Shown here in pieces: positions 1 through 36,684 of a stretch of 36,684 bases of DNA. The notes beneath the pieces are model-generated. The model made no database searches. It saw only the letters and a program-made list of their open reading frames with translations, and was not told the DNA's origin. The translations under genes and the position numbers were made by a program. This stretch comes from a virus, in the IMG/VR virus record IMGVR_UViG_3300020423_000004, positions 1 through 36,684 of that record. One strand, 5' to 3'. Each line of letters begins with the position of its first letter. Within the stretch, counting starts at the first letter, position 1.

Positions 1-87
1 TGATAGTTTTAATATAAGTCATGAGATAACTAAGCTCAAGAAACAAGCACTAATAAAATGAATAATATGATAAAACACTACCTTAAT

Positions 88-111
88 GTCCGATACCGTC
101 TAGTATTGGAC
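88..111. repeat. Imperfect inverted repeat, 9-bp arms
   Basis: GTCCGATAC (88-96) and GTATTGGAC (103-111) are reverse complements with one mismatch, separated by six bases. There is no T-run on either side, so it is not an intrinsic terminator. It could be a protein-binding dyad near a phage end or unrelated host sequence. Confidence 0.4.
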
Positions 112-166
112 TTAGCATGCGCAGAGAATAGGTATAGCTATGTATAGATATTTAACTACCTATAAT

Positions 167-385
167 TTATATTATGTTAAATAGTATATTTATGTATATT
201 AGTTGTAAGGGGTTGTTCATTTCTAGAATTATGGAGGTATGGAGATTTTCGACCTCGTGTTTTGGAAAAGCCCGTAAATACTGACCTTCGACAATCCCAA
301 GCCGAAAATTCATGATTTTTGAATTACGCTTGTTTTTAGACTCTAACCGTTCAAACTGACTCATTATCTGATCATTCCTGCTCAT
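167..385 (-). CDS. Possible small hypothetical protein (72 aa)
   Basis: An open frame of 72 codons on the same strand as the head genes, separated from the F stop by about 100 bases. There is no convincing ribosome-binding site before the ATG at 385. Its first codons overlap one of the 25-base direct repeats, and the C-terminal third is translated from very AT-rich DNA, which gives Ile/Asn-rich sequence. No family is recognised. It could be a real small gene at the end of the leftward arm, but chance is at least as likely. Confidence 0.2.
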   Translation of the reverse strand: MSRNDQIMSQFERLESKNKRNSKIMNFRLGIVEGQYLRAFPKHEVENLHTSIILEMNNPLQLIYINILFNII

Positions 386-426
386 TTTACGTTTAGAATT
401 AGATCATTTCTGATCGTTTAACTTTT
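370..426. repeat. Pair of 25-base imperfect direct repeats, 32-bp period
   Basis: Bases 370-394 and 402-426 align without gaps and match at 20 of 25 positions; both start GATCATT, followed by CTG, TC, TTT, AC and TTT in register. Transposase end-binding sites of Mu-type phages are about this length and occur in tandem in the same orientation, so these are candidates for such sites. This is inference only, because no matching copy at the other phage end is available in the window. Confidence 0.35.
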
Positions 427-466
427 CTTTAAACGCACTTTAAACGCCATTTAAACGCTCTTTAAA
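417..466. repeat. Phased TTTAAA array 1 (five units, 11-bp period)
   Basis: Hexamers start at 417 (TTTAAC), 428, 439, 450 and 461, each exactly 11 bases after the previous one. Three are followed by CGC and a variable pair. Another TTTAAA, out of phase, begins at 485 and covers the F stop codon. The array therefore lies just beyond the 3' end of the F gene. It belongs to the same family as the arrays at 8130, 10664, 20048, 23994 and 31742. Confidence 0.8.
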
Positions 467-485
467 GATTCTCAGCGAGCAATCT

Positions 486-1628
486 TTAAATCTTTTCTGC
501 TGCTACAACCGTATTAAAATTTGGTCCCAGTTCAATTGTGATCATAAAGCCCTGGTACGTCATTCTAATTTTGTTATCTATATATGTGTACGCATTTGGT
601 TTTTGAATAGCGTTCATTAGCTGGTGGATTTGTTCAATTGTAAGTTGGCCTGCTAACAGCTTTTCAATTTGCGAGCTGCTAATCGTAACAGCGCTACTAT
701 ATATAGGTGCATTTTTACGTGACAACTCGTTTAAGAAAAATGCAGGCAAGTGCCCTAACGTAAATTCTTGGCCATCGACTACCGGCTTTTTAAGTGCAAT
801 CTGAGCTGCTTTTAAATTTACCTGCTTTTTATAATATTGCTGTGACTTCAAAACAGCTTCATTAAATTGCGGTACCGCTAGTTGTTGAAGTTCTTTCGAT
901 AACTTCACCACTGACTTACCAGCTGCTATGTCTGCACCTAACCATGCTTTACCAGGATTATAGTCCCAACCTAGATCTATGCCAGGTAACTTATCAAGTT
1001 CTTCACCCGTTGATGCATCAACGACTTTAAATGATTGCATGAACTTATTAACAGACTCTGGTTTTGTGATCGATAAGCCCATACGTGCAATATCACGTTT
1101 ATTCAGTGAAACCACCTTACAACGGCAGTTATAACCATTTGGCGGATAATGCGTGTCCCAAAACGGATGGTCTACAGGCAGTAATATATAGTTCCATTTA
1201 TTGTGATCAGGTCTAACTCGGCTATCACCAGCGGTCAGGTAAAGTAAATAAGGTCTACGTTCTTTTAATCGGTTCTGTTGTTCCCAGCGCCCTGCTGCTC
1301 GCGCTGTGTTTTTGTTGTTCTGGTAAATTACTTGAGTGCGCCAGCCGCGCTTACCTTTATAAGACCAGCCGTGATCATCAACAATTTTATCAAAGCGTTT
1401 TCTAAAGTCCGATATAGTCTCGCCATCACTAATTGCTTTATCTACTGCTGTATATAGCTCATTCAGGATCTCGATTTCTGTTGCACCTGCAACAGTGAAT
1501 GCTTTGGCATGAATTAAGCCCTGTAAGTCTTTATATGACTCACTTGTCAGCTTAATTTTGTCTTGAAAGTGTGAAATGGCTTCCTTGAATGTAACAAGGT
1601 CGCCATATTGTGGAGCTGATAGAGCCAT
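486..1628 (-). CDS. F: Mu F-like head morphogenesis protein (SPP1 gp7 family)
   Basis: A 380-residue minor head protein that in Mu associates with the portal and is needed for head assembly. The family signature is clear: DSRVRPDH at about residues 135-142, then HPFWDTHYPPNGYNCRCKV at about 154-172 with the conserved Cys pair. The N-terminal ~130 residues are helical, as is usual. The C-terminal ~100 residues (from about 280, PVVDGQEFTLGH) form a distinct domain that resembles the toxin-like PBECR nuclease domains often fused to F proteins. I am unsure of that part. The start lies directly after the stop of the holin-like gene (two bases between), so translation is probably coupled. It is the last gene of the leftward arm, and its usual next neighbours I and T are 20 kb away on the other strand. 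Confidence 0.88.
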   Translation of the reverse strand: MALSAPQYGDLVTFKEAISHFQDKIKLTSESYKDLQGLIHAKAFTVAGATEIEILNELYTAVDKAISDGETISDFRKRFDKIVDDHGWSYKGKRGWRTQVIYQNNKNTARAAGRWEQQNRLKERRPYLLYLTAGDSRVRPDHNKWNYILLPVDHPFWDTHYPPNGYNCRCKVVSLNKRDIARMGLSITKPESVNKFMQSFKVVDASTGEELDKLPGIDLGWDYNPGKAWLGADIAAGKSVVKLSKELQQLAVPQFNEAVLKSQQYYKKQVNLKAAQIALKKPVVDGQEFTLGHLPAFFLNELSRKNAPIYSSAVTISSSQIEKLLAGQLTIEQIHQLMNAIQKPNAYTYIDNKIRMTYQGFMITIELGPNFNTVVAAEKI

Positions 1629-1629
1629 T

Positions 1630-2172
1630 TTATTGATCTTTTAATGACTGTTGAATGTCTTGAATTTCATTTCTACGCGAGTTATCACGGCTATTACCAA
1701 AGAAGAAATTCAATATTGACGCTATAACAGTGCCTAAAACGAAGCCTAAAATTGTATCTGCAAAGCGTGTAGAGCTCTCAGGTATTGGCATAAACGTAAT
1801 AAAGCCAATATATAGAGCCGTCGTAATTGACCAAAACCACGCATAATAATAGATGAAGCGTTTAGAAAACTTATCATCCTGGTTAAGTGCTTGGATCTGC
1901 ATAATCCGCGCACTCTGGGTGTTTTTATATGCAAGTTCGTCTAGTTCTTTCTCTCGATTGAGTAAGGTGGTTCTTAACTCATGCGCGTATTTCTCTGAGT
2001 CTTTTATACGGTTTAAAGCTTCTTCTGGTGAAGATGAGCCTGTTAAAGTTTGGGCTATATCAACGACTTTTGAAGCAACCGCTTCACCATTTGAGCCCCC
2101 TATCCAGTTACCTATTTTTTTATCTAGGCCAGTTAGCTTTGCAAGGCCAAGTGCAATTGTGATTGGTTCCAT
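1630..2172 (-). CDS. Holin-like membrane protein (3TM / GTA-type holin family)
   Basis: A 180-residue protein with a helical N-terminal two-thirds and two membrane segments at about residues 106-130 and 139-159. The second ends NFFFGNSRDNSRR, the characteristic end of the phage 3TM holin family that releases phages or gene-transfer agents by permeabilising the inner membrane for the endolysin. It has a strong GGAGG ribosome site five bases before the ATG. It sits between an unknown gene and F, over 5 kb from the endolysin gene at 7322-7765, which is unusual for a lysis cassette. A second membrane protein (6974-7312) lies next to the endolysin, so which of the two is the true holin cannot be settled here. 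Confidence 0.7.
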   Translation of the reverse strand: MEPITIALGLAKLTGLDKKIGNWIGGSNGEAVASKVVDIAQTLTGSSSPEEALNRIKDSEKYAHELRTTLLNREKELDELAYKNTQSARIMQIQALNQDDKFSKRFIYYYAWFWSITTALYIGFITFMPIPESSTRFADTILGFVLGTVIASILNFFFGNSRDNSRRNEIQDIQQSLKDQ

Positions 2173-2613
2173 TTAAGCCTCCATTGACTCGTAAGGTACG
2201 CCACCAATAAGCATTAATTGGATACCCTTGATCCGTTTGAATTGGCGAACTAATGATTTAGCTGTCGTAAAATAACAATCAAGAAATTCCTTTTTCTCAT
2301 TTAAGTTGGGGTAGCGTTTTTTAGCTTCGCGTTTCCCAAAGATTTTAATAATCTGTTTGATATCTGCCTGTTTATAAATTGAGATATAGCGCTTTCGCCA
2401 TACTTGTTCTAAACAGTCAGGACGTGTTTCTTCTTTTGTGTGCCATTCACCTTTAATAAAACCATCAATATAAACAGCTAATACAGTGGTAGACTCTGAT
2501 TTTCTAACACGCTGTATCGAGATTTCATGATCGCCCAATTTAAATAAAGCACTACCAAAAGTCCCTGCAAGTTCACTTTCTACCTTGTCCCATTGCCCTT
2601 TAGAAATAGACAT
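2173..2613 (-). CDS. Conserved hypothetical protein of Mu-like phages (146 aa)
   Basis: The N-terminus (MSISKGQWDKVESELAG) resembles a small protein that I recall from the early regions of other Mu-like phages, whose function is unknown. The rest is basic and Lys/Arg-rich, with a predicted beta-rich N-terminal half (SIQRVRKSESTTVLAVYIDG) and a helical basic second half. No catalytic motif or membrane segment is seen. Start supported by a GGGG ribosome site. It lies between the DUF3164 gene and the holin-like gene in a late structural block, and like its DUF3164 neighbour it looks displaced from an early operon. Confidence 0.6.
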   Translation of the reverse strand: MSISKGQWDKVESELAGTFGSALFKLGDHEISIQRVRKSESTTVLAVYIDGFIKGEWHTKEETRPDCLEQVWRKRYISIYKQADIKQIIKIFGKREAKKRYPNLNEKKEFLDCYFTTAKSLVRQFKRIKGIQLMLIGGVPYESMEA

Positions 2614-2623
2614 AAGCGCCCCG

Positions 2624-3238
2624 CTACAGCTTTGCTATATCAAGTGAAATAGCTTGTTCAATGCCTTTCTCGTCCTGCTTGTAAAAGCGGATAAAACGGC
2701 ATGAATCGATAACACCTACAGACTCTGCAATGATATTCATCGCCTTTTGCCATTTACCGCTTTCATCAGTGATTTCAAGCTTGCGTAACGCAAGGATACG
2801 TTGCGGGTTTAATGATCCTTGCTTATCGGTATTAAAGGTTTTACTGACAATGGCTCGTATGTTTTGATTGCCGCCTTCGGTCCATTCATCTAGGCACTCA
2901 TCAATCAGCTTTTTAGCAAGGGATAGCTCTGGACCAAGCTCGATACGTTCCTGTGTTTGAATGTTCACGCGCAAAGTGTTATCGAATGAACGTAACTGCG
3001 TATTTCCTTTCTTACCACCTAAACTAACACCATGTTCTTGCGCTAAAAGCTCTATAAAGTCGTCAGCTTCAGCCATCAATGAACGTTTGAACTCAGCTAA
3101 CTTTTCCTGCATTTCAAGAGCTTTAGCACAGGCTTTTTGTACAAACTCATCTTTGATCAAGTCCGTTTGTTTAACGTTAGCAATTGCAACCAAATTACCT
3201 TTACCGTCTTTTAAGTAACCTTCAGGAATGTTATTCAT
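2624..3238 (-). CDS. DUF3164 family protein
   Basis: A 204-residue protein matching the DUF3164 family by its opening (IPEGYLKDGKGNLVAIANVKQTD), the central RVNIQTQERIELGPELSLAK-type segment and the C-terminal EITDESGKWQKAMNIIAESV pattern. In most Mu-like phages this gene lies in the early region near A and B; its function is unknown. Here its ATG lies inside the 3' end of the portal gene (8-base overlap), with GGAG upstream, so it is transcribed with late head genes. Frame and family look intact. The unusual point is location. Confidence 0.8.
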   Translation of the reverse strand: MNNIPEGYLKDGKGNLVAIANVKQTDLIKDEFVQKACAKALEMQEKLAEFKRSLMAEADDFIELLAQEHGVSLGGKKGNTQLRSFDNTLRVNIQTQERIELGPELSLAKKLIDECLDEWTEGGNQNIRAIVSKTFNTDKQGSLNPQRILALRKLEITDESGKWQKAMNIIAESVGVIDSCRFIRFYKQDEKGIEQAISLDIAKL

Positions 3239-4736
3239 CGTCTATCTCCACAGTTTTAGAATTAGCCTCGCTCATACCCGCCATAAACTCATACTGCAGA
3301 GCTTGCTCAGCCACTTGTGTTAAAGCAGACTCAGAGATAGTTGGGAATTGTGAGGTTATTTTTTGCTTAAGTTCATCCAGGTCTTTTGATGCCTGGGCAA
3401 AATGCCAAATCTTTTCAATGGTGTCGTTTGAAGCGTGATCGAACACATCAAACTCATCGCTAATTTCAGTACTAGCAGAATCAGACTTCGCAAATTCAGT
3501 GCTTTTAGCAGCTGAGGCTATGCCTTGACCGTCATCTGGTACTTCTAGAATGTCTTCACCTGGTTTAGGTTTTGGAATACCTAACTCTTTGTATACGTAA
3601 TCAGTGCTTACAGGTACCAAGCGTGCAGATTCGCGAACGCGGCTTACCGTATCGGTATTAATTTCGCGCTTATCTTTAAAGATGAATTGCGGCGGCTCGC
3701 CACCCTCAAAATTGACAGTGTGAAGGGTATTGATGATCTGATTACGATAAGAAGCAACAAGCGCCCTATCTGCACGTTGATTATCGCCAGCGCGTTTAGC
3801 ATGCGTTTCACTGGCTGCACGTGCGCCGCCGTTCTTTTGCTCAGTGGCCAATGTTTGGCTGGTTAGCGCCTTACTCATTTCAGCATTACAGAAATTAATT
3901 AAACGTTCAGGTATTGGTTCACCGGATAACTTACTTTCAAGTACTTCAATACTAGTATCGTCGGGTATTGCGGCGATACCGTCTTGCACTAACTTAGCAA
4001 GTCCATTTAAAAGGCTTTCTATATCAGCATCTTTTGCGCCAATAGGGTATTTACCCACAGGGAACGGCACACCAAAACGCTCACAGAATTGAACAAAGAA
4101 CTTAAAACCACCGTGCTTAAACATCCACGGCCAAAAACAGCTGCTCAGTAGTGCAATACCATACGGGTTTGTTGCACTAGGCATATGACGAACACAAGAC
4201 CAACGACGCGGATCTACTTCTTCGCCTTGCGGGTTTTCTCTTGTTTTAACAAGCAGCTCGTGATCACTATTAAAAGCAAAGCGGCTATTACGCCATGTTT
4301 CAATGTATTCAGGCTGCCACGTACCATCACGTTTAATAAACTTGCCCAAATGCGTCACACTGAAGCCATGTAAAATAGCACTGTAGTTGTGCCAATCCAT
4401 ATCGGCCCACTCTGTATGTTTGCAAGGTTTACGCTTAAAAAACTGTTTTGCTAACTCGTAGCTTTTCATACTGGCCGCATCGGTTCCGCCAGGTACTAAC
4501 TCAGTATTAAAGCTATATAAACCGCTACGTAATGAGCGCAACTCACCAATAATGTGCGCGTCACGGGCAATTTCTTCATAAATAGCCGTGTTTTTACCTG
4601 CTTTACGTAAAATCGGGTCAGGGTTTGGGAGCTCTGTTATCAACGACGAAAAGCCAGGGTCCAATTGATTTTGTTCAAACATACGAACAAGGGCACCATA
4701 AGCCCGTGAATTAATGCGTGGCTTAGACTTAAACAT
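3231..4736 (-). CDS. Portal protein, Mu gp29-like (DUF935)
   Basis: At 501 residues it is about the usual size for DUF935 portals, which form the dodecameric DNA gate at the capsid vertex and dock the terminase and the tail connector. Recognisable family blocks include NPYGIALLSSCFWPWMFK and FCERFGVPFPVGKYP in the middle and LINFCNAEMSKALTSQTLATE (about residues 281-301). The C-terminal ~90 residues are acidic and low in conservation. Its first codons overlap the TerL gene by 8 bases and its end overlaps DUF3164 by 8 bases, so this is a tightly coupled packaging operon in Mu order (small subunit, large subunit, portal). Confidence 0.93.
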   Translation of the reverse strand: MFKSKPRINSRAYGALVRMFEQNQLDPGFSSLITELPNPDPILRKAGKNTAIYEEIARDAHIIGELRSLRSGLYSFNTELVPGGTDAASMKSYELAKQFFKRKPCKHTEWADMDWHNYSAILHGFSVTHLGKFIKRDGTWQPEYIETWRNSRFAFNSDHELLVKTRENPQGEEVDPRRWSCVRHMPSATNPYGIALLSSCFWPWMFKHGGFKFFVQFCERFGVPFPVGKYPIGAKDADIESLLNGLAKLVQDGIAAIPDDTSIEVLESKLSGEPIPERLINFCNAEMSKALTSQTLATEQKNGGARAASETHAKRAGDNQRADRALVASYRNQIINTLHTVNFEGGEPPQFIFKDKREINTDTVSRVRESARLVPVSTDYVYKELGIPKPKPGEDILEVPDDGQGIASAAKSTEFAKSDSASTEISDEFDVFDHASNDTIEKIWHFAQASKDLDELKQKITSQFPTISESALTQVAEQALQYEFMAGMSEANSKTVEIDDE

Positions 4737-6468
4737 GATAGCCCCCTATTTGTTTGGTTACTTTGCGGCTTCGGACTCTAGGCATCCCGCCTGCGCCAGT
4801 GCTGGATATCATCCATAAAATGGCTAAGGCACAACTCAAGTCATAGTGATGTGTTGTTTGTTTTTCTGGCCAGTTTTCGAGTTCGTCGAGCAATAAACGG
4901 CAGCGTGAATGAAAGGCTATTTGTGCAGGTGTATTGGTCACATAGGTTTCGAGTGATCCTATCCGCTCTTCAGCTGGTAATGTGGCCGTAACACCACGTA
5001 AAGGGAGTGCAATGCCCTGCTCTAATCCTTTGGTGATAAACTCGCTGCGCATAAAATCAAAGGCGTTGTTATTCTCAAAGCCCCACACTAAGCAGTTATA
5101 TTCTTTTTGAGCGCGTATTATGTCGTTAAGTAAACGGCTGGTACCGCGCACTTTTCGGCTTTCGTATTCAACGTGAAGCTTTTGTAAGTCTTTTGAATAA
5201 AAGCCAACAAGTATCGCACTTGGGTCAGATTTTTCTGTTTTACCCATACTTGGATCACATGCACCGTATGGTACCCAATCGTGTAAACGGTCAACCCAAA
5301 AATCAAACTGATAAAAAATCGCTTCTTCATCGCTTTTAGCAATACCTTGCATCTCGCGGTTAAACTCGCGCTTGTTCGCAGCCCACATACACATTAAATC
5401 GTAAAGTGTACGTACACTTGGCCAACTCGTTTTAGCTCCCTTAAGCATTGCGCGTTTGTTCTTGATCCAAAACTTAAACGAAGGCTTATCTTCTGTTCCA
5501 ACAGCAATACCTTTAGCCGCTTCGCGCTTTTCAAAGCGTTTATCATCATGAACCATGAGGTCGCGACATTGCTCCCAAAGATCCATGCGCTCAGGCATTT
5601 GTTTAATTGCTTTAAAGCGGTGAACAATGTGCCCAGGAGCTTCTTCAGCACGGCTTATTGGGTCATCGTTATTAAGAACGGTGTTCACACCTAAGAATTT
5701 TACGCTACCATCTGGTGGGCCTAAGAACTGCACCGAAGCTTCAAGGAATCGCCAGCGGTTCTCACGCTCTGTGGGTGACTTGGCTTCGGCATCGGTAATG
5801 ATATCGTCAGACAGTAACAGCTTAGGACGGCTTGCACCGTGGAACGCACCACGTACAGCCTGCTCAGCACCACGGCTCTCAAATCGTACACCTTGTGCTG
5901 TTACAAACTCGCCTAATTTCCATACTGGCGATTTTTCGCATACTTCAGGAAAGTCTAAGGCTAAGTTGTTATTGTTCAACAACTCCGTTTTAACGACTTC
6001 AAGGGTCTTGGTTGGCATTTTGGTTTCAGCACCAAACAAGATTACAAAATCAATAAAGATAGGTGGCTTTTCTAAGCCAAGTTCTTGGCGTACCTCTGCG
6101 TCTTGCAGCAGCGCCAATACAGAAACATACACAGGGGCGATTTTTACGCTAAGTGTACTTTTACCTTCGCCACGTGGAGCAACAAACCAGTTCTTCCAGC
6201 CGTTTTTAAGTTTTAATGCTTCTGGTAGCCAACTATTAAAATAAGCCTGAAACTCAGATGGTTTCTGCCCATCATCTAGCCACATATGGTGTGGGAAATA
6301 GGTATATACAAAAAACTCAAAATCACCGCTTAAAACACGTTTGCGGCGTTCTAAAATCGCTTCAGGACTTGGATCAATATGACGTTCTTTAGCTTCAATA
6401 TCACGGCGTAACGCACTGGTTACTTGCTCTATCTCTGCTAAAAATTCACGTGTATTTAAATCGGCCAT
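4729..6468 (-). CDS. Terminase large subunit, Mu gp28-like
   Basis: A 579-residue packaging motor that translocates DNA and cuts it at headful packaging. The ATPase half has a Walker A-like loop APRGEGKST (about residues 97-105) and a Walker B LLLSDDI (about 217-223). The nuclease half shows the RNase H-like acidic positions in YGACDPSMG (Asp405), an NNNAFDFM segment (about 467-474) and a C-terminal HHYDLSCALA (about 540-549). The start ATG overlaps the stop of the DUF1804 gene (TAATG). As in Mu, packaging presumably starts from the integrated phage end and takes in flanking host DNA, but that cannot be seen here. Confidence 0.95.
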   Translation of the reverse strand: MADLNTREFLAEIEQVTSALRRDIEAKERHIDPSPEAILERRKRVLSGDFEFFVYTYFPHHMWLDDGQKPSEFQAYFNSWLPEALKLKNGWKNWFVAPRGEGKSTLSVKIAPVYVSVLALLQDAEVRQELGLEKPPIFIDFVILFGAETKMPTKTLEVVKTELLNNNNLALDFPEVCEKSPVWKLGEFVTAQGVRFESRGAEQAVRGAFHGASRPKLLLSDDIITDAEAKSPTERENRWRFLEASVQFLGPPDGSVKFLGVNTVLNNDDPISRAEEAPGHIVHRFKAIKQMPERMDLWEQCRDLMVHDDKRFEKREAAKGIAVGTEDKPSFKFWIKNKRAMLKGAKTSWPSVRTLYDLMCMWAANKREFNREMQGIAKSDEEAIFYQFDFWVDRLHDWVPYGACDPSMGKTEKSDPSAILVGFYSKDLQKLHVEYESRKVRGTSRLLNDIIRAQKEYNCLVWGFENNNAFDFMRSEFITKGLEQGIALPLRGVTATLPAEERIGSLETYVTNTPAQIAFHSRCRLLLDELENWPEKQTTHHYDLSCALAILWMISSTGAGGMPRVRSRKVTKQIGGYHV

Positions 6469-6974
6469 TAGTCGCCTAACTCCTTATCGAGCTGAGGACC
6501 AAATGCAGTAAGAATTTCGACTAATTGCGGTGCATAGTCAGGGTGATGTTTTGAAACAAATTTAGCTAAAATCTTGATAACTTCAGCAGCGACAGTGCGT
6601 TTTTCTAGGCGCTTATTGCCGCCAGACACTTTCATTACTTTGCTCATCATATCAGTGAGTGAGCTAAGTACTTTAGTGCGCTGCTCTAATGGAAGTGCTA
6701 AACCTTCTTCAGATTTTAAAAGCTCAAAGGTTTCGTTTACTTGAATAGTAAACTCTTCGATAAAGTCGGTTGTAAACTCACCTGCTGCACCCTCACTACG
6801 ACGGCTTGCCGCACGAGCAAGATCCCAATCATCGCCCTGGTCTTTCGCTTCCATCTTCCAGCGGCGGGCTGTGCCATCTGCTACACTATGCTTTACTGCT
6901 GCAACACTTAAAGCAAGCAGTTCGTTTACATAGCTGTGACGTAAAGCGTTTTTCTTTTCTGCAGGGTGTGCCAT
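6468..6974 (-). CDS. DUF1804 protein, probable small terminase subunit
   Basis: A 168-residue member of the DUF1804 family, found immediately upstream of Mu-type TerL genes and generally taken as the DNA-recognising small terminase. The N-terminus carries a helix-turn-helix-like stretch (LRHSYVNELLALSVAAVKHSVADGTARRWK, about residues 11-40), followed by a long helical middle and a basic helix (GGNKRLEKRTVAAEVIKIL). The ATG shares a base with the stop of the upstream membrane-protein gene. The assignment rests on family and position, not on a demonstrated activity. Confidence 0.8.
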   Translation of the reverse strand: MAHPAEKKNALRHSYVNELLALSVAAVKHSVADGTARRWKMEAKDQGDDWDLARAASRRSEGAAGEFTTDFIEEFTIQVNETFELLKSEEGLALPLEQRTKVLSSLTDMMSKVMKVSGGNKRLEKRTVAAEVIKILAKFVSKHHPDYAPQLVEILTAFGPQLDKELGD

Positions 6975-7312
6975 TAGTTAAACATCCCACTTTTAACAGC
7001 GTAAGCAATTAAAGAAACAGCTAAACCCGCAGAGCCGCCCATTGCAGCCACTTTTACACGTTGGTTTGTGAGCTTTTCTTCTACTTTTGTTAAACGCTCA
7101 GCATGGGTCTTAAGCGCCTCAGCTTGGCGCTGCTCACTTTTTTCGATATCTATTTTTAAGCTATCAGTGATCTGCTTTTGACGGGCTTCACTCTTTTCTA
7201 TGCTGTGGTGAATATCCGCCTTGATACTTCTTAGGTCGTCTAGAATAGCCGTTTGGCTTCCTTGAATTTCACCGATTGCTTGAAATAGCTGGTTCTCTTG
7301 TTCTGGTGTCAT
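6974..7312 (-). CDS. Coiled-coil membrane protein of the lysis cassette
   Basis: A 112-residue protein. Residues about 5-85 are an uninterrupted charged helix rich in Glu, Lys and Gln (IEKSEARQKQ, IEKSEQRQAE) and likely to form a coiled coil. A single membrane segment follows at about 88-108 (VAAMGGSAGLAVSLIAYAV), leaving a very short tail. This topology is seen in XhlA-like holin accessories and in membrane proteins next to phage endolysins. It lies directly after the M15 peptidase gene with an AAGGA ribosome site. It may be a holin, antiholin or holin partner to the 3TM protein at 1630-2172. Confidence 0.5.
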   Translation of the reverse strand: MTPEQENQLFQAIGEIQGSQTAILDDLRSIKADIHHSIEKSEARQKQITDSLKIDIEKSEQRQAEALKTHAERLTKVEEKLTNQRVKVAAMGGSAGLAVSLIAYAVKSGMFN

Positions 7313-7321
7313 GAGGTGTCC

Positions 7322-7765
7322 TTACGGGTAAAAAACTTTAATGCCGATCCACGTAGGTGTGCGAACGTCGAAATGGAACCAATCCACATCGCCCTCGATG
7401 GCTGTGATGTAAGGAAATTCTTCAGGGTGAGCTAATACGTAATCACGTACTTGCTGAGCGCTGTAGTTTTCAAAACTACAATCAAAGCCTTTGCCTAGTT
7501 TGTGTTGGCTGCGCTTTGCGCCAATTGGGCAATCTAACGGTCTATAACCACGTAAGTGGTTAGCACCACCCCATAGCCAGTTATTTACTGTGCAAGGGCC
7601 GAAAATATCACGCAGCTTTTGCAGCATGCGTAAGGCTCTTTCATCAAAGAGATTGATAAGAAAAAGGGGATCGTCTTTAAATAAATTAAAGATTTCTTCA
7701 GGCACTATTTCCTGAAATAAGAAACTAGGTGCAGTTGGGACTTTAACTCTTATTTTGGCCGCCAT
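7322..7765 (-). CDS. Endolysin, peptidase M15 (D-Ala-D-Ala carboxypeptidase-type)
   Basis: A 147-residue zinc peptidase of the M15_3 type. The metal-binding signature is complete: SQHKLGKGFD (about residues 86-95, His88 and Asp95) and WFHFD (about 129-133, His131), with an acidic residue in AIEGDVDWF as the probable catalytic base. Such proteins cut the peptide stem of peptidoglycan and serve as lysis enzymes in many siphophages. There is no signal peptide, so release through a holin is expected. GAGGA lies six bases before the ATG. The first 23 bases overlap the end of the upstream small gene. Confidence 0.88.
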   Translation of the reverse strand: MAAKIRVKVPTAPSFLFQEIVPEEIFNLFKDDPLFLINLFDERALRMLQKLRDIFGPCTVNNWLWGGANHLRGYRPLDCPIGAKRSQHKLGKGFDCSFENYSAQQVRDYVLAHPEEFPYITAIEGDVDWFHFDVRTPTWIGIKVFYP

Positions 7766-8003
7766 GTTGAGTCCTCAGATTAGTTAATCGTTGTTTAATT
7801 AGGACGTAACAGGCAGGCAAACGAGTTTTCCGCGTTGGCTTTTGGTTAGCTGGGTTTAATAGCTCTTTTACGCGTGTGCGTAGTGCTGGCAAATCTTTTA
7901 ACGGGCAACGGCGTGATATAGCAATTTGCTCGTTTTTAGACTTGGCCGACACAATAAGCTGAGCTAATAACTCAATAAATGGCGCATGCACTGTTTTTGT
8001 CAT
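7743..8003 (-). CDS. Small basic protein, first gene of the leftward late operon
   Basis: An 86-residue basic protein with no recognised family. The N-terminal half is a hydrophobic helix (FIELLAQLIVSAK) and the C-terminal half is rich in Arg/Lys with a CPLKDLPALRTRVKELL segment. No ribosome-binding site precedes the ATG at 8003. The predicted -10 hexamer of the late promoter (minus strand, 8015 to 8010) puts the transcription start at or within a base or two of this ATG, so the mRNA may be leaderless. An in-frame GTG four codons later is an alternative start. Its end overlaps the endolysin gene. Confidence 0.55.
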   Translation of the reverse strand: MTKTVHAPFIELLAQLIVSAKSKNEQIAISRRCPLKDLPALRTRVKELLNPANQKPTRKTRLPACYVLIKQRLTNLRTQHGGQNKS

Positions 8004-8009
8004 GCGTTA

Positions 8010-8057
8010 AGTAAATCAATTTAGAGGGGGGCATTCCGCTGTAAAGTTGTTTTCAGC
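8010..8057 (-). promoter_or_regulatory. Candidate Mor-dependent late promoter, leftward arm
   Basis: On the minus strand the pseudo-palindrome GCTGAAAACAACTTTACAGC occupies 8057 down to 8038. After 22 bases that include a run of C's comes the hexamer TTTACT (8015-8010). The site matches the 20434-20453 site at 17 of 20 positions in the same plus-strand orientation. The 22-base gap to the hexamer is identical to that in the promoters at 20434 and 30311. The site is also a potential hairpin (CGCTG/CAGCG). It is placed to drive the endolysin-to-F operon. Confidence 0.6.
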
Positions 8058-8084
8058 GTTGTATTTTGCGGGTGTCTTATTAGG

Positions 8085-8123
8085 TTAAAATGAAAAGGCT
8101 TGCCATTACAATAGGTGCAAGCC
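8085..8123 (-). terminator. Intrinsic terminator at the end of the leftward early operon
   Basis: On the minus strand GGCTTGC (8123-8117) pairs perfectly with GCAAGCC (8103-8097), and a T-rich tract follows (complement of 8096-8085). It lies after the last early gene (8163-8381) and before the late promoter at 8057, so it separates early from late transcription. Confidence 0.75.
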
Positions 8124-8129
8124 AATTAA

Positions 8130-8157
8130 TTTAAATTAGGTTTAAACATGGTTTAAA
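8130..8157. repeat. Phased TTTAAA array 2 (three units, 11-bp period)
   Basis: TTTAAA begins at 8130, 8141 and 8152. It occupies the gap between the stop codon of the 8163-8381 gene and the early terminator stem. Confidence 0.75.
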
Positions 8158-8162
8158 TGCAA

Positions 8163-8381
8163 TTAGAGTTGTTTGAAACTGGCGTCCCAGTCACTGTAAT
8201 CCGTATCGATAAAATCACTAGGTGAGCGGGTTACTTTAAGTTGTACTTGAATCTCTTCTTTACCACTTACTAATACCCCTAATGAAACCTCATTGTCTGC
8301 ATAGTCACCTGCGAACATATCGCTTAAAAGCTCTTCTATGTTATCAACCGCTTTTTCGGCTATTTCTCTTGCTCCACTCAT
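8163..8381 (-). CDS. Small acidic hypothetical protein (72 aa)
   Basis: A strongly acidic 72-residue protein, rich in Asp and Glu, with a helical N-terminus (AREIAEKAVDNIEELLSDMF) and a beta-prone centre (VSLGVLVSGKEEIQVQLKV). No family is recognised. The ATG overlaps the preceding stop (ATGA), so it is translated with the gene upstream. It is the last gene before the early terminator. Small acidic phage proteins sometimes mimic DNA or bind host enzymes, but nothing in the sequence shows that here. Confidence 0.6.
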   Translation of the reverse strand: MSGAREIAEKAVDNIEELLSDMFAGDYADNEVSLGVLVSGKEEIQVQLKVTRSPSDFIDTDYSDWDASFKQL

Positions 8382-8572
8382 TTCTTACCCTTAATTTCTC
8401 TAAACGCTTCGTGATATTCGGCCATTAACCCTGTTGTTGTTAGGCCAAATAACTTGCGTTGGTTTATGTAGCGGTTTAATAGGTTTAAACCAAATTCAAG
8501 TTGCCACTGCTTTGGCTTTTTTCCTCCACTGAGTTGCAAAGCAGTGAGCAATACAAAGTTATTGTTTTGCAT
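8378..8572 (-). CDS. Small hypothetical protein (64 aa)
   Basis: A basic small protein with the segment KKPKQWQLEFGLNLLNRYINQRKLFGLTTTGLMAEYHEAF, two likely helices. I start it at the ATG at 8572; the frame also has a TTG six bases further upstream. The start overlaps the end of the zinc-ribbon gene and the end overlaps the next gene (ATGA), so it is part of the middle operon following mor. No function is recognised. Confidence 0.55.
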   Translation of the reverse strand: MQNNNFVLLTALQLSGGKKPKQWQLEFGLNLLNRYINQRKLFGLTTTGLMAEYHEAFREIKGKK

Positions 8573-8810
8573 GACCAAGCGAAGGCGGAACTTGAGCGCG
8601 AACTTCGTCCTGTGTCGCTATCTTGAAAAAACCAGCACCACAATGCCAACAGGTAGACAATGTGTCCCATATAACACCTTTTGGTGGTTGTAAGGTTCTA
8701 AGCTCCTTACTGCAGCACGGGCATTTAAAAGTAATAACAGGGGTACCACGAGCCGATGCCTCGCTAAAATACTGCTCAGCTTCATTTTTCAAATCAGAAA
8801 TAGATTCCAT
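8559..8810 (-). CDS. Small zinc-ribbon protein
   Basis: An 83-residue protein with two Cys pairs, CPCC (about residues 30-33) and CWHC (about 54-57), spaced as a four-cysteine zinc ribbon. It sits directly after mor. In Mu a zinc-binding regulator (Com) controls translation of mom, but the sequences are not obviously related and no mom-like gene is visible in this window. A role in nucleic-acid binding is likely on motif grounds only. Ribosome site GGGG lies about eight bases before the ATG. Confidence 0.65.
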   Translation of the reverse strand: MESISDLKNEAEQYFSEASARGTPVITFKCPCCSKELRTLQPPKGVIWDTLSTCWHCGAGFFKIATQDEVRAQVPPSLGHAKQ

Positions 8811-8819
8811 GATGATCCC

Positions 8820-9227
8820 CTATAAGCTTAAATTTAACTGTGTTTCGCCTACACGTTCTTGTTGATACGTGCTGTAAATACTGCTTACTTGCTGGCGCGT
8901 GATCTTAAAACGCTTTACCAGCTGCTGAATGCTGCAGGTTTTATTATCAAGCGCGTAGCAAATCTCTTGGTTGCGTATTTGCTGCAGTACTTTGTGCAGC
9001 ATTGGCATTTGGTAATGCTTGTTTTCGTATTCATCAACCAGGGCTTGTACTAACTCAATACCAAAAATCTTAACGGCCTCATGGTTAGCTGTTGGCTTAC
9101 GCGGTATATAAAACATTTGGCCCTGGTGTTCAGTAAGTAGCGCGATTGTTTTATCGACACCTAGAATTTCAACAAGCTTGCGCAAGCCATAAGGCAATGC
9201 GCGTAAATCTAACTCAGGTTTGTTCAT
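8820..9227 (-). CDS. mor: Mor-family transcription activator
   Basis: A 135-residue member of the Mor/C activator family. In Mu, Mor turns on the middle promoter and C the late ones, binding as dimers to dyads centred about 44 bases upstream of the start and contacting RNA polymerase. The N-terminal half is a dimerisation-type domain (KIFGIELVQALVDEYENKHYQMPM), and the C-terminus carries the helix-turn-helix (CSIQQLVKRFKITRQQVSSIYSTY, about residues 97-120). Only one such gene is present, so it probably serves both Mor and C roles. Four promoter-like elements with matched geometry (8057, 19197, 20434, 30311) are its likely targets. The start overlaps the upstream stop (ATGA). Confidence 0.82.
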   Translation of the reverse strand: MNKPELDLRALPYGLRKLVEILGVDKTIALLTEHQGQMFYIPRKPTANHEAVKIFGIELVQALVDEYENKHYQMPMLHKVLQQIRNQEICYALDNKTCSIQQLVKRFKITRQQVSSIYSTYQQERVGETQLNLSL

Positions 9228-9421
9228 GACTGTTCATCCCATAAGTAGTCAAGGCCATATTCTCGATCGATTGCGCGCTGTTGATGGTACGCTTCAACAT
9301 CACGGCGAATACGGCACTTACGTTTGTCTTCAGCTTTAACTGGGCGCTTACTTTCCATCTCGCTATAAGGCTGTTTACGCGGGTTGATAGTGAAGTTCTG
9401 ATAGTCTTGGTAATTAGCCAT
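9224..9421 (-). CDS. Small hypothetical protein (65 aa)
   Basis: A hydrophilic 65-residue protein, basic in the middle (KAEDKRKCRIRRDVEAYHQQRAIDREYG) with an aromatic N-terminus. No family is recognised. It starts immediately after the gemA stop (TAAATG) with a CAGGGGGC ribosome site, and ends overlapping mor (ATGA), so the operon context supports it as a real gene. Confidence 0.6.
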   Translation of the reverse strand: MANYQDYQNFTINPRKQPYSEMESKRPVKAEDKRKCRIRRDVEAYHQQRAIDREYGLDYLWDEQS

Positions 9422-9832
9422 TTAAGCCCCCTGCTTTGCTTTGTGGCGTGCTAACCATTGTTTAAGTACTTCAATGATGTGGGGCCATTGCTGGGCGCTT
9501 TGATACAGCTTTTTACCTTGTAAGTGGTTTTCACAAAACGACTCACAAGCGCTTTTAGAGTCAACGTTAACTGCACCGGCTCTGTGTAATTGCCCCCACA
9601 GGCTATAAATCATTTTAAGCTGTGGTGGTAATTGCTTTTTCCCTGCGTTCGGGTTCATTGCACGGTAACGAGCAAGCAGCTGCTGTTGTTCGAGCTTTGT
9701 TAAACCAGTACACGTGTTAGTGCGTTGGTTAGAAATATACGCAACATTAAGTTGGTGGGTATCTTGATCGATACCCGCATCCTTTTGCGCAATTTTGATT
9801 TGTTGTATTAAACTCATAACATTCTCACTCAT
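9422..9832 (-). CDS. gemA: GemA-like regulatory protein (DUF1018, Mu gp16 family)
   Basis: A 136-residue protein with the DUF1018 core QLPPQLKMIYSLWGQLHRAGAV (about residues 67-88) followed by the LKQWLARHKAK C-terminus. In Mu, GemA/Mor-operon proteins alter host gene expression and DNA relaxation. This family is annotated as GemA on that basis. It lies two genes before mor, as in other Mu-like phages. Its ATG overlaps the preceding stop (ATGA). I am confident of the family and less so of the function. Confidence 0.82.
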   Translation of the reverse strand: MSENVMSLIQQIKIAQKDAGIDQDTHQLNVAYISNQRTNTCTGLTKLEQQQLLARYRAMNPNAGKKQLPPQLKMIYSLWGQLHRAGAVNVDSKSACESFCENHLQGKKLYQSAQQWPHIIEVLKQWLARHKAKQGA

Positions 9833-10305
9833 TTAAGGTTTTGTTTTGCAGACTTACCCAAACCACAGAAAACAGCTAAATCACGCCATAACCCAACGAG
9901 ATAGCTTAATACACGCATTTTCTGACGATGACGTATTTCAGCTTTGTGCCATTTTAACCACCCTTCCAGGCGCAGAGTTTCACGTTCTTCAAGCTTTTCA
10001 AGCTTGGCGAGCCAAAAATTATACTCGGCTTGTTGAGCAGTTAAGCCTTCCTGCTCAAAAGACATTCTTAGACAGTAGTCCTGAGGCGCGTCTTCTTGGT
10101 CGCTTAGCTCTATTGCAGATATACAATGAGTCAATTTCGCTTCTAACTCCGTTAATTGACTCAAATATATTGGAGGTGGAGCTAAGTTCTCCCGAACAAG
10201 TCGAGCAATTGTCTCAGGTGTTTCAACGCATACAACGCAAGTACACAGACGAGTGGCCTTTCGATGACTTTCAGTCACCTTTTTTGCAGAAGTAACAGAA
10301 CTCAT
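9829..10305 (-). CDS. Hypothetical early protein (158 aa)
   Basis: A 158-residue protein with an N-terminal CTCVVC (about residues 21-26) that may bind metal, a long helical middle (QAEYNFWLAKLEKLEERETLRLEGWLKWHKAEIRHRQ) and a hydrophobic stretch near the C-terminus. No family is recognised. Both ends overlap neighbours by four bases (ATGA), which argues strongly for this strand. A 149-codon ORF lies on the opposite strand but has no such context. Confidence 0.6.
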   Translation of the reverse strand: MSSVTSAKKVTESHRKATRLCTCVVCVETPETIARLVRENLAPPPIYLSQLTELEAKLTHCISAIELSDQEDAPQDYCLRMSFEQEGLTAQQAEYNFWLAKLEKLEERETLRLEGWLKWHKAEIRHRQKMRVLSYLVGLWRDLAVFCGLGKSAKQNLK

Positions 10306-10661
10306 GCGCTTTCCTCCAACATTTGAATTTCAAAGTGAGGTGATGCCTCTAACGAGATAATCTTAATTCCCCAGTCTTTCATGCCTTCAGTAAAAATAAG
10401 CGGGAACTCGCGGCAAATAGTGTTAAAGCGGCGCGCGGTATGAGCAGGGCCATTCACCTCATGAACATGGTGAATGCTAAAAAGCTTATCTGCAGCAAGT
10501 GTGGCAAAGGCCGCTTTAATGTTGCCGTTGCATTTGTCGATTAGCTCACCTTGTGGGTCTTTCTTAGCTAAAAGAGCAAGCATTACTGCATTAGTCACTA
10601 AAGAGCTAAACGCAAGCTCAGCTGAATAACGCGGTGTGTTTAATTTGATTGAAAATGCCAT
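10302..10661 (-). CDS. Hypothetical early protein (119 aa)
   Basis: A 119-residue protein without a recognised domain; mixed alpha/beta with a hydrophobic helix (SLVTNAVMLALLAKK) and a His-rich central segment (FSIHHVHEVNGPAHTARRF). An AAGGA ribosome site lies seven bases before the ATG. It is separated from MuB by a short gap filled by TTTAAA array 3, and its end overlaps the next gene (ATGA). Position immediately after B suggests an early accessory role. Confidence 0.6.
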   Translation of the reverse strand: MAFSIKLNTPRYSAELAFSSLVTNAVMLALLAKKDPQGELIDKCNGNIKAAFATLAADKLFSIHHVHEVNGPAHTARRFNTICREFPLIFTEGMKDWGIKIISLEASPHFEIQMLEESA

Positions 10662-10663
10662 GA

Positions 10664-10702
10664 TTTAATCCTTCTTTAAATGATGTTTAACTAACGTTTA
10701 AA
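10664..10702. repeat. Phased TTTAAA array 3 (four units, 11-bp period)
   Basis: TTTAAT 10664, TTTAAA 10675, TTTAAC 10686 and TTTAAA 10697, each 11 bases apart. The last unit contains the stop codon of the MuB-like gene, and the array fills the whole gap before the next gene, whose AAGGA ribosome site lies between units. Confidence 0.75.
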
Positions 10703-11954
10703 CTGCTGGTTTGTTTAGTACTGAACTGAAAATGCCATTGATAAGTAACTTATCGATCGCAACATCGGGTTTTTTGGCGGCATGGTTTAAAACATGCGGT
10801 AATAGGTTTTCAACTAACTCCCGGGCATTACCTTCAACACGCTTGTGAAGCCATTGCCACCAAGCTGCATCGTCGCTTGCAAGCTTTATTGTTCCCTCGG
10901 TTAGCTCAATGAATAGGGTTTGAATATCTTCAACTGTTACTTGCCCGATTGGTTTTGGCCAAAAGCACACACGGCTTGCAATGAGTTCGTAGCGCTCTTG
11001 TGTTTGAAGTTTGTCGACTAATTGAATATTGCCTACCAGGGTTACACCCACAATGGCTTGGTCACTGATAGTTCGTAACGGGTCAAGCGCATTAGGTTTG
11101 CACTTATCGGCTTCGTCTAAGATGATCAGGCGGTCTGTATCACGCAGCGCCATGATAATCTTTTGCATGTTTTTGTAGGCGCTTGGGCAACGTGACAAGC
11201 CTAACGCCAGGATTAATTGATCGAGTACTTGTGTACTGCTGGTTTGTTCACTACCGGCAATTAAAATAGCTTCTTTGTTATTGCGACAATACTCGCTAAT
11301 ACCTTTTGTTTTACCTAAACCAGCTTGGCCTGCAAACACACTAAAGCGGCGGCGCTGTCTTGCTTGGTCGCAAGCCATCGCAATAAGCTTAGAAGTGCTA
11401 GTAGGAATAAACGGCACCTTGCCGTAAACAATACTGACCTGCTTACGTTCTTCAGGCTCTGCTACTTGTTTTACAGATTGCTTAGGTTGATCAAGTTCTG
11501 CAGGTTGTAAAATGGCCCAAATGTCATGCAAATGCTTACTTGGTTTTGCATTGTATTTACCATTAATAAGCTGGCTAATAGTTGCAGCGCTTTTACCCAT
11601 GCTGGCAGCGATACTCGCACTGGTAATGTTTTGGTCGCGGATTTCAGGTGATTGCAGGCGTAAACAAATGCGTGTGCATAAATCACGGTCTGCCTTTGAG
11701 TACGACTTATTAAAGTCATTACGCTTTTTTATATCGTTAATGCTGGCTTCGTTAAAAAGCTCTTGCCACAGTGCATCAATAATCTTTTGCGGATCGATGG
11801 TGCATGTAAAAGCCAGTGTTTCTTTAATTGACTGCAGTGCATAGCCACAGGTTAATTTTTCAGGTGTTAGACCTAACGTCGACATTTCTTGGTTGATCAG
11901 CTCAACACGAAGTGTTTGCTCGTCTGAATAGGTAAATGGGATTTTATAGCTCAT
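10698..11954 (-). CDS. B: MuB-like transposition ATPase (AAA+)
   Basis: The DNA-binding ATPase that selects target DNA, delivers it to the transposase and stimulates strand transfer. Starting at the ATG at 11954 (AAGGA eight bases upstream) it is 418 residues, longer than Mu B (312). Extra sequence is N-terminal: about 100 residues of unknown function, then a helix-turn-helix (ITSASIAASMGKSAATISQL, about 110-129). The ATPase has Walker A AGQAGLGKT (about 208-216) and Walker B LIILDEAD (about 276-283). A longer frame starts at 11987 but lacks a ribosome site. The start overlaps the A gene by 11 bases. Its stop codon lies in TTTAAA array 3. Confidence 0.9.
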   Translation of the reverse strand: MSYKIPFTYSDEQTLRVELINQEMSTLGLTPEKLTCGYALQSIKETLAFTCTIDPQKIIDALWQELFNEASINDIKKRNDFNKSYSKADRDLCTRICLRLQSPEIRDQNITSASIAASMGKSAATISQLINGKYNAKPSKHLHDIWAILQPAELDQPKQSVKQVAEPEERKQVSIVYGKVPFIPTSTSKLIAMACDQARQRRRFSVFAGQAGLGKTKGISEYCRNNKEAILIAGSEQTSSTQVLDQLILALGLSRCPSAYKNMQKIIMALRDTDRLIILDEADKCKPNALDPLRTISDQAIVGVTLVGNIQLVDKLQTQERYELIASRVCFWPKPIGQVTVEDIQTLFIELTEGTIKLASDDAAWWQWLHKRVEGNARELVENLLPHVLNHAAKKPDVAIDKLLINGIFSSVLNKPAV

Positions 11955-13608
11955 AGCTTTGTTCCTTGCGTGTAGTTGGTTGATCAAGTAATTCGTCTAA
12001 GTCAATTTCGTGTTGTGGTTTAGTCGGTGTTACATCGAACTCAAACACGTTAACTTCTTGTTTATGTGCAATTGCTGTTGTCGCAGGGGCTGCAAGTTCT
12101 TCAACCGCTTTAATATCAATAATGCGATCATTAGCTTCTTGTGCTTCAACCTCACGGCGTTTGGTATCTAAGCGTTTTAAGCGACCTTCACGGCGTTTGC
12201 TTTCGGCTTGTTCGATACGCGATGTAGGTACGGCATGCGACTTGGTTTTAAGGTTTGCAAACATTAAGAACTCACCGTTTAACTTATAAAGCTTGGTGTA
12301 GCTGTCATCGTGTAAGTCGTATGCAGCAATTAGCTCTTGGCCATTAAACTGGTGTAAGTAATCAGCGCTGTAGTCACGTTGATGCAAGCGGAAGCGACCA
12401 CGACGAACATTTACTTTTTCACGCGGTAGCATGACAAAATCGTCTTCTACTGGTGGTACACGTTCTAAGCCTTCGTCCCACACTTGCTGGCGTGTTTTAC
12501 CTTTAATTTCTGGGTGTTCGCTATTGTGGTAATCATTTAAAAAGGCTTTAAATTCAGCAATCCATTCATCTACCGTCGGAAGTTTACGTTTACCCTGCTT
12601 AGCCTCTTTTAAAATAAGTTGCTTATGTCGGTCATCGTGATCACGCCCACAGTAAGTACTAAAACGTTTACCAACGCGGTCTTCCATGTGTAAGAAAAAG
12701 CGTTCTATCCACTTAACACGTGCATTACCTGGTATTGTAAAAATAACGTCGATTTCAAACTGGGCATAAAAGCCGGTTGTTTCATCGTTCATTAATTTGT
12801 TTTTGTAACCAGATCCGTTATCTAGATAAAACATGGCAGGTACATTGTTGTGTACTTTGATCGCACGGCTTATTGCTGCAAGCGTATCTAACGTGCTTTC
12901 TGCATAGCCCAGTTCCCAGCCAACAATGCAGCGGCTACCCACATCTTGAAACGCTGTAAGCTCTGCGCGGTAAGGCTTACCAGTTTTAGGGTGTGCTAAA
13001 TAAACATCAAGCGTATGGCCATCGCCGTTATACAAAACACCAGGCTTAATGTTTTCTGTTGAGCGCAATAAGTGATCTTTATGCTTTTCACGGTACAACT
13101 TAGCACCCATACGGTACGGGCTTTGTGGGCCTAGTTCGTGAGGTAAGCCATTAATAAAACGGCGTACTTGATGGTGCTCTGCTTTATAACCTTCTTTGTT
13201 TAGTTGATCGGCCACTTGCGCAAAGCTAGGGCTATTTGGGCTGTGGTAAAGCTCTAAACAACGTGCAAGCCAGCTGTATTGTGTTTGGGCTTTGCCTTTG
13301 TGGTTTGGCAATAAACCATTAATGCCGTTTTCTTTATAAGCATTACACCAGTTATAAATAGTTGCGCGCCCTGGCAATTTACCTAATGCGTTAATTGCTG
13401 TAGTTACAGAGCTAATTGCTGTGTTGCCACGGTACTCTGACACTAAATTTGCAAATGCTTTAGGTAAACCACCCTCTTGGGTTAATAAGTGACGAACCAG
13501 TACAGCTCTGCTTTGGGCTTTTTTACGTGCTGGTTCACTGGCGTTTTGCCAGGTTAGTTCTAAGCCAGTACTTGGTAAGTTATTAAATTTTTGGACTGCA
13601 GGATGCAT
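11944..13608 (-). CDS. A: MuA-like DDE transposase
   Basis: Catalyses strand cleavage and transfer during integration and replicative transposition. The catalytic triad is visible: Asp196 in NGDGHTLDV, Asp263 in YLDNGSGYKN and Glu302 in VKWIERFF, in an RNase H fold, followed by the Mu-type beta-barrel (about 395-455) and a basic C-terminal region that would bind B. An N-terminal helix-turn-helix (GRATIYNWCNAYKENGINGLLP, about 80-101) fits the end-binding domain. At 554 residues it is shorter than Mu A (663), and the first catalytic Asp lies about 70 residues earlier, so the Mu enhancer-binding domain seems to be missing. GGAGAGAG precedes the ATG. Confidence 0.95.
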   Translation of the reverse strand: MHPAVQKFNNLPSTGLELTWQNASEPARKKAQSRAVLVRHLLTQEGGLPKAFANLVSEYRGNTAISSVTTAINALGKLPGRATIYNWCNAYKENGINGLLPNHKGKAQTQYSWLARCLELYHSPNSPSFAQVADQLNKEGYKAEHHQVRRFINGLPHELGPQSPYRMGAKLYREKHKDHLLRSTENIKPGVLYNGDGHTLDVYLAHPKTGKPYRAELTAFQDVGSRCIVGWELGYAESTLDTLAAISRAIKVHNNVPAMFYLDNGSGYKNKLMNDETTGFYAQFEIDVIFTIPGNARVKWIERFFLHMEDRVGKRFSTYCGRDHDDRHKQLILKEAKQGKRKLPTVDEWIAEFKAFLNDYHNSEHPEIKGKTRQQVWDEGLERVPPVEDDFVMLPREKVNVRRGRFRLHQRDYSADYLHQFNGQELIAAYDLHDDSYTKLYKLNGEFLMFANLKTKSHAVPTSRIEQAESKRREGRLKRLDTKRREVEAQEANDRIIDIKAVEELAAPATTAIAHKQEVNVFEFDVTPTKPQHEIDLDELLDQPTTRKEQSYEL

Positions 13609-13617
13609 TACTCTCTC

Positions 13618-14526
13618 CTACTCGCGGGTTTTAATTCGGTCGTTAAACATGGCAAGCATGTATTCACGGTTAGCTTGTGCGTCTTGCCATTCGTCTTCGG
13701 CGAAGTGTGGAATTTGCTCAGCGCCTACTAGGTTCTCTGAACCAAACTCTTCAGTTAAGCGGTCAAGCATGTGGTTAATTCGCTGTTGAATACCTAGCCA
13801 TAAGTGCCATGTAGTTTGAGCGCCGCCAATGCGGTGGTTTTGGTCTAGGTCGCGGCTTGTACATAATTGCTCAACCATGGTTATGAACTCTTCAAGTGAC
13901 TCATTAACAATGGCGCTATGTGCAAATGCGTTTTGACGCACCTGTGCAACAAGTATTGGTAACTCGTAGCGTTGTTTAGGTGCTTTGGTTAATCGCTCAT
14001 TTTCAAGCGCGTTAATAAGCGTTGCTGTCTGCTCTTCAAGTTCAGTGTGCTTCTCTTTGAGTTTTTTAATCTCTTTACGAAACTCACGTACAGATAACTC
14101 GTTAAGCGTTTCTAGGTCGTCTTCATCCAATGATTCAACGGTATCAACTGGTAAGCGCGCCATTTCAATTAGCTTGCTTTTGTTCATGTTTAAAACGCCA
14201 AGCGTCTGGCGCTTTGTATCAGGTAAAGCCATTAGCATCTTAGCTACTGTAATTGCATCTTTAGCAGAACTCGCCGATATACCGCGTTCTTTTAAGCTTC
14301 TAATAAAGCTGCCATGCTCTGTTTCTGTTTTAATTGCCATGTAAAGAAAACCACGTTTAGCAGTATTAACGATGGCTTGTTCTTCTAGGTTCATTACAAC
14401 AGACCATGCTTCCTCAATAGTTTCTGGAATAACTAATTGAATTTGACCAGCAACTTTCTCAATTTTTGAAAGTAATTGTTGCTGCTCTTCAGCTGTGAAT
14501 ATTTGCTCTGTCAACTCAGTGCTCAT
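13618..14526 (-). CDS. Early accessory protein, DUF3102-like
   Basis: A 302-residue protein found upstream of transposase genes in Mu-like phages. The block KRGFLYMAIKTETEHGSFIRSLKERGISASSAKDAITVAKML (about residues 58-99) resembles the DUF3102 pattern in which a helical segment ends in a DNA-binding-like motif. A long coiled coil follows (about 147-182, rich in Glu/Lys), then a helical C-terminus. Function is unknown; an accessory DNA-binding role is an inference. A strong G-rich ribosome site is present. It is nine bases from the transposase start. Confidence 0.6.
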   Translation of the reverse strand: MSTELTEQIFTAEEQQQLLSKIEKVAGQIQLVIPETIEEAWSVVMNLEEQAIVNTAKRGFLYMAIKTETEHGSFIRSLKERGISASSAKDAITVAKMLMALPDTKRQTLGVLNMNKSKLIEMARLPVDTVESLDEDDLETLNELSVREFRKEIKKLKEKHTELEEQTATLINALENERLTKAPKQRYELPILVAQVRQNAFAHSAIVNESLEEFITMVEQLCTSRDLDQNHRIGGAQTTWHLWLGIQQRINHMLDRLTEEFGSENLVGAEQIPHFAEDEWQDAQANREYMLAMFNDRIKTRE

Positions 14527-14644
14527 AACGCCCCCCTGCGTGTGTAATTCGACCGTTTTTACAAAATTCAGACGGTTCTTGGTCTTTGAGTGTCATTGTT
14601 TTAAGCCTTAATTGGGTTTTATAGCGGGTGGTGTAGTGGTGCTG

Positions 14645-15094
14645 TCATTCGTCGGTGGTGTTACTCAGTAACGACTCTGAAATGTAGCGCTGCATGGCGG
14701 CACGTTCTTCTATTTCCATTTGTAGCTCGGCATGTTGTTGCAGGAGCTGGGCGCGTTGATCCACGGCTTTATACAAAATGGGTTTAAGTAACACGTTAGC
14801 AGGTTCGGTTGAGCGCACCGCATAACACAGCGCTGGTAAGTAATGCATGGGCATAAAGTGCGGCTGGCTTGGTGCAAGCCATTTATTTAGTTTGGCTTGG
14901 TCAACATCGCACTCTTGGGCGCGTAGTGCGTCATTCATACGGTCTGCAATAACTGGGCGGCTAAAGCCAGAACGTTTCATGGCTGAACACACGCTGTGAA
15001 TAAACAAATTGTAGATATCGCAATCGGGCGCTACATCGGCCTCGAGTATGCTTTTAGTCAACTGATTTTGTTGGGCTTGGCTTAAATTAGTCAT
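14645..15094 (-). CDS. Putative phage DNA-binding regulator (149 aa)
   Basis: A 149-residue helical protein. The segment FSRPVIADRMNDALRAQECDVDQAKLNKWLAP followed by FMPMHYLPALCYAV matches a pattern I associate with small regulators of Mu-like phages, in which a helix-turn-helix is followed by a conserved 'P-x-x-LPALC' stretch. The C-terminus is a coiled coil. An AGAGAGA sequence upstream of the ATG can serve as ribosome site. It lies between ner and the DUF3102-like gene. Family name not assigned. Confidence 0.55.
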   Translation of the reverse strand: MTNLSQAQQNQLTKSILEADVAPDCDIYNLFIHSVCSAMKRSGFSRPVIADRMNDALRAQECDVDQAKLNKWLAPSQPHFMPMHYLPALCYAVRSTEPANVLLKPILYKAVDQRAQLLQQHAELQMEIEERAAMQRYISESLLSNTTDE

Positions 15095-15135
15095 GGTAAA
15101 AATCTCTCTAAAATTACCTTGCTTAGTAGCAGGAC

Positions 15136-15417
15136 TTACTCACATGATGATGATGAAAACAGAGCCGCTAATTCTGCTTTGCGTTGCTTTAACGTAGCGG
15201 CTTGTTTTTGTTTACAGCGATAGGCAGGTACATCTGGGAATACCTGCTCAACTGGCTTACCAATGACTTTAGCAATTGCTTTTGCAATAACAGATGAGGT
15301 GTTACGACGATGAATAACAGCACTAATATGTGATGGGTGTTTATTGATGCATTCGGCGATCATGACAAGGGTAAACCCCTTTTCATAAATTGCGGCTTTG
15401 ATTTCTTCGTGATTCAT
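15136..15417 (-). CDS. ner: Ner-like early repressor
   Basis: A 93-residue protein with a Ner-type helix-turn-helix: IKAAIYEKGFTLVMIAECINKHPSHISAVIHR, then VIAKAIAKVIGKPVEQVFPDVPAY, matching the end of Ner. In Mu, Ner shuts down both the early promoter and the c promoter after induction. It is the first gene of the leftward early operon and faces the XRE repressor gene across 89 bases that contain a perfect 9-bp inverted repeat. The Lys/Gln-rich C-terminal extension (about 68-93) is longer than in Mu Ner. AAGG lies about eight bases before the ATG. Confidence 0.82.
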   Translation of the reverse strand: MNHEEIKAAIYEKGFTLVMIAECINKHPSHISAVIHRRNTSSVIAKAIAKVIGKPVEQVFPDVPAYRCKQKQAATLKQRKAELAALFSSSSCE

Positions 15418-15506
15418 TGTAAATTACCTTATTGATAAATGAACCTGCTATTTGCTGGTACTCCTAGCAGGTTTATGTTTAACACAACTGAACTATATGC
15501 ATTCAT
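15418..15506. promoter_or_regulatory. Divergent immunity control region with operator dyads
   Basis: The gap between ner (leftward) and the repressor (rightward) must hold the early and repressor promoters. AACCTGCTA (15442-15450) and TAGCAGGTT (15465-15473) form a perfect 9-bp inverted repeat with a 14-base spacer and no T-run after it, as expected for an operator. A second palindromic motif, TGTATACA (15508-15515), with a related GAATACATAC 20 bases on, overlaps the start of the repressor frame and could be an autoregulatory site. Confidence 0.6.
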
Positions 15507-15935
15507 TTGTATACAGTCAAGATAAAATTGAATACATACGTGAACAAAATTGGCGAAACATTAAAGATAGAGAGAAAAAGACTAGGTTTTTCACAGGACC
15601 AGTTTGCTAAATTATGTGGTGTAACACGCGGTTCACAGGCTAATTATGAGTCTGGTATACGCTCACCTGATGCAGAGTATTTAATTGCAGCATCGCAGGC
15701 AGGCTGTGACCTTGAATTTTTGTTTAATGGGGTGCGAAGCAAGCAAAAGCAGCTTGATGAAGCAGCGCTTGAAGATTGTATTGAGATACTAGAAGGCGCA
15801 TTAATACAAACAGGCCGCCAATTAACACCGAAGCAAAAAGCGCGTGTTATTGGTGTTTTGTATGAGGAATACACTGATGACGGTGTAGAGGTTACTGCAC
15901 AATCAGTCGTGAGGCACTTACGATTGGTGGGATAA
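15507..15935 (+). CDS. XRE-family prophage repressor (c-like)
   Basis: A 142-residue protein with an N-terminal Cro/C1-type helix-turn-helix (LKIERKRLGFSQDQFAKLCGVTRGSQANYESGIRSP, about residues 19-53) and a helical C-terminal domain for dimerisation. Divergent from ner, it takes the position of the Mu c repressor, but it is of the XRE class, not the Mu c/winged-helix class. There is no ATG; the frame opens at TTG 15507, and an in-frame GTG at 15540 would give 131 residues. Neither start has a clear ribosome site, so the mRNA may be leaderless. It heads a rightward operon of cargo genes that ends at 18979. Confidence 0.8.
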   Translation: MYTVKIKLNTYVNKIGETLKIERKRLGFSQDQFAKLCGVTRGSQANYESGIRSPDAEYLIAASQAGCDLEFLFNGVRSKQKQLDEAALEDCIEILEGALIQTGRQLTPKQKARVIGVLYEEYTDDGVEVTAQSVVRHLRLVG

Positions 15936-15952
15936 ACGATTAGGCGTTTTAT

Positions 15953-16411
15953 ATGGAAGAAAAAAAACAACAATTACAGGATGAACTAGCCCGTGCGCTG
16001 GGTGATAAATTTAGCACGGCTGCTGCAAATGATGATGTATCACAATGTGGCTCTCAGCTAAATGTGAGCCAAACGATTAACGGTAACAATAATCAGGTTA
16101 ACCAAAGCGTACATTTTGCTGCTAGTGATGAATTTGACCCTGAAAACCCTAACATTATTGAATGCCCTTGCTGTTGGAAACCCGCCAGTAAATACGCTAT
16201 TTGCATACGCTGTAATTATGATATACCTGCCCACTTTCACTCTATTGAAGTCGAGCGGCGTGTTGCACGTTTAAACAAACACGCGAAAGGCTGCATGATT
16301 GGTTGTGGCAGTTGCTTTTTATTAAATATGCTGACGGGCAGTTCACTATTTTTTATTGGGGCAATTGCTTTTTTAGGTATCGCTATTGCGTTGTCACAAC
16401 CAGTGAAATGA
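15953..16411 (+). CDS. Zinc-ribbon membrane protein in the lysogenic operon
   Basis: A 152-residue protein of unknown function. Residues 1-20 are helical; about 33-52 hold an Asn/Gln-rich stretch (VSQTINGNNNQVNQS). Four cysteines, CPCC (71-74) with Cys84 and Cys87, look like a zinc ribbon. After a basic helix, a Gly/Cys-rich turn (GCMIGCGSC) leads into a C-terminal membrane segment (about 122-147). It lies 17 bases after the repressor gene and so is likely expressed in lysogens. A membrane-anchored sensor or exclusion factor would fit the location, but nothing shows that directly. Confidence 0.6.
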   Translation: MEEKKQQLQDELARALGDKFSTAAANDDVSQCGSQLNVSQTINGNNNQVNQSVHFAASDEFDPENPNIIECPCCWKPASKYAICIRCNYDIPAHFHSIEVERRVARLNKHAKGCMIGCGSCFLLNMLTGSSLFFIGAIAFLGIAIALSQPVK

Positions 16412-16424
16412 TAAAGGAATGCAT

Positions 16425-16802
16425 ATGGAACTGTTAGAACGTAAGTATATACGTGAGTTAGCTGGTCAACACCAAATAAGGTTACAAGCCGCCGCTATAA
16501 ATAACACTACCCCACAGTTAATGCTTGATTTTGAAGATGAGCTAAGTGAGTTAACTAAAGATCTCAGCGAAGAAGAGCTTAAAAAATTTGATCTTTTTTA
16601 TTGCCAAGAAATGGATGCTTTAGCTGCAATGAGGCAAGTTGAAATAGAAAATGATAGATTAAAAACTGCAGAACTAGAGGCTAAAACAGCAGAATTGGAG
16701 TTATTAGAAGCACAAAAGCAAGCTAATGAAATTAACATTATCGGCTATGTAATAGCTTTTCTTGTTATATTTCTAATGGCGATGTTTTTATTCGGGAAGT
16801 AG
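16425..16802 (+). CDS. Tail-anchored coiled-coil protein
   Basis: About 125 residues, taking the ATG at 16425, which is correctly spaced from AAAGGA; the upstream ATG at 16419 touches that site. The body is acidic and helical, ending in a heptad-like coil with Leu-Glu/Ala repeats (LKTAELEAKTAELELLEAQ). One membrane segment closes the chain (IIGYVIAFLVIFLMAMFLF), so the protein is probably a tail-anchored inner-membrane protein facing the cytoplasm. No family is recognised. It is the third gene of the lysogenic operon. Confidence 0.6.
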   Translation: MELLERKYIRELAGQHQIRLQAAAINNTTPQLMLDFEDELSELTKDLSEEELKKFDLFYCQEMDALAAMRQVEIENDRLKTAELEAKTAELELLEAQKQANEINIIGYVIAFLVIFLMAMFLFGK

Positions 16803-16840
16803 ATAACTCACGTTAGGCGTTTAAGTAATTTGCATACAGA

Positions 16841-16862
16841 ACGTGTGCTGCAACGCGCACGT
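16841..16862. other. Inverted repeat in the lysogenic operon
   Basis: ACGTGTGC (16841-16848) and GCGCACGT (16855-16862) form an 8-bp stem with one G-T pair and a six-base loop. No T-run follows, so it is more likely an mRNA processing or stabilising hairpin, or an operator, than a terminator. Confidence 0.4.
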
Positions 16863-16898
16863 AAAGTGGATTGATACTAAAATAGTAAAGGGATTTAT

Positions 16899-17408
16899 AT
16901 GAAAAAAATTTTTATAGTTGCTGCTGTTTGTACAGTATTGGTTGGCTGTGGGGAGAAAGAAGAAAAGCGAAATGCGGCTCCTGTGGCTGTAACGCCGACT
17001 CCCCCACCTGTTGCATTTGTAGGATCGCAATTTATGCGACCTTATAAATATCATGGGTTTGACGTGGCTAAAGTAAGTGAAATTTTAGGCGTTAACCCCA
17101 ATGCTGCTGGGAATATAGAAGTTGAAACTAATGAACACCTTATACGCTTCGACGCAACTGATGGAGTGATTAGTTACTCTGAGGTGTATATGCTGGAAAC
17201 AACGCCTTGCAGTCAAACTGAGCGGTTTGATCCTATTTCTATTTTAAATGCTGTTGCGGTCAATTCAAAAAATTTAGAAGAACGAGACAGAATGACCCAT
17301 TTAGCCACTTACTATGATCATCAAGAAAAATTAAAAATTAGTGTTACCTGTGAACAAGATGGAACGCCCATTGTGGTGAGGTTTAGTCATAAGTATTACG
17401 GGTATTAA
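16899..17408 (+). CDS. Predicted lipoprotein
   Basis: A 169-residue protein with a clear lipoprotein signal: MKKIFIVAAVCTVLVGCGEK, cleavage before Cys17 in the lipobox LVGC. A short Pro-rich linker (TPTPPPVAF) is followed by a compact domain of about 130 residues with two more cysteines. It resembles small exported proteins that affect the cell surface of lysogens, and phage-encoded lipoproteins often block superinfecting DNA. No specific family is recognised. AAGGGA lies six bases before the ATG. It is AT-rich like its operon neighbours. Confidence 0.65.
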   Translation: MKKIFIVAAVCTVLVGCGEKEEKRNAAPVAVTPTPPPVAFVGSQFMRPYKYHGFDVAKVSEILGVNPNAAGNIEVETNEHLIRFDATDGVISYSEVYMLETTPCSQTERFDPISILNAVAVNSKNLEERDRMTHLATYYDHQEKLKISVTCEQDGTPIVVRFSHKYYGY

Positions 17409-17423
17409 TTAAAAGAGAATAAC

Positions 17424-18425
17424 ATGGCAAAAAGAAATGAACGCAATATCTTATTTTTAGATCTTAATTTATACACTAAAACTTACACACCGCATATCAC
17501 AGGCCTTGTAAATCAATTCACTTTAGATGAATTAATGAAAAAGGTTGTTGCTTTACGTGAAAAGAATAAAGTTAATGTTGAGTTAGGGACTAAAGAACCT
17601 AAAGAGCTATACCTTGCAGATGTTAAATATGACAAGCCAAGCACTACTTGGCAGTTATTAATTAATGTTGTTGATACTTCACTAGCAGATGAAGTGCACC
17701 GTAAAATTGGGGGGGCAGATGATACGCGAAAGGTAAATAGTAAAACAGATGATGTTGGTACAGAATTTTCGAGTCATGTAATTTTTAAAGGTTCTAAAAA
17801 GAAAAATACTGTATATTTAGCCTTATATGAACAAACACCTAATTTGCCAGTCAAGCTTATTTCTCGCTATTTAAATGAAGTTTTTAAGCGTGTTGAACAT
17901 GAGTTTGCTAAAGAGTTTAAGATTAAGCACCCTCAAAATATTTTGGACTCAAAGGGTAATCCTAAAATGATCAGAACTTATTTTAAATGCCATTTTAATG
18001 GGTATGCTTCCGACCAGTTTAAGAATGATGTAGATAATGGCGTATTTAACGATGTAAAGCTTATTACTGGGGAAATGAGTAAAGTTGAAGGTTATGATGT
18101 GCAAAAGCACAGCCAGCTTAGAGAAATACAAATACCTGTAAAAATTGATAAAGCTGAATTACTAAAAGCGGGTGGTAATCATAACTGGCTTGCTAAATTT
18201 AGACTAGGCGTTGCTAAAGATTTAGGGATGGATGAGCTTAAAGTTTCGTTTAAAGATGAAACAGACGCATCACATACAGCCAATATAGACGTAGATACCG
18301 GTATGTTAGTCAACTCTGAGAAGTATGTTAAAAAAGTAAAGATTAGTGAATTTTCGGAACCTTTAACTACATCTGTTGATCTAATATACAAACCGATTAT
18401 TAAGAAAATGCTCGAACATATATGA
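17424..18425 (+). CDS. RexA-like cytosolic protein, candidate superinfection-exclusion sensor
   Basis: A 333-residue soluble protein with no membrane segment. Read against my memory of lambda RexA (279 aa), conserved-looking features occur in the same order: an N-terminal beta region with ELYLADVKYDK, then NVVDTSLADEVHRKI, a segment NTVYLALYEQTPNLPVKLISRYL, a central YFKCHFNGY ... VFNDVKLITG, the basic strand REIQIPVKIDKAELLK, and a C-terminal DELKVSFKDE followed by GMLVN. RexA senses phage replication or recombination intermediates and activates RexB. The downstream gene overlaps by four bases (ATGA) and encodes a four-TM protein, the RexAB arrangement. The Kiwa pair KwaA/KwaB is an alternative comparison. 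The alignment is by eye and the similarity is remote. Confidence 0.5.
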   Translation: MAKRNERNILFLDLNLYTKTYTPHITGLVNQFTLDELMKKVVALREKNKVNVELGTKEPKELYLADVKYDKPSTTWQLLINVVDTSLADEVHRKIGGADDTRKVNSKTDDVGTEFSSHVIFKGSKKKNTVYLALYEQTPNLPVKLISRYLNEVFKRVEHEFAKEFKIKHPQNILDSKGNPKMIRTYFKCHFNGYASDQFKNDVDNGVFNDVKLITGEMSKVEGYDVQKHSQLREIQIPVKIDKAELLKAGGNHNWLAKFRLGVAKDLGMDELKVSFKDETDASHTANIDVDTGMLVNSEKYVKKVKISEFSEPLTTSVDLIYKPIIKKMLEHI

Positions 18426-18979
18426 CATCACAGATTGCTTATCAGTTAACTAGGCCAATATCTTATTTGTTATTGCACCACCCTGCGGGAAAGATATATA
18501 ACTGGCGTATACCTTCAGTACTTACATTAATAAGTACTGTGTTACTGTTTTTATGTTTTGATGTAGCCACCGTTGCAGCTAAAGATGGATTAATCGATCA
18601 ACTGGCAGGGTTTATAACTGGCCTACCTGGTTTTTTAATAGCAGCGCTCGCAGCCATTGCAACCTTTAATCGTCCTGTAATAGATGAAGAAATGATTGAT
18701 TCCCCTACTATTACTATTATCGTTGGTAATACTCGAATTGATAATAGTAAGCTTACACGACGTGATTTTTTATTAAGGCTATTTGCTTATTTAACAGTGT
18801 TAAGTATTTTTTTAGTGGTATTGGTAAAGGTGGCAATGGTCGTCACTTTGCCTGCAACAATTGCCTTATATGGTCAATGGTTTTTTGTTATTGGCTTTTT
18901 GCTGCTTTTTTGGCAATTACTAGTGTTGCTGTTATTTGGTATGTATTACTTATGTGAACGTCTAAATATGAATATGTAA
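18422..18979 (+). CDS. RexB-like four-helix membrane protein
   Basis: A 185-residue inner-membrane protein with four predicted helices at about 29-47, 62-83, 117-141 and 150-176, a cytosolic loop at about 84-115 and a short polar C-terminus. Helix 2 (GLPGFLIAALAAIATFNRP) resembles the RexB segment GTMIAILIAALTFLIG, and the last helix ends, as in RexB, in an LxxLY-type polar tail. RexB (144 aa, four TM) forms an ion channel that depolarises infected lysogens. The start codon overlaps the stop of the RexA-like gene, so the pair is made together. An intrinsic terminator begins at the stop codon. Function is inferred from topology and context. Confidence 0.5.
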   Translation: MTSQIAYQLTRPISYLLLHHPAGKIYNWRIPSVLTLISTVLLFLCFDVATVAAKDGLIDQLAGFITGLPGFLIAALAAIATFNRPVIDEEMIDSPTITIIVGNTRIDNSKLTRRDFLLRLFAYLTVLSIFLVVLVKVAMVVTLPATIALYGQWFFVIGFLLLFWQLLVLLLFGMYYLCERLNMNM

Positions 18980-19003
18980 AGCCCCTTCGTTAGGGGCTTT
19001 TTT
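18979..19003 (+). terminator. Intrinsic terminator closing the lysogenic operon
   Basis: AGCCCCT (18980-18986) and AGGGGCT (18992-18998) form a stem with a six-base loop (TCGT-type), followed by seven T's. It begins at the RexB-like stop codon and ends the repressor-cargo transcript. Confidence 0.9.
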
Positions 19004-19019
19004 GTATGAGAATAAAGTT

Positions 19020-19190
19020 ATGATCAACTTACTTAAAAGGCTTTTTACATACCAAGCGTGTACAGATGAAATTAAAGTTACCGTTAACGGTAAGCGCTTT
19101 GTGGCTGATTTAGATTCGCTTGCGCAAAGCGAAGTGGTTAAACAGCAAGTTAGGCAAGCAAAGAGCTATGTTAACCCTAATAAATTTTAG
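19020..19190 (+). CDS. Small hypothetical protein (56 aa)
   Basis: A 56-residue protein starting at the ATG at 19020 (a TTG at 19002 in the terminator T-run would extend it). It has a short hydrophobic amphipathic start (MINLLKRLFTYQ) and a basic helical end (VKQQVRQAKSYVNPNKF), with VTVNGKRFVADLDSL between. No family is recognised. It lies after the lysogenic terminator and before the late promoter at 19197, so how it is transcribed is unclear. Confidence 0.4.
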   Translation: MINLLKRLFTYQACTDEIKVTVNGKRFVADLDSLAQSEVVKQQVRQAKSYVNPNKF

Positions 19191-19196
19191 TTCGTA

Positions 19197-19288
19197 TATG
19201 TAAAGGTTTTTCCCGCAGCAGGTGTTACCACCTATCGATACCTTAGACGCTCAATAACTCTATTTGTTTTAAACCCTTTAATTGAGCG
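19197..19288 (+). promoter_or_regulatory. Candidate Mor-dependent promoter with 8-bp inverted repeat
   Basis: TATGTAAAGGTTTTTCCCGC (19197-19216) matches the site at 20434 at 15 of 20 positions. At the same spacing as in the other three promoters lies TACCTT (19239-19244), a weak -10. CGCTCAAT (19248-19255) and ATTGAGCG (19281-19288) form a perfect 8-bp inverted repeat between the presumed start of transcription and the GGAG ribosome site of the gene at 19296. Confidence 0.45.
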
Positions 19289-19295
19289 GAGAAAG

Positions 19296-19772
19296 ATGAT
19301 GACTAACTTAACCTGGACAAAAGCTAAGCCCACACTACCAGGGCACTACTGGTTTAGAATGCTTGATACTGCATTTAGCGTACAAGAACCTCATGTTAGG
19401 CAAGTTGTAATTTTGGACGATGAGCTATTTATTACAGACCCTGATACTCACCCTGTTTCAGAACTTAGCGATGACTTTGAATTTGCTGGGCCAATAGATT
19501 TACCAGAAGAACCGGTAGTAACAGCTAAAAAAACAAAGCCCTTTGAGTCTGGGTATACAAGCCCAGGCTTGGATGACAGAGAACAAAATTTGGTAGCCCT
19601 TAAATTAATTAAAAACAACCGCCCATTGTTTGAGGCACTGAGTACACTTGACGCCCAAGAAATATTAAAAAAGGCCAGCTTTTGGCTGACCTGTACGGCT
19701 GGGGTTAATGCTAGTTCTTTTGACGAGATTGATTTAGCTTCTCGAGAATTTGCGAAGAACTACGATTTATAA
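19296..19772 (+). CDS. Hypothetical protein (158 aa)
   Basis: A 158-residue protein. The opening (LTWTKAKPTLPGHYWFRM) has the Trp/Pro-Gly-His-Tyr-Trp pattern common in small phage proteins of unknown function; the middle is acidic (DDELFITDPDTHP) and the C-terminal half is helical. A GGAGAAAG ribosome site precedes two adjacent ATGs. It follows a Mor-type promoter and so is probably a late gene. Its last 62 bases run antisense to a gene on the other strand (19711-19905), and the terminator of that gene lies inside its coding sequence at 19667-19691. Confidence 0.65.
   Translation: MMTNLTWTKAKPTLPGHYWFRMLDTAFSVQEPHVRQVVILDDELFITDPDTHPVSELSDDFEFAGPIDLPEEPVVTAKKTKPFESGYTSPGLDDREQNLVALKLIKNNRPLFEALSTLDAQEILKKASFWLTCTAGVNASSFDEIDLASREFAKNYDL
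19667..19691 (-). terminator. Minus-strand intrinsic terminator inside an opposing gene
   Basis: On the minus strand GGTCAGC (19691-19685) pairs with GCTGGCC (19679-19673) with one wobble, followed by six T's (complement of 19672-19667). It lies 20 bases beyond the stop of the leftward gene 19711-19905 and inside the coding sequence of the rightward gene 19296-19772. Confidence 0.75.
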
Positions 19773-19905
19773 GCTTAATGGCTTCATCTTCGAAGTTAGT
19801 ATTTGTGCCAGAAGCTTTGCCTTTGACCATAAATTCAATGTGAAGCGTTTTAGCCAATGTTAAAACTTGAGCAACATAAAGATGCTCCAATAATTTATTA
19901 TCCAT
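19711..19905 (-). CDS. Small hypothetical protein (64 aa), antisense overlap
   Basis: A 64-residue helical protein (LLEHLYVAQVLTLAKTLHIEF, then DEAIKLINRSSSQILEKLNQ). An AAGG site stands about eight bases before the ATG and an intrinsic terminator follows the stop, so both ends look like those of a real transcription unit. It overlaps the 3' end of the rightward gene at 19296-19772 by 62 bases. No family is recognised. A one-gene leftward unit inside a late rightward region suggests a moron or a regulator. Confidence 0.6.
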   Translation of the reverse strand: MDNKLLEHLYVAQVLTLAKTLHIEFMVKGKASGTNTNFEDEAIKLINRSSSQILEKLNQSRQKN

Positions 19906-19930
19906 AATATACCTTTTTATGTTGGGTTAA

Positions 19931-19966
19931 GCCCTCTTAGTTTTTTACTAAGGGGGCTTATTTTTT
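19931..19966 (+). terminator. Intrinsic terminator (rightward)
   Basis: GCCCTCTTAG (19931-19940) and CTAAGGGGGC (19948-19957) form a 10-bp stem with one mismatch, followed by TTATTTTTT. It would stop transcripts from 19197. A smaller stem, ACGCCT/AGGCGT (19992-20016), lies just downstream. Confidence 0.8.
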
Positions 19967-20047
19967 AGCACAGTTTTAAAAAAAGGGTAAAACGCCTGTA
20001 AGCGATTTTAAGGCGTGTGTTTTTGTGATTGGCTGTAATGGCTCGTG

Positions 20048-20127
20048 TTTAAATCGTTTAAACGCTCTCAGTTAAATTTAAACACGGTTTAAACTTGGTT
20101 TAATGATTATTTAAAGGTGTATTTAAG
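20048..20127. repeat. Phased TTTAAA array 4
   Basis: Units at 20077, 20088, 20099 (TTTAAT) and 20110 are exactly 11 bases apart. Further units at 20048, 20057 and 20122 are slightly off phase, and two more (20141, 20150) run into the stop codon of the gene at 20151-20372. It is the longest non-coding array. Confidence 0.75.
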
Positions 20128-20150
20128 TCGGTATACCAATTTTAAAAGGT

Positions 20151-20372
20151 TTAACCCTTTCGTCCTCGCCTTGGCTCTTTTTTGTGAGCGCATTTATTTG
20201 AACAATAAAAATAGCCATTTAACTTAATGGGTGTATAGAGTGGTGAATTACAAAACGTACATAATGAATTTGCTTGAGCATGGTTTTCATACTCACAGTC
20301 AGAGCATTGACCATCTAGATACGTTTGCTCGTCATTCGTTAGAGCTGTTTGACAACTTGAACAGTGGGCCAT
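20151..20372 (-). CDS. Small double zinc-ribbon protein
   Basis: A 73-residue protein with eight cysteines and nearby histidines: HCSSC (about 3-7), CSDC (about 23-26), CTFC (about 38-41) and YCSNKCAHK (about 56-64). These should form two zinc-binding modules, with a basic tail (KKEPRRGRKG). A nucleic-acid-binding or regulatory role is likely from the motif. AAGGA lies eight bases before the ATG. It is transcribed away from the late protease gene, and its stop codon abuts TTTAAA array 4. Confidence 0.65.
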   Translation of the reverse strand: MAHCSSCQTALTNDEQTYLDGQCSDCEYENHAQANSLCTFCNSPLYTPIKLNGYFYCSNKCAHKKEPRRGRKG

Positions 20373-20433
20373 AAAAATTCCTTGCGACTTTTTTGATACC
20401 CGCTTAGCCTATATTAGTTACCCCATACCCTTA

Positions 20434-20508
20434 GCTGTAAAGTCTTTTCCAGCAGTCTCCCCTTTCTTTGATTCATAAACTAGGTGCCAGTTAATTCATT
20501 TTTGGCAC
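20434..20508 (+). promoter_or_regulatory. Candidate Mor-dependent promoter of the head operon
   Basis: GCTGTAAAGTCTTTTCCAGC (20434-20453) is the reference site of the four. After 22 bases comes TAAACT (20476-20481). GTGCCA (20484-20489) and TGGCAC (20503-20508) form an inverted repeat that ends seven bases before the protease ATG, and no ribosome-binding site is visible in the leader. Confidence 0.6.
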
Positions 20509-20515
20509 TTACATC

Positions 20516-21652
20516 ATGGCAAAGAAAGCAAGCACAAATACACAGTTCGATTGGTTTGAAGTTTTTAAAGCTGGTACCCAAACAGACAGCAAAGGCAATA
20601 CCCAAACTTTTAGTAACGCTGATTTAAATAGCGTTGTTGCTAACTTTACACCTAAAACCGCACCGCTTGTAATCGGCCACCCTAAAATGGATTCTCCTGC
20701 ATGGGGTTGGGCCAGTGAACTAAAAGCCAAAGACGGCGTACTTTACGCTAAAGCAGATGAAGTAAGCAGCGAGTTTGCTAAAGCCGTTGAAGATAAGCGC
20801 TACCCTAACCGCTCAGTGAAATTAGAAAAAGTCGAAAACGGCTACAAACTTGCCCACATTGGTTACTTAGGTGGCAAGCCTCCTGCTGTTGACGGTTTAG
20901 CCTGGCAATTTAACCAGGATGAGAATGCCGACACCCTTACCTTTGAATTTGCTGCCGGTGATATGGACAGTATATCGCTACGCACATCAAACACCCTCAC
21001 ACGCCTTATGAGCAATTTGCGCAACTTCATAACTGACCGTTTTGGTAGTGAAGCGGCAGATAAAGTTGTGCCCGAATACGAATCAGAGTGGTTAAAAGAA
21101 GAAACCATTATTGCTGAGCATGAGCGAGCCAAAGGTAACGCCGAATTTAGTAAAGGTGGCGATGATGACGCCACGCCCCCGACCAATGAGGACAATGCGA
21201 TGGATGAAGAAGAAAAGAAAGCACTTCAAGACCAGCTTGATGCAGCCAATGCCAAGAACAAGCAACTTGAATACACCCAGCGTGTAACAGCGGCTAAAAC
21301 GTTTATCAATGATGAAGTTAACAATGGTGATGCACCGCGCTTAACTAACACAGATGGCGTAGCTGAGTTTATGGCAAGCCTTGGCGATGGCGACACAACG
21401 TTTGAGTTCGCTGCAGCGGATGGCGAGAGCCAAACACTTAAACCAGCAGAATGGTTTAAAGGTTTCTTAAAAGGTTTACCTGAGCAAACTGGCCTAACAA
21501 GCGAGTTTAATAAAGATGATACAGACGGTGAAGATGGCACCGACACAGCTGAAACGCTCGCAGCTAAAGCGCTTGAGTATCAAAAGTCACAATCTGACAA
21601 AGGCATTACGATTAGTATCTCGTCTGCGTTAGACCACATTAAGAAGGCATAA
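20516..21652 (+). CDS. I: Mu I-like head maturation protease with C-terminal scaffold
   Basis: A 378-residue protein combining a prohead protease with a scaffold, as in Mu gene I/Z. The N-terminal protease half (about 1-170) includes VIGHPKMDSPAWGWASELK and YPNRSVKLEKVENGYKLAHIGYLGGKPPAVDGL; Ser104 in the PNRSVKLE block is the likely nucleophile by family position. An acidic linker (about 217-235) leads to a coiled-coil scaffold (EEKKALQDQLDAANAKNKQLEY). An in-frame ATG at 21200 with its own GAGG site could produce the scaffold alone. It is the first gene of the rightward late operon and is preceded by a Mor-type promoter, without a ribosome site of its own. Confidence 0.88.
   Translation: MAKKASTNTQFDWFEVFKAGTQTDSKGNTQTFSNADLNSVVANFTPKTAPLVIGHPKMDSPAWGWASELKAKDGVLYAKADEVSSEFAKAVEDKRYPNRSVKLEKVENGYKLAHIGYLGGKPPAVDGLAWQFNQDENADTLTFEFAAGDMDSISLRTSNTLTRLMSNLRNFITDRFGSEAADKVVPEYESEWLKEETIIAEHERAKGNAEFSKGGDDDATPPTNEDNAMDEEEKKALQDQLDAANAKNKQLEYTQRVTAAKTFINDEVNNGDAPRLTNTDGVAEFMASLGDGDTTFEFAAADGESQTLKPAEWFKGFLKGLPEQTGLTSEFNKDDTDGEDGTDTAETLAAKALEYQKSQSDKGITISISSALDHIKKA
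21200..21652 (+). CDS. Possible internal-start scaffold protein (Z-like)
   Basis: In-frame ATG at codon 229 of the protease gene, with GAGG about eight bases upstream. Translation from here would give 150 residues: the acidic coiled-coil region and the C-terminus without the protease. Mu makes its scaffold in this way from within gene I. The internal site is seen in the sequence; its use is inferred. Confidence 0.45.
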   Translation: MDEEEKKALQDQLDAANAKNKQLEYTQRVTAAKTFINDEVNNGDAPRLTNTDGVAEFMASLGDGDTTFEFAAADGESQTLKPAEWFKGFLKGLPEQTGLTSEFNKDDTDGEDGTDTAETLAAKALEYQKSQSDKGITISISSALDHIKKA

Positions 21653-21656
21653 AATC

Positions 21657-22052
21657 ATGGCGCAACCAGGATTTATTAGAAACTTTAGTTCAGAGGGTGA
21701 AATCCCCCCTAATCGACTTTGCATTGTATCTGCAGCAGCTGACTTTCAAGTTGCGATAGCAATTGGTGCTGATGCCATGTTTGCAGGTGTAACAGAGCAA
21801 GGAACCGATGACCATTTACGTGTTGATGTAGTAATGACACAAAGCGCACCGGTTGAATTTGGTGAAGAGCTTGTAGCCGGTACTCCTGTGATTGCAGACG
21901 CAGAAGGCAAAGCCATTGCATTTGACGTTGCAAACTTTGTCGGTGAAGCCGAGCTATATGTTGCTGGCTGGGTTATGGAAGACGGGACTGCAGGCACGAT
22001 TGGTGATGTGTTTCTGAACCCGCATCTTGTAGCAAATATTCCAAGCGCTTAA
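21657..22052 (+). CDS. DUF2190-like capsid decoration protein
   Basis: A 131-residue beta-rich protein of the DUF2190 type, found between protease and coat genes in Mu-like and other phages and thought to decorate or stabilise the capsid surface. Recognisable features are the N-terminal FSSEGEIPPNRLCIV and the central APVEFGEELVAGTPVIADAEGKAIAF, typical of the family's small beta-barrel. It starts four bases after the protease stop. Its stop codon lies in the centre of a perfect 20-bp palindrome. Confidence 0.75.
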   Translation: MAQPGFIRNFSSEGEIPPNRLCIVSAAADFQVAIAIGADAMFAGVTEQGTDDHLRVDVVMTQSAPVEFGEELVAGTPVIADAEGKAIAFDVANFVGEAELYVAGWVMEDGTAGTIGDVFLNPHLVANIPSA

Positions 22053-22060
22053 GCGCTTGG
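22041..22060. repeat. Perfect 20-bp palindrome at a stop codon
   Basis: CCAAGCGCTTAAGCGCTTGG is fully self-complementary, with the decoration gene's TAA (22050-22052) next to its centre. No T-run follows. It may fold in mRNA as a stabilising or processing hairpin between the decoration and coat genes, or bind a dimeric protein. Confidence 0.7.
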
Positions 22061-22092
22061 GCAATTAAAACTAACTATTTAAGGATTTTGCC

Positions 22093-23028
22093 ATGAGTAA
22101 TGGTATGCCATTTACACCCGATACAGAGCAAACGGCTATTGCCATTGCTTATCGAAATCGAGCGCTAGTTGCTGATCAGTTAGCGCCTTATTCACCCGTT
22201 AATTTGCGTACATACAAATGGACTGAATTTAAAAAAGGTGAAAAATTTACGCTGACCGATTCTAAAATTGGTCGTAAATCGAGCCCTAACCAAGTTGAAT
22301 TTGGTGTTGAACAAAAAACAGGCTCAGTTACTGACTATGGTCTGTCTGACATTATTCCAAATGATGATGTAACTAATGCACCAGCTAACTATAACCCGCG
22401 CACTCATGCGGCTGAAAGCTTAACAGATCTTGTACTTCTTCAGCGTGAAGTTCGTGTTGCTGAGCTGTATAACAAAGCGGCTAATTTTGGTTACAGTCAA
22501 TCATTAGCGGCTAACGGCTTTAAGTTTTTAGATGATCCTGAACTGGATATCTTACCGTTCTTCCTCGACATGCTTGATACACCACTTATGCGACCAAATG
22601 CGATGACCTTGTCACAAAAGGTTGCTACTAAGTTACGTACACACCCTAAATTGCTTAAAGCATTTAATGGTACGAGTGGCGACCAGGGCTTAGTGCCATG
22701 GAGTTACATTAAAGAAACACTCGAACTTGAGCATGTGACAGTTGGCCAAGCGCGCTTAAATACAGCCAAAAAAGGCCAAACAGTAAATCTTCAAAGTGCA
22801 TGGAAAGACAGCTTGTCGTTTACCTATCACGACCCGCTTGCGTCATTCCAAAATAACCGTATGACATTTGCATTGACTGCACGTTACGGCTCACGAACGT
22901 CAGGCAATCGTGATGTATCAGCTGGTTTAAATGGTGGCGTTGAAATCATGGTTGGTGAAGCAGTTCAAGAGCAAATTATTGCTAAAGACTGCGGCATCTT
23001 ACTAACGAATGTACTTAACCCGAATTAA
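22093..23028 (+). CDS. Major capsid protein
   Basis: A 311-residue coat protein, placed after protease and decoration genes and followed by a terminator, as expected for the most abundant head protein. It has the general look of HK97-fold coat proteins of B3/D3112-type phages: a flexible N-terminus, an extended-loop-like region (FTLTDSKIGRKSSPNQVEFGVEQKTGSVTDYGL, about 53-85), a long spine-like helix (ESLTDLVLLQREVRVAELYN) and a beta-rich C-terminus. AAGGA lies seven bases before the ATG. The sequence is not closely like Mu T. Confidence 0.82.
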   Translation: MSNGMPFTPDTEQTAIAIAYRNRALVADQLAPYSPVNLRTYKWTEFKKGEKFTLTDSKIGRKSSPNQVEFGVEQKTGSVTDYGLSDIIPNDDVTNAPANYNPRTHAAESLTDLVLLQREVRVAELYNKAANFGYSQSLAANGFKFLDDPELDILPFFLDMLDTPLMRPNAMTLSQKVATKLRTHPKLLKAFNGTSGDQGLVPWSYIKETLELEHVTVGQARLNTAKKGQTVNLQSAWKDSLSFTYHDPLASFQNNRMTFALTARYGSRTSGNRDVSAGLNGGVEIMVGEAVQEQIIAKDCGILLTNVLNPN

Positions 23029-23047
23029 TTAACGCATTGTTCCCTGT

Positions 23048-23089
23048 AAAAGGCTCTTAGTCTCCTTAGTTTCCTGAGAGCCTTTTTTT
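23048..23089 (+). terminator. Intrinsic terminator after the capsid gene
   Basis: AGGCTCT (23051-23057) and AGAGCCT (23077-23083) form a perfect 7-bp stem with a 19-base loop, followed by seven T's. It lies inside the late operon and probably lets only part of the transcription continue to the connector and tail genes. Confidence 0.8.
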
Positions 23090-23105
23090 ACTAACTGAGG
23101 CATGT

Positions 23106-23573
23106 ATGTTTACGACAACTCAAACAGTTATCGACAAAATTGGCATTAATGTGCTGTTGCAATTTGTGTCTGCAAAATTTGCAGAGCCAGGTGAATACCC
23201 AACCCGTGACGATGTAGAAACGGCGTTACTGGGTGAACCTGAAACAGAGTTGCAACAGCAGATTGCTGCTTGGTATAGCGAAGCACTAAAAGACGTTAAC
23301 GCCACTATTACGGGCTTTGTAGCTCGTTTTAAGTTAACACAAGACGATATCAACACGTCGGTGTTGCCAGGCATTGCGATTGACTTAATGCACTGTGAAT
23401 TGGCAACCAATATCGCCGACGAACACCTTAAAGAACTGAACAAAAAGGCCATGGCCCTATTAGACAAAGTTAGTAAAGGTGTGATCCAAATTAAGGAAGA
23501 TGCGCCTGCAGGCTCAAGAACTGGGATGCGAACAAAAGCTGCAGGCTCTCAATTTGACTGGGACAGGTACTAA
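23106..23573 (+). CDS. DUF1320 head-tail connector, Mu gp36-like
   Basis: A 155-residue helical protein of the DUF1320 family, which acts as a head-completion/adaptor protein below the portal. Family features include the N-terminal pattern TTTQTVIDKIGINVLLQF and the helical pair IAAWYSEALKDVNATITGFVARF and INTSVLPGIAIDLMHCELA. GAGG lies five bases before the ATG at 23106. It follows the intra-operon terminator and precedes G, as in Mu-like phages. Confidence 0.8.
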   Translation: MFTTTQTVIDKIGINVLLQFVSAKFAEPGEYPTRDDVETALLGEPETELQQQIAAWYSEALKDVNATITGFVARFKLTQDDINTSVLPGIAIDLMHCELATNIADEHLKELNKKAMALLDKVSKGVIQIKEDAPAGSRTGMRTKAAGSQFDWDRY

Positions 23574-23575
23574 CG

Positions 23576-23998
23576 ATGGCTGGGGTATTTATCGATTTAT
23601 CGGGTAATGCACTGCCCCGCCTGAGCCAAATTGCAACAACCAGTGAAAGAGCTACCGATGTATTGGACGATATCGGCGCATTTTTAGACATGGACGTCAC
23701 CACCCGCTTTTTACGTGAAATGACACCTGAAGGGCGTAAGTGGGAACAATCTCAGGCAGCAAAAGACCGTGGCGGTTTAACACTAACCGATACACGCAGC
23801 TTAGCTGGCTCTGTTACACACAACGTAAGCTACAACACGTTAGTACATGGCCTGGGTGAAAAGTATGCCGCCATACATCACTTTGGTGGTGAAACAGGAC
23901 GCAATAAAAGCGTGAAGCTGCCTGCTCGGCCAATACTTGGCATAGCAGCAATACATGAAGCAGAAATTAACGACATCGTTGAAGACTGGTTAATTTAA
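23576..23998 (+). CDS. G: Phage virion morphogenesis protein, Mu G-like
   Basis: A 140-residue member of the virion morphogenesis family (Mu gpG / P2 S-like tail completion). The conserved segment MTPEGRKWEQSQAAKDRGGLTLTDTRSLAGSVTH (about residues 50-83) and the later YAAIHHFGGETG and LPARPILGI are typical. In Mu, G follows F directly; here F is 22 kb away on the other strand and G has joined the connector genes. Its stop codon is in the first unit of TTTAAA array 5. Confidence 0.88.
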   Translation: MAGVFIDLSGNALPRLSQIATTSERATDVLDDIGAFLDMDVTTRFLREMTPEGRKWEQSQAAKDRGGLTLTDTRSLAGSVTHNVSYNTLVHGLGEKYAAIHHFGGETGRNKSVKLPARPILGIAAIHEAEINDIVEDWLI

Positions 23999-24043
23999 AG
24001 TGAGTTTAAAGAGGGTTTAAATGTCATTTAACTTTGATTTAAA
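23994..24043. repeat. Phased TTTAAA array 5 (five units, 11-bp period)
   Basis: TTTAAA at 23994, 24005 and 24016, TTTAAC at 24027 and TTTAAA at 24038, all exactly 11 bases apart. It covers the G stop codon and the start codon (24021) of the next gene; the GAGGG ribosome site sits between units. This is the most regular array. Confidence 0.85.
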
Positions 24044-24464
24044 CAAGGTCGAAACCGTCCTTAAACAATCTGCAATTAGAGCAACGCTTGGGTTTTCAAG
24101 TGACTTTAACGAAGTGAGAAAACGTGCGGTACATAGTTCGCACCTATTTGTTTTGCCCCTTGCTGAAGATAACCAGAACACAAACCAAGTACCAGGGCTT
24201 GATGAATACCAGGTACATGAAACATTTGCTGTGATGATTGTTATTCCTTGCCTAACGGGCAACGCAACCAGTAATGCCGAAATTAAAGAGTTAAGAGGCC
24301 AAGTGAAAGAAGCCTTAGCCGGTTGCCAGTTTGAAGGATGGGACCCGATTAAGCTAGATAAAGGCCGCACTGTTGAGCTTAACAAAGAAACAAACAACTT
24401 AATTTATCAGTGCCAGTTCAGTGTAACTGGTATTCATACCGTAACTGTGAAGGTGATGCCATGA
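24021..24464 (+). CDS. Putative tail terminator / connector protein (DUF1834-like)
   Basis: A 147-residue protein in the position of Mu gp37 / the tail terminator of siphophages. The alternation of a helical N-terminus and beta strands (QVHETFAVMIVIPCL, LRGQVKEALAGCQFEGWDPIKLDKG, LIYQCQFSVTGIHTVTV) fits the terminator fold, and the WDPI...G motif recalls the family. GAGGG lies five bases before the ATG, inside array 5. Assignment is by pattern and gene order. Confidence 0.6.
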   Translation: MSFNFDLNKVETVLKQSAIRATLGFSSDFNEVRKRAVHSSHLFVLPLAEDNQNTNQVPGLDEYQVHETFAVMIVIPCLTGNATSNAEIKELRGQVKEALAGCQFEGWDPIKLDKGRTVELNKETNNLIYQCQFSVTGIHTVTVKVMP

Positions 24465-24664
24465 GCAAACAAACCGAATCGCAATCGACAAAACCAGCAC
24501 CAGAAAGAGGCGTTGTTATTACAGAGCCTAAAGTGTCTCGTGCTATGGCCATTGCGACCAATGTAAACAAGGTACTTTCGAGTAACAAGGCATCTCGTAC
24601 AGAGCTTGCTGGCGCATTTAACTTGAAAGATGGCGAGTTAATTAAAGTGGAGAGTAAATCATGA
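24461..24664 (+). CDS. Small hypothetical tail-region protein (67 aa)
   Basis: A 67-residue protein starting at the ATG at 24461, which overlaps the preceding stop (ATGA); it ends in the same way on the tail tube gene. It begins with a polar unstructured stretch and closes with a helical, basic region (AMAIATNVNKVLSSNKASRTELAGAF). No function is recognised. Coupled translation with terminator and tube genes makes it very likely real. Confidence 0.65.
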   Translation: MSKQTESQSTKPAPERGVVITEPKVSRAMAIATNVNKVLSSNKASRTELAGAFNLKDGELIKVESKS

Positions 24665-25557
24665 GCTGGCGCTTTAAAGATAAATTAATTTTAGCAGATG
24701 CCCTGGGCACCACACTCACAGGCATGCATGCAATTTATGCAAGTGAAGTTGAACTTGCCATCGAGAACGAAAGTGAAAAAGACGAGCTAGAAACAAGCTA
24801 CAGCGGTGCAAGTCTTGAAACGTTTTACGGTGAGCACATTAGCCTTAACTTTAAAACGCCTCTTGCTATGAGCGGCACTGCAGGTAATGAGCCTGCCTTT
24901 GCGCCCCTATTACTTGCCTGTGGCATGGTGCAAGTTGCTGATGCGAGTAGCGTGACATTCACCAAAGGTGCTGCTGTTGCTGTTAAGTGCTTAGTTCGCT
25001 TTGGTAAGAACACGCATGAAATAAGCGAAATGAAAGGCAATGTGAGCTTACAGCTTGAAAAAGGTAAGCCAATGCTGAACTGGCAATTTAAAGGCTTATT
25101 TAGTGCCCCTATTGCAAGTGCTGCTGCACCTGCAGTGGATTGGGACCGCTGGGTTCGTCCTGAAGTACTTGGTGTAAGCAATAGCTCTGACTTTAAGTTA
25201 AATGATGTGAAGCGAACTCTACATAAGCTGACTGTGGACTTAGGTAATAATGTGATATTTGACCGTGCCATTAACCAAGAAGAAATTATGATCACTGGTC
25301 ATGAAAGCAGTGCCAACTTTACGCTTACAGCTGAAGAACTGGCCAGCTTCAACCCCTTCGATGATGTTGGCAAAGTGCAGATGTTCGAATTTACGCACGG
25401 TACCGCTGTGGGTAAAAAAGTCACCATTATTGGCCGTTATCAAATGCCCCACCCTAAATACACAAGCCTTGACTCTGAATTAACAGGCTATGAGTTTGAT
25501 GGAAAGCTGGTACCGAGTGGTGCGGGTTACGATGAATTAACCATCGTGTTTGAGTAA
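24661..25557 (+). CDS. Tail tube protein
   Basis: A 298-residue protein of the non-contractile tail tube type found in B3/D3112-like transposable siphophages. It is beta-rich, with paired domains of similar layout (LNFKTPLAMSGTAGNEPAFAPLLLACGM and, later, ANFTLTAEELASFNPFDDV). No sheath gene accompanies it, so the tail is of siphovirus type. It is translationally coupled to the gene before it (ATGA). It lies upstream of the chaperone and tape-measure genes, the usual order. Confidence 0.78.
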   Translation: MSWRFKDKLILADALGTTLTGMHAIYASEVELAIENESEKDELETSYSGASLETFYGEHISLNFKTPLAMSGTAGNEPAFAPLLLACGMVQVADASSVTFTKGAAVAVKCLVRFGKNTHEISEMKGNVSLQLEKGKPMLNWQFKGLFSAPIASAAAPAVDWDRWVRPEVLGVSNSSDFKLNDVKRTLHKLTVDLGNNVIFDRAINQEEIMITGHESSANFTLTAEELASFNPFDDVGKVQMFEFTHGTAVGKKVTIIGRYQMPHPKYTSLDSELTGYEFDGKLVPSGAGYDELTIVFE

Positions 25558-25561
25558 TACC

Positions 25562-25747
25562 ATGCGTTTTAAAGCCGTCAAAGTAAAAAGAATCGAAAAA
25601 ACAGGGAATGTTGAATTTTACACGGTCATTGCAAAGCCAAAGGGAAAAGCGCCAAGTTACTGCAAAGATAGCAGTGGCATTCTTAAATTTAGTAGTCATA
25701 AAGCCGCAAAGGATGAGGCTAAACGACTGACTAATGCATATAAGTGA
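25562..25747 (+). CDS. Small basic tail-region protein (61 aa)
   Basis: A 61-residue basic protein with a single beta-sheet-like domain (FKAVKVKRIEKTGNVEFYTVIAKPKG) and a helical end (SSHKAAKDEAKRLTNAY). I take the ATG at 25562, five bases after the tube stop; an in-frame TTG at 25550 would overlap the tube gene. Its stop overlaps the GTG start of the next gene (GTGA). No family is recognised. Confidence 0.6.
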   Translation: MRFKAVKVKRIEKTGNVEFYTVIAKPKGKAPSYCKDSSGILKFSSHKAAKDEAKRLTNAYK

Positions 25748-26082
25748 ACTTAAAAATGAAATTAAAGCTTTTAGAAGAATTGAAAAACACATCAGCTGAA
25801 GCGCCGTTAAATTTTACCTTTGCGGGGGTGCATTTCAAATTCACAGCGAAAATTAAAATTGTTGATGAACAAACACTCGAAGAACTTACTGGTAAACAAG
25901 GCGCGAATGATAAGGAAATTGTTCGTGACTTACTTATTGGCTGGGATGAGTTTGTAGATGAAGGTAAGCAAGTGCCCTTTGCAACCGACACCCTTGAAGA
26001 AATGCTTGCGTTTCCTGGTTTAACTGCACGGTTAAGTGTTGAGTGTATTAACGCGCAATACCGTGTACAGGAAAAAAACTAA
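25744..26082 (+). CDS. Tail assembly chaperone, G-type (zero-frame product)
   Basis: A 112-residue protein immediately before the tape-measure region, in the position of lambda G. It begins at GTG 25744, overlapping the previous stop, with an in-frame ATG at 25756 as alternative. Layout: a helical start, a beta segment (FTFAGVHFKFTAKIKIV), then helices (NDKEIVRDLLIGWDEFVD). The last codons are GAA AAA AAC TAA, which contain the slippery heptamer A_AAA_AAC, so a fraction of ribosomes should shift -1 and make a longer GT protein. Such chaperones bind the tape measure and recruit tube subunits. Confidence 0.75.
   Translation: MNLKMKLKLLEELKNTSAEAPLNFTFAGVHFKFTAKIKIVDEQTLEELTGKQGANDKEIVRDLLIGWDEFVDEGKQVPFATDTLEEMLAFPGLTARLSVECINAQYRVQEKN
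26073..26079 (+). other. Programmed -1 frameshift site (A_AAA_AAC)
   Basis: The heptamer A AAA AAC is in the correct zero frame and stands directly before the TAA stop of the G-type chaperone. The -1 frame is open from 26079 through 26102 and continues into the downstream frame ending at 26453. Siphophage tail chaperones are classically expressed in this way (lambda G/GT). Confidence 0.82.
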
Positions 26083-26453
26083 ACGATGTTGCTAGGTGGT
26101 TTGTGGGCGACCTAGCAACACAAAGCCAAACATTAGATGACGACGAAGCCCATTTTGGCGCACCTGTTAAAGCTGCGCCTAAAAACGACAAAGACGACAC
26201 ATTATTTGTATTGCCGGCTAACCACGTTGCAGTGATCGCTATAACCACCGCATCGAGTCAATGGCAGTTAGATAATAATGGGGTTGAGTTTGCCCTTGAT
26301 TATGCCAGGGCTGATATTGCATGGCGTTATGCAAACATAACACTGACCCCACCCGACTTTGACAAAGTACAAACACTTGAGCGCACCATAATTGGATTGA
26401 TAAGGCGACCTGATGAGCAACAACTTGAATTTGGCGTTACGCTTAAGTTATGA
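26079..26453 (+). CDS. Tail chaperone T extension, DUF1799-like (by -1 frameshift)
   Basis: Open in the -1 frame relative to the G-type gene. After the shift the fusion continues LNDVARWFVGDLATQ and runs 124 residues to 26453, making a GT protein of about 236 residues. The WFVGDL and later GVEFALDYARADIAWRYANI segments resemble the DUF1799 chaperone family. A GTG at 26103 could in principle start it independently, but no ribosome site is seen and the frameshift explains the open upstream frame. The 3' end overlaps the tape-measure gene by 41 bases. Confidence 0.7.
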   Translation, partial: LNDVARWFVGDLATQSQTLDDDEAHFGAPVKAAPKNDKDDTLFVLPANHVAVIAITTASSQWQLDNNGVEFALDYARADIAWRYANITLTPPDFDKVQTLERTIIGLIRRPDEQQLEFGVTLKL

Positions 26454-29379
26454 CGGCAAAGCTGTTACTGCAGGTGCTCGCCAGAACGTAAACGAACTAA
26501 ACCGAATTAACCAGGCTGTACAACGCCAAAGTGCAGCTAACCAACAATTAGGTGTAAGCCAAGCAGCTGTTATGCGCCAACAAGGCGCAATGACGCGCCA
26601 GCTCGGTTTAATGAATACGGCTTACGGCCAATTAGGTGCAACGCTCACTACCCTTGTGAGTATCGGTACCGCGACGATGTTTGTACGAGATACCGGTGCT
26701 GCACAACTTCTCGATACTCGATTGAAGGGCTTAACAAGCTCAGTACGTGAATATGAAAAGGTACAAGCCTATTTATTTGAAACGTCTGACAGACTGAATA
26801 CCAGTTACACCACCCTCGCCGATTCATACAGTAAAATATTAACCCTGCAAGATGCAGGTGTTGTTACCCAAGAGCAAGGCATTGCAATACTTGAAGGTAT
26901 GGCGAATGCAGCCGCTAAAACAGGTGCCAGTAATGTACAACTAGGCCAAAGCTTGTTTGGTATGACACAAGGCATGACTGCGGGTGTGTTACGTGCTGAA
27001 GAGCTAAATCAAGTCACTGAGCCAATGCCTGGCTTATTACAAAAACTCGATAAAGCAGCAGGTAAAGCTGGTGGCGGTTTTAGACAGATGGTGAACGATG
27101 GCCAAGTAACAAGCCAAATGTTCAAAAACTATTTGATCAAAGCGCTAGAAGATTATGCCGGTGCAGCTGAAGCGACCGAAGGTAAGATAAACGCAAGTTT
27201 TGCTGAAATGGGCAATGAATACCAGCGCTTGATCCGTAAATATGAAGAGCCAGTCAACTTTGCTGTTACCAGTGTTGTAAGCAGTATTACCGATACAATG
27301 GCATATTTACGCGAGAACGAAGAGGTTGTAGACGACTTGGTGTTTGCTACAGGTGCATTAGCAACGGTTTTAACTGGGCATTTAGTGTCTGGGCTTGCAG
27401 CTAGTGCAAATGGCTATTTAGCTAACATAGCAATAAAAGATAGAGCGTTAATTGCTGATGCCGCCTTAGCTAAACAAGCCAAGGTTAATGCTATTGCAGA
27501 GCGTGAGCGGGCTTTGTATGAGAATGCAGCAGCAAAACGCCAACTAGCAGCTGCATCAACAGCAGGTACACGAGCAGCTGCTATTACCCGTTTAGCAGCA
27601 ACGAACAATAGAGCAGCCGCCTCTGAAGCTAACCTAACTGCTGCTACAAATGCATATAATACAGCAGCTAGAAGAGCAACAGTGACAAGTCGTAATTTAT
27701 CTACAGTTATGGGCCTTTTGGGTGGGCCTGTTGGCTTAATTATGACCGCAGGTATTGCCCTCACCTATTTCGCTACCAAAAGTGATGACGCAACAGAATC
27801 TGTTAATGAACTAAAAGAAGCGACAAAAGATCTAAACCCTTATGCAAACCTCACGGGTAAACAAGCTGAAGGTTTGTTGCTACTTGCCCAAGGTAGAATA
27901 AAGAATGCAATACAATTAGCTGATGAAGCCAGACAGCGGTTTAACAATCCATTTTTAAAAGGCAAGTTCTCTGACGTTAAAGAAGCAGAGAAACGAGTTA
28001 CAGACCTTAAGAATGAAATAGTTGCACTGCAACAAGTTTTAGCTATTAAAGAAAAAGAAAAACCAAGAACAGCTTCAATAGAAACTTCTGCATTGCCAGA
28101 AAACATTAAGCGATTGCAAGAGAGCTTATTAAGTGAAGAGGCAAGATTAAAAGCAAGCTATGACAAGCGTCGACAAATGGTACTTACTGCGCGTGATAAT
28201 GATGTTTCTAATAAAGCTAAATATGATGCGATTCTCAAACAGTTAGATACGCAGTATAAAGAAGATGTAAAGGACATAACGACAAAACGTGAAGCCGAAA
28301 AAACACGTATAGAAAATGAAGCCTATCAAAACCGCAAGAATCAATTACAGAATCAGCTTGATGATCGCATAGCGCAAATTAAAGGCTTAGCAGGTCGAGA
28401 AGCGTTAGAGGTTTATAATCAGCATTTAGCTATACATCAAGCAAAAGAAAAGGCGCGCATCGATGCAGCAAGACGTGCAACAAAAGATATTGCAGCGAAT
28501 GATGATGTTGGTGAAATAAAATATGATGCAAATGCTCAAGTCCGTGAAATTGAGCGTAATAGTGAATTAAATAAACTCAAGGGTTATCACACTGAAGTTG
28601 AAAGGCTTGAACAAGAGCATGAAAATAGAATTGCAGAGATAAAATTTGGCGCAAATGTTCAAGGATATAGAACAGCAAAAGAACAAGAAGAAGCTGCTCA
28701 CGCTACCCGAATGTTTGATATTTTTGCCAATCAATATGCCCCACAATATAAAGCTGAGCTAACGGCCATTGCAGGTTTTGAAAAGCAAACTAGTGCAGAA
28801 AAAGCAAAAAATGTCGTTGGCATTGGCGCTGCTATGTTTAAAACACTAGGGCAACAAAGTAAAACTGCATTTAAAACGTATAAGGCGTTTGCTATAGCAC
28901 AGGCCATTATCAATACATATCAAGGCGCAACGGCAGCTTTCACTTCACTTGCATCAATCCCGATCGTTGGCCCAGTGTTAGGTGGTGTAGCAGCAGCTGC
29001 AGCAGTTATGAGTGGTTTACAGCAAGTTAGGCAAATTAAAGCACAGCAGCCAGCAGGTATTGCACACGGTGGTTTAGATTACGTACCTAATGAATCAACC
29101 TATGTATTACAACGTGGTGAGCGTGTATTAAGTCCTAAACAAAACATTGAAATTAGCCAAATGGCGCGCCGCTATAACGCAGGAACTGCTGCAGCTAATG
29201 ATTCAGTTAGTCGTGGTGTTACGTTAAATATAACAAACCAAATTAACGTAAAAGGCTCAGCAAATGAACAAAATGCTCAGCTTATTGGACAAGACATTGC
29301 GCGTGAAGTGGTGGGTGTTGTAGTAGCGAATATTCAAAGTAATGGTGCAATCATTCGCTCTATACGCGGAGCTGCTTAG
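26413..29379 (+). CDS. Tail tape measure protein
   Basis: A 988-residue tape measure that sets tail length and is ejected with DNA. The N-terminal domain (about 40-290) has the usual tape-measure pattern (LLDTRLKGLTSSVREYEKVQAYLFETSDRL, LTLQDAGVVTQEQGIAILEGMANAAAKTG). Hydrophobic membrane-like segments lie near residues 430-455 (LLGGPVGLIMTAGIALTYF) and near 855-880 (IPIVGPVLGGVAAAAAVMSGL). Between them is a long coiled coil. At about 1.5 angstrom per residue this predicts a tail near 150 nm. AAGG lies seven bases before the ATG, which is inside the DUF1799-like gene. Confidence 0.92.
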   Translation: MSNNLNLALRLSYDGKAVTAGARQNVNELNRINQAVQRQSAANQQLGVSQAAVMRQQGAMTRQLGLMNTAYGQLGATLTTLVSIGTATMFVRDTGAAQLLDTRLKGLTSSVREYEKVQAYLFETSDRLNTSYTTLADSYSKILTLQDAGVVTQEQGIAILEGMANAAAKTGASNVQLGQSLFGMTQGMTAGVLRAEELNQVTEPMPGLLQKLDKAAGKAGGGFRQMVNDGQVTSQMFKNYLIKALEDYAGAAEATEGKINASFAEMGNEYQRLIRKYEEPVNFAVTSVVSSITDTMAYLRENEEVVDDLVFATGALATVLTGHLVSGLAASANGYLANIAIKDRALIADAALAKQAKVNAIAERERALYENAAAKRQLAAASTAGTRAAAITRLAATNNRAAASEANLTAATNAYNTAARRATVTSRNLSTVMGLLGGPVGLIMTAGIALTYFATKSDDATESVNELKEATKDLNPYANLTGKQAEGLLLLAQGRIKNAIQLADEARQRFNNPFLKGKFSDVKEAEKRVTDLKNEIVALQQVLAIKEKEKPRTASIETSALPENIKRLQESLLSEEARLKASYDKRRQMVLTARDNDVSNKAKYDAILKQLDTQYKEDVKDITTKREAEKTRIENEAYQNRKNQLQNQLDDRIAQIKGLAGREALEVYNQHLAIHQAKEKARIDAARRATKDIAANDDVGEIKYDANAQVREIERNSELNKLKGYHTEVERLEQEHENRIAEIKFGANVQGYRTAKEQEEAAHATRMFDIFANQYAPQYKAELTAIAGFEKQTSAEKAKNVVGIGAAMFKTLGQQSKTAFKTYKAFAIAQAIINTYQGATAAFTSLASIPIVGPVLGGVAAAAAVMSGLQQVRQIKAQQPAGIAHGGLDYVPNESTYVLQRGERVLSPKQNIEISQMARRYNAGTAAANDSVSRGVTLNITNQINVKGSANEQNAQLIGQDIAREVVGVVVANIQSNGAIIRSIRGAA

Positions 29380-29433
29380 TTGTTAAGTAGTTGAGATTCG
29401 TGTAAAAAGGAATTTTTAAGCGAGGGAATGTGC

Positions 29434-30309
29434 ATGACTGAACAAGAGACAATCCAAAAGAGAGAAGCTGAGTTTATTAAGTTAATTATTAACATAGCAG
29501 TCTTTGTACTTTTAGTAGTTGGCGTTACTTTTGGCATTTTTTTTGATTTTACCCCCTCTAAAGAACTAAAAACATGGGTTGATACTGCAACTATTTTCAC
29601 AGGCGTTGCTACTCCTATTTTGTCCACGGTATCAGTTTTTCTACTGTATTTTGTTTGGAAAGATAATCGTAGAGAATTAGCAGAAACTAAAAAAGCGCTG
29701 AGCGAACAATCTGATACTCAAAACTTTAGTGTTATTAAAGATGCAGTTTTTGATGTTGCCGAAAAAGTAAAAGAGTCATTACAATCCAATGTTGGAATGG
29801 GTCAAATCGGAGAAGAGGTACTTTTGGTGTCTGAATCATCCCCAGCTTTCAAGATAGATTATCCTCCTAAACCTAACGGTGAGGAGGGCTTAACAATAAT
29901 GAAACTGGAGTTTTTTTTAGAATATTATTTCCGCTTTTCTCGCGAAAAACCAATTGAGTCGACAAGATACAATAACTCACTTAAAGGATTAATACTATCA
30001 GCCCCTACACTTCAATACATAGACAAAGTTAAGTCCATAGCTCTATTTATGAAAGCACTGAAAAGCGATGAATTCAAAGAAGTATTAGAAATTACGTTAT
30101 TTGCAAAGCTGACAATTTTTACATGGTTGATGTTTGTGGAAATAGCCTATCATCTTCTTAAGACAGCTAAAGAAGGCGAACAAGATATTGCTGAGCTTGT
30201 TTTTATAGAGATAGCTGGTTTAACATGTAGGCAGTTGAAAGCAGTTGCTTGGCTCAATGCTCTTTCAGATGAAGTACTTTTTGAGCTTCAAAAACGAAAA
30301 CTAATATAA
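29434..30309 (+). CDS. Membrane protein moron, possible abortive-infection type
   Basis: A 291-residue protein inserted between tape measure and tail-tip genes. I start it at the ATG at 29434, seven bases after GAGGG; the ATG at 29428 is too close to that site. Two membrane segments (about 17-37 and 50-72) are followed by a charged coiled coil and a cytosolic helical domain of about 190 residues. Two N-terminal TMs plus a soluble domain is the layout of putative phage abortive-infection (AbiC-like) proteins, but I see no diagnostic motif. It is more AT-rich than the tail genes, and a late promoter restarts transcription directly after it, both signs of an inserted moron. Confidence 0.6.
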   Translation: MTEQETIQKREAEFIKLIINIAVFVLLVVGVTFGIFFDFTPSKELKTWVDTATIFTGVATPILSTVSVFLLYFVWKDNRRELAETKKALSEQSDTQNFSVIKDAVFDVAEKVKESLQSNVGMGQIGEEVLLVSESSPAFKIDYPPKPNGEEGLTIMKLEFFLEYYFRFSREKPIESTRYNNSLKGLILSAPTLQYIDKVKSIALFMKALKSDEFKEVLEITLFAKLTIFTWLMFVEIAYHLLKTAKEGEQDIAELVFIEIAGLTCRQLKAVAWLNALSDEVLFELQKRKLI

Positions 30310-30310
30310 C

Positions 30311-30390
30311 TATGTAAACCCCTTTCCAGCCGAAAGCTTACCCCCTAAATTTTATACTCGTTACCAGTGTTTTACTTAAAGCCTGGTAAC
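30311..30390 (+). promoter_or_regulatory. Candidate Mor-dependent promoter of the tail-tip operon
   Basis: TATGTAAACCCCTTTCCAGC (30311-30330) matches the 20434 site at 15 of 20 positions. After the same 22-base gap comes TATACT (30353-30358), the best -10 of the set. GTTACCAG (30360-30367) and CTGGTAAC (30383-30390) form a perfect 8-bp inverted repeat that ends one base before the ATG at 30392, and no separate ribosome-binding site is visible. Confidence 0.6.
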
Positions 30391-30391
30391 G

Positions 30392-31000
30392 ATGACAGTT
30401 CCACTCCCCTTACCCAAACGCCCTAAACGCTCTAACTTTAAGTTAGTGCCGAATAGCCAAATTCATTTAAACAAAGCCAATAACGCCACTGAGGTGTATG
30501 ACCTTGAGGGTGCTTATTGGGAATTTGAAATTGAATTAGCCAATGTGCCTGAGCGTGAAGCGTTGGCGCTAGATGCATTTATTGCCAGCCTGCGTGGGCA
30601 AGTGGGCACATTTACCCTATTTGATTACCGTCGCGAGCAACTTGATAAAGACTTTACTGGGTATGTGCGTGGTGAAAACCAAGACGGTAATACGCTGGTT
30701 ATTGATGGTTTACCGCTCAACCAAACCTTGCTAGTTGCTGGCGAACGTATGCAAGTGGGAGTCGGCCAAAATACAGAGCTTAAAATTTTAACCGGCGATT
30801 TGGTCAGTGATTCACTTGGCCGTGCCACTGCCGTTTTTGAATCGCCCCTGCGTAAAATCCCTGCTGATAACACCTTAATCACCTTTAAACAGCCGCGTGG
30901 TTTGTTCCGCCTTGCGGATAACAACCAGGGCATAGATAGCGCTGAATACAAAAAAGGCATTGTCACCAGTTGGAAGATTAAAGGACGGGAGGCGTTTTAA
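30392..31000 (+). CDS. Tail tip protein, probable distal tail protein
   Basis: A 202-residue protein opening the tail-tip cassette. In B3/D3112-like phages and gene-transfer agents this position holds the distal tail (hub) protein that joins the tube to the tip. It is beta-rich, with the family-like segments YWEFEIELANVPEREALALDAFIASLRGQVGTFTLFDYR and, at the end, KKGIVTSWKIKGREAF. The next gene starts on its stop (TAATG). The leader has a hairpin but no ribosome site. Confidence 0.65.
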   Translation: MTVPLPLPKRPKRSNFKLVPNSQIHLNKANNATEVYDLEGAYWEFEIELANVPEREALALDAFIASLRGQVGTFTLFDYRREQLDKDFTGYVRGENQDGNTLVIDGLPLNQTLLVAGERMQVGVGQNTELKILTGDLVSDSLGRATAVFESPLRKIPADNTLITFKQPRGLFRLADNNQGIDSAEYKKGIVTSWKIKGREAF

Positions 31001-31590
31001 TGGAGTCGTTAAACGCTGGGTTACTCGCTGATTTAGCCAATAGTGGTCGCGCCCGTTACTTTGTTCGCCTGGCATTTAAAAGCGGTGATGTATTACTGCA
31101 TACGGGTGTAGGTGAACGTCGCTTTAAAAACCTAACCTGGAAAGGCTTAGGGATGCTCGGCACCGTGAGTGAAATCCCTGCTAATGACAAGAACGACAGC
31201 GCCCGTATTCGCTTAACCCTTCACACGCAAGACACAGCCGTACTGGCTGAAGTCGCTGAAAACGATCCTATTGGCCATACCTGCGAAATCTACCTTGTTA
31301 CCGTGGATGAACACTACCGCGTAAGCCAAAGTCAGCTGCTTGAAAGTGGTTACATTGTGGCGTGCGATGTAGAGCGCGGTGCAGTATCACAAGTGCAATT
31401 AAGTGTAGCGGGTGAAAGTGAACGCTGGAAAGAGTCTCGCTTACACCAGCGCTGGAATGATGCGACACAACGCGCCCTCTACCCTGATGATGCTTTTTTC
31501 AGTGAGCAAGCGTCTGCCAATAAACAAAACCTACCTGACACACAACCTGGTAACTACATAGGGAATAAACGCCGTGAACGCCACCGTTAA
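31000..31590 (+). CDS. Tail tip protein, DUF2163-like (lambda gpL position)
   Basis: A 196-residue protein in the position of DUF2163/gpL-like tip proteins. It has YFVRLAFKSGDVLLHTGVG near the start and a central LTLHTQDTAVLAEVAENDPIGHTCEIYLV, a pattern found in this group of tip proteins. The usual C-terminal ironcluster cysteines of lambda gpL are not evident. GGGAGG lies six bases before the ATG, which overlaps the preceding stop. The NlpC-like gene starts inside its 3' end. Confidence 0.65.
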   Translation: MESLNAGLLADLANSGRARYFVRLAFKSGDVLLHTGVGERRFKNLTWKGLGMLGTVSEIPANDKNDSARIRLTLHTQDTAVLAEVAENDPIGHTCEIYLVTVDEHYRVSQSQLLESGYIVACDVERGAVSQVQLSVAGESERWKESRLHQRWNDATQRALYPDDAFFSEQASANKQNLPDTQPGNYIGNKRRERHR

Positions 31591-31984
31591 ACTAGCCGCC
31601 TTTATAAATCAACGTAATTGCATGCCGTTTCAGTGGGGCAAAAATGATTGCTGCCTACTCGTGGCTGATTGGGTTCGCTTTGCGACAGGCCAAGACGTTG
31701 CTGCAGATTTTAGAGGTAAATACCGCTCTGAGAATGGTGCATTTAAACAACTCTTTAAACGTGGTTTAAACGATGTTCAAAGCGTCTTTAAAGACCGTTT
31801 AAACCGTGAAATTCCTATTGCGTATGCGCGCCGTGGTGATTGCGCCCTTGTTGAATTTAACGGTGAACTTGTTGGCGGAATTGTGACAGTCAATGCCGTT
31901 GTATGTGTTGGCGAAAATGGACTTGTGACTAAACCTATGAGCTGCGTAAAAGCGGTTTACCCATTGGAGCCGCGCAATGTCTAA
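31574..31984 (+). CDS. Tail tip NlpC/P60-like protein (DUF6950-like)
   Basis: A 136-residue protein with the NlpC-like start FQWGKNDCCLLVADWVRFATG (about residues 19-39, candidate nucleophile Cys26 or Cys27) and a RGDCALVEF ... GGIVTVNAVVCVGENGLV C-terminal half. In tail tips such proteins help cut peptidoglycan at DNA entry or act as structural relatives. The His expected in active NlpC enzymes is not evident, so activity is uncertain. GTG start inside the preceding gene. Residues about 57-77 (AFKQLFKRGLNDVQSVFKDRL) are encoded by TTTAAA array 6. Confidence 0.65.
   Translation: MNATVKLAAFINQRNCMPFQWGKNDCCLLVADWVRFATGQDVAADFRGKYRSENGAFKQLFKRGLNDVQSVFKDRLNREIPIAYARRGDCALVEFNGELVGGIVTVNAVVCVGENGLVTKPMSCVKAVYPLEPRNV
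31742..31803. repeat. Phased TTTAAA array 6, inside a coding sequence
   Basis: TTTAAA at 31742, 31754 and 31765, TTCAAA at 31776, and TTTAAA at 31787 and 31798. The last five are exactly 11 bases apart; the first is 12 from the second. It lies wholly within the DUF6950-like gene. Confidence 0.8.
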
Positions 31985-34900
31985 AGTTGTCGATACTGTT
32001 GTAGACACAGGGGGCGATTTATTCGGCATTGGTCGTAGTATCTATGATAAGACCGTGGGCGCACTGTGGGACTCGCTCACCCCTGATGTACCTGAAGAGG
32101 ACCTTGCAACACTTGCTAAGGGCTTACAAAAAGGCATAGACCAACCGCGCCGCATTACCTTTGGCCGTGACCGTGTTGGTGGGGTTATTGCTCACCAAGC
32201 TGAAGTTGAGCGCGATAAAAAGAAATTTGTTCAAATGGTGGTGCTAATTAATGGTGCCCCAATTGATGCCCTCGAAGAAATCTACATTGCTGATAAGCCG
32301 CTTACTGAGTACCCGAGCGAAAGTTGGGACTATGAATTAAGCGATGGCCGCCATACAACGGCGAACAGTAAAGCCGTTGCTAAAATGGCAGGTTGGACTG
32401 CTGAACACATCGGGTATGGCCAAGCACACATTTTTGTTGAGTTTGAAAATAATCGCGAAGTCTTTCCTGATGGTATTAGCGATACTGAGTTTTTAATTCG
32501 CGGTGCCCGGGTGTGGGACCCGCGCGATACAAATCAAGACCCTGATGATGAAACCACCTGGCTTTGGTCACAAAATGCAGTGCTATGTGCCCTGCACTAT
32601 GTACGCTTTTACGGGGCGCATGAAGTCCCTTTTGAGCGCTTACCGCTTGAGTGGTGGATTGCCGCCATTAACGTGTGTGATGAAGAAGCCGAGTTTACTG
32701 ATAAAGACGGTAATATCACGACTGAGCCACGCTACACAACCAATGGCAGCTTTACCTTTACCACAAAACCTCTTGATGTATTAAACCAACTTGAAGCCTG
32801 TTTTGCGGGTAAGATTTTTAGGCAAATGGGCCAATGGTATGTACGTGTTGGTGCCTGGTATGGCAACCCAACTTACACCATTAATACAGATGATGTTCAC
32901 GGCAACATTAAGATTAAATGGCATGCGGATTTACGCGACCGTGCCAACGTTGTTCGCGCAACATTTACCGATCCCGATCAAAACTACGAACGCACTGATG
33001 CGCCGCCAGTAATATCAACTGCATACCAAGAGCGTGATAACCAGGTATTAGAAAAGTCGATTACCCTGCCCTTTGTTAGAAGCAGCACGACAGCACAACG
33101 TTTAGCCACTATACACCTTGAACAAACACGCTTAGGTGAAATTGAACTACCCCTTAAGCACAAAGGCTTGGCTGCAGCTGTTGGCCGAACTGTGTACTTA
33201 AACTTACCTGGTGAATCAATTAGCAACAAAATCTACCGCGTGACAGAGCGCCGTTTTCGTTTAGATGGCGGCGTTACCTTGATGTGTATTGAAGATGGGC
33301 CTGACTTATGGGGCGATAACTTAATACCAGGTGCGCAAGATATTACCCCAAACAGTGATTATTTAATTGGTGCGCCAAAGCCTGTTTTTGATGTACGGGT
33401 TACATTAGATGGTGATGGTAATGGGATTGTAAAATGGGCTCACCCTTCCCCTTTATCAGTCTTTGAATATGATGTTGAGTTCTACACAACCATTGAACCA
33501 GAGGTTGAAGGTGAAGATCCAATTGATGTGCTTATGTATCAAAACACAGTTACATATACACAATCTATCATTCCCACGTTGGATATCGGCGAGTACACAG
33601 CACGGATAAGTGCAAAAAATATCTTTGGGCAACGCTCTTTAAAAGCCATTGTAAAATTTAACTTTGATAAGCCGCTTGTACCCACTATCTCGTTTGATGC
33701 TACTTATAATTCAATTGTATTAACAGCCAGTGTTGATGGCTCTAGCACAGGCACTTCTTTTCAATGGCAGTTCTTTGGTACTGAAGAGCCGGTTATTGAA
33801 GAACCAACAGAAGAGAACCCTGATGGATCAACTCAGGTTGATGAGCCGCCAATTTTAAATGGCTATAGCTATACGTTTACTGGCTTAGTGCCAGAAACTG
33901 AATATTTCTTTAAGGTTAGAACGATTAATGTTGTTGGCGTGAGTGAGTGGATTGTATTTGCTGCAAGCACGCCCCCTGCTGACATTACTGAGTTTATAAC
34001 CAATCTTGAGCTTACACAGCTTAGTGAAAGTGCCCAAAACCTGATCAACGACATTAATGAACAAGTTGATCGCCTTCGCGAAGGCTCTGAGAATAACATT
34101 GACGACAAAATTACTGATATTGAAGACAATCTTAGTGATGCAATCAAGGACTTAGACGATAAAGTTAACACTGATATTGACGATATAAATTCGAATATCG
34201 GAGAGTTAAACGATAACCAAAACACCATCAAAGACGCTGTCTTTTTGCTTGATCGTTCTGTGGCTTTACTCGATGCGGAAGCGCTTAATCGCATTGATAT
34301 TGAGCGCGTTGTATTTGACTTAACCGCCGAATACGTGCGTTTTCGTGAAGCGTATGAAAACCGCACAGCAGAGCAAGACCGCTTAGTTGATGCCGCTGTA
34401 ACAGTTGATCCTGAATCAGGCCGTATTGTTAATCGCGCCGAAGAAATCACAGCAGATATGCTGCAAGAAGCCTATCAAGAAATTGATGCTGTAAAAGGCC
34501 AGGTCACAACCCAAGTTAAGAAACTTGAAGTATCAGATAAGCGTATTCAGCAAGCCGAATCTGAACTATCTATACAAGCCGATAAAATAAATCAGCGTGT
34601 TACTTATACTGAGGTTCAATCTGAAATATCTAGCGCTATTCAGGCCCTTGTTCCTGCTTATTCGTGGCAATTTAATAGCTCAGATGAAGGCTTTACAGGC
34701 GTTACCAGCCATAACACAGCGGGCTATATAGTCGCTAATGAGGCCGTAACAAGCCCAGATATTAGCTACATAGCTGAAGAAAACACCATGTTTCGCTTGC
34801 GTGTTCGTTTGCATGTGGGTGCAACGTGGCTTGGCCAAGTTGTTATTAATGGCACTATTACCTTATCGGTACCTGCCCCTGCAACGAGCGGTTGGGAAAC

Positions 34901-36684
34901 ATTACAAGTTAACGCTGAAGGCTTAACCGGCTATACGGGCGAAATTACCTCACTGGTATTTAACCTGGGCCCGTGTGATATAGACGCCATTGAAATAGGT
35001 AAACGTGGCGCGAGCGATTTAGCACTTCAAGATATCACTACACGCACTACAAACCTTGAGCAAGAAATCGATGGTCGCACAGGTCGCATGGCACAGTATG
35101 CCACTACCATTTGGGTTAATGCCCTTGGCTATCAAAAGCAAAGCGATGTGCAGCAGATTATCGATTCGTTCAATACGACATATAAAGTCTCTGCAACGCT
35201 TCAAGAGTTTGACGAAAACGATGTACTAACAAAAGCTAACAACGCGCAAGAGTTTATCAATGGCGCTGAAGCTTACATTGAGCAGCAAATTACGGCATTT
35301 ATCGACCAAGAAGATGGCGTAAATGCTAAGTTTAGCATGGTTAACCAGCGCTTAGACGCACAGCAAGGCACCATTACTAAGCAAATTGCGCAGATGCAGA
35401 ACCTCGAAGTCGACTTAAATAACGCATCAATAAACGATGTGTTACAAGCGTGGAACGAGTTTCAAAAGAATGACGAGTTACAAGATCTAGATATCAAACT
35501 CGCCCTTGCAGATGAAAAGCTCCAAGCCCGTACAGAGGAACTAAAAAGCGTATCTGAGCAAAGCCTAGCGCTGGTATCGCTGTTTGAGCAAAGCAAGTCA
35601 GCCTTAACAAGTGTATCAACGGCCTTTTCTAATTCGCATCAAGCGCAAGTAAAGCAAAATCGTGAATTTGAAGTTCAGCATAAAGACGCTAAAGCTAAGT
35701 TTATCAATGTAGAGCAAGCGATTGCCGACGAAACCGAGGCCCGTGTTCAAACTGAGCAAGCGTTTCAAGCCGAGTTTGAAAACAACACAGCTAAGTTCGC
35801 ACAAGTTAATCAGGCTATTGCGAATGAGACTGAAACCCGCGTTCAAAATGAACTAGCATTTCAAGCTGAGTTTGATAACAACGCAGCTAAGTTTGTGCAA
35901 GTTAATCAGGCTATTGCGAGTGAGACTGAAACCCGCGTTCAAAACGAGTTAGCTTTTCAAGCTGAGTTCGAAAACAACGCCGCTAAGTTCGTACAAGTAA
36001 ATCAAGCGCTTGCTAACGAGACTGAGGCCCGTGTTCAAACTGAGCAAGCCTTTCAAGCTGAGTTCGATAATAATGCCGCTAAGTTTATTCAGGTCAATCA
36101 GGCCCTAGCTAATGAAACGGAGGCGCGAGTTCAAACTGAGCAAGCGTTCCAAGCTGAGTTTGAAAGCAACACAGCCAAGTTTGCACAAGTAAACCAAGCC
36201 CTTGCTGATGAAACGCAAGCCCGTGTTCAAACTGAGCAAGCGTTTCAAGCTGAATTTGATAACAACGCGGCGAAGTTCGTACAGGTAAACCAAGCGCTTG
36301 CTGATGAAGTACAAACCCGCGTCCAAAACGAATTGGCTTTTCAAGCTGAGTTCGAAAACAACGCGGCAAAGTTTGTTCAAATCAATCAGTCACTCGCAAA
36401 CGAAACCCAAGCTCGGAACACGTTAGAGCAAGTGTTAAGAGCCAAGATAGAAAACGACGACACCGATGTATTAGCAGACGCGCATGAATTTACACGAACA
36501 GCGGTTGGCTATTGCTTAGATGCAAACGGCAACCCGACAAGTGAGAATGACGCAGCGGTTTGTGTTGCCGGTGGTGGTACGTGGATTGCTGGGCCGCTTG
36601 CTGAATATATCGCAAACATGCAAATCAGTGACGGTGTAAACACAGCAAGCATTAAGCAGCTTCGCCAGTTGTTCACCACCATTG
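31977..36684 (+). CDS. J-like tail tip / receptor-binding protein (3' truncated by window)
   Basis: ATG at 31977 overlaps the preceding gene by 8 bases; the frame stays open for 1569 codons to the window edge. Layout: an N-terminal hub region like lambda J (about 1-465; for example RGARVWDPRDTNQDPDDETTWLW); two fibronectin-III-like domains (about 468-555 and 565-670); acidic coiled coil (about 675-760); a jelly-roll carbohydrate-binding-like domain starting YSWQFNSSDEGFTG (about 894-1010); more coiled coil; eight 32-residue repeats (about 1231-1486); then GYCLDANGNPTSENDAAVCVAGGGTW, a motif common near the C-terminus of J-type proteins. It is the main candidate for host recognition. Its C-terminus is missing. 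Confidence 0.85.
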   Translation, partial: MSKVVDTVVDTGGDLFGIGRSIYDKTVGALWDSLTPDVPEEDLATLAKGLQKGIDQPRRITFGRDRVGGVIAHQAEVERDKKKFVQMVVLINGAPIDALEEIYIADKPLTEYPSESWDYELSDGRHTTANSKAVAKMAGWTAEHIGYGQAHIFVEFENNREVFPDGISDTEFLIRGARVWDPRDTNQDPDDETTWLWSQNAVLCALHYVRFYGAHEVPFERLPLEWWIAAINVCDEEAEFTDKDGNITTEPRYTTNGSFTFTTKPLDVLNQLEACFAGKIFRQMGQWYVRVGAWYGNPTYTINTDDVHGNIKIKWHADLRDRANVVRATFTDPDQNYERTDAPPVISTAYQERDNQVLEKSITLPFVRSSTTAQRLATIHLEQTRLGEIELPLKHKGLAAAVGRTVYLNLPGESISNKIYRVTERRFRLDGGVTLMCIEDGPDLWGDNLIPGAQDITPNSDYLIGAPKPVFDVRVTLDGDGNGIVKWAHPSPLSVFEYDVEFYTTIEPEVEGEDPIDVLMYQNTVTYTQSIIPTLDIGEYTARISAKNIFGQRSLKAIVKFNFDKPLVPTISFDATYNSIVLTASVDGSSTGTSFQWQFFGTEEPVIEEPTEENPDGSTQVDEPPILNGYSYTFTGLVPETEYFFKVRTINVVGVSEWIVFAASTPPADITEFITNLELTQLSESAQNLINDINEQVDRLREGSENNIDDKITDIEDNLSDAIKDLDDKVNTDIDDINSNIGELNDNQNTIKDAVFLLDRSVALLDAEALNRIDIERVVFDLTAEYVRFREAYENRTAEQDRLVDAAVTVDPESGRIVNRAEEITADMLQEAYQEIDAVKGQVTTQVKKLEVSDKRIQQAESELSIQADKINQRVTYTEVQSEISSAIQALVPAYSWQFNSSDEGFTGVTSHNTAGYIVANEAVTSPDISYIAEENTMFRLRVRLHVGATWLGQVVINGTITLSVPAPATSGWETLQVNAEGLTGYTGEITSLVFNLGPCDIDAIEIGKRGASDLALQDITTRTTNLEQEIDGRTGRMAQYATTIWVNALGYQKQSDVQQIIDSFNTTYKVSATLQEFDENDVLTKANNAQEFINGAEAYIEQQITAFIDQEDGVNAKFSMVNQRLDAQQGTITKQIAQMQNLEVDLNNASINDVLQAWNEFQKNDELQDLDIKLALADEKLQARTEELKSVSEQSLALVSLFEQSKSALTSVSTAFSNSHQAQVKQNREFEVQHKDAKAKFINVEQAIADETEARVQTEQAFQAEFENNTAKFAQVNQAIANETETRVQNELAFQAEFDNNAAKFVQVNQAIASETETRVQNELAFQAEFENNAAKFVQVNQALANETEARVQTEQAFQAEFDNNAAKFIQVNQALANETEARVQTEQAFQAEFESNTAKFAQVNQALADETQARVQTEQAFQAEFDNNAAKFVQVNQALADEVQTRVQNELAFQAEFENNAAKFVQINQSLANETQARNTLEQVLRAKIENDDTDVLADAHEFTRTAVGYCLDANGNPTSENDAAVCVAGGGTWIAGPLAEYIANMQISDGVNTASIKQLRQLFTTI
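35667..36434 (+). repeat. Eight 96-bp tandem repeats in the J-like gene
   Basis: Units of 96 bases (32 residues) begin at 35667 and then at 35763, 35859, 35955, 36051, 36147, 36243 and 36339. The consensus contains FQAEFxNNxAKFxQVNQA and ANETxxRVQ. The first unit and the end of the last are diverged. Two versions of the join alternate among units (RVQTEQA and RVQNELA). Helical, heptad-like content suggests a coiled-coil shaft whose length changes with repeat number. Confidence 0.93.

Follow-up and report, generated by a model that had tools for sequence, protein, structure and literature searches.

A phased array of TTTAAA hexamers inside a tail gene of a transposable phage is maintained by selection on the DNA rather than on the protein. 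The array is in the DUF6950 gene of the window, by which we mean the whole stretch of viral DNA analyzed here (36,684 nucleotides; IMG/VR record IMGVR_UViG_3300020423_000004).

Results

The array in the DUF6950 gene is kept by selection on DNA

The array is real and a chance origin is ruled out. Exact copies of TTTAAA start at window positions 31742, 31754, 31765, 31787 and 31798, and TTCAAA is at 31776, giving steps of 12, 11, 11, 11 and 11 bp. A first-pass annotation had reported six units, one of them TTCAAA, in a DUF6950-like gene, with a period of 11 bp. The positions and the match to Pfam PF22262 (Table 1) confirmed the units and the gene. The period held for four steps, and the first step is corrected to 12 bp. 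Across the window there are 11 pairs of TTTAAA separated by 11 bp, 8 by 22 bp and 6 by 33 bp, and the number of pairs at 11 bp expected from a fourth-order Markov model is ~0.07. The phasing of TTTAAA in the window is unmatched by any other hexamer, and none comes near. A near DNA match to the window was not found in the phage collection.

We compared codons in 23 IMG/VR loci whose DUF6950 proteins are 80-99% identical, yielding 23 distinct genes including that of the window. All five exact TTTAAA hexamers were present in 23/23 genes. None of the 12 silent sites inside these hexamers varied, compared to 95 of 126 elsewhere in the gene (Fisher p 2.5e-7, which is indicative only because the sequences are related). 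In the spacers inside the array, 5/10 silent sites varied (CTC/CTA/TTA/TTG, GTC/GTG/GTA and CGT/CGC) with the hexamers unchanged. Leucine was encoded by TTA in 46/46 cases inside hexamers versus 46/204 outside, and the T of GGT and CGT codons was fixed where it completes TTTAAA. In one relative (phage L300), a Gly-to-Asp change left the hexamer intact.

The array also persisted at much lower similarity. A P. amylolytica transposable phage whose DUF6950 protein is 41% identical has different amino acids and lacks 12 bp but retains phased TTTAAA. Five DUF6950 genes taken from other phages, of Salmonella and Vibrio, contain no TTTAAA. Because no silent hexamer site varied, as opposed to most of those outside, and because the array survives at 41% identity, we conclude that selection acts on the DNA.

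The first-pass annotation had argued that selection on the protein could not explain the phase and that the DNA motif itself seemed to be under selection, and both claims held. The codon-level alignment of homologues that it proposed found the silent sites that keep TTTAAA invariant in the 23 distinct genes. The outcome named as refuting it, free variation at silent sites with loss of TTTAAA, was not met, as free variation was found only outside the five hexamers. The alternative that it offered, a recent insertion in frame, failed: the segment is in all 23 distinct relatives and the alignment has no gaps. Missing from that annotation was the context, a transposable phage with arrays at each end, at the center and between, resembling the right arm of the strong gyrase site (SGS) of phage Mu.

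Table 1. Positions of the arrays and landmark genes in the window (a dot indicates that no strand is assigned).
Feature	Position	Strand	Remarks
Left terminus (TGTAAGGGGTTGTTC)	204..218	+	Alignment of relatives and G001 complete prophage; TGTAAGGGG at 204
Left-end array, 4 TTTAAA at 11 bp	428..466	.	225 bp inside left terminus
Array, 3 TTTAAA at 11 bp, intergenic	8130..8157	.	
Array, TTTAAT, TTTAAA, TTTAAC, TTTAAA at 11 bp	10664..10702	.	Between MuB-like gene and next ORF
Transposition ATPase (MuB-like)	10698..11987	-	PHROG 296, E 1.1e-46
Transposase (MuA-like)	11944..13608	-	PHROG 310, E 1.6e-103
Two-unit array inside transposase (MuA-like) gene	12536..12552	.	Hexamers kept in 26/27 and 25/27 homologues
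Central array, upstream of head protease I	20057..20127	.	TTTAAA-20-TTTAAA-11-TTTAAA-11-TTTAAT-11-TTTAAA-12-TTTAAG
Head maturation protease (Mu I), central-site landmark	20516..21652	+	PHROG 976, E 2e-69
Array, 4 TTTAAA and 1 TTTAAC at 11 bp	23994..24043	.	Spans stop/start codon junction
DUF6950 tail-module protein, 136 aa, host gene of the reported array	31574..31984	+	Pfam PF22262, E 8e-35; PHROG 2134
Reported array, 5 TTTAAA and 1 TTCAAA	31742..31803	.	Wholly within DUF6950 ORF

The window is a Mu-like transposable phage of Pseudoalteromonas

The window contains a Mu-like transposable phage of Pseudoalteromonas that is ~43 kb when complete. The gene order is that of KS10 and TJ1, and the genes include those for MuA- and MuB-like proteins, Mor, GemA, a Mu-type terminase, portal, F, protease I and capsid. 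The criteria for a transposable phage were met: MuA- and MuB-like proteins, genes corresponding to Mu F, I, T and G, and a 5-bp target duplication, seen in two complete relatives, each of which has the same 5 bp on both sides (TTAGT in one and ATTAC in the other). Relatives of the terminase were found in Pseudoalteromonas genomes. One complete relative, a prophage of 43096 bp in genome G001, has TTAGT on both sides. Relative to this prophage the window is truncated at the right, and window bases 1-203 are flanking host DNA.

Arrays are distributed along the phage genome

This phage has about eight arrays. Seven fall within the window, and another, located in a complete relative, is next to the right terminus. 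One array is by each terminus, one is near the center, and the others lie between. In complete phages, the terminal arrays are at 0.005 and 0.996-0.997 of the length, the central array is at 0.45-0.47 (three complete relatives), and the DUF6950 array is at 0.73-0.75. In the G001 prophage, clusters of at least two TTTAAA are at 0.005, 0.18, 0.24, 0.28, 0.47, 0.51, 0.56, 0.73 and 0.997 of the length. The cluster at 0.73 is the DUF6950 array, and the pair at 0.51 is missing from the list for the window. Corresponding sites recur in genomes G003 and G004. The step is nearly strictly 11 bp across this group of Pseudoalteromonas phages.

Membership in an array was associated with conservation of the hexamer. 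The coding unit (24038) of the array that spans the stop/start junction was kept in 23/23 homologues, and an isolated TTTAAA in the transposase gene was kept in only 3/27. More generally, isolated TTTAAA hexamers were often lost in relatives (e.g., 3/27, 5/24 and 5/26), whereas array members almost never were. Some isolated hexamers were kept too (24673 and 24850, both in 26/26). The array at 8130 adjoins an inverted repeat, GGCTTGC...GCAAGCC (window 8090-8157), that looks like a transcription terminator.

In seven Pseudoalteromonas genomes (~5 Mb), most matches to three phased units were in or near a transposable prophage. A wider sample of the family had matches in only 13/197 genomes.

Phased TTTAAA arrays are concentrated in transposable phages

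Phased TTTAAA arrays are concentrated in transposable phages. We scanned IMG/VR for three exact TTTAAA at 11 bp and obtained at least 119 loci, each only ~9 kb long. The scan for AAATTT at the same spacing was complete and gave 102 loci. Mu hallmark genes were found in 62/119 TTTAAA-array loci, compared to 2/102 AAATTT-array loci. In a control scan with 10-bp phasing, Mu hallmarks were found in 17/119 loci; this was a weaker signal than that at 11 bp, but it exceeded the AAATTT control, as 10-bp steps occur in some Mu-like phages. The reversed control pattern had zero matches when 49 array phages were scanned as whole records; because an array was the criterion for choosing these records, the control is their only informative result.

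In 15 classic Mu-like genomes, there were 101 clusters of at least two phased TTTAAA versus 9 expected by random placement, and seven other AT hexamers formed 0 to 5 clusters (5 for AAATTT). The array scan was the source of ten of the 15 genomes but not of the remaining five (Mu, SuMu, Mannheimia and two Vibrio phages). Ten Pseudoalteromonas phage records contained 82 TTTAAA clusters versus 0 for AAATTT. Across very distant phages the steps were 10, 11 or 12 bp. The GC-rich relatives B3, KS10 and TJ1 had no arrays of three or more units. A Mu-like prophage of Helicobacter rodentium (BK070140, L330) has a four-unit TTTAAA array at 11 bp (23264-23302), and the motif is therefore not limited to gammaproteobacteria.

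In the literature searched, we found no description of many such arrays per genome or of such arrays in genes; the search left uncovered the 2004 and 2006 papers on SGS sequences of Mu-like phages.

The central array resembles the right arm of the Mu strong gyrase site

Motif, phase and place are common to the central array of the window and the arm of the Mu SGS. The gyrase cut site of Mu is annotated at 17879, between genes G and I, and to its right are TTTAAA at 17894, TTTAAA at 17915 (+21) and TTTAAC at 17926 (+11). The right arm of the SGS is essential and carries phased bending signals (PMC6463007). By cryo-EM, its AT repeats face the C-terminal domain (CTD) of GyrA via the minor groove, and the arm is wrapped on the CTD (PMC11626157).

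The gap between G and I contained phased TTTAAA in SuMu, Mannheimia 3927AP2 and 12 IMG/VR Mu-like phages, that is, in every classic one examined. In these phages plus Mu, phased pairs occurred at 13.7 per kb in the G-I gap versus 0.40 per kb elsewhere, and in near-full-length records the arrays in the gap were at 46-53% of the genome. A step of 20 or 21 bp followed by steps of 11 bp, the layout in Mu, is common to many classic central sites and to the central array of the window. That array meets the criteria of location and layout for a Mu-type SGS, being upstream of gene I, near mid-genome, with a 20-then-11-bp arrangement. The phages differ in number of sites: Mu has one clear site, whereas this phage has several arrays, mostly off-center, with one in a tail gene and one per terminus.

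SuMu, Mannheimia 3927AP2 and Vibrio martha 12B12 are similar to the phage in the window in having phased TTTAAA in the G-I (or F-I) gap, at 50-52%, and further arrays near the genome ends. The steps in SuMu and Mannheimia are 10, 11 and 10 bp, in contrast to the nearly strict step in the Pseudoalteromonas phages.

The DUF6950 array satisfies only part of this description. It has the phased AT right arm of the TTTAAA type, but it fails the SGS criteria of a central position between head genes G and I and of a first step of 20 or 21 bp. The long first step is absent from the off-center arrays. We therefore do not class the DUF6950 array as an SGS and suggest only that it may work like the arm of one, with gyrase binding inferred.

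In several classic central sites (L326, L327 and IMG/VR Mu-like phages), the first TTTAAA is preceded at a distance of 15-25 bp by a word like GATTTATCG, which is approximately the place of the gyrase cut in Mu. Beyond ATTTATC-like words at several classic central sites, noted by eye and unscored, we found no common gate-segment motif beside all arrays.

Discussion

We favor, by a modest margin, the explanation that the DUF6950 array is a gyrase-arm-like, cis-acting, DNA-wrapping element that organizes or supercoils the phage DNA. Gyrase binding is inferred, without binding or cleavage data for these phages. The array spacers are 58-63% GC in genomes of 42-43%; such an arrangement, with AT facing in and GC facing out, has been reported both for the gyrase motif (PMC6379681) and, by cryo-EM, for the right arm of the SGS on the GyrA CTD (PMC11626157). 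With TTTAAA units one helical turn apart, separated by GC-richer spacers, deformable AT minor grooves would all lie on the same side of the helix, which could allow the DNA to wrap on the C-terminal beta-pinwheel of GyrA. Arrays of three to six units would fit a gyrase contact of ~35-52 bp. In E. coli gyrase sites, G/C content varies with a 10-bp phase in arms of ~47 bp (PMC6379681). The 130-bp motif determined there by Topo-Seq is like the arrays in having AT units with GC-richer spacers, a helical period and the wrap length of one GyrA CTD. It differs in being degenerate, whereas the AT unit here is one exact hexamer.

In this explanation, the central array would be the counterpart of the SGS, whose role in Mu is to promote the pairing of prophage ends. 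The off-center arrays, including that in DUF6950, would be extra wrapping sites beside the termini and between, and they would probably help to supercoil the phage DNA and fold it into a domain ready for replicative transposition. Both gyrase as the ligand of the off-center arrays and the benefit of those arrays to the phage are inferences. Several points count against gyrase. Off-center copies of the SGS have no known role in Mu, in which an SGS works well only when it is central, and a site from a close relative was the sole one among those tested that could replace it (PMC10052514, PMC3820752). Letter-for-letter conservation of the hexamer exceeds what bendability needs and suits a sequence-reading protein. 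Plasmid pSC101, which has a known strong gyrase site, has no such array, arrays of at least three units are missing from the GC-rich relatives B3, KS10 and TJ1, and the off-center arrays lack the long first step.

The main competing explanation, which remains possible, is cooperative binding of the TTTAAA palindrome, along one face of the helix, by a sequence-specific protein of the phage or the host. The arrays would be operators or anchors, and bridging of those at the ends, at the center and between would fold or mark the genome (e.g., for transposition self-immunity). The exact conservation of the hexamer and the nearly strict step in the Pseudoalteromonas group favor this explanation, as do the presence of arrays both inside the genome and beside the two termini and the known need of transposable phages for genome self-protection and domain folding (PMC2837660, PMC3820752). 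However, none of the nine early-region proteins scanned stood out as a dedicated binder, and the only Pfam matches among them were GemA and two helix-turn-helix regulators. The variable steps in very distant phages resemble helical phasing rather than a rigid protein lattice, and in Mu gyrase occupies the same motif at the center. Repeats of 11 bp are also known from ParR-type systems (parC; parM/parR, with a ribbon-helix-helix binder). No such family was found in the nine early-region proteins scanned with Pfam, which do not represent every ORF. An explanation based on phased, flexible DNA read by HU, IHF or H-NS (H-NS-type silencing or intrinsic curvature), without gyrase, appears unlikely. 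Several nucleoid proteins are attracted by phased AT tracts, and the Mu domain needs IHF, Fis and HU (PMC3820752). However, AAATTT, the hexamer expected to give curvature when phased, is hardly used (5 and 0 clusters versus 101 and 82 for TTTAAA, in the classic genomes and the Pseudoalteromonas records, respectively), and elsewhere in the host chromosomes the arrays hardly occur.

Two other explanations fare worse. The arrays might be dispersed repressor sites that silence the prophage, similar to the stoperators of mycobacteriophage L5, which are many short sites scattered through a temperate phage genome. The arrays are likewise short sites scattered genome-wide, both in and between genes. 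We consider this very unlikely. There is no TTTAAA in the divergent early-promoter gap (15418-15506), the expected place of a main operator, and the nearest are at 14189 and 16270. The core of the array is palindromic and so has no direction relative to transcription, and the array that is constant in distant relatives is at the place of the SGS. The TTTAAA arrays thus differ from L5 stoperators in being palindromic, phased and missing from the early promoter. It could also be that the Phe-Lys and Leu-Asn residues are required in DUF6950 and that the DNA motif is a by-product. Those amino acids are indeed conserved among the 80-99% identical relatives. This explanation is refuted by the codon test and is all but excluded: silent positions in the hexamers are free to vary and never do, the T of GGT and CGT is fixed where the hexamer needs it, and the Gly-to-Asp change in one relative spares the hexamer. 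In addition, other DUF6950 proteins are without these residues, and the same kind of array is found outside genes.

The Mu SGS has been treated so far as a single central element, and a sequence rule for it has been hard to state because the E. coli sites are degenerate. Natural variation yields a simple rule, in which TTTAAA recurs at helical steps and the intervening DNA is richer in GC, and this rule is seen under selection inside a gene and in many copies per genome. If gyrase is the ligand, the arrays provide a large comparative set of wrapping arms for studies of gyrase and suggest that whole prophages are organized by several such sites. If the ligand is another protein, then a folding protein of transposable phages is still to be found. 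A bolder reading, toward which we remain slightly skeptical, is that genome-wide sets of phased TTTAAA in transposable phages of many bacteria form a loop-folding code for the prophage, with arrays at both termini, at the center and every few kilobases, even in coding sequence, acting by wrapping or bridging. The single SGS of Mu would then be a reduced case that is already known.

Additional features of the phage ends

Words of the TTTAGA type near the left end (204-420; TTCATTTCTAGA, GTTTTTAGAC and CGTTTAGAATTAGA) are possible transposase-binding sites. We rejected the TTTAAA arrays as candidates for such sites; the TTTAGA-like sites near the left terminus differ from them. At the right end of the window, in the tail-fiber region, there is a 96-bp tandem repeat of ~6.8 copies (window 35715-36388) with a 288-bp higher order. 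At one locus (L312; G004:C2, ~246000-255200), the right terminus of the complete prophage is directly followed by another transposable prophage, which is broken. This second prophage, of which the left end and two gene F fragments are found, represents a tandem insertion close to a phage end.
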